Positions 1 through 64,000 of a DNA stretch of 64,000 nucleotides are shown here, one piece after another; the stretch's first letter is position 1, and each line of letters starts with the position of its first letter. Under the pieces are notes generated by a model. The model was not told the origin of the DNA. It saw only the letters and a list, made by a program, of their open reading frames with translations, and did not search any database. Position numbers and translations under genes: made by a program. The DNA is taken from contig NZ_CZPZ01000010.1 in NCBI RefSeq assembly GCF_001458775.1, positions 1-64,000 on the forward strand, given 5' to 3'. The DNA is from Candidatus Nitrospira nitrificans. Its GTDB lineage: Bacteria; Nitrospirota; Nitrospiria; Nitrospirales; Nitrospiraceae.

Positions 1-1
1 C

Positions 2-886
2 CAGGCCCGCGCGGTGCTGGAGCAGGAAGTCCGGGCGCAGCGCGAGCACATCGCTCAACTGAACGAAGGCCTCGCGGACCGCGAGCAACTCCGCGCCCGT
101 TTGGAGAAGCTCGAGACGGTGCACGACCGCATCCGTCAGCTGGAGGTCGAACTGAGTGATCGGGAAGCCACCCACCGCAGCGTGATCCAGCAGCTGGAAC
201 AGGCCCTCACAGAACGCGATCAACGAATCGAAGAACTTGTGCCGGCCACCCACCGCCTTCATGAAAAACAATCGGAGATCAAAGAATGGGAGAGAGCTCA
301 TGCGCGCACCGTAGAAGAACTTGAAGATGAAAGGTCCAAGCTCCTAGAGCACCGCGCCGCACAGGAACAACTCCGCGCGCAACACCTGCTCATCGAGCAA
401 CGTCTGCATGAACGAGATGAGCAGCTGGCGAGTCTCCACCGTGAGCTGCATGCGCTCCAAGCAGAGCGTCACGCTCTCGTCAACGAGGTGCGGAGTATTC
501 CGGAGAAAGATGAGCACATCGATCGCTTGCAGCAACGCCTCAGAGACCTGCGCGTGGCCCTTCGCACGAAATCAGTTCCGGCAACCGTGGGGTCTCCTCA
601 AGCTCGTCCGCAGAAAGCCAAGCTGAGTTTCCAAGAAGGATCATCCAGGGTGGGTAAGGACGCTCAGAAGGACGACCTGAAAAAGATCAATGGGATCGGG
701 CCGGTATTTGCGCAGACCCTCAATAAGATGGGCACCTACACATTCATCCAAATTGCTCGTTGGAAACCGGAAGATATCGAGAAGATCGCCAAGAAACTCG
801 AGACCGATCCTGAGCGCATTAAACGGGACAAATGGATCGCCGACGCCAAGGAGCAACACTACCGAAAGTACGGGGAACGGCTCTAG
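2..886 (+). CDS. coiled-coil protein with C-terminal helix-hairpin-helix domain (5' partial)
   Basis: The reading frame is open to the left edge of the window, so the N-terminus is missing; the GTG at 14 is only the first in-frame start codon inside the window. About the first 180 residues are charged heptad-like sequence rich in Glu, Arg, Gln and Leu, typical of a long coiled coil. The last 70 residues (DDLKKINGIGPVFAQTLNKM onward, then IARWKPEDIEKIAKKL) match the helix-hairpin-helix type domain often annotated as flap-endonuclease-like or DUF4332-like. Such domains bind DNA or act as small helical modules. A role in DNA binding or chromosome organisation is inference. It ends 85 bp before dnaE on the same strand. 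Confidence 0.75.
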   Translation, partial: QARAVLEQEVRAQREHIAQLNEGLADREQLRARLEKLETVHDRIRQLEVELSDREATHRSVIQQLEQALTERDQRIEELVPATHRLHEKQSEIKEWERAHARTVEELEDERSKLLEHRAAQEQLRAQHLLIEQRLHERDEQLASLHRELHALQAERHALVNEVRSIPEKDEHIDRLQQRLRDLRVALRTKSVPATVGSPQARPQKAKLSFQEGSSRVGKDAQKDDLKKINGIGPVFAQTLNKMGTYTFIQIARWKPEDIEKIAKKLETDPERIKRDKWIADAKEQHYRKYGERL

Positions 887-971
887 TAATTCGTTCACTC
901 CGTCAAGCGCCTCCCTCGCCATCCCTTACGCCGTTTGACTTCCCTTCCCCATCTCCATAGAATCCTCCGCC

Positions 972-3900
972 ATGGCTTCATCGTTCGTGCACCTTCATCT
1001 CCACACTCAGTTCAGTCTCCTCGACGGCGCAAATCAGATCGAGCCGCTGGTTCGGCGGATCAAATCCTTCGATCAGCCGGCGGTAGCCATGACCGACCAT
1101 GGCAATATGTTCGGCGCGGTCGAGTTTTATCGCAAAGCCAAAGAGGTGGGCGTCAAGCCAATCATTGGTTGTGAAGCCTATATGGCCTTAGGAAGCCGAC
1201 ATGCCAAGAAGGACAGTGGGCTCGCGCATAACGATTACTACCACTTGATCCTCCTCGCGAGAAACCTTGCCGGCTATCAGAATCTCATCAAGCTCGTGAG
1301 TAAAGGATACCTCGAAGGGTTTTACTATAAACCACGGATTGATAAGGAATTACTAAAGTTACATCACGAGGGTATCATCGCCCTTTCCGGCTGTTTGAGC
1401 GGCGAAATTCCCTACTTGATCGGCCAAAACGACATGGCCGGCGCCATGACGGTGGCCGGTGAATTTCAGGAAATTTTCGGGAAGGATCAGTTCTATCTCG
1501 AGGTGCAGGCGAACGGACTCGATCATCAGCGCATCGCCAACGCCGGCCTCATGGAGATCCATAAGAAACTCGGGATCCCGTTGGCCGGCACCAACGATTG
1601 CCACTATCTGAAAAAGGAGGACTCGCGGCCGCATGAATTGATGTTGTGCCTGCAGACCGGCAAGACGGTGAGCGACCCGAACAGGATGAAATTCGACACG
1701 GATGAGCTGTATGTCAAATCGACGGAAGAAATCGCTCCGGCGTTCGCGGAATTTCCAGGCGCTGTGACGAACACCTGCCGCATTGCGGACCATTGCGAGC
1801 TCGATCTCCCGTTGAACAAGACCTATCTTCCACAATACCGAATTCCGGAAGGGTTCAAGGACCGGGAGTCCTATCTGGAACATCTCGCGCTCGCCGGGCT
1901 GAAGGAACGATTAAAAGAACGGCCCAGCCGGGTCGCGTCCGCCGTCTACGATCAGCGTCTCCGAGAAGAATTGATGGTGATCTGTTCGATGGGATTTGCC
2001 GGCTACTTTCTCATTGTCTGGGACATTATCCGTTTCGCTCGATCGAAGGGAATTCCGGTAGGGCCGGGGCGTGGTTCCGCCGCCGGCAGTCTCGTGGCCT
2101 ATGCCCTGCGCATTACCGACCTTGACCCGCTCGTCTACACCCTGTTGTTCGAGCGGTTCTTGAATCCTGAACGCGTCTCGCTTCCCGATATCGATATGGA
2201 TTTCTGCATGGACCGGCGCGGGGAAGTGATCAACTATGTGGTGGAGAAGTACGGCACCGATCATGTCGCGCAGATCATCACATTCGGGACACTCGGCGCC
2301 AAGGCGGCGATCCGCGATGTGGGCCGCGTGCTGGAGATGTCGTACGCGGATGCCGACAAGGTGGCCAAGCTCATTCCCAATCAATTGAATATCACGTTGC
2401 AACAGGCCGTGGAAACCGAGCCTCGCTTGCGTGAGCTGATGGACACGGACCCCAAGGTCAAGGAGCTGATGGCGAACGCGCAATCGCTCGAAGGCCTGGC
2501 CCGACATGCTTCGACCCATGCGGCCGGCGTCGTGATCTCCGAAGGACCGCTCACCGACCACGTGCCGCTCTATAAAGGCGCCAACGATGAAATCGTGACC
2601 CAGTACTCGATGGGAGACGTCGAGAAAATCGGGCTGGTCAAGTTCGATTTCCTCGGCCTGAAGACGCTCACGATGATTCGACGCGCCGAGACCTTGATCA
2701 ATGAAACGCATCCCGATGCGCCGCCGCTCGTGATCGATCAGGTGCCGTTCGACGACCCAGCCACCTTTGCCCTTCTGAGCTCCGGAAAAACCACCGGGCT
2801 GTTCCAGCTGGAAAGCTCCGGCATGCGCGATCTGCTCACCGGGCTGAAACCGGACCGGTTCGAAGACATCATCGCCATTATCGCGCTGTATCGCCCCGGA
2901 CCGATGGACCTCATTCCTGACTTCATCAAGCGAAAGCAGGGCAAAGTGCCCATCACCTATGAGTTGCCGGAACTGGAGCCCATCCTCAAGGATACCTATG
3001 GTGTGATCGTCTACCAAGAACAAGTCATGGCGATCGCCAACAAGATGGCCGGTTTCTCGCTGGGCCAAGCCGATATCCTTCGTCGCGCGATGGGCAAAAA
3101 GAAACCGGAAGAGATGGAAAAGCTGCGCGTCAAGTTTCTGGACGGCGCGAAACACAAGAATATTCCGGAGAAAAAAGCGGACAAGCTGTATGAACTGATT
3201 CAAAAATTCGCCGGATATGGCTTCAATAAGTCGCATGCGGCCGCCTATGCCGTTGTGTGTTATCAGACAGGCTACTTAAAAGCCCACTACCCGACCGAAT
3301 TCATGGCGGCCCTGATGACGACCGACATGGGCAATCAAGATAAGCTGGTCGGGTATTTCACCGAATGTCGGGATCTTGGCATTAAAGTGCTGGGGCCTGA
3401 TGTGAATGCGAGTCAAACACACTTCGCCGTCGCCGGCGGCGCCATCCGGTTTGGCTTGGCGGCCATCAAGAACGTCGGAGAGGGCGCGGTGGAATCGGTA
3501 CTGGACGTGCGAACACGGACCGGTCCCTTCGGGTCGTTCTTTGATTTCTGTCGGCGGGTGGATCTTCACAAGGCGAACAAGCGGATGTTGGAAGGCCTTA
3601 TTAAGGCCGGCGCCTTCGATTCCACCGGCGCCAAGCGCTCGCAACTCATGGCGGTGCTCGATCAAGCCGTGGAGGAGGGCGCCGCGGCGCAGCGTGAACG
3701 CGATCTCGGACAGATCAGCATTTTCGGCGAGGAGTTGAACGGCCACGCCACCGCAACGGCCTTGCCGAATTCCCCGCTGCCTTCGATCGCGGAATGGGAT
3801 CAAGCGCAACGGTTGAAGTACGAACGAGAGCTGACGGGGTTCTACATTTCCGCCCATCCCCTCACCCGCTACGAAGCGACGCTGAGCGCCTTGTCGACCA

Positions 3901-4436
3901 CGACGACCGTGGGATTGAAAGACTGCGGGGACGGCGGCGAGGTGAAGATCTGCGGCATCATCGCCGCGGTCAAGTCGATGCTGACAAAAAAGGGCGATCG
4001 GATGGCCTACCTCACAGTGGAAGACTTGCATGGGACCACGGAGGTGATTGTGTTCCCCGATTTGTTCAGGACGGCCGGCGAACTGATCGCGCCGGAACGG
4101 ATCGTTCGTATCACGGGCACGATCGATCGCGGCGACAAAGGCACCAAAATCCGTGGCAGCAAGATCGAACCGCTGGCCGAGGTGCAGGCGCAGGCGATCA
4201 AGCGCATCCGCATCAGCCTCATGGATCGCCCGGAGGTCTCCCAGCAATTGCCTCGATTGCGTGACGTCTTCCTGCGACATCCCGGCAACACCACGATCTC
4301 CATGTTGTTTCGGACCGACGCAAACTGGGAAGCTGAAACCAATCCCCTCCCCAACCTGACCGTTTCTCCCAGTGATCACTTTATGTCGGAGGTTGAGGAA
4401 GTGCTAGGCAAAGGGGCTCTCTCTTTGCTATCCTAG
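972..4436 (+). CDS. dnaE: DNA polymerase III subunit alpha
   Basis: This is the replicative DNA polymerase catalytic subunit, 1154 aa, the usual DnaE length. The N-terminal PHP domain is recognisable from HLHLHTQFSLLDG at the start and from NDCHYL later. The polymerase core has the GRGSAAGSLVAYAL motif and the catalytic aspartates Asp406 and Asp408 in PDIDMDFC, with the third at Asp559 in KFDFLGL. The tail carries tandem HhH and an OB-fold (VKICGIIAAVKSMLTKKGDRMAY). The ATG at 972 begins directly before the PHP domain; no strong ribosome binding site precedes it. accA follows 48 bp downstream and may be co-transcribed. Confidence 0.98.
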   Translation: MASSFVHLHLHTQFSLLDGANQIEPLVRRIKSFDQPAVAMTDHGNMFGAVEFYRKAKEVGVKPIIGCEAYMALGSRHAKKDSGLAHNDYYHLILLARNLAGYQNLIKLVSKGYLEGFYYKPRIDKELLKLHHEGIIALSGCLSGEIPYLIGQNDMAGAMTVAGEFQEIFGKDQFYLEVQANGLDHQRIANAGLMEIHKKLGIPLAGTNDCHYLKKEDSRPHELMLCLQTGKTVSDPNRMKFDTDELYVKSTEEIAPAFAEFPGAVTNTCRIADHCELDLPLNKTYLPQYRIPEGFKDRESYLEHLALAGLKERLKERPSRVASAVYDQRLREELMVICSMGFAGYFLIVWDIIRFARSKGIPVGPGRGSAAGSLVAYALRITDLDPLVYTLLFERFLNPERVSLPDIDMDFCMDRRGEVINYVVEKYGTDHVAQIITFGTLGAKAAIRDVGRVLEMSYADADKVAKLIPNQLNITLQQAVETEPRLRELMDTDPKVKELMANAQSLEGLARHASTHAAGVVISEGPLTDHVPLYKGANDEIVTQYSMGDVEKIGLVKFDFLGLKTLTMIRRAETLINETHPDAPPLVIDQVPFDDPATFALLSSGKTTGLFQLESSGMRDLLTGLKPDRFEDIIAIIALYRPGPMDLIPDFIKRKQGKVPITYELPELEPILKDTYGVIVYQEQVMAIANKMAGFSLGQADILRRAMGKKKPEEMEKLRVKFLDGAKHKNIPEKKADKLYELIQKFAGYGFNKSHAAAYAVVCYQTGYLKAHYPTEFMAALMTTDMGNQDKLVGYFTECRDLGIKVLGPDVNASQTHFAVAGGAIRFGLAAIKNVGEGAVESVLDVRTRTGPFGSFFDFCRRVDLHKANKRMLEGLIKAGAFDSTGAKRSQLMAVLDQAVEEGAAAQRERDLGQISIFGEELNGHATATALPNSPLPSIAEWDQAQRLKYERELTGFYISAHPLTRYEATLSALSTTTTVGLKDCGDGGEVKICGIIAAVKSMLTKKGDRMAYLTVEDLHGTTEVIVFPDLFRTAGELIAPERIVRITGTIDRGDKGTKIRGSKIEPLAEVQAQAIKRIRISLMDRPEVSQQLPRLRDVFLRHPGNTTISMLFRTDANWEAETNPLPNLTVSPSDHFMSEVEEVLGKGALSLLS

Positions 4437-4484
4437 GGATCTTCATCGGGGCCGCCTGGCTGACTGTTCTAGGGAATTGGGACT

Positions 4485-5456
4485 ATGCGCGACTATCTTG
4501 AATTTGAAAAGCCGATTCGTGAGATCGAAGAGAAGATCGAAAAGCTATCCGCTGCGGCCACCGGCGGCAAGTCGTCCTCACAGAACGACATTCGGAAGCT
4601 GCGCACCAAACTGGCGCAAGTGGAGCATGAGCTTTACAAAAACCTGACCCCCTGGCAGCGAACGCAGCTGGCCCGCCACCCTCAACGCCCCAGCACGCTG
4701 GACTATATCAATGAGTTGACACGAGATTTTCTCGAGCTGCACGGCGACCGCCTGTTTGGAGACGATCGGGCCATCGTGGGAGGATTTGCCCGATTCAACG
4801 ATCGACCGGTGATGATTATCGGTCATCAAAAAGGCAAAACCCTCAAAGAGCGCATGCAACGGAACTTCGGCATGCCCAACCCCGAAGGGTATCGAAAGGC
4901 CCTTCGTCTCATGAAGATGGCGGAAAAGTTCAACCGCCCGATCCTGACCTTTATCGATACGCCCGGCGCCTATCCCGGTATCGGCGCCGAAGAGCGTGGA
5001 CAAGCTGAAGCCATTGCCAGAAATTTGTTTGTCATGTCCCGCTTGTCCGTGCCCATCATTGCCGTGGTCATCGGCGAGGGGGGGAGCGGGGGGGCCTTGG
5101 CTCTCGGCGTCGCCGACCACGTCATGATGCTGGAACATTCGGTCTATTCGGTCATTTCGCCTGAGGGCTGTGCCGCAATTCTCTGGGACAATCCGGAAAA
5201 GATTCCCGATGCCGCCTCCGCATTGAAAATGACCGCGAACGACCTGTTCAAGCTCGGCGTGATCGACACGATCGTTCCCGAACCGCTGGGCGGCGCTCAT
5301 CGCGAGCCGCGAGCCGTCTGCGACCTGGTCGGAAAGGCGCTGACCAACCAACTATTTGACCTGCTTGATTTGCCCGTCGAACAACTGCTTGCGCGGCGAG
5401 AGCAGAAATATCGAAAGATGGGAGCAGTCGCCGGCCTGCTTCCCGAGCATGCCTGA
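4485..5456 (+). CDS. accA: acetyl-CoA carboxylase carboxyltransferase subunit alpha
   Basis: This 323-aa protein is the alpha half of the carboxyltransferase that moves CO2 from biotin-BCCP to acetyl-CoA, the first step of fatty-acid synthesis. The N-terminus (YLEFEKPIREIEEKIEKL) is the standard AccA helical segment, and the crotonase-fold core has FIDTPGAYPGIGAEERGQAEAIARN and GEGGSGGALALG. The end (LLARREQKYRKMGA) is also typical. The pairing dnaE-accA in one direction is seen in several bacteria. The following minus-strand gene is convergent and ends only 6 bp away, so no separate terminator is visible here. Confidence 0.97.
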   Translation: MRDYLEFEKPIREIEEKIEKLSAAATGGKSSSQNDIRKLRTKLAQVEHELYKNLTPWQRTQLARHPQRPSTLDYINELTRDFLELHGDRLFGDDRAIVGGFARFNDRPVMIIGHQKGKTLKERMQRNFGMPNPEGYRKALRLMKMAEKFNRPILTFIDTPGAYPGIGAEERGQAEAIARNLFVMSRLSVPIIAVVIGEGGSGGALALGVADHVMMLEHSVYSVISPEGCAAILWDNPEKIPDAASALKMTANDLFKLGVIDTIVPEPLGGAHREPRAVCDLVGKALTNQLFDLLDLPVEQLLARREQKYRKMGAVAGLLPEHA

Positions 5457-5462
5457 CCAACG

Positions 5463-6071
5463 TTATCGCCGCCCATCTTCCCCCTGAAACAGTCCTGTTG
5501 CGCGAAATCGCCGTTCGAGCGCGGTCAGAATCCGCTCCGCCAGCGCCTGCCGGTGGGGATCGAGCGCCGCCGCCGCAAGGTAGCGGTCGACGGTTTTCGG
5601 CAATTTCCTCCACCACGCGCGCGCGGAGACCCGGGCTTGTTCGGCCGCGGCGGCCTCTCCCTTGAGAAGGCGGAGAATCTCGCGCTCGAAGAAATCCACA
5701 TGAACCAGTTCGTCTTCGCGGATCGAGGCCAAGTCCGGCCGTAACATGACGAGTAACGTTGCGAATTCAAGTCCCAGTGACTCATACCCATACAGTTGAA
5801 CGGCCAGCGCCGGCCATTGCCGCGGCACGGACGGCAGCCGTTCTCGTTCACGAGGCTGACGGCCGATCATGGTTTCAAATTGTGCCAGATGTTGCCGCTC
5901 ATCCTCCTCGTGTTTTCGGAGAAACGCATAGACGTTGGGAGGCACCTCTTGTAAACGCGCTGACCGTACTGTCCACAGCGCCATGGCCTCGGCCTTGAGA
6001 AAACGTTCCAAGAGAGCGGTCTCACACTCCGGGGGGAGCCGAATGGACATGGCCGCATCAGACGACATCAT
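5463..6071 (-). CDS. ferritin-like domain protein, probable di-metal binding
   Basis: This 202-aa helical protein has two clusters with the spacing of a ferritin-like four-helix bundle. The first is a Glu in FLKAEAMALWTVRS followed by EEDERQHLAQFE. The second is YESLGLEFATLLV followed by EDELVHVDFFEREI. Each cluster offers Glu and ExxH ligands for a di-iron or di-manganese site. No signal peptide or membrane segment is seen, so it is probably cytoplasmic. Substrate and role (oxidase, iron storage, oxidative stress) cannot be told from sequence. Starts at 6071, 6068 or 6050 are all possible; none has a strong ribosome binding site. Confidence 0.7.
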   Translation of the reverse strand: MMSSDAAMSIRLPPECETALLERFLKAEAMALWTVRSARLQEVPPNVYAFLRKHEEDERQHLAQFETMIGRQPRERERLPSVPRQWPALAVQLYGYESLGLEFATLLVMLRPDLASIREDELVHVDFFEREILRLLKGEAAAAEQARVSARAWWRKLPKTVDRYLAAAALDPHRQALAERILTALERRFRATGLFQGEDGRR

Positions 6072-6194
6072 GGCCCATAGTACGCATACTCCGACTGGTT
6101 ATCCAAGCGCCCCCCTACAGAGAGGGTGAGCAGGGTTGACGGATCCCCATCAACTGTGTACATCTTACGCGTAGCTACTCACCGGACCGACTGC

Positions 6195-6214
6195 AAACCC
6201 GTTCGCACGGGTTT
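6195..6214. other. short stem-loop upstream of the 6244 lipoprotein gene
   Basis: AAACCCG and CGGGTTT form a perfect 7-bp stem around a 6-nt loop, followed by TGGTTT. It sits about 30 bp before the lipoprotein start codon. It could be a 5'-UTR hairpin or a weak terminator of an unseen transcript. Function is unknown. Confidence 0.35.
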
Positions 6215-6243
6215 TGGTTTGGCTAACCTATGAGGCACCAACT

Positions 6244-6966
6244 ATGACACCTCCTACCGGCACCATGTCCTTGGCCGTTCAACGGGTTGTGTTCTGTGTG
6301 CTCGCCATGGTTGTGTTCTTGGAGGTCGGCTGTGTCAGTCGGCGCACCTACGAACGAGTCAAGGCGGAGACGGTGGAACAGAGCCAAGCCTTGGAAGCGG
6401 TACGCGGAGACGTCAGGGAGCTGGACCAGGAGATCGCGGCACTACAGGCTTCGAACCGACGTGAAGATGCCGCCATGTCTGAACTGCGGGCCTTGATTCA
6501 GCGAGAAGAAGAACAGCTGCCGTTTATGAGACAGCGAGCGGAGGACACGCTCGCGTTGATGAAGACACAGGTGGCGACCTTGATGAATCAGAGTTGGCAA
6601 CTGGCGCGTAAGATCGTGGATATTCGGCAAGAGAGCGTTTCCCTGCGAACCAAGGTCGCTCAGTACAAACAAGACCTGGAGATGACTCAAGCGCCGGTGA
6701 TGGTGACGTCGGGTGCGGAGACGCCAAGCGCGTCCCGACCCCTCACCACCGAAGCAGCTGAACTTTCCGAACCCTTAGCTCCGTCTCTTCAGGAGACCAC
6801 ACCACCACACATGACCGAGTCAACGCCTGCGCCGCCAAGTGTTCCGTCTACAGCCCCATCGGTCCCTTCCCCCACTGTCACTGTCGACCCATCTGCAACA
6901 CGTGACTCGTGGATCAGCATGATCATCGGCTGGTTGGCCACATTTTGGAACTGGCTCTTCAGCTAA
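6244..6966 (+). CDS. putative lipoprotein with coiled coil and C-terminal hydrophobic tail
   Basis: This 240-aa protein begins at the ATG at 6244, which follows a TGAGG ribosome binding site; an upstream TTG at 6214 is less likely. A hydrophobic stretch ending in LEVGC fits a signal-peptidase II lipobox. After it come about 100 residues of predicted coiled coil (VEQSQALEAVRGDVRELDQE and following), then a Pro/Ser/Thr-rich spacer, and finally an aromatic hydrophobic end (WISMIIGWLATFWNWLFS). The layout suggests an outer- or inner-membrane-anchored periplasmic protein whose C-terminus may touch a second membrane. I do not recognise a named family. It is convergent with the next gene, 8 bp apart. 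Confidence 0.7.
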   Translation: MTPPTGTMSLAVQRVVFCVLAMVVFLEVGCVSRRTYERVKAETVEQSQALEAVRGDVRELDQEIAALQASNRREDAAMSELRALIQREEEQLPFMRQRAEDTLALMKTQVATLMNQSWQLARKIVDIRQESVSLRTKVAQYKQDLEMTQAPVMVTSGAETPSASRPLTTEAAELSEPLAPSLQETTPPHMTESTPAPPSVPSTAPSVPSPTVTVDPSATRDSWISMIIGWLATFWNWLFS

Positions 6967-6974
6967 TGCCGTCT

Positions 6975-8234
6975 CTACGACTCTTCTTTGAGGATGCTAT
7001 CTGTGGCTCGTTGTGCGCCATAGGCCCTGCTCCACCGCGCTGCTGCCTGTCCGGCGAAGCGCCCGGTCGCCAGACATGCCGTGAGTAAATAGCCTCCGGT
7101 CGGCGCCTCCCAATCCATCATTTCCCCTGCGCAAAACACTCCAGGCAATGATCGCAGCATCAAGTTGCCGTCGAGAGCGTTGAACGAGACACCGCCGGCC
7201 GTGCTGATGGCTTCCGCCAGTGGTCGAGGCGCCATGAGTGTGAGCGGGAGGGATTTGATGGCAGCGGCCAAGCGAATGGGATCCGCCAACGCTTCGTTGG
7301 ATACGGCCTCGCGCAAGAGACCGGCCTTGACTCCCGCGACACCGGCACACCGTTTGAGATGGGTTGCCATCGTCCGTTTTCCACGCGGCTTCGAAAGATC
7401 ATGCGCGAGTTGCCGCAGCGATCGATCCGGGACGAGATCGAGCCGCAGAGTGGCCGTTCCTTCCATGGCGATCGCATCCCGGACATGACGTGAGACCGTA
7501 TAGATCACGCCTCCTTCCACACCGGTCTCCGTGACGACACAGTCTCCCCGTTGACGGATCACGATCCCGTCCACGGTCTCCGCGGTGACTTCGATCGTCT
7601 TCACCGGATATCCGGCGAACTTTGACCGAAAGTGGTCACTCCACCGTGCGTCAAATCCACAATTGGCCGGCTTCAGCGGAGCGATCGAGATCTTCCGTTC
7701 AGCCAAAATATGAATCCATGCGGCGTCGGAACCGAGGTGCGGCCAACTGCCCCCGCCCAACGCCAAGACCACAGCGTCGGCATGAGCGCGAACCAATCCT
7801 TGTGGAGTGGTGAACCGCACCCTGCCCTCTTCATCCCATCCGCGCCATCGATGTCTGATATGGAATCGTACACCGGCTTGTCGCAACCGACGCAACCATG
7901 CGCGCAAGAGCGGGGCCGCTTTCAGATCAGTGGGAAAGATTCGTCCGGACGTACCGACGAACGTCTCCACACCCAGCTCACGAGCCCAAGCCCGCAGAGC
8001 CGCCGGAGAGAATGATCTGATCGCCGGTTCGAGGAGTGCCCGGCGAGTGTCATAGCGCGAAAGAAACGGCTCCATCGGCTCTGAATGCGTGAGATTCAAC
8101 CCGCCTTTTCCTGCCAGCAGAAGCTTTCGCCCCACGGACGGCATGGCATCGTATAGCTCGACTGTCTCGTCTGCGGATACAGCCGCTTCGGCCGCCATGA
8201 GCCCGGCAGGACCACCACCAATGATAACGACCAT
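6975..8234 (-). CDS. NAD(P)/FAD-dependent oxidoreductase, HI0933/BaiN family
   Basis: This 419-aa flavoprotein starts with a Rossmann FAD-binding motif, VVIIGGGPAGLMAAEAA, and ends with the second FAD signature, GVFCAGEMMDWEAPTGGYLL. The middle has ALGGGSWPHLGSDAAW, typical of the HI0933-like group. Members are annotated as aminoacetone oxidases or as reductases related to BaiN, and the real substrate is usually unknown. No signal peptide is present, so it is cytoplasmic. It is divergent from the peroxidase gene, separated by a 321-bp intergenic region. Confidence 0.92.
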   Translation of the reverse strand: MVVIIGGGPAGLMAAEAAVSADETVELYDAMPSVGRKLLLAGKGGLNLTHSEPMEPFLSRYDTRRALLEPAIRSFSPAALRAWARELGVETFVGTSGRIFPTDLKAAPLLRAWLRRLRQAGVRFHIRHRWRGWDEEGRVRFTTPQGLVRAHADAVVLALGGGSWPHLGSDAAWIHILAERKISIAPLKPANCGFDARWSDHFRSKFAGYPVKTIEVTAETVDGIVIRQRGDCVVTETGVEGGVIYTVSRHVRDAIAMEGTATLRLDLVPDRSLRQLAHDLSKPRGKRTMATHLKRCAGVAGVKAGLLREAVSNEALADPIRLAAAIKSLPLTLMAPRPLAEAISTAGGVSFNALDGNLMLRSLPGVFCAGEMMDWEAPTGGYLLTACLATGRFAGQAAARWSRAYGAQRATDSILKEES

Positions 8235-8555
8235 TGAGATCGAGCCTCTCAGCCGGAGACAACGAATACTCTACGTAAGTAACACGCTGTGTATTCGCGA
8301 GAGATTTGGGACGTAGGAGACTTCCTTCGCAGGATTATTCCTCCGTTCTCGTATTACTACAGGAAATACAATCAGAGCGATACCGCGCGTCTCGTTTTGG
8401 GGGCTTTGGGCCGATTTTCATGTCATATACGTCGGCCCGACTCTTGCTGACATGGGAACACTGCAACAGCGATGGCCGTCGTAGTGAGGAAGGTTGCTTC
8501 ATGACCGTCATAGGATGGATGTTTTGTTGTTCATTCTCAATGTAGGAGGAGTACG
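8235..8555. other. intergenic region between flavoprotein and peroxidase genes
   Basis: This 321-bp gap must hold the promoters of two divergent genes. I see no RNA gene or repeat in it. The only coding candidate is a 14-codon reading frame at 8501-8545, listed separately. The right end carries a very strong ribosome binding site, TAGGAGGAG, just before the peroxidase ATG. Confidence 0.5.
8501..8545 (+). CDS. possible 14-aa leader peptide before the peroxidase gene
   Basis: The reading frame encodes MTVIGWMFCCSFSM. It is preceded by GAGGAAGG at good spacing, and its TAG stop is part of the ribosome binding site of the peroxidase gene, 10 bp before that ATG. Such an arrangement suits translational coupling or a regulatory leader. 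The two adjacent cysteines are notable next to a redox enzyme. It may be chance; no homology can be judged at this length. Confidence 0.25.
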   Translation: MTVIGWMFCCSFSM

Positions 8556-10190
8556 ATGCGTGTTCGAGCGATATATTGCGTTGCGCTCGGCTTAGCGGGC
8601 TTGCTGTCCGGTACCCTGGAACAAGCCGTCGCAGCCGACGACCTATCAAAAAGAAACAACCTGCATGTGACCAGGCCTCATGCCCCTCGTCATCCGGACG
8701 ATTCGTTTAGTCGCATGTTTCCAGGATTGCCACCCTATGCGCCTCAGACCGATGAGGCGCGAGAACAGGCGAAAAGGCTGGGCGTCAAAGAAGGAATCAT
8801 TGACGCCCAGGATCTGCTCACTGACCCAAAGGAGTCGATTCTCAATCCCGCGGTCCACAGTCCGAACAACGCCGATAATGCCGATATGACGGCAGGCGTG
8901 ACGTTCTTCGGACAGTTCCTGGACCATGACCTCACGCTCGCGTTGAAAGCCCCGATCCTTGAACAAACCAATCCGAGACGAACGACCAACTTTCGCACCG
9001 CTGAATTTGATCTCGACAGCCTGTATGGCAACGGACCCGACCGATCGCCTGAACTGTATGACACCGGCGGCGGCAATATCAAATTCAAGGTCGAAGCCAT
9101 CCCCGGGTCGGAAGCCGTCTCCCGAAAAGGCGCGGCGCGATTCGATCTGCCGCGTGACGCCAACGACAACGCGATCATTGCAGACAGCCGGAATGATGAA
9201 AATGTGCTGCTCAGCCAATTTCATCTGGCCATGCTGAAGTTTCATAATGCCGTGACCGATCGTATCCTCAAAGATCCGACGTTCGCCAACCGTTCCGACA
9301 AGGACGTCTTCAACGAAGCTCAACGTCAAGTGCGCTGGCATTATCAGTGGATCATCGTCAACGAATTCCTGCCGATGACCATCGGGCAAGAGCGAGTCAA
9401 TGATATTCTTCGTAACGGGACCCGTTTCTACAACGTCACCGATCGCAATGAGGACGGGTTATTGAGGAACGCGATTCGTGAACCGTTGATTCCGGTCGAG
9501 TTCGCCGTGGCAGCCTATCGGTTCGGGCATTCCCAGGTGAGGCCCAGTTACCGGGTCAACTTCGGGGCGGCTCCGGGCAACGAGTTCTTCGCCTTCGTCT
9601 TCGATGACTCCGCCGATCCCAATGATCCGGACCCCAATGACATGCGAGGCGGAAAACGCGCAGCCCGTCGCTTCGTCGACTGGCAAACCTTCTTCGATTT
9701 TGGGGATGGGAACGTGCGTCCCAACAAAAAAATCGACACCAAGCTCTCCACTCCGTTGATGCATCTCCTCGGATCGCGTGGACCGGCGCCCGGCATGCCA
9801 TCGGACGGCATCCAGTCGCTGGCTTCTCGTAATCTCATGCGGCATGTCAATTTCGGTATCCCCTCGGGGCAAGCTATCGCGCGCGTGATGAATGCCCGAG
9901 TCCTGAGTCCGGCACAACTCGCGGAATTGGCGCCCTTCGGCATGGAGAAGAGTACCCCGCTCTGGTATTACATCCTGAAGGAGGCGGAAGTCTTCGAGAA
10001 CGGACGCCGATTGGGACCTGTGGGAAGTCGCATTGTCGGCGAAGTGTTCATCGGCTTATTAAGAGCCGACAGAGACTCCTACCTGTCGGCAAACCGGAAC
10101 TGGAAACCGACCTTGCCGTCCGCAAAAGCAGGCGATTTCGAGATTACTGATTTACTGAACTTCGCCGGTGTCGTTCCTCCGCTGAACTAA
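8556..10190 (+). CDS. secreted haem peroxidase, animal peroxidase superfamily
   Basis: This 544-aa protein has an N-terminal signal peptide that probably ends near AVAADD, so it is exported. It carries the peroxidase-cyclooxygenase signatures: GQFLDHDLTL with distal His124, a calcium-loop-like DLDSLYG, the conserved Arg212 region SRNDENVLLSQFHLAMLKFHN, and proximal His325 in YRFGHSQVRPSY. Bacterial members use hydrogen peroxide to oxidise halides or small organic substrates; which substrate applies here is unknown. The start is fixed by TAGGAGGAG directly upstream. A perfect hairpin lies just after the stop codon, before a convergent sigma-factor gene. Confidence 0.93.
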   Translation: MRVRAIYCVALGLAGLLSGTLEQAVAADDLSKRNNLHVTRPHAPRHPDDSFSRMFPGLPPYAPQTDEAREQAKRLGVKEGIIDAQDLLTDPKESILNPAVHSPNNADNADMTAGVTFFGQFLDHDLTLALKAPILEQTNPRRTTNFRTAEFDLDSLYGNGPDRSPELYDTGGGNIKFKVEAIPGSEAVSRKGAARFDLPRDANDNAIIADSRNDENVLLSQFHLAMLKFHNAVTDRILKDPTFANRSDKDVFNEAQRQVRWHYQWIIVNEFLPMTIGQERVNDILRNGTRFYNVTDRNEDGLLRNAIREPLIPVEFAVAAYRFGHSQVRPSYRVNFGAAPGNEFFAFVFDDSADPNDPDPNDMRGGKRAARRFVDWQTFFDFGDGNVRPNKKIDTKLSTPLMHLLGSRGPAPGMPSDGIQSLASRNLMRHVNFGIPSGQAIARVMNARVLSPAQLAELAPFGMEKSTPLWYYILKEAEVFENGRRLGPVGSRIVGEVFIGLLRADRDSYLSANRNWKPTLPSAKAGDFEITDLLNFAGVVPPLN

Positions 10191-10208
10191 TCCCACGATG
10201 GGGACATT

Positions 10209-10240
10209 GAGGGGCGCCCTCGGAATGGGGGGCGCCCCTC
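10209..10240. terminator. bidirectional hairpin between peroxidase and sigma-factor genes
   Basis: GAGGGGCGCCC and GGGCGCCCCTC form a perfect 11-bp GC-rich stem around a 10-nt loop. It lies between two convergent stop codons, where a terminator is expected. No strong T-run follows on either strand, so it could instead be an mRNA-stabilising hairpin. Confidence 0.55.
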
Positions 10241-10256
10241 GAAGGATGATGTATTG

Positions 10257-10877
10257 TCACGATACTGCCGGTGTGCCGGATCGCTTCGGATTCAGGCAGG
10301 AATCACCTTCCGTACGAGATTGATAGTCGATCACGCCTCCCCGGCGATCCAGTTCGATCAAACAGCAATCATCAAGCATCTGTTTGAGCCGCGCTCGCCC
10401 TCGTTGCACCCTGGATTTCATGCCGGACAGGGAAATGCCCATCTGTTTGGCCGCGGCCTGTTGAGTCAGCCCCTTGAGCTCCACGAGGATGATCGCTTCG
10501 CGATAGTCCCGCGGCAATCGTTCGATCATGGGGCGAAGACAACCGGCGAGTTCCGCGCGAAGCTCCGCAGCACCGCCGGTCGTTTCAAGGATTCTCGAAC
10601 CGTCGTTCAATACTTCAAGTTTTGAGCTCAACCCAGCCGGGACCTCTCGCAGTCTTTCTGGTTTCCGATAATGATCGATGATCGCGTTTCGCGTGATTTG
10701 ATAGATCCATGAGACCAACCGGCACGGATCGTTGACCGAGTCCATCTGCCGATGGGCCCGCGCAAACACCTCTTGCAGAATATCATCGACATGCCCGTGA
10801 TCGTTCACCCGCTTGGCGATAAAAGCACGGAGACCATCATGCACGAGTTGCCAGAGTTCTTCCGTCGTCTTCGTCAT
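10257..10877 (-). CDS. ECF-type RNA polymerase sigma factor, SigZ-like
   Basis: From the ATG at 10877 the protein is 206 aa. Region 2 is seen in DDILQEVFARAHRQMDSVND and SWIYQITRNAIIDHYRKPER, and region 4 in LPRDYREAIILVELKGLTQQ and AAKQMGISLSGMKSRVQRGR. The C-terminal extension beginning CCLIELDRRGG is typical of the SigZ subgroup. It directs polymerase to an unknown regulon. The gene starts inside the 3' end of the upstream ArsI-like gene, overlapping 41 bp, so the two are probably translated together. Longer starts at 10901 and 10952 exist but lack a better ribosome binding site. Confidence 0.88.
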   Translation of the reverse strand: MTKTTEELWQLVHDGLRAFIAKRVNDHGHVDDILQEVFARAHRQMDSVNDPCRLVSWIYQITRNAIIDHYRKPERLREVPAGLSSKLEVLNDGSRILETTGGAAELRAELAGCLRPMIERLPRDYREAIILVELKGLTQQAAAKQMGISLSGMKSRVQRGRARLKQMLDDCCLIELDRRGGVIDYQSRTEGDSCLNPKRSGTPAVS

Positions 10878-11364
10878 GACAGTTTCTTTCTCCACCGGCA
10901 TCCATACGGTACTGCTCCAGCTCAGATGCTGCAAGGGCCGGCTCAGAAGCACCTGCCTTCTTGGGCAGACAGCAGCCTGTTTGACCGAGTGGTCCGGTGA
11001 CCTCTAATTGCTCATGAATGGTAAAGATCTCCCAAGCATTGCCGTCAGGATCAGTAAACCAGAGTTTATCCTGTCGGGCAAAGCAACAGGCTATGTTGTC
11101 CTCGACTCGCTCAAGTATGCCTTCATATTGCAACCGGGCCTTCCACTCAGCGATTTCTTCGACTGTCTCGACCTCAACTCCCAAGTGACCCACGGAGCTC
11201 ACCTCCCCGGTGGACGACACCAGCGAAAAGTTCAGCGCCGGTTTCATTAAGTCAAACTTGGCATAGTCGGCCACCTGCTTTTGCGGCTTCACGCCAAATA
11301 CCTTTTTATAGAACGTCACCGATTTGGACACATCATGGACATCGAGAGAAATATGGGGACGCAT
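10837..11364 (-). CDS. VOC-family metalloenzyme, ArsI/CadI-like
   Basis: The start at 11364 follows a perfect AAGGAGG ribosome binding site, giving 175 aa. The fold is a single VOC (glyoxalase/extradiol dioxygenase) unit with probable metal ligands His4, His60 and Glu112 and a vicinal pair Cys93-Cys94 in EDNIACCFARQDKLWFTDPDG. In characterised ArsI proteins the same Cys pair holds trivalent organoarsenicals while Fe(II) and oxygen cleave the C-As bond; CadI members bind cadmium. A second CC (TGCCLPKK) lies in the tail. Its overlap with a SigZ-like gene suggests joint metal- or stress-linked control. No ArsR, ArsM or ArsB gene is nearby. Confidence 0.82.
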   Translation of the reverse strand: MRPHISLDVHDVSKSVTFYKKVFGVKPQKQVADYAKFDLMKPALNFSLVSSTGEVSSVGHLGVEVETVEEIAEWKARLQYEGILERVEDNIACCFARQDKLWFTDPDGNAWEIFTIHEQLEVTGPLGQTGCCLPKKAGASEPALAASELEQYRMDAGGERNCHDEDDGRTLATRA

Positions 11365-11548
11365 GGGAACCTCCTTCTTATAGAGTGGCGGGTCATTTCG
11401 CACTCATCTCTATAGACGGAGAAGCCCTGAAAAGGACGCACCGTTGAAAAGGGAAAGCGTAACTGGCTATCGTGAGACAAAGGCGAGTCGGTAGAAATGG
11501 CTTAGGGGAGCGGCCACGTTAATTAGAGTGCCTATTTGATTACTTGGC

Positions 11549-12127
11549 TTACGCCCGCGTCTTGGCGAAGCAGCCGTTGAGATGGTCGTCTACCATACCA
11601 ACCGCCTGCATGAAGGCATACGTGATGGTGCTTCCTACGAAACGGAACCCGCGTGTCTTGAGATCTTTTGAGAGCGCATCACTCTCCGGGCTTGTGGCCG
11701 GCACATCGGCCATCGTTCGCCGGCGATTCAGCTTTGGCTTTCCACCGACAAATCGCCAGACATATCGATCGAAACATCCGAATTCTCCCTGCACCGCGAG
11801 AAAAGCCTGCGCATTCGTCACCGCCGCATCGATCTTCAACCGATTGCGGATAATGCCGGGATCGTTTAATAATTGTTTCTGTTTGTTGGCTGTGAACTTG
11901 GCAACTTTAGTAGGATCAAACCCAGCAAAAGCCTTTCGATAGCCCTCGCGGCGCTTTAAAATGGTGTCCCAAGTCAAACCGGCCTGCGCCCCTTCGAGTA
12001 GCAGCATTTCAAAAAGCCGACGATCGTCATGCACTGGTCTCCCCCACTCCCGATCGTGATACTGAATCATGTGCGGTTTATCACCGGCCCAGGAGCACCG
12101 AGTCAGTGATTTTTTCTGAATAGACAT
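11549..12127 (-). CDS. tag: DNA-3-methyladenine glycosylase I
   Basis: This enzyme removes 3-methyladenine from alkylated DNA to start base-excision repair. From the ATG at 12127, which follows GGAAGG, the protein is 192 aa, close to the family norm. It has the family start RCSWAG and YHDREWGRPVHDD, the core LLLEGAQAGLTWDTILKRRE, and the C-terminal DHLNGCF whose His and Cys complete the structural zinc site with the N-terminal Cys and His. A longer start at 12220 would run into the neighbouring gene and is not needed by the family. Confidence 0.95.
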   Translation of the reverse strand: MSIQKKSLTRCSWAGDKPHMIQYHDREWGRPVHDDRRLFEMLLLEGAQAGLTWDTILKRREGYRKAFAGFDPTKVAKFTANKQKQLLNDPGIIRNRLKIDAAVTNAQAFLAVQGEFGCFDRYVWRFVGGKPKLNRRRTMADVPATSPESDALSKDLKTRGFRFVGSTITYAFMQAVGMVDDHLNGCFAKTRA

Positions 12128-12209
12128 CGCCCAGCCTTCCGTAGACTCTATGGCAGCTGACATAGAGGTGAGAGTAACGGATCTTCGTTTTATTGCTCCT
12201 TTGCCACTG

Positions 12210-12608
12210 CTATATACCACTTCTCGGCTTCATTCTCCCGAAATCAGTCCTTACAGGATGCTTGAGCGATCGGTTTGAATCAAAGATCCGCTCTTTCGAT
12301 CCGTCCCGCACGAATACCACCCAGTGCCAGCATGATTGACCTTGTTCACGATGCCACTTGATGGCAAGCAACGCCAGATCGGGTAGATTGTTCCATGAAT
12401 GAAAGGGCCGCTCTGTCGAAGCTGGGCGTAACCGATATTTCCGAAGAAGGCGGCGTACATGAGCTGTCTTGGACCAGAGGCGACGATCCGTCGCAAAGAT
12501 GCAGAGTCGATTGGCGGCCTGTTGGGCCTGCCGATAGGACACACCGGCTATGGCTGCCACAGCAGCAATGCCGCAACCAGTCCGTTCCAATTGAACAATA
12601 GGTTTCAT
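12210..12608 (-). CDS. peptidase C39-like / papain-like small protein
   Basis: This 132-aa protein resembles the C39 (bacteriocin-processing) peptidase fold. It has a conserved Gln-Cys start (QLERTGCGIAAVAAIAGVSY, Cys12), then His95 in CWHWVVFVRDG and Asp110 in IFDSN, giving a plausible Cys-His-Asp triad. No transporter domain, signal peptide or bacteriocin precursor is present, so a free-standing cytoplasmic peptidase or binding protein is more likely than bacteriocin export. Its ATG overlaps the stop codon of the upstream DUF488 gene by ATGA, implying translational coupling. Confidence 0.7.
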   Translation of the reverse strand: MKPIVQLERTGCGIAAVAAIAGVSYRQAQQAANRLCIFATDRRLWSKTAHVRRLLRKYRLRPASTERPFHSWNNLPDLALLAIKWHREQGQSCWHWVVFVRDGSKERIFDSNRSLKHPVRTDFGRMKPRSGI

Positions 12609-13030
12609 GATTTATCTGTCTTTTTCTTTTCGATCGTGGGGATTGTTTTCTTCCTTCTTGAGGCGGGTTTGCGTGAAGCGATTTGTTTCACTAGATAGCT
12701 CTGAAGCGCGACGGCCTGGTTGTGTTGTTCGTCCTTGGCAGAATAAAGGAGCGTCACAGGGTCGGTCTTGGCCCGTGCTTTGATCGTTGAGATGAGTGCC
12801 GTCTTCTTTTTCAGTTCGGCGTGGTAACGGTGTTGAAATTCCGACCACCGGCCAGGATCGTGGTTGAACCATTTGCGGAGAGCTGTCGAAGGGCCGATAT
12901 CGCGAAGCCAAAGATCGATATGCGCGTCCTCTTTCGACAAGCCCCGCGGCCAGAGCCTATCAACCAGGACGCGGAAGCCATCGGCCTTGGCCGCCGGTTC
13001 ATAGACACGCTTGACGAGGACCTTACCCAT
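12605..13030 (-). CDS. DUF488 family protein
   Basis: This 141-aa protein matches the YeaO/DUF488 family: VKRVYEPAAKADGFRVLVDR followed by LWPRGL, then WLRDIGPSTALRKWF, and VTLLYSAKDEQHNQA. The family function is not established. The C-terminal 25 residues are Lys-rich and may contact nucleic acid, which is inference. The start at 13030 sits 6 bp after the stop of the aldo/keto reductase gene, and the stop overlaps the next ATG. So 13875-12210 looks like one operon, perhaps including tag. Confidence 0.88.
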   Translation of the reverse strand: MGKVLVKRVYEPAAKADGFRVLVDRLWPRGLSKEDAHIDLWLRDIGPSTALRKWFNHDPGRWSEFQHRYHAELKKKTALISTIKARAKTDPVTLLYSAKDEQHNQAVALQSYLVKQIASRKPASRRKKTIPTIEKKKTDKS

Positions 13031-13035
13031 AGTCA

Positions 13036-13875
13036 CTACAGGCCGATGGTTTCGATCTGTCGGATTTCCTCCGAGAGCAAGGTGAAACGATCTGCTTGCA
13101 GGTCTTCTTTCATGTGCTGAGGATTCGTCGTGCCGGTCAAGGGCAGCATGCCGACCTGTTGGGCAAAGCGGAACACGATTTGGGCCAGGCCGGTCCGATA
13201 TTTGGCCGCCAGAGCCTGCAAGGCAGGTTCGGCAAAGATCCCGGAATTGGCGGTGAGGAGTGAGAACCCCTGGTATATGATCTGGTTGGCTCGGCAGACC
13301 TCCCGCACCTCTGCATCCCACCCGAACGCCGCGTAGCAGCGGTTCTGCACCACCATCGGCTTGTGTTTGGCTTTCATGCAGAGCAAGGTCAGTTGTTCAG
13401 CCGAGACATTGCTCACCCCGATGATCTTCGTCTTGCCCGCGTCATAGAGAGACTCAATCGCGGCCCAGACCTCCCAATCATCAGCCCCTAAGCCTCGTCG
13501 TGAATAGGGGCCATGCAGTACATACGAGTCGAGATAGTCCGTATGGAGATGCGTGAGAGAGCCGGCGAAAGATTGCCGTACCTGCATGGTGATAGCCGCG
13601 CTCGCATCATACGGCAGACGATGGTCCTGGCCGTTGACAGATGTGAACTTCGTTTGCAGAAACAGCTTGTCGCGGGTGATGCCCTGTTTCGCGAGTTGCA
13701 CAAGCGCTTCTCCCACCCGTGCCTCGTCGTAATGGACGAGTTGATTGGCCGTATCGATCGCGGTGAACCCAGCTTCAACCGCTTGCAGTACCAGTCCGGT
13801 CGTGGCCACTTTCTTCCAGGCCGTGCCGTACATGAAGGAGGGAATGGACACATGATTGTACGTGGTCAATGACAT
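13036..13875 (-). CDS. aldo/keto reductase
   Basis: This NADPH-dependent oxidoreductase of the AKR superfamily is 279 aa from the ATG at 13875, which follows GGGAG. It has GFTAIDTANQ (Asp41), a HYDE motif whose Tyr49 is the likely catalytic acid, LQTKFTS with Lys76, and YVLHGPY with His121. The spacing between Asp41 and Tyr49 is longer than in the usual DTAxxY pattern. The C-terminal cofactor segment QVGMLPLTGTTNPQHMKEDL is normal. The substrate is unknown. It leads the run DUF488, C39-like and perhaps tag. Confidence 0.92.
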   Translation of the reverse strand: MSLTTYNHVSIPSFMYGTAWKKVATTGLVLQAVEAGFTAIDTANQLVHYDEARVGEALVQLAKQGITRDKLFLQTKFTSVNGQDHRLPYDASAAITMQVRQSFAGSLTHLHTDYLDSYVLHGPYSRRGLGADDWEVWAAIESLYDAGKTKIIGVSNVSAEQLTLLCMKAKHKPMVVQNRCYAAFGWDAEVREVCRANQIIYQGFSLLTANSGIFAEPALQALAAKYRTGLAQIVFRFAQQVGMLPLTGTTNPQHMKEDLQADRFTLLSEEIRQIETIGL

Positions 13876-13905
13876 TGGAGCATCTCCCATGAATTCTCCT
13901 ACCAT

Positions 13906-14133
13906 ATCTGGTTCACGCCGGCGGTCTCAACGTGAGAATTGATGGAATGTGATGACCCTATGGGCACCGCAGCATGATAGAGTCGGCCCAACTTCTTGAT
14001 TCCAATGGGAAACGCTAAGACTGAGAATCTCGCTCTATTGTTTTTCGAACACGCAGGGGCATAGCAAGGGGGTGGAAGGCCTACGCCGAACCGACGCAAG
14101 GCTTCCCCTTCCCTTTCTTTCGCTCTCTATCCG
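13906..14133. other. intergenic region upstream of the aldo/keto reductase gene
   Basis: This 228-bp stretch should hold the promoter of the aldo/keto reductase operon and the 3' end of the TPR gene transcript. I see no RNA gene, repeat or convincing small reading frame in it. Confidence 0.4.
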
Positions 14134-15825
14134 TCAAAATCTCGATGCCGTCAGCGTCACGTCCGTGCCTGCCCACGCACGGTGGAAGCGCGCTTCCGCA
14201 GCGGCCGCCTCATTTTTCTTCCCCTGCGCCCGGAGTGTCTGCGCGAGCCCAAACAGAGACCAGCCGTTCTCAGGGAAGCGACGGAGGTCTTCGCGATACA
14301 CCTTCTCAGCCTCGGCATTTTGTCCCGCTTTCAACAGCGCGGCGCCGAGTGAGTGCCGAATCGGGTAGTACCACTTGGGCGGTTCAAAATAGAGTCCCCC
14401 GTCCTCGATCTTGGCCGCCTCTCGGAAGTGGTTGATACCTGCGTCGAGGTCGCCGCGTCGAATCGCGATCTCCCCGGACAGCGCGTGTACGGCGATCGAG
14501 AGCGAGGTCTTGCCTTCAGCACCTTCGGGCGTCGCGGCATCGGCCGCCGTCACCGTGTCGAGCGCGGCTTGCGCTTCCTCCCACTCTCCCTTGGCTGCAT
14601 GCGCCACGCCCCGGGCATAGTAGGCCATGGCGTATGAGAAGCGGATGTCCTCCGGTGGAAGTGGTGCGGCAAGCACCTCGTCCCATTTCCCGAATGTTGT
14701 GAGCGTGAGCGCATGGTATGGCAGCATTTCCTGCAGCATCCCGACCTGGCGCGCGGCGTCGAGGTTCACCTTGGTAGTGAGTGTATCGGCCGCCTCGATC
14801 GCCTGGGCACTGCGCCCCGCCATCGTGGAAGCGAAGGCGAGGAAGTGGATGTTGTGCGGGTAGTACGCGAGCGGATAGACGCCCATCGGGCGCTGCCCTT
14901 CGATGAATACCTCGTCGGTGTGGATGGCGTGGTGGTTGGCCTGCACAGCATCGTTCCATCGTCCGACGCGGATGAAGATGTGCGCGGGCATGTGGACCAT
15001 GTGTCCCTCGCCCGGCATAAGCTGAGCAAGCCGTTCGGCACATGGCACTGCAGCCTTCGGGTTCACCGCTTCGACGGCGTGGATGTAGTAATGACACGCG
15101 CCGGGGTGATTGGGATTGCGAGAGATGACACTTTCGAGCTGGCGTACGATTTCCTTGGTGCCGGGGTAGGGAGTACCGTTGGGTTGCCAGTAGTTCCAGG
15201 GGCGGAGGTCCATCAGCGACTCGGCATACAGGGTCGCGGCGTCGAGATCCTTGGGGTATGTCTTGGCGACCTGCCCCATCGCGCGCGAATACGCCGTGTC
15301 CAAGCGGACACGGTCGGCTGGTGGGTCCGCCTCGTAGCGCTGCGCGAGCGCCTCGATGTACGCGCGCTCAGGCGCCGCGGCGTGAGACTTGAGCGCCAGC
15401 GCTTTTTGAACCGCCGTGTAGGCGGCGATTCCACTTGCCGAGTCCATGGGGGCGTTGACATGCGGCCCATAGGCGAGCGCGATCCCCCAGTAGCACATGG
15501 CACAGGTGGGATCGAGCTCTGCGGCACGAGTGAACGAGCGGATCGCTTCCGCGTGATTGAATCCGTAGACGAGTCGCAGACCCTGATCGAAGTACTGCTG
15601 TGTGGCCGGGACTCGCGTGGAGATGCGTTTGTGGTGGGAGCCAAGGTCCGTGTAGAGGGGGACCGTGTCAGAAAGGGTCCTCGGCGGCGTGGGCGTTTCC
15701 GGCAACTCTGTGCCCGAGCTGGGAGCGGCACAGGCCAGCAAAACAGCCGTGGTGAATCCGATGATATGGGCGGACATCATGGCGTGCCGCCGTCCAGTCA
15801 ACGCGAGCGATCCTAATAGTTTCAT
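14134..15825 (-). CDS. tetratricopeptide-repeat lipoprotein
   Basis: This 563-aa protein starts with a strong AAGGAGG site and a signal sequence ending in a lipobox-like LLAC with Cys32, so it is probably a periplasmic lipoprotein. TPR-type units run through most of the chain, for example HAEAIRSFTRAAELDPTCAM near the N-terminus and a final LLKAGQNAEAEKVYREDLRR. Several His-Tyr-rich motifs (CHYYIHAVEA, HMVHMPAHIFIRVGRWNDAV) are characteristic of a subfamily found in soil bacteria. No enzyme domain is recognised, so it is probably a binding or scaffold protein. The gene uses more CGC/GCG codons than its neighbours, a possible sign of transfer. Confidence 0.85.
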   Translation of the reverse strand: MKLLGSLALTGRRHAMMSAHIIGFTTAVLLACAAPSSGTELPETPTPPRTLSDTVPLYTDLGSHHKRISTRVPATQQYFDQGLRLVYGFNHAEAIRSFTRAAELDPTCAMCYWGIALAYGPHVNAPMDSASGIAAYTAVQKALALKSHAAAPERAYIEALAQRYEADPPADRVRLDTAYSRAMGQVAKTYPKDLDAATLYAESLMDLRPWNYWQPNGTPYPGTKEIVRQLESVISRNPNHPGACHYYIHAVEAVNPKAAVPCAERLAQLMPGEGHMVHMPAHIFIRVGRWNDAVQANHHAIHTDEVFIEGQRPMGVYPLAYYPHNIHFLAFASTMAGRSAQAIEAADTLTTKVNLDAARQVGMLQEMLPYHALTLTTFGKWDEVLAAPLPPEDIRFSYAMAYYARGVAHAAKGEWEEAQAALDTVTAADAATPEGAEGKTSLSIAVHALSGEIAIRRGDLDAGINHFREAAKIEDGGLYFEPPKWYYPIRHSLGAALLKAGQNAEAEKVYREDLRRFPENGWSLFGLAQTLRAQGKKNEAAAAEARFHRAWAGTDVTLTASRF

Positions 15826-15918
15826 GACAACCTCCTTGTAAGTTTCGAATCGTGAAATAGGTCCATCATCTGCTGGATATCTGGATATATGAGTGCAAAG
15901 TCCAACTGATTAACTCTC

Positions 15919-16269
15919 CTAGATTCCCTTCAGCGCATGGGTGCCATGTGTAACCGCCCCACCCGCCCGCAACGCCGCCGCGACCAGAACGCACTCCGCA
16001 ATTTCCTGATCGGAAGCCCCCCATTCACGTGCCTTGTTGGCATGGATGTCGATACAGTACGGACACTGCGTCGTGAAAGCGACACCCAGTGCGATAAGCT
16101 CCTTGTATTTTCCCGGTATCGCGCCCTCGGCCAGCGCCGCTTTATCGAAGGCCACGAATGCTTTCATGGCTTCCGGCGCATGAGTGGCCAGCAACTTCAG
16201 CCTGCTCACATTGCTCAACTCGTACAAACCCGTTTCCCGTTGATCATTGACTGCATTCGGCTGTGTCAT
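15919..16269 (-). CDS. carboxymuconolactone decarboxylase / AhpD-like protein
   Basis: This 116-aa protein belongs to the CMD/AhpD alpha-helical family. It carries the redox motif CPYCIDIH with Cys69, Cys72 and His76, the signature of AhpD-type alkylhydroperoxidases. That supports a thiol-based peroxidase or disulfide reductase role rather than decarboxylation. A good AAAGGAG precedes the ATG. It follows the methyltransferase gene by 23 bp on the same strand, so the two form an operon divergent from an AraC-type regulator. Confidence 0.9.
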   Translation of the reverse strand: MTQPNAVNDQRETGLYELSNVSRLKLLATHAPEAMKAFVAFDKAALAEGAIPGKYKELIALGVAFTTQCPYCIDIHANKAREWGASDQEIAECVLVAAALRAGGAVTHGTHALKGI

Positions 16270-16292
16270 GTCAGACTCCTTTAATAACTGTG

Positions 16293-17114
16293 TTAGAGGC
16301 GGATTCCGATCACTTCCAGATACTCGGCATAGACCGCTGTACTCTCGCCATCAGCCCGATTATGGGCAGACCACAAGGCTTCAAGTTCTTGACGCAGTCG
16401 GCTGCGGCCGAGCTCGTCGAGCGAGGCAAATGCCTGATGAGTCGGTCCATAGTAGAGCCGAAAGAATTCCACCACCTCCGACGGTGGAAAAGGGTAGCTG
16501 AAAAGGTACTGCCGCTTCGTGAGGCTAAGTTCCGAGAGTCCGTGGCTAAGCCGCTCACGCACCGTCAACTCATCACCCCACAGGACCGGCGACGGCATGC
16601 CGGACGGTGCAATGAACTTCGACACAGTCTTGAACTTCTGCCCGACGAATCCCTGCGGCGTCCAATTGGCCATGGCGATGATGCCGCCCGGCACGCAGAC
16701 ACGGAGCAATTCTTGGGCAACCAGCTGAGGCCGCGGGGCGAACATGGCGCCGATCAGACTTACTACTGCGTCGAACGTTCCGATTTCGAACGGCAGCGTT
16801 TCGGCGTCGGCTTGTTCGAACCGCGCCTGCAGCTTTTCAGCCTTAGCTCGAACCTGTGCCCGCTCGATCCAATTCTCCGCGATGTCCACACCAACGACAT
16901 CGAGCCCATCCCGCGCGGCCATGAGCGCCAGTTGGCCGGACCCGCACCCGACGTCCAGCAGTCTCGATCCAGGCGCCAGTACGAGTCGGTCATAGAACTC
17001 ACGAGCCCCGGCTTCCATGGAGCGCGAGAACCGATCGTAGTTGCCGGCCGACCACATCGCCTTGAGACGAGTCTTCATGCCACTTTCTTCCGCTGTCATT
17101 GTACTGATTGTCAT
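16293..17114 (-). CDS. class I SAM-dependent methyltransferase
   Basis: This 273-aa protein has the SAM-binding motif LLDVGCGSGQLALMAA (motif I, Asp54 onward), the acidic residue in DVVGVDIAENW and the post-motif GTFDAVVSLIGAMFAPRPQL. The overall pattern resembles UbiE/Coq5-type and arsenite-type methyltransferases, but it lacks the cysteines that would point to ArsM. The substrate is unknown. GAGGAGGGAG precedes the ATG. The short divergent region to the AraC gene (192 bp) suggests that regulator controls it. Confidence 0.9.
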   Translation of the reverse strand: MTISTMTAEESGMKTRLKAMWSAGNYDRFSRSMEAGAREFYDRLVLAPGSRLLDVGCGSGQLALMAARDGLDVVGVDIAENWIERAQVRAKAEKLQARFEQADAETLPFEIGTFDAVVSLIGAMFAPRPQLVAQELLRVCVPGGIIAMANWTPQGFVGQKFKTVSKFIAPSGMPSPVLWGDELTVRERLSHGLSELSLTKRQYLFSYPFPPSEVVEFFRLYYGPTHQAFASLDELGRSRLRQELEALWSAHNRADGESTAVYAEYLEVIGIRL

Positions 17115-17306
17115 AATCTCCCTCCTCGATAATCGATAGTTGCGTCAGTTCGCCTCCTGTCTGCACCCACCTTAGCCGATGCCCCCAAGCGCGTCTTTGC
17201 CGTCCGTCTGGCTCTCTTATCATCGGCATGCTAAGCTGCGCCTTCGTTTATCCGAGCGTCCGCCCGGATTAGCTCACGCGTTCTTTTTCCGCCTCTGGGA
17301 ATCGAT

Positions 17307-18287
17307 ATGGATGTGCTCTCTGAAGTCCTGAAAGCCGTTAAACTGGACGGCGCCGTGTTCTTCAACGGCGAATTCTCATCACCGTGGTGCGCACGCGAGC
17401 CTGACGCGAGCACGTTGGCATCGTTTCTCCCCACCCGTCCGAAGCACGTCATTATCTTTCACCTGGTCACCGAAGGACGAGGCTACGTTCGCCTCGAAGA
17501 GGATGGCCGGGCAGTACCCCTTGAAGCCGGTGATATCGTCATCCTTGCGCATGGCGATGCGCACTTTATGGGCAACGGCCCTTTCGTCACGCCGATCGAC
17601 AGCGCGGAGCAACTGCGGCAGGTGCTGACCGAAGGACATATCATTTCCCATTCCGGAGGTGGGGGAGAACTCACCAAGCTGATCTGCGGCTACCTGACCT
17701 GCGACCCGCAACTCAGCCAGGTCTTCCTCGCCGGACTCCCCCCGATCGTCAAGGTCCATATCCGTGACAGCTCGTCAGGACAATGGTTGGAAGACACCCT
17801 TCGCTATTCCATCGATCACGCTGAGGCCTCCGGCCCAGGCGGCGCCGCCGTCATCGCCAAGTTGTCCGAAGTGTTGTTCGTGGAAACGTTGCGACAGTAC
17901 ATCGCCCAACTGCCGCCCTCTCAGACCGGATGGCTCGCCGGTGTACGTGATCCGGACGTCGGGAAGGCGCTTGCGCTCTTGCACAAGCAGCCATCACAGC
18001 CCTGGACGATCGCTTCGCTGGCTAACGAAGTCGGTCTCTCACGTTCAGTATTGGCCGAGCGATTTCGGCATTATCTTTCCGATACACCGATGGGGTACCT
18101 GACTCGCTGGAGACTGCAGCTCGCCGCTCAAGTCTTGACGTCCAGCTCCAAAAGTGTGGCCGAAGTGGCCGGCGAGGTGGGATATGAGTCGGAACCGTCC
18201 TTCAATCGTGCCTTCAAGAGAGAGTTGGGAATCCCACCCGCTCGGTTCCGCAACCAGACGAGACTCGCTCAGCGTAAGAATGGATAG
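17307..18287 (+). CDS. AraC family transcriptional regulator with cupin sensor domain
   Basis: This 326-aa regulator has an N-terminal cupin_6-type domain (HVIIFHLVTEGRGYVRLEED and GDIVILAHGDAH). The C-terminal part carries two helix-turn-helix units, WTIASLANEVGLSRSVLAER and SVAEVAGEVGYESEPSFNRA, with the family ending FKRELGIPPARFR. It is divergent from the methyltransferase-AhpD operon, a layout typical of a local activator. Related regulators often answer to redox or small organic signals; the effector here is unknown. Confidence 0.93.
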   Translation: MDVLSEVLKAVKLDGAVFFNGEFSSPWCAREPDASTLASFLPTRPKHVIIFHLVTEGRGYVRLEEDGRAVPLEAGDIVILAHGDAHFMGNGPFVTPIDSAEQLRQVLTEGHIISHSGGGGELTKLICGYLTCDPQLSQVFLAGLPPIVKVHIRDSSSGQWLEDTLRYSIDHAEASGPGGAAVIAKLSEVLFVETLRQYIAQLPPSQTGWLAGVRDPDVGKALALLHKQPSQPWTIASLANEVGLSRSVLAERFRHYLSDTPMGYLTRWRLQLAAQVLTSSSKSVAEVAGEVGYESEPSFNRAFKRELGIPPARFRNQTRLAQRKNG

Positions 18288-18467
18288 AGAAAGGGATGAA
18301 ACCCGAGCGAGGCACCCTGAACCCAAGCTCCGACTCAACTACCGCTGAAGTAAGAACGCTGCATGAGATTGTGGGCATCAACCGAGTCTGTCTGCGGCCT
18401 ATCAGAGACTAAAAGAAACAGCGCAGCGACGTAGGGCTTCATACCGCAGGTCGGCGATACCCCCGTT

Positions 18468-18827
18468 CTACGTCTCCATCATTTCCAGTCTGGCATCGAA
18501 TTCATGTCCGCAGGCCGTGCAATGGATGCAATCCGATTCGACGGTGAACTCGTCGGTTCTCATTCCCATGCCTCCGCAATCCGAACAGCGGACAAGCTGG
18601 ACCCGCTCATCGTGCACGGTTTCGTATTGAGTTCCATGCAGACAATAGACCGGCTTTCCATCGAGAAGCCATGGTCGCCCTTGTTTATCGACGACCGGCA
18701 GAGCAAGATAATGATGGTTGACGTAGTCTTCCAGATCCTGCCGGTTCGTGAAGCCATCTTTGATCAACTTGCCTCCCAATGCCTCATAAAGGGCATGACC
18801 TTTCACGATCGCCTTTGTCGGTCCCAT
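18468..18827 (-). CDS. small zinc-ribbon protein of unknown function
   Basis: This 119-aa protein is preceded by GAGGGAG at good spacing. The C-terminal half holds a probable zinc ribbon with Cys81-x2-Cys84 and Cys103-x2-Cys106, plus an extra Cys100. The N-terminal half (KGHALYEALGGKLIKDGF, then DLEDYVNHHYLALPVVDKQG) contains no motif I know. Such proteins often bind nucleic acid or a partner enzyme, but no function can be assigned. It stands alone, with 180 bp before it and 133 bp after. Confidence 0.65.
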   Translation of the reverse strand: MGPTKAIVKGHALYEALGGKLIKDGFTNRQDLEDYVNHHYLALPVVDKQGRPWLLDGKPVYCLHGTQYETVHDERVQLVRCSDCGGMGMRTDEFTVESDCIHCTACGHEFDARLEMMET

Positions 18828-18960
18828 GGCTCCCTCCCTCGTGTAGGTTCAGATCGTCCAACGATTGCGTCTGGGCACACCGATCCTTTCGAATCACACA
18901 GTCTTCACCGTGAAGTTCTACCCAAGCTCATGCCCACAAGGTCGAACCACCCCCATCCGG

Positions 18961-19137
18961 TCATGCGGCTCGCCTGTCGACGGTTGACGATCGGTTCATG
19001 TCACTCGATTCGCCGGCACTGTGCTCTGACTTCTGCTGATCCTCATTGCCGTTGGAAGCGAGCATGCGTATGCATGCAATCAGCATGACCACCAAGGTCG
19101 CAAGGCCGATGACGATTCCCCAATAGGTCCACGACAT
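18961..19137 (-). CDS. 58-aa single-pass membrane protein
   Basis: The frame encodes a protein starting MSWTYWGIVIGLATLVVMLI, a clear transmembrane segment, followed by about 35 polar residues rich in Glu, Gln, Ser and Arg. An AAGG sits 7 nt before the ATG. The size and shape recall small accessory subunits of membrane complexes, but there is no such complex next to it. It starts 3 bp after the stop codon of an uncertain upstream reading frame. I do not recognise a family. Confidence 0.55.
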   Translation of the reverse strand: MSWTYWGIVIGLATLVVMLIACIRMLASNGNEDQQKSEHSAGESSDMNRSSTVDRRAA

Positions 19138-19140
19138 ACA

Positions 19141-19368
19141 TCACCTTCTCGCGCCATGTGACGCGAGTCCTTCGTGAGATTGCGGACACTGGTCGCCGCC
19201 GTGGAATTGCATCAGACGGCTCTGCGCCATCCGGCTTCCCTGCTGCAGGGAATCGGCGTCAGACCGTCTTTGCGCAAACGTGGCTCGGTATGGGGAGGGG
19301 GCCCGTCTGGTGAGACCGTTACACCCAGCAGATCCAGACCGTTGGAACTGTGCTCCACGGAGGACCAT
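19141..19368 (-). CDS. possible small protein upstream of the 58-aa membrane protein
   Basis: The 75-codon frame starting MVLRGAQFQRSGSAGCNGL has a very good ribosome binding site (GGAGGTG, 6 nt before ATG), and its stop falls 3 bp before the next ATG. The protein, rich in Arg, Gln and Ser and low in hydrophobics, does not look like a typical folded domain. It may be a short translated leader or chance. The remaining 183 bp up to 19551 shows no other feature. Confidence 0.3.
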   Translation of the reverse strand: MVLRGAQFQRSGSAGCNGLTRRAPSPYRATFAQRRSDADSLQQGSRMAQSRLMQFHGGDQCPQSHEGLASHGARR

Positions 19369-19551
19369 AATCACCACCTCCAAGACGAGGCGGTCGAGAA
19401 GTTATGGTGCTAGCCTACGCCCAGAGAATAAACAGGTCAAGGGGGCGAATTCCGCCGCCTTCGCGATGGACGCGTTTCCGTCAACGCAGTAGAATGAGAT
19501 CGCTTTTTTCGCCCTGATCATCTCACTCCATGTTGAGAGGGCGTTCGCACG

Positions 19552-20007
19552 ATGACGATACAATTCAGCCGTATCTTCCTGATGGTGATGATCGGTATCG
19601 GATGTCTCGATCTCGGGACACGTTCCGAGGCCGCAACGACGCCCTGTTCGCTTTTAACGGATGCGGAAATCGAGCAAATCGTCGGCAAGCTCGTAGGGAC
19701 ACCGAGGGCCGGCGAGGAGGGAAGGGCTGTCTGGTGCAATTATGAATTCACAAACGGCAAGGATGCCATGGAGGTCTGGATCTTTCCCGCCGACGGCATC
19801 GAGCGCGCGCGTAAAGAAGCGAAGAAGCCCGCGCCCCTCAAAGGCCTCGGTGAGGATGCGTTCGTCGAGCGCGGCAGGCATGGACTCGATTATGTCGATC
19901 TCTTTATCAGAAAAGGGAAGACGACCATCCAGCTTTCGCTCAAAGAAACGGCGGGGGATGAGGAAAAGCTCAAGACGCTCGGGAGGAAGGCGGTCGACCG
20001 GTTGTAA
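19552..20007 (+). CDS. secreted protein with PCS-L-T motif
   Basis: This 151-aa protein has an N-terminal signal peptide ending near TRSEAATTP. The mature part starts PCSLLTDAEIEQIVGKLVGT and has a second Cys in AVWCNYEF, so a disulfide is likely in the periplasm. The same layout (PCS-L-T near the start, a later Cys-x-Tyr, and a final segment on repeated Thr-Thr-Ile) occurs in the gene at 30450. It may belong to the DUF3558-like group. No function is known. The gene stands alone. Confidence 0.65.
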   Translation: MTIQFSRIFLMVMIGIGCLDLGTRSEAATTPCSLLTDAEIEQIVGKLVGTPRAGEEGRAVWCNYEFTNGKDAMEVWIFPADGIERARKEAKKPAPLKGLGEDAFVERGRHGLDYVDLFIRKGKTTIQLSLKETAGDEEKLKTLGRKAVDRL

Positions 20008-20252
20008 GGATACACCGATATCATTGAGAAGGAAGAACCTCTTTGCGCAAGACGAGGGGCGTGATTGGGCAGATTCGCGAAGGCACCCCCCATATGTTCA
20101 CGGCGCCATTATGCGCCGCGCCGGCCAAGATTCCGTCGTGGGGAAAGCTCCCCTCGGTGCGCTCGACCTGTTGATGGCCATGCCTTTTCTTGTCGGCTAC
20201 CGATGGGAATGCTGATTCGATTTTGTGAGCTTGTCGATGAAGGGAGTCGTCC

Positions 20253-20777
20253 ATGATCAGGCTGAGACTGGGTATGTGGTGTGTCCTGACACTGTTCATC
20301 GGCGTCCCGACCACCGCAATCGGATCGGAACCTTCCGATCCAGAGTCGGCCATCCGTCTGATGGTTCGCGCCAATGCCGAAAAAGATTTACCGACGCTCT
20401 CACGACTGATGGCCCACGATGCCGATATCATCAGTTACGGGGTCGCCGGCCGTAAGTATGTCGGCTGGACGGAGCTTGAGGAGGGCATGAGGGAGGAATT
20501 CATCAATTCCCAGAAACTGGAGATTCCGATCAATGAGCTGAAGGTCTGGATCAAAGGAGATCTGGCTTGGTATGCGATGGAGCTCGACTATATACGCTAT
20601 GTTGTCGATGGATCTGCATTGAAACGGACCGTGCTTCCGATGCGGGAAACGGGGGTGCTCGAACGCCGCAATGGCCATTGGCAATTGTTGTCGTGGCACG
20701 AATCGTTTCGGTCTGCTCAGTTCGGCGGGTCTCTTGCTTCACCGCCCGCTGCATCTTCCAGTCCAGCTCGACAATAA
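20253..20777 (+). CDS. secreted NTF2/SnoaL-like domain protein
   Basis: This 174-aa protein has a signal peptide ending near AIGSEP. The rest fits the SnoaL_3/DUF4440 cone fold: SAIRLMVRANAEKDLPTLSR, MAHDADIISYGVAGRKYVGW and ERRNGHWQLLSWHESF. Members bind or turn over small molecules, or serve as stress proteins; the ligand is unknown. A GAAGGGAG precedes the ATG. The tail is a low-complexity Ala/Ser/Pro stretch. Confidence 0.8.
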   Translation: MIRLRLGMWCVLTLFIGVPTTAIGSEPSDPESAIRLMVRANAEKDLPTLSRLMAHDADIISYGVAGRKYVGWTELEEGMREEFINSQKLEIPINELKVWIKGDLAWYAMELDYIRYVVDGSALKRTVLPMRETGVLERRNGHWQLLSWHESFRSAQFGGSLASPPAASSSPARQ

Positions 20778-20834
20778 AGAAACATTGCACTTAGACAGTG
20801 GCGCCCTCATAGCCGAACTTGATAGAGTGCGGCG

Positions 20835-21155
20835 ATGGAATCCGAAGAATCAGCCACAACGACGGAACTGCGGGTGAGCTACCGTTATATCAAGGACCAC
20901 CCCTGGGTCGTGACGGCCGTGAATGGCTTTCTCTCTGCCTACTTCATGGAGCAGCCCGGTTTTCGCGTGCAACGCCATTTCGATGAATTGGAATCCGGCA
21001 TGCACGTGTGGATCTGCGACGTCCCCAGCGCAATGAAGGTGACGACGCTCTTACGAAGACTGCAAGCCGATATTCCTCCCTGCCGGTACAGTCAGACCGC
21101 AGGAACACCGACTGACCGTCCGCAGTATGTCGTCGATTCTCTTGAGCAACACTGA
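20835..21155 (+). CDS. hypothetical protein
   Basis: This 106-aa soluble protein starts MESEESATTTELRVSYRYIK. It has no signal peptide or membrane segment. I do not recognise a domain. The composition (mixed helix and strand, aromatic residues spaced along HPWVVTAVNGFLSAYFMEQP) suggests a folded protein rather than a chance frame. It lies 57 bp after the SnoaL-like gene and 71 bp before the lysine operon on the same strand. Confidence 0.5.
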   Translation: MESEESATTTELRVSYRYIKDHPWVVTAVNGFLSAYFMEQPGFRVQRHFDELESGMHVWICDVPSAMKVTTLLRRLQADIPPCRYSQTAGTPTDRPQYVVDSLEQH

Positions 21156-21226
21156 CGACGCTCCCTGTCCGTTGCTCCTTTTCTCAAAGCCAGTGGTCAG
21201 AATTCTCCGGTGGAGTATAATGCCTC

Positions 21227-22318
21227 ATGATGCATCGCGTGCTCGTCCTCGGCGCAGGCAAAATCGGGTCTCTGATTGCCTGCCTGCTCAATCAACATGG
21301 CCGGTACGAGATCCATCTCGGCGACATGACCCTGGATGCGCCGAAGCATCTGGTCGAACATCTCGGGTTGGAGCGGGTCACTCCCTGTTTGTTGGATGTA
21401 CGGCATCCGGATGCCGTCGGCACCTATCTCTCAGCGCATCGATTCGACGCGGTTCTTTCGAGCCTCCCCTATTTCTGTAATCCGACCGTTGCCGGTCTGG
21501 CCCTGACCCATCATCTGCACTACTTCGACCTGACGGAAGATGTCGAGGTCACGAACCAGATCAAGGTCTTGAGCACCGGCGCCACGCATGCCTTTGTGCC
21601 GCAATGTGGGCTTGCGCCCGGCTTCATCAGTATCGTGGCGCACGAACTGATGACCCACTTTGAAACGCTGGATACCGTCAAGATGCGGGTCGGCGCGTTG
21701 CCGGTCCATCCCAGCAATGCCCTCAAGTATTCGCTCACCTGGTCGACCGATGGACTCATTAATGAGTACGGCAATGTGTGCTACGGGATCGAGGAAGGCG
21801 AGAAAGTCCCGCTGCAACCTCTCGAAGGGTACGAAACCATCGAGTTGGACGGGCTGCTGTATGAAGCCTTCAACACGTCAGGTGGCTTGGGTACCTTGGC
21901 CGACAGTTATGCCGGGAAAGTCCGAACCATGAACTACAAGACGCTCCGTTATCCCGGCCACTGCGACAAAATTCACCTCTTGATGAAAGACCTCAAGCTC
22001 AACGAAGACCGAGAGACCCTGAAGCGTGTCCTTGAGCATGCCGTTCCCCAGACGCTGCAGGACGTCGTCTTGGTTTATGCCTCGGTGACGGGCAAGAACG
22101 AGGATGGATTCTTCGAGGAGAATTACGTGAAAAAAGTGTATCCGCAATGTATCAAGGGCAAACTCTGGTCGGCGATCCAAGTGACGACCGCGTCGAGTAT
22201 CTGCTGCGTCCTCGATCTTGTGTTGAGCCACCCATCGGCGTACCATGGATTCGTCACTCAGGAATCCATATTACTGAAGGATTTCTTGGCCAATGAATTT
22301 GGAGTCTGCTTCCGATGA
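21227..22318 (+). CDS. saccharopine dehydrogenase family protein, probable lysine 6-dehydrogenase
   Basis: This 363-aa protein has an N-terminal Rossmann unit (RVLVLGAGKIGSLIACLL), the saccharopine-dehydrogenase core (SSLPYFCNPTVAGLALTHHL and QCGLAPGFISIVAHEL), and a C-terminal domain with NYKTLRYPGHCDKIHLLMKD. Family members either form or cleave saccharopine or oxidise lysine at the epsilon carbon to give allysine (2-aminoadipate semialdehyde). The length is close to known lysine 6-dehydrogenases. The next gene encodes an allysine-type aldehyde dehydrogenase and overlaps it by ATGA, which supports lysine catabolism over lysine synthesis. Confidence 0.85.
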   Translation: MMHRVLVLGAGKIGSLIACLLNQHGRYEIHLGDMTLDAPKHLVEHLGLERVTPCLLDVRHPDAVGTYLSAHRFDAVLSSLPYFCNPTVAGLALTHHLHYFDLTEDVEVTNQIKVLSTGATHAFVPQCGLAPGFISIVAHELMTHFETLDTVKMRVGALPVHPSNALKYSLTWSTDGLINEYGNVCYGIEEGEKVPLQPLEGYETIELDGLLYEAFNTSGGLGTLADSYAGKVRTMNYKTLRYPGHCDKIHLLMKDLKLNEDRETLKRVLEHAVPQTLQDVVLVYASVTGKNEDGFFEENYVKKVYPQCIKGKLWSAIQVTTASSICCVLDLVLSHPSAYHGFVTQESILLKDFLANEFGVCFR

Positions 22319-23844
22319 GCACGAATCATACTGCGCTCCGAGACCTGGGCATTCAAGCCGTGAATTCCGGCGGGAGCACCGGCAATGCCTGGTGGTCCGG
22401 TCGTAATACGGGATCCCTCCTCCCCTCGATCAATCCTTCGACCGGGGAGCAAATCGCCGGCGTCTACCCCTGTTCATCCGATGATTATCAACGGATCGTG
22501 AAAGAGTCGGTTGAGGCGTTCCGCGCGTGGCGCATGGTCCCGGCGCCGAAGCGGGGCGAGGTCGTCCGGCTCATCGGCCACGCCTTGCGCGAGAAGAAGG
22601 ATCAATTGGGCACGCTCGTCTCATTGGAAGTCGGCAAGATCAAGGCGGAGGGCGACGGTGAAGTGCAGGAGATGATCGACATGGCGGATTTCGCCGTCGG
22701 TCAGTCGCGGATGCTCTACGGCGTCACGATGCAGTCCGAGCGGCCGGCCCACCGGATGAGCGAGCAGTGGCATCCGTTAGGACCGGTCGGCGTGATCACC
22801 GCGTTCAATTTTCCTGTCGCCGTGTGGGCCTGGAATGCGTTTGTGGCGGCCATTGCCGGCGATACGGTGATCTGGAAGCCGTCACCGAAGGCGCCGCTCT
22901 GCGCCGTGGCCGTTCAACAAATTTGCAATCGCGTGATGCAGCAACTCGGCTATTCCGGAATTTTTTCGCTGTTCATCGCCGATCAACCGACGCTGGCGGA
23001 ACAGATGGTGCAGGACCATCGGCTCCCGCTGATTTCCTTCACGGGCTCGGTGCCGGTCGGGCGTCGAGTCGCCGCCGCGGTCGGCCAGCGGTTGGGACGC
23101 GCGCTGCTCGAACTCAGCGGCAACAATGCCGTGATCGTCGACGAGACTGCCGACTTGGACCTGGCCGCGCGCGCGATTGTGTTCGGTGCCGTCGGGACGG
23201 CCGGTCAGCGGTGCACGACGACCAGGCGTCTGATTGTCCATGAATCACGCTATGAAGAATTGGTCGGCAGACTCGTGAAGGCCTATGCCCAAGTGCAGAT
23301 CGGCAATCCTCTTGAAAAGAATGTGCTCATGGGGCCGCTCATCGACCATGTGGCGGTGGAAGGCTATCGTGCCGCGCTGGACGAGATTAAGAAGGAGGGC
23401 GGCGAGATTCTCTGCGGTGGCCGCGTCCTGAGTCGGGCCGGGTTTTTCGTCGAGCCCACGATCGTGCGGGCGCAGAATCACTGGCCCGTCGTCCAACGCG
23501 AAACCTTCGCGCCGATTCTGTATGTCATGACCTTCCAGACGATCGATGACGCGATTCAGATGCAGAACGACGTGCCCCAGGGGCTCTCCTCCGCCATGTT
23601 CTCCACTCATCTGCGTCATGGCGAACGGTTTCTCTCGGCCGCCGGCAGCGATTGCGGCATCGCCAACGTCAATATCGGAACCTCGGGAGCCGAGATCGGC
23701 GGGGCATTCGGTGGAGAAAAGGAAACAGGGGGCGGCCGCGAAGCTGGCTCGGATTCCTGGAAAGCCTATATGCGCCGTCAGACCAACACCGTCAACTGGG
23801 GAACGGAGTTGCCGCTGGCGCAAGGCATTAAGTTTGGATCTTGA
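22315..23844 (+). CDS. aldehyde dehydrogenase, ALDH7-type (2-aminoadipate semialdehyde / P6C dehydrogenase)
   Basis: This 509-aa enzyme oxidises an aldehyde to the acid with NAD(P)+. Asn165 in AFNFPVAVWAWN, Lys188 in WKPSPKAPL, Glu266 in LELSGNN and the nucleophile Cys300 in GTAGQRCTTTRRL are all present. The GQRCTTTRRL pattern and the end (ALDH7 antiquitin/AmaB type) point to 2-aminoadipate semialdehyde as substrate. It overlaps the preceding dehydrogenase gene by 4 bp and is followed 13 bp later by a VOC gene, so all three are one operon. Confidence 0.92.
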   Translation: MSTNHTALRDLGIQAVNSGGSTGNAWWSGRNTGSLLPSINPSTGEQIAGVYPCSSDDYQRIVKESVEAFRAWRMVPAPKRGEVVRLIGHALREKKDQLGTLVSLEVGKIKAEGDGEVQEMIDMADFAVGQSRMLYGVTMQSERPAHRMSEQWHPLGPVGVITAFNFPVAVWAWNAFVAAIAGDTVIWKPSPKAPLCAVAVQQICNRVMQQLGYSGIFSLFIADQPTLAEQMVQDHRLPLISFTGSVPVGRRVAAAVGQRLGRALLELSGNNAVIVDETADLDLAARAIVFGAVGTAGQRCTTTRRLIVHESRYEELVGRLVKAYAQVQIGNPLEKNVLMGPLIDHVAVEGYRAALDEIKKEGGEILCGGRVLSRAGFFVEPTIVRAQNHWPVVQRETFAPILYVMTFQTIDDAIQMQNDVPQGLSSAMFSTHLRHGERFLSAAGSDCGIANVNIGTSGAEIGGAFGGEKETGGGREAGSDSWKAYMRRQTNTVNWGTELPLAQGIKFGS

Positions 23845-23857
23845 ATGAGGTGTGACC

Positions 23858-24454
23858 ATGGATGAGGCCCAAGCCCTGGAGAGTCTGATGGAGCGGATGG
23901 TCGCCGACTATCTGGCGAGAAATCGTGCCGCCACGGTACTGAAAACGATGCTCGACGAAACGGGTGTGGGATTTTCTCCTCTCATCGACCATGTCACGAT
24001 TCGGACGCTCGATATCGACCGAGGAGCCGAACCATTCGTCGAACTCGGCTATGCCTACGATGAAACCTTGCAGTACGACGATTGGTACGCGAAGGTCTAT
24101 CGGAAGCCCGGCTACCCGGCGCTTTTTGTCGACCAGGCCTATCCGGATGAACGAGGCACGACCAGCATCATTCCCGGTTGGGTCGATAAATTCGGCGACA
24201 AGGTCTTTCATCACGTCGCCGTTCGGGTGGAGGATATCGACAAGGCGGTGGAGCGGCTCAAACACAAAGGCGTCGTGTTTGCCGGCAACATTGTCGGCGA
24301 GCGCGGAGGCCATCTCCGGCAGATCTTTTCTTCCCCGGAGATGGTGGAGGGCCGGCCGTTCTCCGTGCTGGAGTTGACGGAGCGGCACCGAGGCTACCTC
24401 GGCTTCCTCCCCCCTCAGGCCGACAGTTTGATGAAATCTTCGACCGGCCGCTAA
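23858..24454 (+). CDS. compact VOC-fold protein, candidate 2-oxoadipate dioxygenase/decarboxylase analogue
   Basis: The ATG at 23858 follows GAGGTG; a GTG six bases earlier is possible. The 198-aa protein is VOC-like with probable metal ligands His45 in PLIDHVTIRTL, His119 in FHHVAVRVED and Glu172 in SVLELTER. Arg49 stands four residues after His45, the same spacing as the metal His and substrate Arg of HglS (DUF1338), which turns 2-oxoadipate into 2-hydroxyglutarate. It is less than half the length of HglS. The operon position, right after lysine-to-aminoadipate genes, fits that step. The assignment is inference; a glyoxalase-like role is possible. Confidence 0.7.
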   Translation: MDEAQALESLMERMVADYLARNRAATVLKTMLDETGVGFSPLIDHVTIRTLDIDRGAEPFVELGYAYDETLQYDDWYAKVYRKPGYPALFVDQAYPDERGTTSIIPGWVDKFGDKVFHHVAVRVEDIDKAVERLKHKGVVFAGNIVGERGGHLRQIFSSPEMVEGRPFSVLELTERHRGYLGFLPPQADSLMKSSTGR

Positions 24455-24509
24455 GCTGCTCCATGGTTTCAGTTCATATCCTTCAGACTTCTCCTCCTGT
24501 TCCGCGAAC

Positions 24510-25739
24510 CTAACGCAGGAGCTTTTTCCCTTCTTCGATGGCTTTCAGCCAGGGCTCGGGAAGATCCACGATGTACGGCAGGAGGGGCACCATCGGTCCG
24601 AGCGCCGAACCGACCAGCTCCGAGAACGATCGCAGGTCGAACGGCACGACGCGCATCTTGTGAATGTGGTCGTACACCTGGTTCAGCGCGTTGAGCCCCG
24701 CCAAGTCGCTCCCGCTCATCAACTCGTAGTGGCCGCTCGTGCAAGCCTTAAGCCATTTTTCTTCGAAGGCTTTCGCCCGCTCCATTGAGCGTTCTTGAAA
24801 CATTTCCAACGCGCGCGACTTGGCATGATAGAGCTGCTTGGTGAACATGAACAGCGGCAGCGTGAACAGCAACGGCGCGCCGATCACGAAGCTCGCCGCG
24901 TATCCCCAGACCGAAAGCACGAAAATCGTGGCTCCTTCGAATTTCAGTTTATAGAGAATGGTCGGCGCGACATAGCTGATGCCGTAAGCCAGAATGACCA
25001 GGCCGAATTTCGTTTGCGCGTCGCTGAGAAACCCGATGCCGCCGGTTTTGTCCGGATGCGAGGCGACGAGATTCAATCGAAGCCTCGACAGTCGATAGAG
25101 GTACCAGCTCCATATCCCGATTTTCCACGACCAGCGCAACCACCAATACGTGGTCAAGGGACCTACAACCGCGAAGAGGTACAAGCCTGGCCAGGTGAGC
25201 GATTGCCGGTGATTGATCGGATCCATCGCATGCCAGGTATTGCGATCGTTTTGCATTTCCGGAATCATCCACGCGGCGGTCACACCATACGCAAGAACGA
25301 TGCACACCAATTCCGGCCCCAGCCGTTTGCGAAGCTGCTCGACCCGACCGTTCAGGTGAAATAGACGAACGGCGTCTCCGACTTCGACGACACCGGTGGT
25401 CAGGAAACAGCGCGCCGCGTCCCGTGTTTGTCCGTCGATAACCCGCTCGGCAACAAGAAACATCGGTAGGCCGATGAGCAGTTGACCATAGGCGGCAAAG
25501 TCCAGAAAGAAATTTTGGCCCGGCGGCTGAATCCAATGCACCTCCGAGACGATGGCCAGCAGCGCGAGCGGAATCCACGTGACGGCAATCAAGAGGAGGC
25601 TCCGTTTCACCAAATCCAGAGCGCGATAGGTGCCCATGTCGAGCGCCGCAAAGACCCGCGACACGAGATCGCCTTCGAAGAGAGAAAATCCGCGATGATC
25701 GGAAAATTCAGCGTGGACTGACTGGAGCGCGGTCGTCAT
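24510..25739 (-). CDS. multi-pass membrane protein of unknown function
   Basis: From the ATG at 25739 this is a 409-aa protein with about six hydrophobic segments, for example SLLLIAVTWIPLALLAIV, YGQLLIGLPMFLVAERVI and FVIGAPLLFTLPLFMF. The C-terminal 100 residues (HAKSRALEMFQERSMERAKA and on) are soluble and helical. No transporter or enzyme signature is recognised. The TTG at 25781 would add 14 residues. The gene is convergent with the lysine operon and downstream of the Sel1 genes, but not tightly linked to them. Confidence 0.65.
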   Translation of the reverse strand: MTTALQSVHAEFSDHRGFSLFEGDLVSRVFAALDMGTYRALDLVKRSLLLIAVTWIPLALLAIVSEVHWIQPPGQNFFLDFAAYGQLLIGLPMFLVAERVIDGQTRDAARCFLTTGVVEVGDAVRLFHLNGRVEQLRKRLGPELVCIVLAYGVTAAWMIPEMQNDRNTWHAMDPINHRQSLTWPGLYLFAVVGPLTTYWWLRWSWKIGIWSWYLYRLSRLRLNLVASHPDKTGGIGFLSDAQTKFGLVILAYGISYVAPTILYKLKFEGATIFVLSVWGYAASFVIGAPLLFTLPLFMFTKQLYHAKSRALEMFQERSMERAKAFEEKWLKACTSGHYELMSGSDLAGLNALNQVYDHIHKMRVVPFDLRSFSELVGSALGPMVPLLPYIVDLPEPWLKAIEEGKKLLR

Positions 25740-25894
25740 TATACCAACCACTACGTGGAGGAGCAGGCCCAGCGGGGCCAACTATACCATCCTCATCGGA
25801 ATGGTTGCATCCGGCCGCTTGAAAAGCGGCCGGTGTTCGTCGGCGGATGCCGTCACCCCCCACGGTAAGCTTTGAAAAAAGTCGTGCGACTCCG

Positions 25895-27103
25895 TTACGG
25901 CGGGATACAACCTGATGCGCCGGAGTCCACGCAGGCTTTGTACTCGCGACTCTTTGACTCCAACCGGAGCAAGGTTTCTTCGGCGTCGGCTTGCTTTCCG
26001 GCCTGTCGCAGATAGGCTAAGCGCTCGGTGGAATTGCGAAACGTTCGGCCGACCGGCTCGATGTTCAGCGTGACCCCGCGCAATTTCAGCCCCACCACCG
26101 CGGCGTGTTCTTCGTCGTTCCGAAACCCCACGTAACTGTTTCTCGCCTTCAGATGGTTGGCAAAATAATTGGCTTGATCGTGTCCTTGATCGCCGGCCTT
26201 GTCGAACCAGCGGATCGCTTCCTGCCGGTTCTGCGGTACGGCCATGCCGAATTGGTACATCCGGCCGAGACGAAATTGGCCTTGCACGTGCCCCTGCTCG
26301 GCGCTTTTCCGATACCACTGCACCGCCTCGCTCCAGTTTTCTCCGACTCCCTTCCCATCCTCGTACATCATGCCCAAATTGCTCTGCGCAACGGCATTTC
26401 CTTGCTCCGCCGCTTTGCGATACCATCGCGCTGCCTCGTCATCGTTCTTGCGGACACCCTCGCCGTGTTCGTATTGATATCCCATCTGCAACTGCGCTTT
26501 GGCATCGCCTCTATCCGCCAGCTTCTGAAAAACCTTAACGGCTCCGGCAAAGTCACTCGCCTTGTACAGACGCACGCCCTCATCGAACTGTGACTGCGCT
26601 GCCGTCATCGGCTCAGGTCCTTTTCCGAGCGCGGCGAGCGCTTGCCGCGCATCGCGTGAACCGGCCACCATGGCTTTCTGATAGTAGGTCCTCGCCTGTC
26701 CGATGTCTTTTGACAGACCGATCCCATGCTCATAGGCCCGGCCAAGGTTGAATAGGCCATCGCTATTATTCTGATCCGCTGATTTGCAGTACCACTTGGC
26801 TGCTTCAGCAGGATCGGCTTTCACGCCGTCGCCTCGCTCGTACAAATAACCTAGGATCGCCGCAGCCGCGCCATGGTTCTGTTCCGCCGCCTTGCGGAAC
26901 CATTTCGCCGCCTCGGTCCGATTCTTCTTGTGGTTCAGTGCAAATGCATGCGACAGGCCGAGGCAATATTGCTCGGCTGGCGGTTTCGGATCCGAACCGA
27001 TCTGGAAAATGATCCTACGACAGACCGCGAAGTCCTCGTTGAGGTCAGCGTGCACCGAAACGGGAAACACGGTAAGCGCAATGAGCAACACGATCAGTGG
27101 CAT
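25895..27103 (-). CDS. secreted Sel1-repeat protein
   Basis: The start at 27103 follows CGGAGG and gives 402 aa with a signal peptide ending at VSVHADL. The mature chain has six or seven Sel1-type TPR repeats, such as AAKWFRKAAEQNHGAAAAIL and AARWYRKAAEQGNAVAQSNL with GYLYERGDGVKADPAE links. Sel1 repeats form solenoids that bind protein partners. It lies 87 bp after the next upstream gene, another Sel1 protein, probably in one operon. Partners and role are unknown; an envelope scaffold is the simplest reading. Confidence 0.85.
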   Translation of the reverse strand: MPLIVLLIALTVFPVSVHADLNEDFAVCRRIIFQIGSDPKPPAEQYCLGLSHAFALNHKKNRTEAAKWFRKAAEQNHGAAAAILGYLYERGDGVKADPAEAAKWYCKSADQNNSDGLFNLGRAYEHGIGLSKDIGQARTYYQKAMVAGSRDARQALAALGKGPEPMTAAQSQFDEGVRLYKASDFAGAVKVFQKLADRGDAKAQLQMGYQYEHGEGVRKNDDEAARWYRKAAEQGNAVAQSNLGMMYEDGKGVGENWSEAVQWYRKSAEQGHVQGQFRLGRMYQFGMAVPQNRQEAIRWFDKAGDQGHDQANYFANHLKARNSYVGFRNDEEHAAVVGLKLRGVTLNIEPVGRTFRNSTERLAYLRQAGKQADAEETLLRLESKSREYKACVDSGASGCIPP

Positions 27104-27190
27104 TCGGACCTCCGATCGAAGTCTATTCTCGTGCCGGACCCTACTTGGTGGACTCTCAAACTCGAGCGTACAGAGGCGCGGAGGAGCCAA

Positions 27191-28456
27191 TCACTGGACA
27201 CCATACTTCCGCTTATCCTCCTGGGTTTCCTGATGGTTCTGGTAACGGTCCATTGCTCCTTTATCCCCCTGATTGCAGGCCCCCGCCACAGGACCCGAAT
27301 AGCTGCTACAGGGGTTTCCGCCGTCGCCACCGCCGCCACCCTCGAACGCCGCTGATGCACGTCGCTCGATGATGCCGCCGATATATTTTCCCAATTGATC
27401 AACGTCCTTGAAATGCGGCGTCTTAGGATCTTCTAGCCAACCCACGATCCAGCCGGCTTGCCCATGCTTGTGGCGGCTCGCTCGATCCAACCACTTGATC
27501 GCCGTCCTCCGGTCTCGGGGGAGTCCGCCCCATCCGAATTCGTACGCCAGCCCAATATGGAACTCCGCATCGGGAAAGCCTTGGTCGGCGCTTTGACGAT
27601 ACAACTGGACGGCCTTCACTTGATCTTTCGGCACGCCGTCGCCTTCGAGATACAAATTTCCAAGTGAAAACTGAGCGGCGCGATGGCCCTGTGCCGCCGC
27701 CTTGCCGTACCACTCTGCGGCCTGCTTGTTATCCACCGCTTGACCACGACCATTACTATAGATCAGTCCCAAGAGCGCTTGGGCACGGGGGTGTCCCGCT
27801 TGCGCCGTCTCCAGCAGGATTGGGAAGGCCGCCGCATAGCTTTTTTTCATGTACAAATGGTAGCCCTGTTTGAAGCGCGCTTCGACCTTCGGATCGGAAC
27901 TGACAAACCCTTGGGGAGAGTCATATGAAGCGGGGCCTTTTTTTTGTGTACCGGCAAGGGGTATGGAAGGTTTAATGGGCACCGTCCCGCCGGGCGGTCC
28001 AGTGGGCCGGCGAGACGACGATGGTGAATCGATATTCGTCGCCTGACGAGGCGCCAGCAAGTCGGTGAGTCCAGTTTCCGGATTGATCCTGGTCGCTTTG
28101 ACGAAGGACTGCGAGGGATCCGTGCTGGACAGATTGGCGCCGTCCGCCGACAGCGCCATTTTGTTTACGAAACCGCCCTTGCTCCATTTCAAGGTCACGG
28201 CGTTCTTGGAGGCATCGGTGCACTCCCAGGTTCCAGAGTTTCCGGACTGTTGTGTGAAGGTCCCATCTGACTTGATCGTGACCTGCCCGCCGGCGAACCA
28301 AGCCCATTGTCCGACGATGGCGTCGCAGGAGGCGGCTTCGGCAAACGAGGGAAGGCACAGGGCTGTCGTTCCAACAAGAATTGTAACGGTGACTCTTTCA
28401 GCGACAGCCAGCGCCGTTCGGAAAAGAGGCTGTGGCGTTTCTTGGGATTTGATCAT
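27191..28456 (-). CDS. secreted protein with N-terminal beta domain and Sel1 repeats
   Basis: This 421-aa protein starts after GGAGGA and has a signal peptide ending near SFAEAASC. Residues about 45-115 (QWAWFAGGQVTIKSDGTFTQ and GTWECTDASKNAVTLKWSKG) form a small lipocalin-like beta unit, similar in style to the C-terminus of the protein at 30450. After a proline-rich linker come Sel1 repeats (AAEWYGKAAAQGHRAAQFSL and so on). The C-terminus is Gly-rich with two cysteines. The protein is probably periplasmic. It is divergent from the HAF-repeat gene. Confidence 0.82.
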   Translation of the reverse strand: MIKSQETPQPLFRTALAVAERVTVTILVGTTALCLPSFAEAASCDAIVGQWAWFAGGQVTIKSDGTFTQQSGNSGTWECTDASKNAVTLKWSKGGFVNKMALSADGANLSSTDPSQSFVKATRINPETGLTDLLAPRQATNIDSPSSSRRPTGPPGGTVPIKPSIPLAGTQKKGPASYDSPQGFVSSDPKVEARFKQGYHLYMKKSYAAAFPILLETAQAGHPRAQALLGLIYSNGRGQAVDNKQAAEWYGKAAAQGHRAAQFSLGNLYLEGDGVPKDQVKAVQLYRQSADQGFPDAEFHIGLAYEFGWGGLPRDRRTAIKWLDRASRHKHGQAGWIVGWLEDPKTPHFKDVDQLGKYIGGIIERRASAAFEGGGGGDGGNPCSSYSGPVAGACNQGDKGAMDRYQNHQETQEDKRKYGVQ

Positions 28457-28635
28457 GCAATCCTCCCCGAGGCAGGAAGGGGGCTTAGGCTACTGCTGAT
28501 CATGTTCCCTGTCAATTCAGCACCTACCCCCTCTTTGGAAGGGGTTCAGATACCAAGCCTATTATTTCTTGCATCTATATCTAATCAGAAAGTATATTTT
28601 TGCCCCCCGACCTCCCAAAAACCGAGAGGTGATCC

Positions 28636-30444
28636 ATGGCCCACGTGAATCTTTCTCGCATTAATTTCATGATTAAGGCAGCTGAATTTAGGCGAAGTCA
28701 AAATACACCCCTGACTTCGTTGTTTTTTGCTGGGGTGTGGCTGCTCTCACTTGGAACCGCGCTCGGACAAACAACCAGGACTGAGTATCTTGATGCAAAT
28801 CTGGGAGATAAGATCGAAGCATTGGGCGATCTCCATGAAAGAGCCACACAAGGATTCACGACACCCGCCAGACAGGTGGTGGGTGACGAGAGCGGTAAAC
28901 CTGTTCCTGTGCTGGTGGAAATCGACAGGATCACTCATATGTTTTCCACTCAATCACTTCAACCGACCGGTAATTCGAATACGAGCGGCGGTGGCCTCAA
29001 TATCAATAACGATGGGTCTTGTATCGTCGGCTACCAGGACAACGGGGACTTCACGCCGTTCCATGCGTTTCGATGGACGCAGACGACCGGCCCAGTTGAT
29101 TTAGGTACGCTCGATCCTCCGAACAACGCCAGCCGTAGTTCCTTCGCGACCGATACCAATCAAAACTGCTCAGTCGTAGTTGGTTTCTCGGACCTCACGG
29201 CGGGGGGCGCCACCCAGCATGCCTTTCGCTGGACACAGGACGGCGGCATGGCGGATCTCGGTGTGCCGACCAATGGCGGGCCTCACTCCCGCGCCCTTGG
29301 CGTCAGCGGCGCGGGCACGGTCATCGTGGGCGATGCGGATTTTCCCGCCGGTGGCTTCACTCGCAAAGGTGCGTTTCGCTGGACCAGCGGTTTTTTTACG
29401 GATCTCATTCCAGGCAACACCAACTCACTGGCCACGGCGGTTTCGACTGATGGAACAGTTGTCGTCGGACAGGTAGGCACATCTACGGCGTCCAGTGCCT
29501 TTCGATGGGTGGTTCCGACTCCACCAGTTCAGCCGGTCATGCAGCCGATCGGCCCCCTTCCAGGACATACGACGGCAGCGGCAACAGGCGTCAGTGACAA
29601 CGGCAAGATCGTCGTCGGCATTTCGAATCCAAACTTCCTGCAATATCAGGGGACAGTGCTCGGCTGGAATCAGGGCATTGCCTTCCGCTGGACGCAAGCC
29701 AAGGGGATCCAGGACCTGCGCCAGATTCTCATCAATGGCGGCGTGGATATGACCGGTATCACCTTGGTGTCCGTCACGGGCATGTCAAGGGACGGCCAAT
29801 GGATTCAGGGAGCAGCCACGACATCACAGACCGGTCAGGGTGAGACCGTGGCCTATATCGCGCACGTGTGCGACGCCGATATCGGCGGACCTTGCTCGAC
29901 AACCGGCGCTGCGCCGTTCACTCTCGGGGCATCGCCGAATCAATTGACCGTGGCTGCCGGGAATAACGGGACGAGCACGATCACGGTGACGCCGAACTCA
30001 GGCTTTACGCAGCCGGTTACATTCAGTTGTTCAGGCTTGCCGCAAGGCGCGGCTTGTAGCTTCAATCCAGCCACCGTGACGCCGGCTGGTGCGCCGATCA
30101 CGACGACGTTGACGATCACTACCAACGGCGGGCCGGTGGCGCTCCTTTCGCCCGGCAGTTCACCGACCATGTTCGCCTATGTGCTGACGCCTGTTGGGCT
30201 GATGCTGATCGGTGGGTTGTGGTACAGACGGCGGGCCGATTCCCATACTCTCTGGATGGCGGCGCTGCTGACTTCAGTCATCGCGATGGCGAGCTGTGGC
30301 AGTGATGATGCGCCACCACCGGTACCTAATTCTGGAAGCCCACCAGCGAATGGAACTCCGGCCGGAGCATCCCATGTTACGGTGACGGCATCCTCCGGAT
30401 CCGGCAACGCCACCGTGCCAATCACGTTGACCGTTACGAGGTGA
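28636..30444 (+). CDS. exported HAF-repeat and Ig-like domain protein with membrane hairpin
   Basis: This 602-aa protein starts after AGAGGTGA. Residues 25-45 are a signal sequence. Residues 143-360 hold about five HAF repeats (HAFRWTQTTGPVDLGTL type). Residues 430-500 form an Ig-like unit with a Cys pair (FSCSGLPQGAACSFNPATVT). Residues 513-530 are a transmembrane segment, followed by Arg531-533, and residues 540-553 form a second hydrophobic stretch that ends in ASCG at Cys554. The chain ends with a Pro/Gly linker and a short beta segment. The same tail layout is known to me from acidobacterial surface proteins. The role, perhaps surface adhesion, is inference. Confidence 0.75.
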   Translation: MAHVNLSRINFMIKAAEFRRSQNTPLTSLFFAGVWLLSLGTALGQTTRTEYLDANLGDKIEALGDLHERATQGFTTPARQVVGDESGKPVPVLVEIDRITHMFSTQSLQPTGNSNTSGGGLNINNDGSCIVGYQDNGDFTPFHAFRWTQTTGPVDLGTLDPPNNASRSSFATDTNQNCSVVVGFSDLTAGGATQHAFRWTQDGGMADLGVPTNGGPHSRALGVSGAGTVIVGDADFPAGGFTRKGAFRWTSGFFTDLIPGNTNSLATAVSTDGTVVVGQVGTSTASSAFRWVVPTPPVQPVMQPIGPLPGHTTAAATGVSDNGKIVVGISNPNFLQYQGTVLGWNQGIAFRWTQAKGIQDLRQILINGGVDMTGITLVSVTGMSRDGQWIQGAATTSQTGQGETVAYIAHVCDADIGGPCSTTGAAPFTLGASPNQLTVAAGNNGTSTITVTPNSGFTQPVTFSCSGLPQGAACSFNPATVTPAGAPITTTLTITTNGGPVALLSPGSSPTMFAYVLTPVGLMLIGGLWYRRRADSHTLWMAALLTSVIAMASCGSDDAPPPVPNSGSPPANGTPAGASHVTVTASSGSGNATVPITLTVTR

Positions 30445-30449
30445 GTACC

Positions 30450-31283
30450 ATGCGACCTGCTATGGGATCAAAACCGGCTATTCTCGCAGCCGTTCTCAGC
30501 GCGATCGGCGTGTTTCTTACCTGCAGTCACGATGCGCCGGCAGCCACGGACTCGCTTGAGCCTTGCTCGGTGTTGACGGAGGAGGAAGCCGAGACAGTGC
30601 TCAGATCGTCGGTCAAACGCGACATCCCGAGCCCCATTAGGCACAAAGGTATCTCGACCGGCGGGACGTGCCTGTATCGTTCTCAGAAAGACTCAAACAA
30701 GACGATCACCGTTCGGACGGATGCCACGCCGACCGGCGCGCAAAAGCAGCGATTCGAGGCAGGTCTTCGGAAGGCCAAGGGCGGCGAGTTGTCCGACATC
30801 GGGGGTCGCGCCTATTTCGCGAGCCAAGTCCAGAAAGGTTCGGAAGCGCTGACGTTTCTACGCGGCGATACGCTGACCACCATTACTACCGTGGGACTCG
30901 AAATGGAAGAAACCAAACAGGTCGCCGCGTTGGTTGCCCCACGACTTCCAACGACCGTCATTGAACCGCCTCCACCGCCGCCCGCGGAGAAAGGCAGCGG
31001 CAAACTGGACCCGGCTCTGATTGGTTCCTGGCTTCTCAGGCAACCGAGCGGACGATCCATCGCGAGCCTCGACATTCATCGCAACGGCAGGTTTTCCATG
31101 ACGGTATCTCGCGGCGCAAAAATGATACACGGCAATGTCGATGGAGAGAGCGGGGTCCTGCATCTCTATCCGGAGGGCGGAGGCCGGCCCCAGGCAATCA
31201 CATACAAGGTCGTGGACAAAAATCAAATGGAATGGACCGACCAGAAAGGCAATGTCACGATCGCCCGCCGCCAATTCCGCTGA
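30450..31283 (+). CDS. secreted protein with PCS-L-T domain and C-terminal beta domain
   Basis: The ATG at 30450 follows GAGGTGA, which also contains the stop of the HAF gene, so the two are coupled; a GTG at 30441 is less likely. The 277-aa protein has a signal peptide ending near DAPAATD. The first domain begins PCSVLTEEEAETVL and resembles the protein at 19552. After a poly-Pro linker (EPPPPPPAEK), the last 80 residues (IGSWLLRQPSGRSIASLDIH, RNGRFSMTVSRG) form a lipocalin-like beta unit. The function is unknown; the context suggests the envelope. Confidence 0.7.
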   Translation: MRPAMGSKPAILAAVLSAIGVFLTCSHDAPAATDSLEPCSVLTEEEAETVLRSSVKRDIPSPIRHKGISTGGTCLYRSQKDSNKTITVRTDATPTGAQKQRFEAGLRKAKGGELSDIGGRAYFASQVQKGSEALTFLRGDTLTTITTVGLEMEETKQVAALVAPRLPTTVIEPPPPPPAEKGSGKLDPALIGSWLLRQPSGRSIASLDIHRNGRFSMTVSRGAKMIHGNVDGESGVLHLYPEGGGRPQAITYKVVDKNQMEWTDQKGNVTIARRQFR

Positions 31284-31330
31284 GACAGCGGAAAAGATCG
31301 ATAGAAAAGAGGTTCCGAAGCATACCCGGA

Positions 31331-32935
31331 CTAGCCCATGTCACGCAACACATGATCGGGATTGCGATCGCGGGCGATGGTCTTCATGAGCTGATCGCCG
31401 AAGAGGACGACGATCCGATCGCGATGATCTTTCACGATCATCGAGGCGGACGGAGATTTGAACGTCGAAGGATCCCCCTCCAGCCACGCGCTGCAGGTAA
31501 AGGGCAGCGCATCCACGATCGTGTCGACACGATATTCGTGGCGCAGTCGATATTGCAGCACATCGAACTGCAGCCGACCGACGGCGGCGATCAGTGTCTC
31601 CTGATCATGGAGACTGCGCATGATCTGCACCGTGCCCTCTTGGGCCATCTGGGACAGGCCCTTGTCGAACGCCTTGCGTTTCCCGACATCCGTGGGTCTG
31701 AGACGCGCAAAGATTTCCGGCTGGAATTGCGGAAGGGGTTTGAAATTGAAGCCCCCTGTCAACGACACCGTATCGCCGATGGCGAAGACCCCTGGATTGA
31801 TGATGCCGATGATATCACCAGGATAGGCTTCTTCGACCGTACTTCGTTCCTGCGCCACCAAACTGTGCGGTCTCGCCAGGCGAATGTCCCGACCCAATCG
31901 GTGATGCTTGACCACCAGATCCCGCTCAAACCGCCCCGAGCAGACCCGAAGAAACGCCGTACTGTCGCGATGCTTGGGGTTCATGTTGGCTTGCAACTTG
32001 AACACATAGGCGCTGAACGGCATCTCGATCGGGTTGACTGAGACCTCGGATCCGTCCTCGCGGTCGGCGAGCCGCGCGCCGGGGCTTGGGGCTAGATTCA
32101 CGAAGGCGTCGAGAAAGCTTTCAATCCCAAAGTTCGTGAGCGCCGAGGCGAAAAAGACCGGAGTGACTTCACCTTGGAGAAACTGCTCGCGTGTGAACGG
32201 GTTCCCGGCGATCTCTAAGAGCTCCAGGTCATGCCGCACGTGCGCCATGGTTTCTTCCGAGACCCTCCCGCTCGCATTGAGCTCGCTCAGCGGCAAGACG
32301 GCTGTTTCCACTTTTGCCGCTCCGCCGTGCATGGTCTTGCTGAAGAGCTGCACCAGGCTGTCGGCACGGGTCACAATGCCCACGAAGTCGCTGCCTGACC
32401 CGATCGGCCAATTGACGGCGCTCGCATGAATGTTCAATGCCTGTTCGACTTCCGTCATCAAATCGAGCGGCGGGCGACCAGGCAGGTCCATCTTGTTGAT
32501 CAAGGTCAGCACGGGAATCCGCCGCATGCGGCAGACGGCGAAAAGCTTGCGGGTTTGCGTTTCAACACCCTTGGCCGCATCGATCACCATGATGGCGCTA
32601 TCGGCTGCCGTCAAGGTGCGATAGGTGTCCTCGGAAAAATCTTGGTGGCCCGGCGTATCCAGCAAGTTGATCACGGCCCCTTTGTAGGGAAACTGCATCG
32701 CGGACGCGGTGATGGAAATGCCGCGTTCCTGTTCCATTCCCATCCAATCCGACGCAGTCGCTTTTCCGCCCTTACGCCCGCGTACCATGCCGGCGGTCCG
32801 AATCAGCCCGGAATAGAGCAGCAGCTTTTCAGTCAGGGTTGTCTTGCCGGCATCAGGATGGCTGATGATGGCAAAGGTTCGCCGTCGCCCCGTGGCGGCG
32901 GCCAGTTCTGTTGAGAGAGTCGTCTCAGTCGTCAT
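31331..32935 (-). CDS. prfC: peptide chain release factor 3
   Basis: RF3 is the GTPase that removes RF1/RF2 from the ribosome after termination. From the ATG at 32935 the protein is 534 aa, the standard length. The G-motifs are ISHPDAGKTTLTEKLLLYSG (G1), DTPGHQDFSEDTYRTL (G3) and INKMDLPGRPP (G4); the RF3-specific region runs through GMVRGRKGGKATASDWMG. Upstream in-frame Met codons would add an unrelated Pro/Trp-rich stretch and are rejected. It ends the long minus-strand gene run and is convergent with the gene at 30450. Confidence 0.97.
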   Translation of the reverse strand: MTTETTLSTELAAATGRRRTFAIISHPDAGKTTLTEKLLLYSGLIRTAGMVRGRKGGKATASDWMGMEQERGISITASAMQFPYKGAVINLLDTPGHQDFSEDTYRTLTAADSAIMVIDAAKGVETQTRKLFAVCRMRRIPVLTLINKMDLPGRPPLDLMTEVEQALNIHASAVNWPIGSGSDFVGIVTRADSLVQLFSKTMHGGAAKVETAVLPLSELNASGRVSEETMAHVRHDLELLEIAGNPFTREQFLQGEVTPVFFASALTNFGIESFLDAFVNLAPSPGARLADREDGSEVSVNPIEMPFSAYVFKLQANMNPKHRDSTAFLRVCSGRFERDLVVKHHRLGRDIRLARPHSLVAQERSTVEEAYPGDIIGIINPGVFAIGDTVSLTGGFNFKPLPQFQPEIFARLRPTDVGKRKAFDKGLSQMAQEGTVQIMRSLHDQETLIAAVGRLQFDVLQYRLRHEYRVDTIVDALPFTCSAWLEGDPSTFKSPSASMIVKDHRDRIVVLFGDQLMKTIARDRNPDHVLRDMG

Positions 32936-32981
32936 GATCGGAGGCGCAGCATACCATATTCCAGGTGGAAGCAGATGATCC

Positions 32982-33539
32982 TCAGGAGTGCCGTGAATCG
33001 GAAGGATAGGCATATCCGGCCCGTTCCAAGGCCCGGCGGACGGCACCGAGCACAGCCGGAGTGTCCGAATGTGGCAGCACAGCCACGGCTGGGGCGGCAC
33101 GGAGTTTGGTCATCAGCTGTTCCGTCTCCGAGCTTACCAATTTATCGCAGGTGGCGTACAAGCCATCGGGCCCCTCCTCGACCTCGTTATGTTTATTCAA
33201 GATCGAACGCAGCATGGCGATGAGTTCGGGCGTGGGAGAGGGCATAAGGAGGGCAGCGATCGCGCCGTGATCGAGTCGAATCGTTGCCGCCATCGACAGC
33301 GCCGTCCCGCCGTTCGATAGCTGAGCCGCGGGCAACAGAATCTTCTCCTCCATCCCAATATGGCGAAGCAGTCCGGCCCGAAACTCATCGTAGCGTTCCT
33401 GCTCGATCCGGTCTCTGGAAACCATGGCTGAGCCGAGGAGTTCCTCCAGCCGTCGATGGTCGTCTTCGAGAAACCGCGTCACAGGTCCCGACGGTGGATG
33501 TGTATCTGATTGCATTGACCGCTGCCCGTCAGCCGACAT
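32982..33539 (-). CDS. hemerythrin HHE domain protein
   Basis: This 185-aa protein has the hemerythrin metal-ligand pattern: FLEDDHRRLEELL, then LLRHIGMEEKILLPAAQ, LDHGAIAALL and LNKHNEVEEGPDGLY. Five to seven of these His and Glu residues would hold a di-iron centre that binds oxygen, NO or peroxide. No signal peptide is seen. A role in oxygen or NO sensing or iron-sulfur repair is possible. AAGGTGA lies ahead of the ATG. It precedes prfC by 46 bp on the same strand. Confidence 0.85.
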   Translation of the reverse strand: MSADGQRSMQSDTHPPSGPVTRFLEDDHRRLEELLGSAMVSRDRIEQERYDEFRAGLLRHIGMEEKILLPAAQLSNGGTALSMAATIRLDHGAIAALLMPSPTPELIAMLRSILNKHNEVEEGPDGLYATCDKLVSSETEQLMTKLRAAPAVAVLPHSDTPAVLGAVRRALERAGYAYPSDSRHS

Positions 33540-33682
33540 ATTTCACGAATCACCTTATCCGTCGCCGTTCCGGAAGTGATGGAGAGAGCCACCTTCCGAA
33601 TACGGAGTCTCAAAGAATACAGCCGAACGAGGTGCACATTCCAGATGTCTTCATTCGGTTTGAGGACCCACACGGTCCGCAT
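33479..33682 (-). CDS. possible DUF2188-like small protein
   Basis: The 67-codon frame starting MRTVWVLKPNEDIWNVHLVR ends ...CNQIHIHRRDL. Its spacing of a WVL...WxV start and a final IHxRD resembles the DUF2188 pattern. It overlaps the first 60 bp of the hemerythrin gene in another frame and has no clear ribosome binding site. It may be a decayed gene or chance. Confidence 0.3.
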   Translation of the reverse strand: MRTVWVLKPNEDIWNVHLVRLYSLRLRIRKVALSITSGTATDKVIREICRLTGSGQCNQIHIHRRDL

Positions 33683-33752
33683 TCGGACGAGACGGTTGCA
33701 ACTCTGCCTCGAAGGGTTAGGCGAATAAGGTCCGGAAAGCGAGAAGAGCGTC

Positions 33753-33956
33753 TCAGTACCACAGGCCTGGTGCGCAGGCCATGAAGACGGAGACCACAAG
33801 AATCAGGAAGGCCCCGAGGAAGGACGCAGTGAGCGAGAAGGGCCCATACGATTGGAACGGCGGTCGCCGCATGTGGGGAAACCGCATGAGACAAAAGGTC
33901 ATGAAAGACGATCCTGCTCCGAGGAGTATCAGCAGAATGTGTTCGGAGTCCATCAT
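33753..33956 (-). CDS. small two-TM membrane protein
   Basis: This 67-aa protein starts MMDSEHILLILLGAGSSFMT and has two hydrophobic segments separated by FPHMRRPPFQSYGPFS, with positive charges in the loop. It follows the L12-CTD-like protein by 17 bp. The ribosome binding site is weak. No family is recognised. The pairing of two small membrane proteins suggests a small complex. Confidence 0.5.
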   Translation of the reverse strand: MMDSEHILLILLGAGSSFMTFCLMRFPHMRRPPFQSYGPFSLTASFLGAFLILVVSVFMACAPGLWY

Positions 33957-33973
33957 GTCAGCCACTTTCTGGT

Positions 33974-34282
33974 TCACATCAGGAGATAGGCAAGCCCTGC
34001 TCCACCGATGAGAAGGAACAGTAGCCAACGAAGCAATCCCTCTCGCGCATCAGCTTGAGCGACGTCGATTCGATTCTTGAGGGCTGGCTGTGACTGGAGG
34101 TAAGTATCGATGACATCCGTGGCCTCATGTAATCCCATCTTCCGTTCCAGACGAACCAGTTTGATGGCTTCCATCCTGTGGCCTTGCCACAGCGCGGCCG
34201 TCGCTGTCGGCGGAAGCGTGAGGTCCCGTGGAAGAGCGGTCTGGACTTCGGAGATGGAAGGCTGAAGCGATGACAGAGACAT
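33974..34282 (-). CDS. small protein with bL12-C-terminal-like segment and a TM tail
   Basis: This 102-aa protein contains ALWQGHRMEAIKLVRLERKM followed by GLHEATDVIDTYL, which resembles the helix-helix core of the ribosomal L7/L12 C-terminal domain. The C-terminus is one transmembrane helix (LLRWLLFLLIGGAGLAYLLM), a tail-anchor layout. A GTG at 34294 would add four residues. The function is unknown; it could bring a partner to the membrane. Confidence 0.55.
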   Translation of the reverse strand: MSLSSLQPSISEVQTALPRDLTLPPTATAALWQGHRMEAIKLVRLERKMGLHEATDVIDTYLQSQPALKNRIDVAQADAREGLLRWLLFLLIGGAGLAYLLM

Positions 34283-34416
34283 AGGCTGCAACACAGCCTA
34301 GCACCATCGCGTGAGCGGCCGAAGAAAATCCGAAGAATTGACGATCAGAAATACAACGATCGCTCAACAGAGATTCAAAGACAGGATCGGCAAGAACTAT
34401 GGACGAGGGGTACCCA

Positions 34417-35451
<1,035 letters not shown>

Positions 35452-35628
35452 GGACGAATCTTCTAACGGGAATGGGACAGAAGTGCAAGTCCCTCTCGAC
35501 GCTGACCGCTGATTTCCAACCAGTGACCATCGCGGCTATCAAGCCGGCCTGAAAAGAACCACCCATCCGCATAGGGCGATGATGGCAATGCTCCTGTCCC
35601 ACGCAGTCGACAAGGGAACGGTATGTCG

Positions 35629-38148
35629 TTATGAGAATTGGAGGAAAAGGCGGCGCCAATTCAGAGACTCGCAACGCCAACGGCAACGTGGAAAGTCGAC
35701 AGGTTGCACGAGAAGGTCTCGCATACGAGTCATCGTGAGCTCGGATGTTGAGAGCCGACCTGTGACCCAAATCGCTCCGTCATGATCCGTGCGAAAGACC
35801 GTACTGTGCTGATCCCGATACGCTTGCAGGACCGATTCGACCGGGTGTCCGTACGGATTCGCCGCACCCACTGAGATCACCGCATATCGTGGGCGAAGTT
35901 GCTGAATCCAGTCTACATCGAGTGAGCTACGCGCCCCGTGATGGGGTACTTTCAGGACGGTCACCGGTTGGGCTTCCTCGCTCAATCGCTTCAAACCGGC
36001 CGTTTCAATATCAGCCGCAAAAAGGATGGAGTAGGTTCCACACCGCAGTCGCGAGACAATGGACAGATTGTTCAAGAGTGTCCCGGTAAGGAACTGGGGC
36101 GACTCACGGGCCACTGATGTTTCCAGTGGATTGAGAATGCTGAGGCGGCATCCCCCGGATTGCAAGAGGTCTCGTCCTCGCACAGCGGTACGTTGATCGA
36201 TATGCCGATCACGAATGACTGCTTGAAGCTCTTCCACGAATTTCTCAGAGCGTTCTATCCCCCCACTCCAGTACTGTCCGACCGACATATGTCGGAGTAC
36301 CCAAATCAACCCACCGACGTGATCCAGTTGTTGATGTGTGCCGATGACATGGTCGAGATGACGAATTCCACGGCTCCACAGAAACGGCGCGACTACATTC
36401 TTCCCCATGTCAAATCGTTCATATCGCCCCCCGCCGTCGATAAGCACGGTCCGACCATCCGGCAACTCAACAACAGCACTGTCTCCTTGTCCGACATCAA
36501 GGAATGTGACACGCCAACGATCGCCGTCCGCGTCCGATACAGATGGACTCAGCCACCAACCGATCAACATGATCGTCAGCCCGGCGCTTGCAACTCGAAC
36601 GCGCCGTGGGAGTATCCGGAGGCTTGTCAGGAATAATACGACGTAAAATAACGCGATCGTTGGTATTGACGGTGCGGTCACATGCCACTCCCCTCCCGGG
36701 AAGCGAGCGCACCACTGCAATCCAAGAACCATCAATCCGAACAACTGCTCCATCACTGGGCCAAGGATCAAAGACTCGGCTCCCGTCATAATCGTCCATA
36801 GAGCTACAAACAGGCCCAACGGCACCAAGATGAGCCCGGTGAACGGGACAGCTATCAGATTGGTCATGATGCCCATCCAGGGAACCTGATGAAAATAGAG
36901 TGCAACCAGGGGCAAGGTCGCTACGGTCACAACCCCGCTCATCAACAGTGCTTTGAGCGCATGGCTCATGAGGCGATCGCGCAGCCGACTGTCGCTCCCT
37001 GCCACATCGGCGTTTGCTGACGATGCGGTGATGATGATCATTCGGACCATGGCGAGTACGGACAGAAAGGACAGTTGAAAGGAGATATCAAAGATGGCAC
37101 GAGGATCATGGAAGAGAATCGCCAGGATGGCCACCGCCATCGCATGCCCCAGATGGCGTTCATGCCCCAGCCACATTGCGATCATCGCCAGCGAGATCAT
37201 GACGAGTGACCGCATGGTCGCTAACTCGGCTCCCGCCAGCAGTGCATAGAGTGCGACAGTGGGCCAGGCGAATAGAATGGCAATCCTCGATGGCGTGACT
37301 GTTCGAGTGAGGGTCAATAAGAGAGCAGAGGGAAGCCCAAGCACAAGCTTTCTCGCCAACCAAAAGGCCACGATGGCAACCAGCCCAAGATGTGAACCGG
37401 AGATCGAAAGCAAGTGCACTGTTCCGGTCACCATGAACCAATCTTGGAGTTCTTGGTCAAGATAGCCTCGTTCACCGATGATCATGCCAAGAAACAGCCC
37501 TCGCGTGGGTTGGCTCAAGGTGTTGAGCGCTGCCGCACGTATCGAGGTCCTCCAATGATCGATCCGGTTCCATATGCTCCACCACGCCACGGCGGTCTCT
37601 GCATCCAATAACGTCACCGCCTGAGCACCGGTCACCGTGGTCATACGGTCGACACCTTGGCGTTCCACATAGGCAGCATAATCGAATCCACCAGGATTCA
37701 AGGACCCTCTTGGACGATGCAGCTTTCCCCGAAACGCAATATGGTCGCCATGATGAAGCGTGATACCCGGGTCACGCCATACAAGGCGCACGCGTTTCGC
37801 TTCAGAACCAAGCTCATCTGTTTGGACCAAGATCGTCTGGCGCCCCACACTGTGTTGGACTGGAGCGATAACCCGTCCGTTGATCAAGGCGTGAACCGTC
37901 TCCTGAAGCGGCGGCGACGTCGGGCGAGGTTCCGACGTTGGAGTGGCAAGACTCCAGTAGACTACTCCTAAGAGGAAACTAGAATACAGGAGCAGTGCGG
38001 AGCGTGAATCGATATGACCGGCTCGCTCGAGAAGGCTGAATCCCACAGCGATGCCGGCCGACAGCACGATGACGGAAAGCGGGAAAAAGGAGAGCTGTGA
38101 CCCGGATAGGAGACCGAGGACAAACGCTGCAGCGAGGAACGGGAGCAT
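35629..38148 (-). CDS. comEC: DNA internalization competence protein ComEC/Rec2
   Basis: This 839-aa polytopic membrane protein is the inner-membrane DNA channel of natural transformation. The N-terminal third holds the DUF4131-type segment and several membrane helices, and the competence domain follows (LFLGMIIGERGYLDQELQDW, then LLSISGSHLGLVAIV). The C-terminal metallo-beta-lactamase domain has FLDVGQGDSAVVELPDGR, GTHQQLDHVGGL and VPHHGARSS, so the putative nuclease site is intact. GAGGGAATCTC precedes the ATG. Whether the organism is competent cannot be judged from one gene. Confidence 0.95.
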   Translation of the reverse strand: MLPFLAAAFVLGLLSGSQLSFFPLSVIVLSAGIAVGFSLLERAGHIDSRSALLLYSSFLLGVVYWSLATPTSEPRPTSPPLQETVHALINGRVIAPVQHSVGRQTILVQTDELGSEAKRVRLVWRDPGITLHHGDHIAFRGKLHRPRGSLNPGGFDYAAYVERQGVDRMTTVTGAQAVTLLDAETAVAWWSIWNRIDHWRTSIRAAALNTLSQPTRGLFLGMIIGERGYLDQELQDWFMVTGTVHLLSISGSHLGLVAIVAFWLARKLVLGLPSALLLTLTRTVTPSRIAILFAWPTVALYALLAGAELATMRSLVMISLAMIAMWLGHERHLGHAMAVAILAILFHDPRAIFDISFQLSFLSVLAMVRMIIITASSANADVAGSDSRLRDRLMSHALKALLMSGVVTVATLPLVALYFHQVPWMGIMTNLIAVPFTGLILVPLGLFVALWTIMTGAESLILGPVMEQLFGLMVLGLQWCARFPGGEWHVTAPSIPTIALFYVVLFLTSLRILPRRVRVASAGLTIMLIGWWLSPSVSDADGDRWRVTFLDVGQGDSAVVELPDGRTVLIDGGGRYERFDMGKNVVAPFLWSRGIRHLDHVIGTHQQLDHVGGLIWVLRHMSVGQYWSGGIERSEKFVEELQAVIRDRHIDQRTAVRGRDLLQSGGCRLSILNPLETSVARESPQFLTGTLLNNLSIVSRLRCGTYSILFAADIETAGLKRLSEEAQPVTVLKVPHHGARSSLDVDWIQQLRPRYAVISVGAANPYGHPVESVLQAYRDQHSTVFRTDHDGAIWVTGRLSTSELTMTRMRDLLVQPVDFPRCRWRCESLNWRRLFLQFS

Positions 38149-38182
38149 GAGATTCCCTCATGTACCGGGGAGGAGGGAAGAC

Positions 38183-39535
38183 TCAGCCGATGTGCTTTCG
38201 TACGACCCTGGCAAGGTCCTCAGCCACTTCCTTGACCATGGTGGACTGTTCCCCTTCCACCATGATCCGCAACAGCGGCTCTGTCCCGGAATATCTGATG
38301 AGAACCCGCCCGCACCCGTTCAGGCGACGTTCGCTGTCTTGGATGGCGCAATCAATGTCGGGAATCGATTCCAATTCCGGTTTCTTCGTGACTCGCACAT
38401 TCACCAACACTTGCGGTACGGCCGTCATCGCCTTCGCCAGCTCGGATAACGGCTTTTTGGTTCGCTTCACCAATGACAAGATCTGCAGGGCCGAGATGAG
38501 GCCGTCTCCGGTTGTATTATGGTCGAGAAAGATGAAATGTCCCGATTGTTCTCCTCCGAAGTTATAGCCCTCCGCCAACATTCGTTCGAGCAGATATCGA
38601 TCACCGACCGGTGTCCGAATCAGCGTGATGCCCGCTTTCGACATCGACAATTCCAGCCCAAAGTTGCTCATCACGGTTCCCACCAAGGTTTGCTTGAAGA
38701 GAAGCCCGTTTCGATGAAGGTCCAGGCCTAAAGCCGCCATCACATGGTCGCCGTCGATGATCTTGCCCTGCTCGCAGACAAAGACGGCTCGATCCGCATC
38801 GCCGTCCAACGCGATTCCAAGATCGGCGTTATGGCGGAGCACTTCCTCCTGAAGCGACTCAGGATGAACTGCGCCACAACCGGCATTGATATTCATCCCG
38901 TCCGGCTTATTTCCGATGACTTCCACCGTGGCTCCCAATTCCCTGAGCACCGTCGGCGCCACTTTGTATGCCGCGCCGTTCGCGCAATCGACGACGAGCT
39001 TGATCCCCTGAAAGTCCAAGTCTTTGGGCAACGATCGCTTGGCAAATTCAATATAGCGTCCCTCTGCATCATCGATACGATAGGCTTTGCCGATAAGGTC
39101 GGCCGTCGGACGAAGATGGTTGATTTCATCCGAGACGATCAGCTCTTCAATACGCGCTTCCACTTCGTCCGGGAGCTTGAATCCGTCGTTTGAAAAGAAT
39201 TTAATTCCATTGTCTTGATAAGGATTGTGCGACGCCGAAATGACCACCCCTGCGTCGGCCCGTAGACTCCTGGTCAAGAACGCGATCGCCGGCGTGGGCA
39301 TCGGCCCGACCAGCAGCACATCCACTCCCATCGAACAGATTCCTGCCATCAACGCGGACTCGAGCATATATCCGGAAATACGAGTGTCTTTACCGATGAC
39401 AATCTGATGGCGGCCCGCTCGTCGCATGAAAATATGCGCGGCGGCCCGTCCAAGTTGCATCGCCATTTCACTGGTCATGGGATCGAGATTGGCGACCCCT
39501 CGGACACCATCCGTTCCGAATAATTTACGCATCAT
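38183..39535 (-). CDS. glmM: phosphoglucosamine mutase
   Basis: GlmM converts glucosamine-6-phosphate to glucosamine-1-phosphate on the way to UDP-GlcNAc for peptidoglycan and lipopolysaccharide. The 450-aa protein has the start [17 protein letters not shown], the phosphoserine loop [19 protein letters not shown] with Ser102, the metal loop DGDADRAVF, and the phosphate-binding [10 protein letters not shown]. The ATGATG start lies inside the 3' end of folP, an 11-bp overlap, so the two are co-translated. comEC begins 34 bp after it. Confidence 0.98.
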
Positions 39536-40421
39536 GATCCTCCCGGCAAAACCAGCGCGGATTCAACGCGGCAGCCATCTTGACGACATCAATCATCATG
39601 GCGACATCATGGACACGCAGAATGTGAGCGCCGCGATCAACTGCCAACGCTACCGTCGCCGCGGTCCCCCATTCTCGATGTTCAACAGGCCGTCCAACCA
39701 CCTTCCCGATAAACGCCTTCCGTGACAGACCAACCAATACGGGGCGGTCCAATGCCGCGACAGCAGATAATCCATCAAGAAGATGAAGGTTATGGTTCAC
39801 CAGCTTACCAAAACCAAAGCCAGGATCAAGCACGATGTTCGTTCCGGCAATCCCTGCACGGAGCGCCGCTTGCACACGCTCATCGAGAAAACTCACGACT
39901 TCGCCGACCACATCGGAATACCGTGGTGATTGTTGCATCGTTTGCGGAGTCCCTTGCATGTGCATCAGAACAACGCCCGCATCGAATCGGGCAATGATCG
40001 ACGCCATGGCAGGATCGTGCCGCAGCGCGCTCACGTCGTTGATGATCGACGCTCCACAATCCAGAGCGACTTCAGCGACTCGCGACTTGGTGGTATCGAT
40101 CGAAATTGGAACCGACACACGATGGGCCAGACCTTTTACGACCGGAATGACGTGGGCCAGTTCATCCTTTTCACGAACGGAACCGGCGCCTGGCCGAGTT
40201 GATTCTCCCCCGACATCGATGATATCCGCCCCCTGCTCAACAAGTTCCAGTGCATGCGCAATGGCTCGCTCAGGCTCGATATATCGCCCACCATCATAGA
40301 AGGAATCAGTCGTGACATTCACGACCCCCATAACAAGTGGACGCCGTTTGTAAGGAATGTCTCGCCCTTTAGCAGAAAAGCACGGTTGCCCCGTGGGGGC
40401 CTGAGGTGAGCCTCGATCCAA
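39525..40421 (-). CDS. folP: dihydropteroate synthase
   Basis: DHPS joins p-aminobenzoate to the pterin diphosphate in folate synthesis and is the sulfonamide target. The 298-aa protein has [47 protein letters not shown] and [10 protein letters not shown], all standard. The start is a TTG at 40421 with a modest GGTGG ahead; the next in-frame Met lies inside the conserved core, so a non-ATG start is needed. It lies between ftsH and glmM, the order ftsH-folP-glmM found in many bacteria. Confidence 0.97.
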
Positions 40422-40553
40422 ACTATTCCACCAATAAAATGAGCATGCAAACCGTCATTCCGGCTCCTTGGGAGGAATCAGACAGAGTGCGGACCATATA
40501 CACAGCACTACTGGGGCAACGGTGCCAACGCAAGCGAGCCGTTGGCACGAGAC

Positions 40554-42365
40554 TCAGGCTGGAACTGTTTGAGAGGAGGATTGCAATAGAATCTGATCAA
40601 TTTCCGGCGCGTCGAGCACTTCTTTTTCAAGTAATGCCTCCGCCAACGCCTTCAGACTCGTCATTTGCTCGGTCAGCACACGCTTGGCGCGTTCATAATT
40701 TTCCGTGACGAATCGCTTGATTTCCAAGTCGATTTCAAGCGCAACTTGATCACTGACATCTCGTTTCGTGGCAAAATCTCGTCCGAGAAATACCGAATCT
40801 TCCTTTTGCCCAAAGGTCAATGGCCCCAACTTCTCACTCATACCCCATTCACATACCATCTTGCGGGCAAGGTCCGTCGCACGTTCAAGATCATTACCGG
40901 CTCCGGTCGTGACATGTTTGAATACAAGCTCTTCAGCAACGCGTCCACCCATAAGGATCGCCAAGGTATTGTAGAGAAATTCCTTGGAATAGTTGTGTCG
41001 ATCATCTGTCGGCAGCTGCATCGTCACGCCCAAAGCCCGACCTCTTGGAATGATCGTCACCTTATGAACGGGGTCCGTCCCCGGTAGAAGCTTCGCCATC
41101 AATGCGTGGCCGGCTTCATGGTAGGCGGTAATTCTCTTTTCTTCATCGGTGAGAATCATGCTCTTCCGTTCGGCCCCCATCATGACCTTATCCTTCGCCA
41201 TCTCGAAGTCTATATTTTCGACTTCCTTCTTGTTCTGGCGAGCCGCCCACAGCGCCGCTTCATTCACGAGGTTTTCCAGATCGGCGCCTGAAAACCCAGG
41301 AGTTCCTCTGGCGATCTTTTCCAATTCGACATTCGTGGCGACAGGAACTTTTTTCGTATGGACCTTCAAGATTTCAGACCGCCCCTTGAGGTCCGGGCGA
41401 TTGACCACCACCTGCCGATCAAAACGTCCTGGTCTCAGCAAGGCCGGATCAAGTACGTCGGGGCGATTGGTCGCCGCGACTAAAATGACCCCCTCCGTCG
41501 TGTCGAAACCGTCCATTTCCACGAGCAACTGATTGAGCGTTTGCTCCCGTTCATCATGCCCACCGCCAAGGCCCGCGCCCCGTAAACGACCGACCGCATC
41601 AATCTCATCGATGAAAATAATGCAGGGGGCATGTTTCTTTCCCTGTTCAAACAAATCCCTGACCCGTGAGGCTCCGACGCCTACAAACATCTCCACGAAA
41701 TCAGAACCACTGATGCTGAAGAACGGTACTCCGGCTTCTCCGGCTATCGCCTTTGCCAACAAGGTCTTTCCTGTCCCCGGAGGACCGACGACCAGCACAC
41801 CCTTCGGTATGCGCCCACCAAGTTTTTGAAACTTACGGGGATCTTTTAGAAACTCAATGATTTCAAGAACTTCCTCTTTTGCCTCATCAACACCGGCTAC
41901 ATCTGAAAATGTGATTTTCTTTCGTTCCTCCGTCAACATGCGGGCGCGGCTCTTCCCGAACGACAGAGCCTTGTTCCCACCGACTTGCATCTGACGCATC
42001 AAGAAAAACCAGAGGCCAAGGAACAGAATAAATGGTCCCCATGTAACCAGGAACGTGATGTACCACGGACTCTCGTCCGGTGGCTTCACCTCAATCTGAA
42101 CGTCCTTTTCACGAAGGACCTTCACAAAATCAGGGTAATCAGCCGAATAGGTACGGATGCGAGTCTTGTCCTTCAGGACCCCACTGATATGATTGCCCTT
42201 GATGATGACCTTTTCAAAATCACCCTTATCGAGCTTGGCCATAAAATCGCTGAATATCACTTCTTCTTCAGGCGCGTGAGTCGGCACGCTGAACAGATTA
42301 AACAGGAGAATCATGAACAAGCCGACCACCACCCAGAAAAGCAAGTTCTTGACCCGGGAATTCAT
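40554..42365 (-). CDS. ftsH: ATP-dependent zinc metalloprotease FtsH
   Basis: FtsH degrades misfolded membrane proteins and some regulators. From the ATG at 42365, which follows AGGAG, it is 603 aa. TM helices lie at about 7-27 and 101-123, with a small periplasmic domain between. The AAA+ Walker A is GPPGTGKT (194-201), with Walker [10 protein letters not shown] and the SRH arginines in RPGRFDRQV. The protease zinc site is HEAGH (416-420). An upstream in-frame start at 42398 would only add 11 residues. It follows hpt by 99 bp. Confidence 0.98.
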
Positions 42366-42464
42366 CCAGTTCTCCTTCGCGATAGCATTGAACGCCACGT
42401 ATGTAGAAATCGTGATGATGTTAGCATAGCCTTACGCAAATTGCCAACAGCTCATAAGAAAACT

Positions 42465-43007
42465 CTACTCCTCGTGCTGATTCGGCTGGTCGAGAACGGC
42501 GAGGTACGGAAGGTTCCTGTACTGTTGCTGGTAATCGAGTCCGTACCCTACCACGTACTGGTTCGGAATCCTGAACCCGACATACTGCAGCGGGACATCG
42601 ACGACGCGGCGTTCTGGTTTACTCAACAAGGTACAGACCTTGATGCTTCTCGGTTTCTGCTTGGCCAACGTCTTGGTGAGATATTGAACCGTTAATCCGG
42701 AATCGACGATATCTTCAACCAGGAGCACATCCCTATCCTTGATCTTTTCAGTCAACTCGGTCACAAGCTTGACCTTCCCAGAGGTCTTCGTCTGCGTTCC
42801 ATAGCTCGTCACAATGATAAAATCGACCCGCACGGGAATTCGAATCGCTCGTGCCAAATCGGCAAAAAACGCATAGGCCCCTTTGAGCACGCCGACGAGC
42901 ACAAGATCCTTCCCGGCATAGTCGGCGCTGATCTGTCGCCCCAGCTCGCGGATCCGGCCCCGCATCTGCTCCTGGGTCACGATCGGGCGTCCAAACATAC
43001 GTTCCAT
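42465..43007 (-). CDS. hpt: hypoxanthine phosphoribosyltransferase
   Basis: This purine-salvage enzyme makes IMP or GMP from hypoxanthine or guanine and PRPP. The 180-aa protein has LVLVGVLKGAYAFFADLARA, the PRPP-binding loop VLLVEDIVDSGLTVQYL and the C-terminal VGYGLDYQQQYRNLPYLAVL. The order tilS-hpt-ftsH is conserved over a wide range of bacteria. It starts 19 bp after the tilS stop codon. Confidence 0.97.
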   Translation of the reverse strand: MERMFGRPIVTQEQMRGRIRELGRQISADYAGKDLVLVGVLKGAYAFFADLARAIRIPVRVDFIIVTSYGTQTKTSGKVKLVTELTEKIKDRDVLLVEDIVDSGLTVQYLTKTLAKQKPRSIKVCTLLSKPERRVVDVPLQYVGFRIPNQYVVGYGLDYQQQYRNLPYLAVLDQPNQHEE

Positions 43008-43026
43008 CTCGCTCAGTTCCTTCCGT

Positions 43027-44502
43027 TCACGCTAGATTTTCAGAAGTAAAGAATAGACAGCGTTTCGTAGCGGCAGTGGGCGCCCAGCGTTCATCCTGTC
43101 GATAGCCGACGACCCAGAGAATTCCCTCGGGAGCCACCACCAGGGGGACGAGCGATCGGGCGGCAATCGGCACCTTCAGATCGGTGAAAAAATCCTGAAT
43201 TTTTTTCGAATGTCCTCCCATCCCGGAGGGATGGAATCGATCTCCCGGCAACCAGTTCCGTACCACCAGCGGCTGAGACACGCGATCTGCATCCACCAGA
43301 ATCCGATCCTTTCCGAGAGGAGCACACATCCGGGTACGTGCCTGCTGTTGTACCTGAAGACGTTGACCCGTTCCAGACCATATGAGCTCTCCCGGCACAG
43401 ATAAGAATTCCTGACATCGGTCATGCGGTTGTCCGGCATGGGAAATTTCTCGTGCTTGAAGCGGAACAAACCGTAGATGGCAATCACCGACAAGAACATG
43501 TCCCCCCTTCACATCGAGACTTGAACCGGATCCCTTCCCTGAGGCCAGGCGAATGATGCGATCAACCGTTCGGAGACTGGGTGAGCGAAATTGGGCATCA
43601 TTCCGTCGAAAGAGGTTTCGGATGCATCGCCGTTGAAGGGCGCGCGGAAGCTCCAGAAAACAACCGCGATCGATCGTCCATCCTCCGTCGGATTCTTGTT
43701 TCAGGGCCGGAGAAGAGAGGGCGGTACTCTGCTGATCCAGGTAGCGATCGTCTTCCCTGCAGATCTCTGCGAACCTACAGAGTGCGTCGACACTCGATTG
43801 GACCAACTGAGTCAGAACCGGAATGACCTCCGTCCTCACCCGGTTCCGCAAGTAATGCGGCTTGAAATTGCTGGAATCCTCCCGAAACGACAACCCAGTT
43901 GTGCGAAGATACGTCAGGATTTCCTGCCGCTTGGTGTCGTACAAAGGCCGAATAATATTGTGATCCCGGAATGCCGGCATGCCGGACAGACCGGTCGGTC
44001 CCGCGCCACGAAGCATCCAGAGCAACACTGTCTCAGCCTGGTCATTCGCCGTATGGCCCACGGCAATGCGATCGGCTCCACATTGCTCAGCAATCTCCTG
44101 CATCACTCGATAGCGGAAGTCACGCGCCACCGCCTGCAAGGAGGTCCTGCGCCCATCGAGCTGCAAGTCAACCCGTCGAACATGGAGAGAAACTCCGAGC
44201 TCTTGGCAAAATGCCTTCACAAATTGTTGGTCCCCCTCGGACTCAGCCCCTCGTAATCCATAATTGCAATGAACGGCTGATAGGGTCAGCGCCCAACTTG
44301 ATCGAAGGTGGTGCAGGATCGATAGCAAGGCGACGGAGTCGGGGCCACCCGAGATGGCGACCACGATGTGCTGTCCGCGCTGAAAGAGGCTTCTGGACCG
44401 AACCGTTCGAACGACCTGATGCAGCAGCGGGGGCCAGGCCGTTGCATGGATGGATCCGTTTACGAGCGGTTGCAAGAACTCATCGCCTTCCGATTGTCTC
44501 AT
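43027..44502 (-). CDS. tilS: tRNA(Ile)-lysidine synthase
   Basis: TilS attaches lysine to C34 of tRNA-Ile(CAU), so the tRNA reads AUA. The 491-aa protein has the N-type ATP pyrophosphatase loop VVAISGGPDSVALLSILHHL and the following HCNYGLRGAESEGDQQFVKA, then VGHTANDQAETVLLWMLRG. The C-terminal TilS domains end GYRQDERWAPTA. The start at 44502 overlaps the end of ribF by 23 bp; a later start is possible, as the conserved core begins about 35 residues in. Confidence 0.95.
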   Translation of the reverse strand: MRQSEGDEFLQPLVNGSIHATAWPPLLHQVVRTVRSRSLFQRGQHIVVAISGGPDSVALLSILHHLRSSWALTLSAVHCNYGLRGAESEGDQQFVKAFCQELGVSLHVRRVDLQLDGRRTSLQAVARDFRYRVMQEIAEQCGADRIAVGHTANDQAETVLLWMLRGAGPTGLSGMPAFRDHNIIRPLYDTKRQEILTYLRTTGLSFREDSSNFKPHYLRNRVRTEVIPVLTQLVQSSVDALCRFAEICREDDRYLDQQSTALSSPALKQESDGGWTIDRGCFLELPRALQRRCIRNLFRRNDAQFRSPSLRTVDRIIRLASGKGSGSSLDVKGGHVLVGDCHLRFVPLQAREISHAGQPHDRCQEFLSVPGELIWSGTGQRLQVQQQARTRMCAPLGKDRILVDADRVSQPLVVRNWLPGDRFHPSGMGGHSKKIQDFFTDLKVPIAARSLVPLVVAPEGILWVVGYRQDERWAPTAATKRCLFFTSENLA

Positions 44503-45427
44503 GATATCGACGGAGAATATCTCTCGCAGAATCCACGTCGGCCGCGATTTGTCGGCTCAACGCTTCTCCGCTATCGAACTGCGCGTCGCCTCGGATACGA
44601 CCGATGAATTCAACCGTGAGCGTGCGTCCATACAACTCGTAGGCCCCATCCAGGAGGGATACTTCCAATCCACGCTCACCACCATCAAAGGTCGGTCTTG
44701 TACCGATATAGGCAACCGAATCATATCGCTCCTGGCCTAGGATTGCGACAGAGGCATAAATCCCGTCGGCAGGAACCACGCGGTCCGGAGGTAACCGGAG
44801 GTTGGCGGTCGGACATCCCAACGTGCGCCCTCTCCCCTCGCCGGGAGAGACGACGCCGCTCAACGCATAGTGCCGGCCGAGCAAGACAGCCGCGTGATCG
44901 ACCTGACCGGAAATGATGAGCCGCCGGATTCTCGTCGAGCTGACCACTCCTCCATCGATCATCACGGGAGGAGTCGGGTGGACGGTGAAACCGAATCGCT
45001 TGCCGAGCGCGATCAAATCGCCGATGGTCCCTTCCCGCTTGTGCCCGAAGACAAAATGTTGTCCGACAAAGATTTCTTTGAGTCCGAGCCCTTTGGAAAG
45101 CACCTGTTCAGCGAACATCGCCGGGGAGAATGCGGCAAACGCGTGAGTAAAATCCAGGGAGACCACTTCATCGATCCCCGCCCGTTCAAAATGAGCACGT
45201 TTCTCTTCCTCGCTCGTCAAGAACCGCAGGTCAACGTGAGGGGCAAGGATTTTCACGGGGTGAGGATCGAACGTCAGAACGACAGCCGTTCCATGGGCAC
45301 TGCGCGCCGTCTCCACCACCCGTTTCAAGAGCGCATGATGACCGAGATGATGCCCGTCGAAATTCCCGATGGTTCCAACCGGATACGGCCGCACGACCTC
45401 GCCCGAATATCCGTGGGTCACGTTCAT
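44480..45427 (-). CDS. ribF: bifunctional riboflavin kinase / FMN adenylyltransferase
   Basis: RibF turns riboflavin into FMN and FAD. The N-terminal nucleotidyltransferase domain has VGTIGNFDGHHLGHHALLKR and GQHFVFGHKREG, then SSTRIRRLI. The C-terminal kinase domain has GRTLGCPTANLRLPPDRVVP and DGIYASVA. The 315-aa length is typical. The start at 45427 is 6 bp after the hemB stop codon, so hemB-ribF-tilS are one operon. No riboswitch is seen in the short gap. Confidence 0.96.
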   Translation of the reverse strand: MNVTHGYSGEVVRPYPVGTIGNFDGHHLGHHALLKRVVETARSAHGTAVVLTFDPHPVKILAPHVDLRFLTSEEEKRAHFERAGIDEVVSLDFTHAFAAFSPAMFAEQVLSKGLGLKEIFVGQHFVFGHKREGTIGDLIALGKRFGFTVHPTPPVMIDGGVVSSTRIRRLIISGQVDHAAVLLGRHYALSGVVSPGEGRGRTLGCPTANLRLPPDRVVPADGIYASVAILGQERYDSVAYIGTRPTFDGGERGLEVSLLDGAYELYGRTLTVEFIGRIRGDAQFDSGEALSRQIAADVDSARDILRRYHETIGRR

Positions 45428-45433
45428 CGTCGG

Positions 45434-46405
45434 TCAGCGAAGCAGTTTGACGGCGTCTTTGGCAAAGTAGGACAGGATCAGATCGGCTCCGGCCCGTTTG
45501 ATTGCCAACAGCGATTCCATCATAGCCCGGGACTCATCGAGCCACCCCGCCCTCGCTGCCGCCTTGATCATACTGTACTCGCCGCTCACCTGATACGCCG
45601 CGAGCGGGAGGAGCGTCCGAGCGCGAGCCAGCGCGATGATGTCCAGATACGGCAACGCCGGTTTGACCATGACGATATCGGCGCCTTCTTCGATATCGAG
45701 ATCGATCTCGCGAAGCGCTTCGCGCGCATTCGCCGGGTCCATCTGATAGGACTGTCGGTCGCCGAATTGAGGACTGGAAAACGCCGCATCGCGAAACGGG
45801 GCATAGAAACAAGAGGAAAACTTGGCGGCATAGGCCAGAATCGGCAGCTCAGAGAACCCGGAACGATCTAACTCGCGTCTGATCGCGGCGACACGACCAT
45901 CCATCATATCCGACGGCGCGACCATATCGGCTCCAGCCTCGGCATGGGTGCGGGCCATCACCGTGAGGCATTCGAGCGTCTCATCATTGAGAACTTTTCC
46001 ATCCTTGACGATTCCGCAATGTCCATGGTCGGTATACTCGTCGATACAGACATCCGTGATCACAAGCAATCCCGGCACCTGTTGTTTGACCGCTTTGATC
46101 GCCCGCTGCACAATGCCGTTGGGGTCCCATCCCGAGCTGCCACGTTCGTCTTTGCGCGCGGGAATGCCGAAAAGAATGATGGCCGGAATCCCCAAGGCTA
46201 AAATCTCTCCCGCTTCTTTGACCAACAAATCGATGGAAAGCCGAAATTGGCCCGGCATCGACGCAATCTCTTCGCGGCGCCCCTGCCCCTCGACCACGAA
46301 CAGCGGATAGATAAAATCCGACGGAGACAGCGTCGTTTCACGCACCAGTCGACGCAACGATTCATGTTGCCGCAGGCGTCGGAGGCGCTGGATCGGAAAC
46401 CCCAT
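45434..46405 (-). CDS. hemB: delta-aminolevulinic acid dehydratase (porphobilinogen synthase)
   Basis: HemB condenses two 5-aminolevulinates to porphobilinogen. The 323-aa protein has the catalytic lysines Lys195 ([12 protein letters not shown]) and Lys248 ([13 protein letters not shown]). The metal loop is [14 protein letters not shown], with Cys120, Asp122 and Cys130: in fully zinc-dependent enzymes all three are Cys, and in magnesium-type ones none are, so this is a mixed site. AAGGGG precedes the ATG. It lies 9 bp after the CBS-domain gene. Confidence 0.97.
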
Positions 46406-46414
46406 GACTACCCC

Positions 46415-46807
46415 TTACTTTCGTGGAAGGTTCGTCAAGAACACGACGAGGTCGCGAACGGAGATGACCCCGACCAACTTCCCGTCACGCGTCACTCCCA
46501 AATGTCGGAGGTGTGACTGCGCCATGAGATCGTTTGCATCCAACAATGTCTTGCTTTCCTCGATCGTCATGATGGGCGCCGACATAATTTGCTCGACGGT
46601 GGTCTTCGTGGCATCGGTCCCGGCCGCCACCACCCGGCGCATCATGTCCGTGTCCGTGATGATGCCGATGATCTCACGGTCGTTGGTCACGAACAAACTG
46701 CCGATCCCGCGATCGCGCATAATGCGCGCGGCCGTCTGTGTATCGGTATCACGAGGCACCGTCACGAACTTTTCTCGTGGAATCATGAACGACTTTACAG
46801 GAACCAT
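46415..46807 (-). CDS. CBS-domain pair protein
   Basis: This 130-aa protein is two CBS motifs and little else: FVTVPRDTDTQTAARIMRDR with GSLFVTNDREIIGIITDTDM, then APIMTIEESKTLLDANDLMA with HLGVTRDGKLVGVISVRDLV. Such Bateman modules bind adenine nucleotides and act as sensors, usually on a partner. Its place between cobA/hemD and hemB suggests a role in energy-linked control of tetrapyrrole synthesis, which is inference. AAGGAGGGAG precedes the ATG. Confidence 0.9.
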   Translation of the reverse strand: MVPVKSFMIPREKFVTVPRDTDTQTAARIMRDRGIGSLFVTNDREIIGIITDTDMMRRVVAAGTDATKTTVEQIMSAPIMTIEESKTLLDANDLMAQSHLRHLGVTRDGKLVGVISVRDLVVFLTNLPRK

Positions 46808-46856
46808 CTCGCTCTCCCTCCTTGTATAAGGCCATCACACATCGTGCGGGCGTTCA

Positions 46857-48425
46857 CTACTGCGGAGCTCCCGTGACAACCTGCTCACGGCTTTCATAAT
46901 GGTGGGCGATCGCATCCACCAGCGCGGGAATCGTATTCTCATCCGGCATGATCGAGACCGCCAAACCATATTCCTCTGCGGTCTTGGCGGTGATGGGTCC
47001 GATGCAGGCGATCGCGACGGATTGCACGAGCGGCTTCATCGCTTCCGCGCCACCAAGCATCGTCACAAAATTGCGGACCGTGGAAGAGCTTGTAAACGTG
47101 ACCACATGAATCCGATGATCCATGAGCTCCTGCCGCCACCCCCCGACATCCTCGTCCGGCGTGAGCGTGCGGTACACAGGGATCACGTCGACATGCGCTC
47201 CGGCGGCGCGAAGTTCGTCCGGCAAGAGCTCTCTGGCCGTTTCCGCCCGAGGAATCAGGATGCGGGTTCCTTGTAACTCCTGCCGATTCAGCGCGACCAA
47301 TACGCCTTCTGCCTGATATTCTTCCGGAACCAGGTCTGCTCTGACTCCGAACTTTTCCAACTCCTGAGCGGTGCGAGGCCCGATGCAACATAGCTGCCGC
47401 CCGGCCAAGCAGCGCGCGTCGAATCCACGAGCGAACAACCTGGTCATGAAACGGCTCACGCCATTGACGCTGGTAAAAATAATCCACTCATACGTCCTGA
47501 TCTCAGAAAGCGCGCGGTCCACAGGCGCCCAGTCGGGAGGAGGAACGATCTTGATCGTCGGAGCCTCGACGGGATCCGCGCCATAGCCGGCCAGCCGGGC
47601 GGCCAACTCACCGGCCTGTTCTTTCGCGCGCGTCATGAGCACCCGTTTTCCAAAGAGCGGGCGCTGTTCGAACCAGTTGAGCTTCGACCGAAGTCGAACG
47701 ACCTCCCCCACGACAATGACGGCCGGCGGCTCCATGTGCGCGGACTCCGCTTTCTCAACAATGTCCGCCAACGTGCCGATAATGGTCCGCTGCGAGACTC
47801 TCGTTCCCCATCGAATGATTGCCACTGGAGTCGACCCGGCTCGCCCTTCAGCCATTAACGTTGCGGCGATCGTCGAAAGATTTTTCATACCCATGAGAAA
47901 GACGACCGTCCCTTGGCTTGACGCCAGCCGTGACCAATCCAGGGTCGTGGAAGGCTTTTCCGGATCTTCATGTCCGGTGACAATCGTCAAGGTCGATGCC
48001 ATTGTCCGATGGGTCACCGGAATACCGGCATAGGCAGGAGCGGCCACAGCGGCGGTCACTCCAGGAATGATTTCGAATTTGATCCCGGCCGACGCGAGCG
48101 CTTCCGCTTCCTCTCCTCCCCGCCCAAAGACAAACGGATCGCCTCCCTTCAACCGCACGACCACGTTGCCTGCGCTCGCTTGTTCAATCAATAGACGATT
48201 GATCGCTTCCTGTTCAGGGTAGGTGCCTTTGCCCCTCCGTCCGACATACACCCGCGCTGCATGATCTCGAGCGTGGGCAAGGAGGGTAGGATTGGCGAGA
48301 TAATCGTAGAGAACCACGTCAGCCTGCTCAAGACACTCTTTTCCTCGAAGGGTCAACAGACCAGGATCTCCCGGACCAGCTCCGACCAAATAGACCTTCC
48401 CCTTGTTTCGTCGTACCATGTTCAC
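46857..48425 (-). CDS. cobA-hemD: fused uroporphyrinogen-III C-methyltransferase / uroporphyrinogen-III synthase
   Basis: This 522-aa protein is a natural fusion. Residues 1-245 are the SUMT (CobA) domain: VYLVGAGPGDPGLLTLRGKE, RLKGGDPFVFGRGGEEAEAL and TIVTGHEDPEKP. Residues about 255-510 are HemD (KRVLMTRAKEQAGELAARLA, YEWIIFTSVNGVSRFM, FTSSSTVRNFVTML). It makes uroporphyrinogen III and then precorrin-2, the branch point to sirohaem, cobalamin and haem d1. A GTG start at 48425 overlaps the hemC stop; the ATG at 48419 is an alternative. It is downstream of hemC in the same operon. Confidence 0.96.
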   Translation of the reverse strand: MNMVRRNKGKVYLVGAGPGDPGLLTLRGKECLEQADVVLYDYLANPTLLAHARDHAARVYVGRRGKGTYPEQEAINRLLIEQASAGNVVVRLKGGDPFVFGRGGEEAEALASAGIKFEIIPGVTAAVAAPAYAGIPVTHRTMASTLTIVTGHEDPEKPSTTLDWSRLASSQGTVVFLMGMKNLSTIAATLMAEGRAGSTPVAIIRWGTRVSQRTIIGTLADIVEKAESAHMEPPAVIVVGEVVRLRSKLNWFEQRPLFGKRVLMTRAKEQAGELAARLAGYGADPVEAPTIKIVPPPDWAPVDRALSEIRTYEWIIFTSVNGVSRFMTRLFARGFDARCLAGRQLCCIGPRTAQELEKFGVRADLVPEEYQAEGVLVALNRQELQGTRILIPRAETARELLPDELRAAGAHVDVIPVYRTLTPDEDVGGWRQELMDHRIHVVTFTSSSTVRNFVTMLGGAEAMKPLVQSVAIACIGPITAKTAEEYGLAVSIMPDENTIPALVDAIAHHYESREQVVTGAPQ

Positions 48426-49369
48426 ACTGATCCGTAAATCTCTCGGAGAATTTTGTCCCCTCCCCGAGTCAGCAGTCGTTCAGCCAATTGAACGCCAAGA
48501 ACGTATGCCTGCTGACCTGACCCCTCAATCTGGTCGCGAAGGACGGTCTTCCCGTCGACCGTGGCGATAAGGCCATCCAAGATTACCTGCTCACCGGACA
48601 GGGTGGCGTGGGCTGCGATCGGCACCTGACAGCCCCCTTCGAGACGGTACAAGAAGGCCCGCTCTGCGGTCACAGTCGTTTGGGTAGCCTGATGATTGAG
48701 TCGGAATAAGACGGAACGCACGAATGCATCACTCGCCCGACCTTCGATCCCAAGGGCGCCCTGTCCGATCGCAGGCAGGCTGAGGATGGGGGAAAGATAT
48801 TCCGTGATGGTCTGAGACCACCCCAACCGATGCAGGCCGGCAGCGGCCAAAACGATGGCATCGAATTGGCCTTCTTTGAGCTTTTTTAACCGCGTATCCA
48901 GGTTTCCACGCAGCATCGCGATCTTCAAGTCCGGCCGGGCCTGTAATAGTTGCGCTTGGCGTCGAAGGCTGGCGGTCCCGATGCTGGCGCCGAATGGAAG
49001 GTCCTGGAATGAGTGCCCGGCACGACTGACGAGGGCATCGCGAGCATCCTCACGCGGAGGGATACAGAGAATGTCGAGCCCGTCGGGCAATTGCGCTGGA
49101 ACATCCTTCATGCTGTGCACCGCGAAATCGATCTCGCCGGCGAGCAACGCGTCCTCGATTTCCTTGACGAACAGACCTTTTCCCCCGATTTTTGCCAACG
49201 GCACATCGATGATCTTGTCGCCGGATGTCTGAATCTTCTTCAGCACGACCCGGACCTCCGGGACCACTTCCTGCACCTTGGACTGAAACCATTCACTTTG
49301 ACAAAGCGCCAATTTGCTCCCTCTCGTCCCCAGCACCAAGGTTGAGCGTTGGCCGTTCTGTACCGACAC
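48422..49369 (-). CDS. hemC: hydroxymethylbilane synthase (porphobilinogen deaminase)
   Basis: HemC links four porphobilinogens into hydroxymethylbilane. The 315-aa protein has LGTRGSKLALCQSEWFQ, the Asp-containing DFAVHSMKDVPAQLPDGL, GTASLRRQAQL, and the dipyrromethane-cofactor Cys247 in LEGGCQVPIAAHA. The start is a GTG at 49369. It follows hemA by 27 bp and its stop overlaps the start of the cobA-hemD fusion. Confidence 0.97.
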   Translation of the reverse strand: MSVQNGQRSTLVLGTRGSKLALCQSEWFQSKVQEVVPEVRVVLKKIQTSGDKIIDVPLAKIGGKGLFVKEIEDALLAGEIDFAVHSMKDVPAQLPDGLDILCIPPREDARDALVSRAGHSFQDLPFGASIGTASLRRQAQLLQARPDLKIAMLRGNLDTRLKKLKEGQFDAIVLAAAGLHRLGWSQTITEYLSPILSLPAIGQGALGIEGRASDAFVRSVLFRLNHQATQTTVTAERAFLYRLEGGCQVPIAAHATLSGEQVILDGLIATVDGKTVLRDQIEGSGQQAYVLGVQLAERLLTRGGDKILREIYGSV

Positions 49370-49396
49370 GTTGAAGCTCTTTTCGTTAGCCGCCCA

Positions 49397-50788
49397 TCAG
49401 CGGGTTCGTTTATGGACTGCTGCTTCCGAAACCGGATCCTCGGCATCCGATTCCGCCGGATTCTCCGTATGACACCGCGGCGACTCGCGATAGGTTTCGA
49501 TCTGTTGAATAGGCGCCGCGTGCCGGTCGAGAGAGAAAAATCGACGTGCCGCTTCGACAAACGCCGGGCCGTTCGAAGAATTGACTTCAGCCTTGAGGGT
49601 GACCATGGTGCGATGAATCATTTTATTGACGATCGAAGACGCCAGGCCTTCAACCACTTCGCGGTCCTGAGGAGACAGATGCGGCAATCGCGCGAGCACC
49701 TTGTCGACTTCCGCCCGCTTCAGGTCGTCGACGTGGTTTCTGAGCGCGACGATCGTCGGCGTGACCTCCAAGGATTTCATCCAATCCAGCATAGTGGTCA
49801 CTTCTTCCAAAACCATCCGCTCGGCCTTCTCCGCTTCCTGCACGCGCTCGGCTCGGTTCTGTTCGACGCGATGTTTCAGGTCGTCAATATCGAAGAGAAA
49901 CGCATTGTCGACATGGCGAACAGCCGGATCAATGTTCCGCGGAACCGAAATGTCGATCAAGAACATCGGACGGTTCATGCGCTCTTCGACCGCGCGATGC
50001 ACATCCTCGGCGCCGACAAGATAATGGGCCGCGCCCGTCGACACCAGCACAATATCCGCGGAGGCCATGTCGTCCTTGAACTGATCGAATGGAACAGCCG
50101 TGCCGCCGAACTTCTCGGCTAGATCGACCGCATGTTGCGGAGTCCTCGTCGTGATGCGCACATGTCCCACACCATGGGCGATCAAATGGCGCGCGGCCAG
50201 CTTCGCCATTTCACCGGCGCCGACCAACAGCACCGTCTTCTCGTGAAGATCCGAAAAGATCTTCTTGGCCAGTTCGACGGCGGCATAGCTGACCGAGACC
50301 GCCATTTCGGAAATTTTCGTTTCGGTCCGCACCCGTTTGGCCACCGAGATGGCCTTCTTGACGACCTTGTTCATGATCACCCCGGTCGTCTTATGGGTCA
50401 GCGCCACTTCGAACGCATTCTTGAGTTGTCCCAAGATTTGAGATTCCCCGATGATCATCGAATCAAGACTGGCTGCGACTCTGAACAAGTGACCGATCGC
50501 TCGATCGCCGGTATGCCAATAGAGGTGCGGGGTCAACTGTTCGGAAGACAACGACAGATGGGTGTCGGCAAGAAACTCCTGAATGCGCCCATAGCCGGCT
50601 TCCACATCATCGACAACCGAATAGACCTCGACGCGATTGCAGGTCGAGAGCAGGACGCCTTCTTTGACTCCGGAATACGAACAGAGGCGAGTGAGCGCCT
50701 CGCCAAGACGGCTTTCGGGAACCGCCAAACGCTCTCGGATTTCGACCGGAGCCGTCTTGTGACTCAACCCGACGACGATCAGATGCAT
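49397..50788 (-). CDS. hemA: glutamyl-tRNA reductase
   Basis: HemA reduces glutamyl-tRNA to glutamate-1-semialdehyde, the first step of C5 tetrapyrrole synthesis. The 463-aa protein has VGLSHKTAPVEIRERLAV, the catalytic Cys50 in LLSTCNRVEVYSV, the NADPH-binding VLLVGAGEMAKLAARHL, and the dimerisation helices at the C-terminus. It is 31 bp after the CcsA-like gene. The extra 50 residues at the end are Arg- and Glu-rich with no motif. Confidence 0.97.
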   Translation of the reverse strand: MHLIVVGLSHKTAPVEIRERLAVPESRLGEALTRLCSYSGVKEGVLLSTCNRVEVYSVVDDVEAGYGRIQEFLADTHLSLSSEQLTPHLYWHTGDRAIGHLFRVAASLDSMIIGESQILGQLKNAFEVALTHKTTGVIMNKVVKKAISVAKRVRTETKISEMAVSVSYAAVELAKKIFSDLHEKTVLLVGAGEMAKLAARHLIAHGVGHVRITTRTPQHAVDLAEKFGGTAVPFDQFKDDMASADIVLVSTGAAHYLVGAEDVHRAVEERMNRPMFLIDISVPRNIDPAVRHVDNAFLFDIDDLKHRVEQNRAERVQEAEKAERMVLEEVTTMLDWMKSLEVTPTIVALRNHVDDLKRAEVDKVLARLPHLSPQDREVVEGLASSIVNKMIHRTMVTLKAEVNSSNGPAFVEAARRFFSLDRHAAPIQQIETYRESPRCHTENPAESDAEDPVSEAAVHKRTR

Positions 50789-50819
50789 GTGACTATCAAC
50801 CGCATAGAGTGACCAGGCC

Positions 50820-51611
50820 CTAGGTTTCTTTCAGCACCACGCCGACCAATGTGAGAATGACGCAGGCGAACCCGATGACCGTCAGGTAGGCCGCGCGCTT
50901 CGCCCTCCACCCGACGGTCAACCGTCCAAGCAACACGACGAAATAAAAGACCCAGGTGACCAGCGCCCCGATTTGCTCGGAGTTCCAACTGACATAGGAT
51001 CCGCGCGCAAACTCAGCCGAAATGGCTCCCGTGACAATTCCCAGGGTCAGCAAGGGAAATCCCAAGACGATGGATTGCTGATTGAGATGGTCGAGAAAGT
51101 CGAGCGCCGGCAGCTTGCTGTAGAGAACGTTGAACTGTTTCGACTTGAGGAGTCGATCCTGAATCAGGTACATCACTCCTGCCACGAAGGCAACGGTAAA
51201 TCCCACCGTTCCCAACATGCTGAGCGTGACATGAAACCATAAGGTCTTGAACACAGGCTGAAGCGTGGGGGCCGTTTCCGGAAGGGCAGCAGACGAGACC
51301 AAGGAGACTAAGGCCAAGGGCACCATGAAGGACCCCAGCACATAGATCCGATGGCGAAACTCAACGACCACGAACACAAGAATGATCATCCAAGAGAAAA
51401 ACGAAAGGGCGTCCGAAAAGCTGGGCGGCGCCGAAGTTGAGACCTCGACTATTCTAATGACGAGACCGATGGTATGCGAGAGGAAGCCGGCCGCCGTAAT
51501 CGTTAATGACACATTCGACAAGGCTTCGGAACGTCGCAGTAAATAGGCAAGAAACGACACCGTCGCCGCAAAGTAGAGAACCATGGTGACCATGAAACAA
51601 ACGGCTGCCAT
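50820..51611 (-). CDS. cytochrome c assembly protein, CcsA/HemX-like
   Basis: This 263-aa protein has about eight membrane helices and the CcmC/CcsA family pattern near the end (ARGSYVSWNSEQIGALVTWV), a variant of the tryptophan-rich haem-handling WWD segment. Conserved His residues occur in the helices (SHTIGLVIRIVE, LWFHVTLSMLG). Members placed ahead of hemA are called HemX or CcsA and are thought to handle haem or stabilise HemA. It is the first gene of the minus-strand tetrapyrrole operon and is divergent from rsmI. Confidence 0.88.
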   Translation of the reverse strand: MAAVCFMVTMVLYFAATVSFLAYLLRRSEALSNVSLTITAAGFLSHTIGLVIRIVEVSTSAPPSFSDALSFFSWMIILVFVVVEFRHRIYVLGSFMVPLALVSLVSSAALPETAPTLQPVFKTLWFHVTLSMLGTVGFTVAFVAGVMYLIQDRLLKSKQFNVLYSKLPALDFLDHLNQQSIVLGFPLLTLGIVTGAISAEFARGSYVSWNSEQIGALVTWVFYFVVLLGRLTVGWRAKRAAYLTVIGFACVILTLVGVVLKET

Positions 51612-51673
51612 CGGGAATGCCCCTGCGGTGACTCGAAACCTCGCGCCGACAAGAGAAGCGTGAAATTATATCG

Positions 51674-52477
51674 ATGCGGACCAAACAGAGTCAACAAAAC
51701 GTCGGTGCTGCAATGACTTCGATCAATCGGCTCCATCAGAGCGGAACACTCTACGTGGTCGCCGTGCCCATCGGACATCCCGACGATGTAACCGTGCGCG
51801 CCATTGAGATCCTCGGCAAGGTAGACCTGATCGCCTCCGAAGATCCAAAAGTGACGCAACGACTTCTGACGCATCACGGCATTCAGGCCACCGTGACGAG
51901 CTACGGACCCAGAAACCTTCAAGAAAAAGCGGCGGTGCTTCTGCAACGGTTACAGCAAGGCGGTCATATCGCATTAGTATCGGATTGTGGTTCTCCCCTC
52001 GTCGCCGACCCCGGCCAGCTTCTCGTCGCGGCTGCCCATGCGCATGGCATTCCCGTGGTTCCGGTCCCCGGTCCTTCTGCGATTATCGCGGCTCTGACTG
52101 CCGCAGGACTCTCCTGCGACTCCTTCTATTTTCTTGGACATTTGCCGAATCGAGCTTCACACATCGACCGATGCCTTTTGACTTCTCTGAAGCGGGAAGT
52201 GCCGACTGTTGCATTCTGCACAAAGACATCGGTCGCGCGCGCGCTGAAGACCCTTGGCGAGCTCGCTCCCGTCCGCCCTGTGGTTGTGGCCTACGACTTG
52301 ACGAAACCGAATGAGTCCGTCATTCGCGGAACGGCTTGTGAGGTTCTTGAGAGACTATACCCTACTCGTGGAGGGGACGTGACACTCGTTCTTGCAGGAA
52401 CAGATGGGACAGAATCGGATGACCACGGCGTGCGTCACGCTCAGTCGTTCTCCTCTCGACGGATCAAGACCCGATAG
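51674..52477 (+). CDS. rsmI: 16S rRNA (cytidine(1402)-2'-O)-methyltransferase
   Basis: This 267-aa tetrapyrrole-methylase-fold protein matches RsmI: GTLYVVAVPIGHPDDVTVRA, ASEDPKVTQRLLTHHGI, VSDCGSPLVADPGQLLVAAA, and VPVPGPSAIIAALTAAGLSC. The PIGHPDD stretch differs from the usual PIGNLxD. It should methylate C1402 in the ribosomal P-site with SAM. The start may be the ATG at 51674 or the one at 51713 just before the domain; neither has a ribosome binding site. Its 3' end overlaps the convergent tusA gene by 37 bp. Confidence 0.9.
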   Translation: MRTKQSQQNVGAAMTSINRLHQSGTLYVVAVPIGHPDDVTVRAIEILGKVDLIASEDPKVTQRLLTHHGIQATVTSYGPRNLQEKAAVLLQRLQQGGHIALVSDCGSPLVADPGQLLVAAAHAHGIPVVPVPGPSAIIAALTAAGLSCDSFYFLGHLPNRASHIDRCLLTSLKREVPTVAFCTKTSVARALKTLGELAPVRPVVVAYDLTKPNESVIRGTACEVLERLYPTRGGDVTLVLAGTDGTESDDHGVRHAQSFSSRRIKTR

Positions 52478-52704
52478 GCCTGGTCGATTCGCTCTCGAGA
52501 CAGTACGGTATGGCCTTCGTTCTCGACGCTACGAGGAACGTTGCGGATGGGATCTCCGTCATCGAGAAGCACGGACAGCACCTGCCCTTGCTTCAAGGTC
52601 TCCAGCTTGAGCTTGGTCTTCACGAAGTTATAGGGGCAAATCACGCCGCGAAGATCAAGTTCGACATCGGATGAAGGAGGGGTCAGCTGTTCGTCCATAG
52701 ACAA
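52441..52704 (-). CDS. TusA family sulfurtransferase
   Basis: This 87-aa protein has the TusA/YedF signature DLRGVICPYNFVKTKLKLE with the active Cys23 followed by Pro. Family members carry persulfide sulfur for tRNA thiolation, molybdenum cofactor or sulfur oxidation. No tusBCD or dsr genes are next to it, so the role is open. The last 12 codons overlap rsmI on the other strand. Confidence 0.92.
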   Translation of the reverse strand: MSMDEQLTPPSSDVELDLRGVICPYNFVKTKLKLETLKQGQVLSVLLDDGDPIRNVPRSVENEGHTVLSRERIDQAYRVLIRREEND

Positions 52705-52786
52705 TAACTCGGTACGACAAAGTTCGCTTTCTTAACTCTACGCTATCAAGGGAAAGTGAGTTCAGCAAGGCGTACGGCCATACAAA

Positions 52787-52816
52787 GGAGGGGCAGCATC
52801 ATTACGCCGCCCCTCC
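52787..52816 (-). terminator. hairpin after the 52842 secreted-protein gene
   Basis: Read on the minus strand, GGAGGGGC and GCCCCTCC form a perfect 8-bp stem around a 14-nt loop, followed by TTTGT. It begins 26 bp after the stop codon at 52842. The T-tract is short, so termination may be partial. Confidence 0.6.
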
Positions 52817-52841
52817 ACAAAAACCAAACACTCAGACTGTC

Positions 52842-53606
52842 TTAGTTAAATCCCTTTATCAAATTTGGCTTTGACGGATCGGTTCCGTAGTCGGATATGT
52901 TGGGAACCTTTGTTTCCGGAGTGACTGTTTTGTACCCCCAGCCTGGTTGAGGTTCACAATTCCAGCATGGAGCCGAACCGGTGTACTCACCGACAGTGGT
53001 ATCCACGGTCCCAGTAATCTTGCCGGGCAACACGGATCCCGCCACCCCTCCGGTCATACTGCCACTGCTTGTTTCAATGGCGCGCTCGGTCGAGGGATTC
53101 GGGCGCTGGCCCAAACCACCAAATCCGGCGAGTCGCTCATTGCCGCGCAAGAGATAGACTTCCCGAACGATCTTACGGCCGACCCCATACTGCTGATTGG
53201 GTGTGACCGCTTCAATCACTTGGAGGGAGATATCATCGCCGCTATTTAAGACTTTGATCTGATCCAGGCTGGTTCTTTCGTCAAAATAGACCGTCATCGA
53301 ACTCATGGCTCCAGCTCCCGCCCGGCCTTCATCATGGGAGCTTCCACCGGTTTCCAAATGCATTTTCGCGGCTGGAAAATCAATGGCCAGGACACGGCCA
53401 TAGATGGTTTCCGGTAGAGACAGTCTATCGATAAACGAATTTCGATCGAAAGCCTGAACGCGGTTTGCATTTCCAGACACATCGCCTACCCCGGTTCCGA
53501 CTCCCATTGCTGAGCCACCAGACTGCTGAAGTCGCTCTTGAGCCACTGCAACATTCATAGAGCCGACACAAAGTATTGCGGCCCCAAGCGCCAACACTTT
53601 ACGCAT
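52842..53606 (-). CDS. secreted protein of unknown function
   Basis: This 254-aa protein has an AAGGAGG site and a signal peptide ending at VAVAQERL. The centre (ETIYGRVLAIDFPAAKMHLE and MTVYFDERTSLDQIKVL) looks like a small beta-barrel unit as seen in periplasmic OB-like proteins. The last third is low-complexity, rich in Gly, Thr, Pro and Ser, with a Cys pair (APCWNCEPQPGWGY). I do not recognise a family. A 13-bp palindrome lies just ahead of the ribosome binding site. Confidence 0.65.
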   Translation of the reverse strand: MRKVLALGAAILCVGSMNVAVAQERLQQSGGSAMGVGTGVGDVSGNANRVQAFDRNSFIDRLSLPETIYGRVLAIDFPAAKMHLETGGSSHDEGRAGAGAMSSMTVYFDERTSLDQIKVLNSGDDISLQVIEAVTPNQQYGVGRKIVREVYLLRGNERLAGFGGLGQRPNPSTERAIETSSGSMTGGVAGSVLPGKITGTVDTTVGEYTGSAPCWNCEPQPGWGYKTVTPETKVPNISDYGTDPSKPNLIKGFN

Positions 53607-53627
53607 GTGCTGCCTCCTTAAATAAAT

Positions 53628-53640
53628 GGACGAGTCGTCC
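53628..53640. promoter_or_regulatory. perfect 13-bp palindrome ahead of the secreted-protein gene
   Basis: GGACGAGTCGTCC reads the same on both strands around its central base, within AT-rich flanks. It lies 21-34 bp before the start codon at 53606, just outside the ribosome binding site. It could be an operator or a 5'-UTR hairpin. Confidence 0.4.
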
Positions 53641-53857
53641 TAAATAAGAAAGAACTCTATCGATGATCCCGAAACACTTCATTACTCGTTGGTCAGGTTG
53701 AGATCGAAGCCTACTCATACACCATTGAGAAACATGCAGAAACTAGGCTAATGGCACGTCCCTGTCAAGAGGATACTTGATGGCGAACCTGACATTCGAT
53801 ATCCCAGGGGTTCCTTTACAATCTCTGTGCTCCATGCGGCTCAATCAATCATGTTGT

Positions 53858-53944
53858 TGGTGCCCAGAGGGAGGGTCGAACTCCCACTCTCTTGCGAGAA
53901 CCGGATTTTGAGTCCGGCGCGTCTGCCAGTTCCGCCATCCGGGC
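53858..53944 (-). tRNA. tRNA-Leu (anticodon CAA)
   Basis: Read on the minus strand, the 87-nt gene starts GCCCGGATGGCGGAACTGG and ends TCTGGGC-A-CCA. The acceptor stem pairs seven bases with one G-U. The anticodon stem-loop CCGGA-CTCAAAA-TCCGG gives CAA, which reads UUG. A long variable arm (TTCTCGCAAGAGA region) and the GTTCGAC T-loop fit a class II leucine tRNA. The CCA end is encoded in the DNA. Confidence 0.97.
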
Positions 53945-54117
53945 ACAAGTCTACCCTTCGCAGCTGGTGTGTTTTTAGCATGACGACACCGGAGGGTCAA
54001 TCGGCATCCGTTGCGTGACTCAGCGAGCTGAAACGTACCGACTGCGATCGTGCAGTACCTCGCCCTCACTCGGCGTCGAGAACTACACATAATATAACGA
54101 TCGCCTATTTCTCTTTT

Positions 54118-54903
54118 TTATCCGAAACGATCTAGATAGGCGCAAGGCGTGTCTCTGTCTGATTGGCTTCTGAGCCAGTCTTGGAAATGGGTCGTGCCGA
54201 CGCAGTAGTGGCCGGCAGGCACCAACGATCGGTCGTTGAGCTTCCCGCCAAAATAGAGCGCCTGATGATCGGCCAGGACCTCGCGAGAGTCCTGGCCGCC
54301 ATTCAAAAGACGGCGCGCGACTTCGTCCAGGCGGATCCGATCAGGTCCTGCTAAATCGATCGTACGGTTGCATGGCGGGCGTTCGGCCACTTCGATCAGG
54401 AAGGCAACGACGTCATCCGCTGCAATGGGCTGCATCAGCACTGGAGGGAGTCGAACCGTAGCGCCTTGAGTGCCCAGGTCGGTGATCGTCTTGATGAATT
54501 CAAAAAATTGCGTGGCTCGAACAATCGTATACGGCATCGGACCGAGCTGGACCAGCTGCTCTTGAGCCACTTTCGCCCGCATATAGCCGACGTCCGCCAT
54601 ACGGTCTGCCCCGACGACCGACAGCACGATGTGGTGCTGCACCGTTGTCCCTGCTTCAGCGGATAGGAGATTTCGTGTTGATGTGCCAAAAAAATGCATG
54701 ACCGCGGCAGACTCGAAGGACGCTGGATTCGTGGCGTCGATAACGACCTGGGCATCCTTCAACGCTGCTGTCAGTCCAGAGCCCGTGAGCGTGTCGACAC
54801 CCGATGCGGGTGATGCTGGTATGCCCTGATGCCCACGTTGATCGAGCTGTCTGACTAGCCGAGCGCCGATCAGCCCGCTGCCGCCAATGACGACGATCTT
54901 CAT
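54118..54903 (-). CDS. NAD(P)-binding SDR/NmrA-like protein
   Basis: This 261-aa protein begins with MKIVVIGGSGLIGARLVRQL, a GxxGxxG Rossmann motif of the atypical short-chain dehydrogenase group. Later parts (HIVLSVVGADRMADVGYMRA, YTIVRATQFFEFI) match NmrA/quinone-reductase-like proteins that sense redox state or reduce quinones. The classical YxxxK pair is not clear. It is downstream of the cupin gene by 91 bp on the same strand and probably belongs to the Rrf2 neighbourhood. Confidence 0.85.
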   Translation of the reverse strand: MKIVVIGGSGLIGARLVRQLDQRGHQGIPASPASGVDTLTGSGLTAALKDAQVVIDATNPASFESAAVMHFFGTSTRNLLSAEAGTTVQHHIVLSVVGADRMADVGYMRAKVAQEQLVQLGPMPYTIVRATQFFEFIKTITDLGTQGATVRLPPVLMQPIAADDVVAFLIEVAERPPCNRTIDLAGPDRIRLDEVARRLLNGGQDSREVLADHQALYFGGKLNDRSLVPAGHYCVGTTHFQDWLRSQSDRDTPCAYLDRFG

Positions 54904-54994
54904 ATCGGTTTTTTGTCCTTACGCCCGTGACCGAGGGACGAAGCCTTCAAACTGCCCTCCTCGTGCGACAAAGAGACTTCTCCTGTAACCAGAG

Positions 54995-55384
54995 CTACTT
55001 GACAGGTACCAGCACCGGCGCCTGCTTGTCCTTGAGGAAGAACACCACGAACTTTGCCGGCTTGGTATCGCTCGCGTTTCGTCCCACCGTATGCACATCG
55101 TTCGGCCCTTCGTAGAAGGTTTGTCCCGGCGTCAAGGTCACAGGTTTCCCTCCCTCGACCTGCATGACAATAGAGCCTTCGAGCACATAGATGAACACAT
55201 GCGCATTGTGCCGGTGTACTGAGTCGGTTGAACCAGGAGGAAAATTGACAGTGACCATCAGTCCTTCTTTGCCGGGCATGTCGACAAGATCTTTTGAGAA
55301 CAGCGGCGTGACTTCAGCTTGCTGTGCCAAAAGAGGACTAGACATGAAGCTCACAAACCAGCAGGTCAACAGCAGTTTTTTCAT
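54995..55384 (-). CDS. secreted cupin-domain protein
   Basis: This 129-aa protein has a signal peptide ending at PLLAQQA. The single cupin unit has the metal-binding pattern STDSVHRHNAHVFIYVLEGS with two His and then EGPNDVHTV with a third. Such proteins bind a metal ion and small ligands. An inverted repeat, GTACAT-N7-ATGTAC, lies 21 bp ahead of the start codon and may be its operator. It is followed by the SDR gene. Confidence 0.85.
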   Translation of the reverse strand: MKKLLLTCWFVSFMSSPLLAQQAEVTPLFSKDLVDMPGKEGLMVTVNFPPGSTDSVHRHNAHVFIYVLEGSIVMQVEGGKPVTLTPGQTFYEGPNDVHTVGRNASDTKPAKFVVFFLKDKQAPVLVPVK

Positions 55385-55404
55385 CGTTGTATCCTTTCTG
55401 ATAT

Positions 55405-55423
55405 GTACATCGAGATTATGTAC
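55405..55423. promoter_or_regulatory. inverted repeat upstream of the cupin gene
   Basis: GTACAT and ATGTAC flank a 7-nt spacer. The position, just before the start codon and ribosome binding site of the cupin gene, fits a repressor site. The protein that binds it is unknown. Confidence 0.35.
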
Positions 55424-55513
55424 GCCCCTTCAGAAACGGCTCTGAAAAGGCCGGACAAAGGGAGCGTCAGATTCCGGCACACTACCTCAGACAACAGCGT
55501 GATCAGCTAAACA

Positions 55514-56044
55514 TCACCTCTTCCGATGGAGATGCTCACCAGGGCGGGCCTGGGGCCGCTCGAACCAGGCATTGACCTCGTTCAGAAACTCCTTCGGCGC
55601 CTTCCGCTCGACTTGCTGAGCCAAGTCTGCAAGCGTATACGCATCGAGTGTTTGTCGCATGCGGCGCTCCGCCTCTTGCATCACTGCGTGAATACTACAG
55701 ACGCCCTTCTTTGCCCACGCCGGAGGTGAGGCGTCGAACAAGGCGCAGTTCAGGCGAACTTCCGTACATTTGAAGAGCGCCTTGCTGCCCTCCAGGGCCG
55801 CGACCGCATCCCAAACCGTGATCTCTTCCGGTGGACGTGCCAGCATGTACCCGCCGCCTGCCCCTTCGCTGGCCGTAACCAGGCCACCCCTTTTCATTTT
55901 AGTGAACAGTTTGGCGACAAAAGTTGGTGAGATGCCTTGCAACTTCGCCAGGTCCGCGACGTTCGCTTTCACCGAGCCTGACCGGCCGACGAGAAAAAGG
56001 AGGCAGTGCAGCCCATATTCAACCCTGGAAGCGTAAAGCGCCAT
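55514..56044 (-). CDS. Rrf2 family transcriptional regulator with three-Cys cluster site
   Basis: This 176-aa regulator has the Rrf2 winged-helix start MALYASRVEYGLHCLLFLVG and the wing GAGGGYMLARPPEEITVWDA. Cys93, Cys100 and Cys116 (LFKCTEVRLNC and GVCSIHAVM) could ligate an iron-sulfur cluster, with wider spacing than in IscR or NsrR. The start codon forms the end of a perfect 12-bp inverted repeat, and no ribosome binding site precedes it, so the mRNA may be leaderless and autoregulated. The neighbours are a cupin, an SDR protein and a divergent YggX-like protein. Confidence 0.92.
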   Translation of the reverse strand: MALYASRVEYGLHCLLFLVGRSGSVKANVADLAKLQGISPTFVAKLFTKMKRGGLVTASEGAGGGYMLARPPEEITVWDAVAALEGSKALFKCTEVRLNCALFDASPPAWAKKGVCSIHAVMQEAERRMRQTLDAYTLADLAQQVERKAPKEFLNEVNAWFERPQARPGEHLHRKR

Positions 56045-56074
56045 ATAACTAAGACCAACTATGTCTTAGTTATA
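56044..56074. promoter_or_regulatory. perfect inverted repeat at the Rrf2 gene start, probable operator
   Basis: TATAACTAAGAC and GTCTTAGTTATA are perfect complements around a 7-nt spacer. The left arm begins at the first base of the Rrf2 start codon. The ACTAAGAC arms recall AT-rich dyads bound by Rrf2 proteins. Bound protein here would block the regulator's own transcription, so autoregulation is likely. Confidence 0.65.
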
Positions 56075-56296
56075 CAGATGCAGATGGACCAGATCAAGCA
56101 GGAAAAGGCTGCATAATAAGTATCAATCTTTTCCATGTTGATTGAGAAAAAGAAGCGCGTGCGAGCCTGATCTTTTCTTCACTGGAACTTCTCTGATAAG
56201 ATGCTGCTCAAATATGTAATATGAAAATTTGAAAGTTGAATCGCTTTCAGCATTTGATCGTTTAACTTGACGCAACAGCAAAAGGAGCTGATGGAC

Positions 56297-56578
56297 ATGG
56301 CAGAGGTTTTTTGTGTGACATGCGGTCAGTCCGGTGAAGCTATCACAGCCCCTCTGTTTCTTGGTAAGCTTGAGTCTGAAGTAAAAAGCAAAGTCTGCAC
56401 AAGCTGCTGGAAGAAGTGGGAAGGCATGCGGGTGATGGTCATCAATGAATATCAAGTCAATCTCGGCGATGAGAGCGGCCGTGAACTGGTTCGTAAACAG
56501 ATGAAAGCTTTCCTGAAACTGGGAGAACAGGTCGATTCGTCAAAGGTTGCCGAGAACTATCGCCCGCCGACCAGCTGA
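56297..56578 (+). CDS. YggX-like Fe(II)-trafficking / oxidative damage protection protein
   Basis: From the ATG at 56297, spaced 9 nt from AGGAG, the protein is 93 aa. The C-terminal two thirds (LGKLESEVKSKVCTSC, then WKKWEGMRVMVINEYQVNL and VRKQMKAFL) align well with YggX, which protects iron-sulfur proteins. Unlike canonical YggX, it has two CxxC pairs: Cys6/Cys9 and Cys34/Cys37, enough for a four-Cys metal site. Starts at 56267 (TTG) and 56291 are less well spaced. It is divergent from the Rrf2 gene. Confidence 0.8.
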   Translation: MAEVFCVTCGQSGEAITAPLFLGKLESEVKSKVCTSCWKKWEGMRVMVINEYQVNLGDESGRELVRKQMKAFLKLGEQVDSSKVAENYRPPTS

Positions 56579-56649
56579 TTTCAGTAGCCCTTACGGAAGA
56601 AGTTTTAGCAGTGCGCGTCAAGTTTTCCCTTGCATTGTCGCTGGGTTCG

Positions 56650-56679
56650 TTGACATCGAGAATCCGAAAATGCTAGGGT
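56650..56679 (+). promoter_or_regulatory. probable sigma-70 promoter for the DUF151 genes
   Basis: TTGACA at 56650-56655, an 18-bp spacer, then TAGGGT at 56674-56679. It lies about 55 bp ahead of the first bifunctional-nuclease gene. The -35 is perfect and the -10 is weak. Confidence 0.5.
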
Positions 56680-56734
56680 GTCGCGTTTTGCCGTGCACGC
56701 ATAAATAATGCGAGGGAGAGGGTATCGTCCATAG

Positions 56735-57190
56735 ATGATCACGCAGATGCAGGTCAAGGGGCTCATGTTTGACCCCTACAACAATGCGTATATCGTCATT
56801 CTCCGAGACGAGGATCAATCGGAAATGCTTCCGATCTGGGTCGGAAAATCGGAAGCCAGTTCGATCAGTCTGGCGATTGAGAACGTCGCCCCTCCCCGCC
56901 CTATGACTCATGATTTTATGAAAGCCTACTTGGATGCGTTCAATGCCAAGGTCATTAGTGTGGTGATTACAGACCTCAATGAACATACCTACTTTGCCAA
57001 AGTTCACTTGACCTACGCAGACTCGGAGTATACCGTCGATTCACGTCCAAGTGACGCCATCGCCCTTGCGCTTCGGACCCAAGCTCCGATTTTTGCGAGT
57101 GAGTCCGTGATTCGGAAGCAGAGCTCGGAAGAACTCGATCAGTGGCTGGAAAACCTGAAGCCCGAAGACTTCGGAAAGCTGGACTCCTGA
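56735..57190 (+). CDS. bifunctional nuclease family protein (DUF151), copy 1
   Basis: This 151-aa protein matches the BFN/DUF151 family: YNNAYIVILRDEDQSEMLPI, WVGKSEASSISLAIENVAPP with RPMTHDF, and then YTVDSRPSDAIALALRTQAP. Plant and thermophile members have nuclease activity in vitro; the role in most bacteria is open. A second copy follows 20 bp downstream. A TTGACA promoter is visible ahead of it. Confidence 0.9.
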   Translation: MITQMQVKGLMFDPYNNAYIVILRDEDQSEMLPIWVGKSEASSISLAIENVAPPRPMTHDFMKAYLDAFNAKVISVVITDLNEHTYFAKVHLTYADSEYTVDSRPSDAIALALRTQAPIFASESVIRKQSSEELDQWLENLKPEDFGKLDS

Positions 57191-57210
57191 CATACTCTCG
57201 TGATTGTGAT

Positions 57211-57699
57211 ATGGAAGAGCACGCGCCTCAAACGACCGAACCATTGATACAACTTGAGGTCAATCGAGTCGTAGAAGACTCGACGACGGACACGAGGATC
57301 GTCGTCCTGACCCGAGCCGACGGCGCGTCAGACCTGTTCATGGTATGGGTGGGAGCATCGGAAGGTGAAGCGATCAGACGTGCCCTGGATACCTCGACGA
57401 CGCCACGACCGATGAGCCACGATCTGATCAAGAGCTTCGGCGAACACCTCGGCGTCAAGATGGAACGAGCGGTCCTCACGGATGTCAAGAGCAGCACCTA
57501 CTATGCAACCGTCTTCCTCGAAAACAAGGGAGTCGTGCGCACCATCGACTCCAGGCCGAGCGACGCGTTTGCCTTGGCGCTCCGCTGCCGCGCGCCGATT
57601 TATGTGACGCAGGACGTGTGGACGCGACGCAGTGGTCAGAATCTGGATGCGTGGCTGTCCAAACTGGAAACGAAGAATATCGGGGCCCAAGAAGTCTAA
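57211..57699 (+). CDS. bifunctional nuclease family protein (DUF151), copy 2
   Basis: From the ATG at 57211 it is 162 aa and clearly paralogous to the gene before it: LFMVWVGASEGEAIRRALDT, TPRPMSHDLIKSFGEHLG and VRTIDSRPSDAFALALRCRA. The N-terminus is longer and acidic. The ribosome binding site is weak, so it may depend on coupling to copy 1. It is 40 bp ahead of rplM. An old tandem duplication with divergence is likely. Confidence 0.88.
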   Translation: MEEHAPQTTEPLIQLEVNRVVEDSTTDTRIVVLTRADGASDLFMVWVGASEGEAIRRALDTSTTPRPMSHDLIKSFGEHLGVKMERAVLTDVKSSTYYATVFLENKGVVRTIDSRPSDAFALALRCRAPIYVTQDVWTRRSGQNLDAWLSKLETKNIGAQEV

Positions 57700-57739
57700 C
57701 TCTCAAACGACCGGCAACATTGCAACGGTGGAGAACACG

Positions 57740-58168
57740 ATGATGACGTATTTCGAAAATCCGACTCAAGTAAAAGAAACCTGGCATCTGGTGGACGCTG
57801 AGGGGAAAACCCTAGGTCGGTTGGCGGCTCGAGTCGCGAGCATCTTACGGGGGAAACATCGCCCGACCTTCACGCCGAATGTCGATATGGGTGATCATGT
57901 GGTCATCGTGAATGCGGAGAAGATTCAATTGACCGGCGACAAGATGGACACCAAACTGTACCACCGTCATACAGGGTATCCGGGAGGGTTGAAAACCGCC
58001 TCCGCCGCGCACGTGTTTCGGAAAGACCCGACGCAGCTCCTGACCAAAGCGATCAAGGGCATGCTTCCTAAGACCCCACTTGGCAATGGCATGGCGCGGA
58101 AGCTCCGCGTGTATGTCGGGTCCGATCATCCCCATCAGGCCCAACGTCCCCAATCTATTTCTCTCTAG
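57740..58168 (+). CDS. rplM: 50S ribosomal protein L13
   Basis: This 142-aa ribosomal protein has KTLGRLAARVASILRGKHRP, NVDMGDHVVIVNAEKIQLTG and the end LRVYVGSDHPHQAQRPQSI. The start is the ATG at 57740 after GGTGGAG. In most bacteria rpsI follows within a few tens of bases; here 258 bp separate them, filled by a repeat-like element. Confidence 0.98.
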   Translation: MMTYFENPTQVKETWHLVDAEGKTLGRLAARVASILRGKHRPTFTPNVDMGDHVVIVNAEKIQLTGDKMDTKLYHRHTGYPGGLKTASAAHVFRKDPTQLLTKAIKGMLPKTPLGNGMARKLRVYVGSDHPHQAQRPQSISL

Positions 58169-58393
58169 CAGGTTGCGGAAAAACTCAGTTGATGCCGACA
58201 ATTATGGCGGAAACTTTTCGTATGGTGCTAACGCAAGAATAACTTCAGGATGCCCAAACAGGCGGTCCGCAGCGAGTGAAGAGGCGAGGCATACGCTTCG
58301 GTACGTTGAGCCTCTGAGCGATGCGATCTGCCTCGCGAAGCCGCTTCGGCAATGCGGGAACGCCGACGGCGGACTTCTTCAGCATCCTGCCGG
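58169..58393. repeat. palindrome-ended repeat-like element between rplM and rpsI
   Basis: The left end AGCAGGTTGCGGAAAAACTC (from 58168) and the reverse complement of the right end, GGCAGGATGCTGAAGAAGTC, match at 15 of 20 positions, so the segment has imperfect terminal inverted repeats. The interior holds short GC-rich dyads such as GAAGCCGCTTCGGC and CGCCGACGGCGGA. There is no coding sequence. I recall close variants of the GCAGGATGCTGAAAAAGTCCGCC end as an abundant dispersed sequence in Nitrospira and related genomes. The copy number cannot be seen from one window. Confidence 0.55.
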
Positions 58394-58426
58394 AGCCATG
58401 TCCTCAAACAGAAGGAGACGAGTCGT

Positions 58427-58819
58427 ATGGCAGTGGTGACACAATACGCAACGGGACGGAGAAAGTGCGCAGTGGCCAGAGCCTGGGTCACTGGCACCGA
58501 AGGCGATATTACCGTGAACGACAAGCCGTTGGAGAAGGCGTTTCCTCGTCTCACCCTCCGGCAAATTATCCAGCTCCCGCTTGAAATGGCCGGCCTGATG
58601 GGGAAGTACTCAATCAGCGCGACCGTCTATGGCGGTGGCCCGACCGGACAAGCCGGCGCCCTCCGTCACGCCATTGCGCGAGCGCTCGTGGCGATGACTC
58701 CGGCAACCCGCGGCCCCCTGAAGAAAGAAGGATTGCTCACTCGGGATTCTCGCGTGAAGGAACGCAAGAAGTACGGACAGAAGGGCGCGCGCAAGCGGTT
58801 CCAATACTCCAAGCGCTAG
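58427..58819 (+). CDS. rpsI: 30S ribosomal protein S9
   Basis: This 130-aa ribosomal protein has QYATGRRKCAVARAWVTGT, GGGPTGQAGALRHAIARALV and the basic end SRVKERKKYGQKGARKRFQY then SKR, which contacts P-site tRNA. GAAGGAG sits 9 nt before the ATG. It is followed by a strong terminator, so it ends the rplM-rpsI unit. Confidence 0.98.
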   Translation: MAVVTQYATGRRKCAVARAWVTGTEGDITVNDKPLEKAFPRLTLRQIIQLPLEMAGLMGKYSISATVYGGGPTGQAGALRHAIARALVAMTPATRGPLKKEGLLTRDSRVKERKKYGQKGARKRFQYSKR

Positions 58820-58841
58820 GGACCGGGGCCGACGATTCGAC

Positions 58842-58872
58842 AAGGGGAAGGCTCCACGCCTTCCCCTTTTTT
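58842..58872 (+). terminator. rho-independent terminator after rpsI
   Basis: AAGGGGAAGGC and GCCTTCCCCTT form a perfect 11-bp stem with a 5-nt loop, running into TTTTTT. It begins 23 bp after the rpsI stop codon. Confidence 0.93.
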
Positions 58873-58922
58873 ATGCCATCCTTATGAGCGTGGATGGTGG
58901 TCCAAGACATCGATGGTAGCCC

Positions 58923-59975
58923 ATGAATAAAACATTTCGAATCGCCATTGCCGGAGCCAGCGGATATGCCGGTGCGGAACTTGTTCGCCTTGCGGCAGCC
59001 CATCCTTATTTCACCATCGCTGCCGTGACGTCGGAAAAGTCCGCGGGCCAGTCGGTTTCATCCGTATTTCCGAGCTTCAAGGGAATTATCGACCGTCAAT
59101 TTGAAGCCTTGGCGCCGGAAGCCCTGACGGAGCGAGCGGACGCCGTTTTTCTCGCGCTGCCCCATACAAAATCGCTGGACCCCGTTGCGGCCTGTATCAA
59201 AGCAGGCAAACCTGTCGTCGATCTTAGCGCGGATTATCGGCTGAAAGACGCCGGCACCTACGAGAAGTGGTATCACACTTCGCATAGCCATCCACATTTG
59301 CTCCGAGACGCGGTATATGGATTGCCGGAACTCCATCGAACCGCCATCACCACATCGAAACTCGTTGCTTCGCCCGGATGTTATCCCACGGCCGCAGTCC
59401 TCCAATTGGCACCCCTTTTCGCCGAAAGACTCGTGCAACCGGAGACCATTGTGATCGATGCAAAGTCCGGCGTTTCAGGAGCGGGACGGAGTCCGGCCCT
59501 GGCCTACCATTTTCCAGAAGCGCATGAATCCTTAGAGCCCTACAAAATCGGCCAACATCGCCATATTCCCGAGATTGAACAGGAACTTTCCGGACTGATG
59601 GGCACCGTCGGTTCCGTGACCGTGACATTTACGCCCCATCTTGTACCGATGAACCGGGGGATCCTGAGTACGGCATACTGTAAACTGACGCGGAACATGC
59701 AACTGCCTGACCTTCGAGCCTTATACCGAGAGCACTACAAAGGGGAACGGTTCATTCGGCTCTTCGAAGACGTGACGCCCAATCCGCGTTACATTAAGGG
59801 AACCAATTACTGCGACATCGGCGTGTACGTGGATTCACGGGCCGGCTGGGTCGTCACCGTGGCGGCGGTCGACAACCTCGTCAAGGGGGCTGCCGGTCAG
59901 GCCATTCAAGCCATGAATCTCATGCTCGGTATTCCTGAGGAAACAGGGCTGACGGCTCCCGGCAGTTACCCATAA
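58923..59975 (+). CDS. argC: N-acetyl-gamma-glutamyl-phosphate reductase
   Basis: ArgC makes N-acetylglutamate semialdehyde in arginine synthesis. The 350-aa protein has the NADP motif IAIAGASGYAGAELVRLAA, the catalytic Cys153 in VASPGCYPTAAVL, and HRHIPEIEQEL. It follows the rpsI terminator and is 56 bp ahead of argJ, giving an arg pair between ribosomal genes. Confidence 0.97.
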   Translation: MNKTFRIAIAGASGYAGAELVRLAAAHPYFTIAAVTSEKSAGQSVSSVFPSFKGIIDRQFEALAPEALTERADAVFLALPHTKSLDPVAACIKAGKPVVDLSADYRLKDAGTYEKWYHTSHSHPHLLRDAVYGLPELHRTAITTSKLVASPGCYPTAAVLQLAPLFAERLVQPETIVIDAKSGVSGAGRSPALAYHFPEAHESLEPYKIGQHRHIPEIEQELSGLMGTVGSVTVTFTPHLVPMNRGILSTAYCKLTRNMQLPDLRALYREHYKGERFIRLFEDVTPNPRYIKGTNYCDIGVYVDSRAGWVVTVAAVDNLVKGAAGQAIQAMNLMLGIPEETGLTAPGSYP

Positions 59976-60031
59976 TTGCAACCATTCAACCATCGCCGCA
60001 AGCCGCCGTCCCGTACGCTGCGCATCATCTT

Positions 60032-61237
60032 ATGAAATCAAAGACCGTGGGTATCACTGCACCGCTGGGGTTTCAAGCCGCTGGAATCCATTGTGGGATC
60101 AAGAAATCAGGCCTGCTCGATTTGGCCCTCTGCGTCTCCGACGTCAGCGGGCCGATCGCCGGAGTCTTCACAAAGAATCGTGTTGCGGCCGCACCGGTGC
60201 TCCTGGATCGGCGCCATCTTCGGTCGCGTCGCGGGCGAGCCATCATCGTCAACAGCGGAAATGCCAATGCCTGCACGGGTGAACAAGGGCTGGGGGCGGC
60301 GAAGGCAATGGCGACGGCCGTGGCACAACAGCTCTCCATTCCCACGCACCAGGTATTCGTGGGGTCGACCGGCGTGATCGGTCGTATGCTGCCGATTGAT
60401 CGCATCACCACGGCCGTCCCAACCTTGATCGCACGTCTCAGTATTTCAGGAAGTGAGCAAGCCGCACAGGCGATTTTAACCACGGACTTGAAGCCTAAAA
60501 CCGTCGCGGTACAAAGACCCATCGGCGGTCGCGTCGTCACCATCGGCGGCATGGCCAAGGGTTCCGGCATGATCCATCCGAATATGGCCACTATGCTGGC
60601 CTATTTAACGACGGATGCAGCGATCGCCCCGGCTGCCCTCCAGCAGGCATTGAGAGCGGCAACCAATCAATCCTTCAACTGCATGACGGTGGATGGCGAT
60701 ACCAGCACGAACGACACAGTTCTCTGTCTGGCGAATGGCCTGGCCAAAAACCGACCGATTCAACAAGATACCAAGCCCTATCGCGACTTCGAGCGACTCT
60801 TGACTGATGCCGCGCAGGAATTGGCTCTCATGATCTGTCGCGACGGAGAAGGGGTCACCAAGGTCGTCACGATTCGAGTGCAGGGAGCCAGCACGACGGC
60901 GGCGGCAAAACGAGTCGCAGACACCATTGCGACATCAAATCTGGTCAAGACCGCGTTGTTTGGGGAGGATGCCAATTGGGGAAGGGTCATGGCTGCCATC
61001 GGACGATCGGGCGTTGCGATCGATCCTGACAAAGTGACGGTGCGATTCGATGACATCGTCATGGTACAACGCGGGATAGGAATGGGACTGGAAGCGGAGC
61101 AGAAGATCGCGCAGGTCTTCAAACGGAAGGAGTTTACGATCACCGTCCAGCTTGGGCAGGGGCGCGCCCATGCCCACATGTGGACAACAGACCTCTCGTA
61201 TGACTATGTCCGTATTAATGCAAGTTATCGATCTTAG
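60032..61237 (+). CDS. argJ: bifunctional glutamate N-acetyltransferase / amino-acid acetyltransferase
   Basis: ArgJ recycles the acetyl group from N-acetylornithine to glutamate. The 401-aa precursor has NSGNANACTGEQG and the self-cleavage site GMIHPNMATMLAY, where Thr187 becomes the N-terminal nucleophile of the beta chain. The end DLSYDYVRINASYRS is standard. Having ArgJ means the organism can use the cyclic arginine pathway. Confidence 0.97.
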   Translation: MKSKTVGITAPLGFQAAGIHCGIKKSGLLDLALCVSDVSGPIAGVFTKNRVAAAPVLLDRRHLRSRRGRAIIVNSGNANACTGEQGLGAAKAMATAVAQQLSIPTHQVFVGSTGVIGRMLPIDRITTAVPTLIARLSISGSEQAAQAILTTDLKPKTVAVQRPIGGRVVTIGGMAKGSGMIHPNMATMLAYLTTDAAIAPAALQQALRAATNQSFNCMTVDGDTSTNDTVLCLANGLAKNRPIQQDTKPYRDFERLLTDAAQELALMICRDGEGVTKVVTIRVQGASTTAAAKRVADTIATSNLVKTALFGEDANWGRVMAAIGRSGVAIDPDKVTVRFDDIVMVQRGIGMGLEAEQKIAQVFKRKEFTITVQLGQGRAHAHMWTTDLSYDYVRINASYRS

Positions 61238-61381
61238 CGCAAAGGTAGCTTGAAACCTCCGCAGGACTATGGTAGCGTCCCCGGTCTGGGTCAGATAGGG
61301 GGTTGGGTTTGGCATACAGCGAGAACCGCCCCATTCAATAAAATAACCATCAGCGTCGATACGCTGCGCGGCTTGAGATTA

Positions 61382-61414
61382 AGGGAAGCGATTCCCTCGC
61401 CCCATGTTTGGGCG
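61382..61414 (+). promoter_or_regulatory. twin hairpins in the rpsB leader
   Basis: AGGGAA-GCGA-TTCCCT (61382-61397) is a 6-bp stem closed by a GNRA-type tetraloop. It is directly followed by CGCCC-N7-GGGCG (61398-61414). Both lie 30-62 bp ahead of the rpsB ATG, in a 206-bp leader. The layout suits an autogenous ribosomal-protein S2 binding site, though this is inference. Confidence 0.5.
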
Positions 61415-61443
61415 CTCTGCAAGCTTTGAAGGGAGGTGAAGGC

Positions 61444-62217
61444 ATGGGAGTAGTGGCGATTAAGGAGTTGTTAGAAGCAGGCGTTCATTTCGGGCACCAG
61501 ACCAACCGCTGGAATCCCAAGATGAAGAAGTTTCTATTCGGCGAACGCAGCGGCATCTATATCATCGATCTTCAACAAACCCTCTCGCGGATGGAGCAGA
61601 CCTATGCCTTCGTCCGAGACCTTGTGGCAGCGGGAGAGTCCGTCTTGTTCGTCGGCACGAAGCGGCAAGCTGCGGAAATCCTCGAAGAAGAAGCCAAGCG
61701 GGCCAACATGTATTTCATCAACCAGCGTTGGCTGGGTGGGATGTTGACCAACTTCCAGACCATTCGACGAAGCATCGATAAGATGAAGAAGATGGAGACG
61801 ACGCTCCTCAACCCCAGCGAACATGGTCTCAAAAAGAAAGAAATCCTTCTCATGCAGAAGGATATCGCGAAACTCCAAAAATATCTGTCCGGCATTAAGA
61901 ACATGCGCAGCCTTCCGGGAGCCGTCTTTGTCCTGGACACGAGGATCGAGAAAATCGCCGTGCAGGAAGCGAAGCGGCTCGACATTCCGGTCATCGCTAT
62001 TTTGGACAGCAACTGCGACCCGGACGACATCACCTATCCGATTCCTGGAAACGACGACGCGATTCGCTCGATCAAGCTGATTACATCCAAAATTGCCGAT
62101 GCCTGTATCGAGGGCGCGCATGTGAAAGCCCAGCGCGAAGAAGCGGAGTTTCAGGCCGCTCCCGTCGGCGGCGACAGGAAGCCCGGCATGCGTGTTCAAA
62201 ATGTTCCCGTGTCGTAA
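61444..62217 (+). CDS. rpsB: 30S ribosomal protein S2
   Basis: This 257-aa ribosomal protein has the start [20 protein letters not shown], the core [20 protein letters not shown] and [15 protein letters not shown], and the end [20 protein letters not shown]. The ATG at 61444 follows GGGAGGTGAAGGC. It starts the rpsB-tsf-pyrH-frr unit, common to many bacteria. Confidence 0.98.
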
Positions 62218-62279
62218 ATTAACCCGATTGATCCATCAACGGCTCATCCTCAGCGACAGAGCGAAGGAATAACGAAATC

Positions 62280-62876
62280 ATGGCAGGATCCAGTCAGCTC
62301 GTGAAAGAGCTTCGTGAAAAAACAGGCGCCGGTATTCTGGATTGTCAGAAGGCCCTCAATGAGAACGGGAATGACGTCGAAAAATCCATCGATTATCTGC
62401 GGCAAAAAGGACTCGCGGCGGCGGCCAAGAAAGCGGGGCGGGAAACCAACCAAGGGCTGGTCCATGCCTATATTCATATGGGCGGCAAGATCGGCGTCTT
62501 GATCGAGGTGAATTGCGAAACCGATTTCGTCGCACGGAATGAAGAATTCAAAGCGTTCGTCAACGACCTTGCGCTTCAGGTCGCGGCCGCAAAGCCGTCA
62601 TTCGTGAAGCGCGAAGATGTTCCGGCTGAGCTGGCCGAGAAAGAGAAAACGATCTACGAAGGGCAGGCCAAGGAAATGGGCAAGCCTCCCGCCGCATGGC
62701 CGAAGATCGTCGAAGGCAAGCTTGAAAAGTTCTACCAGGAAAATTGCCTGTTGGAACAATCATTCATCAAAGATCCGGCCGTCACCATCAAGGATCTCCT
62801 CGCTCAGAAAATTTCCAAGATCGGCGAAAATATGAACGTCCGCCGGTTCACCCGCTATCAATTAGGCGAAGCATGA
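62280..62876 (+). CDS. tsf: translation elongation factor Ts
   Basis: EF-Ts recharges EF-Tu with GTP. The 198-aa protein has the UBA-like start [20 protein letters not shown] and the core [20 protein letters not shown]. It is the short form, lacking the second core repeat of the 280-aa E. coli type, as in Thermus. Its TGA overlaps the pyrH ATG. GAAGGA precedes the start. Confidence 0.97.
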
Positions 62877-63598
62877 GCTCTGCCAAATACCACCGTCTCC
62901 TTCTGAAAGTCAGCGGGGAGATGTTGGCTGGCGAGCAGGGTTACGGCATCCAACCATCCATTCTGGAAAACCTCGCGGAAGAAATTGCCTCCGTCGTCGC
63001 CCTTGACGTTCAAGTGGCGGTCGTGATCGGCGGAGGCAATATTTTTCGTGGAATCGCGGCGAGCGCATCCGGCATGGAACGAGCCTCGGCCGATTACATG
63101 GGAATGCTGGCGACCGTGCTCAATGCGCTGGCGCTCCAGAATGCGCTGGAGCGGGTCGGAATCATCACCCGTGTTCAATCCGCCATCGAAATGCGCCAGC
63201 TCGCGGAGGGGTACATCCGACGAAGGGCAATCCGCCATCTTGAAAAGAGCCGCGTGGTCATTTTTGCCGCCGGCACGGGCAACCCCTATTTCTCGACCGA
63301 TACGGCCGCCGTCTTGCGCGCGATGGAGATCAGCGCGCAAGTGATCATGAAGGGAACGAAAGTTGACGGCATCTATGATGCCGATCCCGTGACCAATCCA
63401 TCGGCTAAAAAGTATGAGAGGATTTCATTTCTGTCCATTCTCAATCAGAAGCTCAAGGTCATGGATTCCACCGCGATCAGCCTCTGTATGGACAACAAAT
63501 TGCCTCTCGTCGTATTCAACCTGAAAGTCAAAGGCAACTTTAAACGCGTGGCATTAGGCGAGCAGCTCGGAACCCTGGTGACGAGCAGCGATCACTGA
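62873..63598 (+). CDS. pyrH: UMP kinase
   Basis: PyrH phosphorylates UMP to UDP. The 241-aa protein has the start [19 protein letters not shown], the glycine-rich [13 protein letters not shown], the region [19 protein letters not shown], and [11 protein letters not shown]. The ATG overlaps the tsf stop by ATGA, so translation is coupled. Confidence 0.98.
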
Positions 63599-63618
63599 TC
63601 CCATTACGAGGTGTCTTC

Positions 63619-64000
63619 ATGTCCAACGCAGTCCAGGTTCGGCAGTCTTTCATCTCGCATATGGACCAAGCGGTCGAACACTTACGGAAAGATCTATCCG
63701 GCCTCCGAACAGGGCGGGCTTCCGTCGCATTGCTCGACGGCATTCGCGTCGACTACTATGGAACCATGACGCCGCTGAAACAGATCGCCAGCGTCTCCAC
63801 CCCCGAAGCGCGGCTCATCACCATTCAGCCCTGGGAGCCGAAACTGATCAAAGAGATTGAAAAATCCATCTCCAATTCAGGGTTGGGTGTGACACCTTCA
63901 AACGACGGCAAGGTGATCCGAATCCCGCTCCCCCCCCTGACGGAAGAGCGCCGCAAGGAGCTGACGAAGATCTGTAAAAAGCATGGCGAGGAGACGAAGG
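63619..64000 (+). CDS. frr: ribosome recycling factor (3' partial)
   Basis: The first 127 residues are visible up to the window edge. They contain HLRKDLSGLRTGRASVALLD, YYGTMTPLKQIASVSTPEAR and IRIPLPPLTEERRKELTKIC, all standard RRF. ACGAGGTG precedes the ATG. RRF splits the post-termination ribosome with EF-G. It ends the rpsB-tsf-pyrH-frr unit. Confidence 0.97.
   Translation, partial: MSNAVQVRQSFISHMDQAVEHLRKDLSGLRTGRASVALLDGIRVDYYGTMTPLKQIASVSTPEARLITIQPWEPKLIKEIEKSISNSGLGVTPSNDGKVIRIPLPPLTEERRKELTKICKKHGEETK

Follow-up and report, generated by a model that had tools for sequence, protein, structure and literature searches.

A perfect inverted repeat at the start codon of an RsrR-like Rrf2 gene in Candidatus Nitrospira nitrificans is very probably an autoregulatory operator

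The operators of the lambda cI and Tn1721 tetR repressor genes overlap the start region. Both genes are leaderless and have been named as the first such cases, and acuR of Rhodobacter sphaeroides was found by 5'-RACE to be leaderless as well, with an inverted repeat that overlaps its promoter (PMC3017554). Within the Rrf2 family, RsrR, characterised in Streptomyces venezuelae (PMC5015018), holds a [2Fe-2S] cluster through E8, H12, C90 and C110 (PMC9218516), with two cysteines provided by one subunit and the histidine and glutamate by the other (PMC11138216). The primer table of the RsrR study gives two EMSA sites of the rsrR promoter, AACTCGGATACCCGATGTCCGAGAT and TACTCGGATAGTCTGTGTCCGAGTC, bound in vitro by the Streptomyces protein, and the same study connects the class 1 targets of RsrR with NAD(P)H metabolism (PMC5015018). 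A literature search over titles and the openings of abstracts, with few subscription papers covered, returned nothing on an Rrf2 operator joined to its start codon in the arrangement that we describe here.

The stretch analysed, hereafter the window, comprises 64,000 nt of Candidatus Nitrospira nitrificans (contig NZ_CZPZ01000010.1, positions 1 to 64,000). It contains an inverted repeat with arms at 56044-56055 and 56063-56074 that are 100% complementary across a 7-nt spacer, and, read on the gene strand, the repeat ends with the A of the ATG at 56044, where an Rrf2 gene starts. A sequence-only reading had described a perfect 12-bp repeat meeting the ATG, and our coordinates confirm it. The main features of the locus are the following:

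56044 to 56074, minus strand: perfect 12-7-12 inverted repeat, defined by arm pairing; in the 4.1-Mb genome, a search at up to 3 mismatches matched only this site

56047 to 56071, minus strand: 25-bp operator core, AACTAAGAC-ATAGTTG-GTCTTAGTT, a predicted RsrR-type site from its weight-matrix rank and from relatives

55514 to 56044, minus strand: RsrR-like Rrf2 regulator of 176 aa (PF02082, 1.1e-34; RsrR, 6hsd, as closest structure; E9, H13, C93, C116)

54995 to 55384, minus strand: cupin gene, probably of the same operon (PF07883, 1.2e-16; same order in the Nitrospira loci L091 and L094)

54118 to 54903, minus strand: NAD(P)-binding gene (NAD_binding_10, PF13460, 1.2e-07; NmrA-like in relatives), probably of the same operon, with the order as in L091 and L094

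This is the one perfect dyad in the whole 64 kb with arms of at least 12 nt and a spacer of up to 12; among ten simulated first-order windows, nine had none and one had a single case. Besides being rare, the dyad falls on a start codon. When scored with a matrix built without the four Nitrospira training sites, its core ranked first in the 64 kb, at 16.8 against 8.7 for the next position.

The regulator belongs to the Rrf2 superfamily (PF02082, 119.8 bits against a cut-off of 30; TIGR00738, 102.1 against 73.3), and its closest named relative is from Nitrospira sp. LK70 (76%). By sequence, the best solved structure is RsrR, with an E value of 1.1e-24 for the single sequence and 4.7e-34 for a 17-sequence profile; the next structural family follows at 8.9e-13 and 2.7e-16, respectively. 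The top 11 matches of a fold search, made with a query model of modest quality (mean pLDDT 73.1), were all RsrR chains. At residues 95-100 the AlphaFold model has low confidence, and it is not a basis for judging cluster geometry. In a 42-row tree, RsrR falls among these proteins with a support of 93/93, below the 95/80 that the tool stars, and as a long branch of unsure placement; outside the group lie T. potens IscR, the three other Rrf2 proteins of the genome and a Thermodesulfatator protein.

Residues E9, H13, C93 and C116 align with the four RsrR ligands, and all four are kept in 32/32 relatives, a chosen set of five Nitrospira-genus genes (the window's own genome counted) and 27 plasmid-borne genes. 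The likely cluster ligands are therefore, as in RsrR (6HSD, 6Y42), a glutamate, a histidine and two cysteines rather than a set of three cysteines, and a [2Fe-2S] type of cluster is what they would predict. The sequence-only reading had counted three cysteines with unusual spacing and proposed cluster sensing on that ground. The cysteines are present as C93, C100 and C116, with C14 in addition, and cluster sensing is probable by way of the RsrR-like ligand set, with C93 and C116 as the only two of the three predicted to be ligands. Cys100 is kept in 30/32 relatives and is a glycine in RsrR, whereas the redox-switch residue of RsrR, Trp9, is replaced by Tyr10 in 32/32. Because of this replacement we call the protein RsrR-like rather than RsrR, and its redox switch may differ.

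With NsrR and IscR the protein shares the Rrf2 fold and, probably, Fe-S sensing, but it lies far below their NCBIfam cut-offs. An IscR identity was rejected on TIGR02010 (58.3 bits against 207.55) and an NsrR identity on 48.3 bits against 182, on Glu9, and on cysteines 93/100/116, of which C100 is not invariant; the cut-offs of RirA and CymR were missed as well. NsrR of S. coelicolor is described with Asp8 and three cysteines as ligands, the cysteines being spaced differently from those of the window protein.

The operator was then defined across the relatives, numbered here by locus (L). The Nitrospira-genus genes were those found in 5/98 genomes at E 1e-20, and the plasmid records were picked for spread among Alpha-, Beta- and Gammaproteobacteria from 383 + 62 matching records. 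The 22 of the 32 sites on which the weight matrix was trained share the 25-bp pattern AACNNNGAY-N7-RTCNNNGTT, and the window core is of this kind (AACTCGGAT type), with two 9-bp half-sites around a 7-bp centre. Sites were called at a score of at least 9 within 300 nt, using matrices that left out the query's group by assigned labels, which for L062 (Rhizobium etli) left the other Rhizobium sites in. By this measure 31/32 relatives have a site within 300 nt of the ATG. Counted from the ATG, it ends at -3 to 8 nt in 20/32 and at -3 to 45 nt in 29/32; of the shuffled upstream sequences, scored with the full matrix, 0.6% had a site anywhere and 0.06% had one in the -3 to 8 interval. The AAC and GA letters, the symmetry and the 7-nt spacer are constant among the sites. 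The middle letters of the half-sites vary (TAA in four of the five Nitrospira genes; GCG, ACG, TCA and others elsewhere) and are mostly still paired, with a mean of 7.6 to 7.7 of the 9 core pairs.

The distance to the start codon varies by group. The site lies 13 to 14 nt before the ATG in Rhizobium etli and three Sinorhizobium relatives, 25 to 42 nt before it in Acinetobacter, two Azospirillum and two Microvirga relatives, and 242 and 162 nt from the regulator ATG in L026 (Psychrobacter) and L060 (Pseudomonas), respectively. L027 (Burkholderia) has no site within 300 nt and one at +1876. In three members of the wider Nitrospirota (L034-L036), no ATG-proximal dyad was seen by eye. Pairing beyond the 25-bp core was not clearly specific to ATG-touching sites, and we do not claim that the start codon has been selected as operator sequence. 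A second operator-like site occurs 40-43 bp upstream of the first in L024, L028, L049, L051, L052, L053 and L054. L029 (Sphingopyxis) carries a high-scoring site (33.4) at +691, downstream of the regulator and just before insertion-sequence genes, with short unannotated ORFs nearby. A search of viral contigs gave one relative only; among phage records, the 10 listed of 26 included two Acinetobacter entries at 51% identity, the rest being at about 32% or less.

The two RsrR-bound sites in the primer table, AACTCGGATACCCGATGTCCGAGAT and TACTCGGATAGTCTGTGTCCGAGTC, have the same geometry as the 25-bp pattern and equal its fixed letters in most places, and the Nitrospira L016 site, TACTCGGATAAAAATAGTCTGAGTA, is especially near the second of them. 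On the matrix they score only 12.5 and 12.1, against 12.8 for the best chance match in the window's own genome. Because these scores are at the level of chance matches, the correspondence rests on the pattern and on just two sites named beforehand. The likeness to RsrR extends to a 25-bp dyad with AACNNNGAY-type half-sites at the regulator's own promoter (PMC5015018); the window differs in having one site where RsrR has two, as well as in Tyr for Trp9 and the additional Cys100. That the dyad is an operator and serves autoregulation, as first proposed from the sequence, is supported by its conservation in Nitrospira and Proteobacteria and by the pattern common to the RsrR-bound sites. We regard the dyad as almost certainly an operator and, with high confidence, as a DNA site through which an RsrR-like Rrf2 repressor, dependent on a [2Fe-2S] cluster, regulates its own gene.

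The gap between regulator and cupin gene is 130 nt, and co-transcription of the regulator with the cupin and NAD(P)-binding genes is probable. A cupin gene lies downstream of the regulator in 5/5 Nitrospira loci (in L093 identified by eye): in three (the window, L091 and L094) it comes directly, with an NAD(P)-binding gene next, and in two (L092 and L093) after a Pyr_redox_2 oxidoreductase. On the plasmids, neighbours were readable in 13/27 stretches, the other 14 carrying no listed gene. Cupin genes together with NAD(P)-dependent/SDR oxidoreductases occur at L020, L021, L030 and L050, and further off at L031; FAD or NADH dehydrogenase-type enzymes lie near the regulator at L024, L054, L060 and L061, an NAD(P)H-dependent oxidoreductase at L026, and a response regulator with a more distant SDR gene at L022 and L025. 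Genes of redox function are thus often found beside the regulator, but L029 has none among its annotated neighbours. RsrR, too, has an NAD(P)-binding gene as neighbour according to PMC5015018; there it is a divergent nmrA, unlike the codirectional downstream cupin and NAD(P)-binding genes of the window.

Several further features were noted around these loci. In the window, a short dyad, GTACAT-N7-ATGTAC (55405-55423), seen by eye just before the cupin gene, falls outside the operator pattern. Divergent from the regulator, at 56294-56578 on the plus strand, is a gene for a YggX-like Fe(2+)-trafficking protein (PF04362, 1.4e-14) that carries two additional CxxC pairs and stays below the NCBIfam cut-off (62 against 74 bits); inspection by eye did not show this gene next to the regulator at the other four Nitrospira loci. 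It is followed by tandem bifunctional-nuclease-domain genes (56735-57190 and 57211-57699, plus strand), and on the other side a tRNA-Leu (CAA) at 53858-53944 on the minus strand is overrun by the mechanical ORF 53845-54090. At L091 (genome G025), an old-yellow-enzyme-type gene (PF00724; 4559-6106, minus strand) and another Rrf2 gene adjoin the RsrR-like operon. The Azospirillum plasmid loci L021 and L050 have an alternative oxidase gene after the regulator, and L021 also a truncated haemoglobin gene and nirK.

The sequence-only reading had suggested looking for the same dyad before other genes to define a regulon. In the window's own genome (4.1 Mb), pattern and matrix searches revealed no second full site that was convincing: ACTAAG-N11-CTTAGT, with up to 3 mismatches allowed, matched 413 times and its reversed control 1753 times; AACNNNGAY-N7-RTCNNNGTT, with up to 1 mismatch allowed, matched at 33 places (control, 12), the other 32 scoring no higher than 12.8; and a Nitrospira pattern of narrower definition, with up to 2 mismatches allowed, matched at 4 places (control, 9). 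The best other place of the narrow pattern, inside a dioxygenase gene (PF00775), was rejected. The other four Nitrospira genomes have one place each at 0-1 mismatch, at the regulator, with 2, 2, 4 and 2 places in all against 4, 6, 10 and 4 in controls. Second-gene sites do occur in plasmid relatives, with an additional site between the regulator and a divergent oxidoreductase gene at L026, L060 and L061 and one also before the SDR gene at L021. As the window's genome yielded no convincing second full site, the direct regulon may be just the regulator operon. This differs from RsrR, for which 630 ChIP-exo targets, most of them with half-sites, are given in PMC5015018, although by analogy the Nitrospira regulon may likewise be larger through half-sites.

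How transcription and translation begin at such a locus bears on the other claim made from the sequence, a leaderless mRNA whose start site the regulator covers. All 32 relatives, each read from the start of its match, have an ATG aligned with the first residue, and for this reason the ATG at 56044 is well supported as the start. At L091 in G025, the regulator (3569-4075, minus strand) has an in-frame ATG 6 nt upstream of the conserved start, and its start is ambiguous. The reported absence of a ribosome binding site was borne out: the longest consecutive match to AAGGAGGTGA at -18 to -4 is 3. Such absence does not set this gene apart in the window, where for 12/49 mechanical ORFs of at least 150 aa the best start likewise has no match longer than 3; in the 32 relatives the match is never longer than 4, so that the absence is conserved, though not rare in the window. 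Promoters were scored with approximate sigma-70 frequencies, over 80 nt and 200 nt upstream, which yielded these elements:

56092 to 56097, minus strand: putative -35, TTGATC, of the best promoter-like pair in 200 nt (17-nt spacer)

56069 to 56074, minus strand: putative -10, TATAAC, of the same pair, being the outer six bases of the left arm of the dyad

56062, minus strand: predicted transcription start, inside the dyad, inferred from the promoter score, with an 18-nt leader that has no Shine-Dalgarno sequence

This pair scored 9.4, with a weak p_shuf of 0.09. A near tie, 0.8 lower at 8.6, is TCAACA-17-TATTAT, which would start upstream of the dyad and give a 62-nt leader; it lies beyond the 80-nt range, and a general promoter scan that required T at position 6 returned it and omitted TTGATC/TATAAC. 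For the window a short leader of about 18 nt, consisting almost entirely of the operator's right half, is thus more likely than a leaderless transcript, by a small margin over the upstream promoter. Should the prediction of 18 nt hold, the regulator would still cover its own start site, at 56062 within the dyad.

That the operator is the same but the gene truly leaderless, with transcription from the A of the ATG and translation of a 5'-terminal AUG, is unlikely for the window, whereas for some relatives it is likely. Eleven relatives, all Alphaproteobacteria, have an operator ending no more than 1 nt from the ATG, and when 80 nt are scanned the top promoter of all 11 implies a leader of 0-1 nt; a 200-nt scan gives the same for 10/11, the exception being L048, whose top pair then lies away from the ATG. 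All 11 promoters have a spacer of 17, with the -10 box in or beside the operator centre (TATAGT in 5/11), and p_shuf is at most 0.05 in 7/11 and above 0.05 in 4/11, which weakens the leaderless prediction for the latter. The conserved lack of a Shine-Dalgarno match longer than 4 and the acuR precedent (PMC3017554) also speak for leaderlessness. The window, like the AcuR operon as described there, has a predicted autorepressor gene without a Shine-Dalgarno sequence and a promoter-overlapping repeat adjoining the ATG. AcuR is, however, a TetR-family protein with acrylate as effector, the lambda cI and Tn1721 tetR regulators are unrelated to the window's Rrf2 protein, and a short leader is favoured here: the four best promoter pairs of the window within 200 nt all give at least 18 nt, and the other four Nitrospira genes have predicted leaders of 7, 20, 26 and 26 nt over both ranges. 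The leaderless proposal is only partly supported: it is predicted for the 11 alphaproteobacterial relatives, and the window's best promoter predicts an 18-nt leader.

The dyad could instead work in RNA, as a start-codon hairpin that controls translation. In a transcript started upstream it would form a hairpin of -18.2 kcal/mol (z -2.96) in which A and U of the start codon are paired, and the promoter scoring 8.6, as opposed to the preferred one at 9.4, would produce such a transcript. From the predicted start, however, the left arm is untranscribed and the leader unstructured (-3.3 kcal/mol, z +2.0), so the hairpin would matter only for upstream-started transcripts, and the best promoters of the other four Nitrospira genes (200 nt) are also predicted to start in the dyad region. 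Pairing alone would need none of the AAC and GA letters that are kept across phyla, sites also occur far from the regulator ATG and before other genes, and the dyad matches sites that RsrR is reported to bind as DNA; control through RNA is accordingly a reading to which we give little weight. Least credible is a chance palindrome, or a site of another regulator placed here by coincidence. The simulations gave roughly one such dyad for every ten windows, and the operator role is itself a prediction here, but relatives of this gene have a site of the same pattern in the corresponding position, which argues against coincidence. A DNA operator remains the reading that we prefer.

As such an operator, the dyad would most likely serve redox-gated autorepression of the regulator-cupin-NAD(P)-binding operon; the dyad, its position and conservation, the ligand residues and the RsrR-like pattern are seen in the sequence itself, and the cluster type, the redox sensing, the repression, the operon and the transcription start are inferred. 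A dimer bound to the half-sites AACTAAGAC and GTCTTAGTT would lie over the -10 region, transcription start and ATG of the gene that encodes it, blocking RNA polymerase. The regulator would thereby repress itself and probably also the downstream cupin and NAD(P)-binding genes, and it would leave the DNA when the redox state of the cluster changes. In RsrR the form with the oxidised [2Fe-2S] cluster binds DNA.

We also speculate, tentatively, that the RsrR-like lineage fuses operator, promoter and start codon into a module of about 50 bp, in which the symmetry and the position next to the ATG have been kept while the variable letters and the promoter register have changed between phyla. As part of this speculation, in one register (several Rhizobiaceae, Sphingomonadaceae and Komagataeibacter) the -10 would lie in the operator centre and the gene would be leaderless, and in the other (Nitrospira and some Betaproteobacteria) the -10 would abut or overlap the left arm and the leader would be mostly operator. 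In a read-through transcript the whole dyad might then form a hairpin and mask the AUG, possibly insulating the loop at the RNA level.

The ligand set and the operator pattern link RsrR, characterised in Streptomyces venezuelae, to regulators encoded on plasmids from many Proteobacteria and in Nitrospira genomes, and give those regulators a predicted operator that can be tested. A family with overlapping operator, promoter and start codon would also be well suited to asking why autorepressors tend to lose their leaders and ribosome binding sites.
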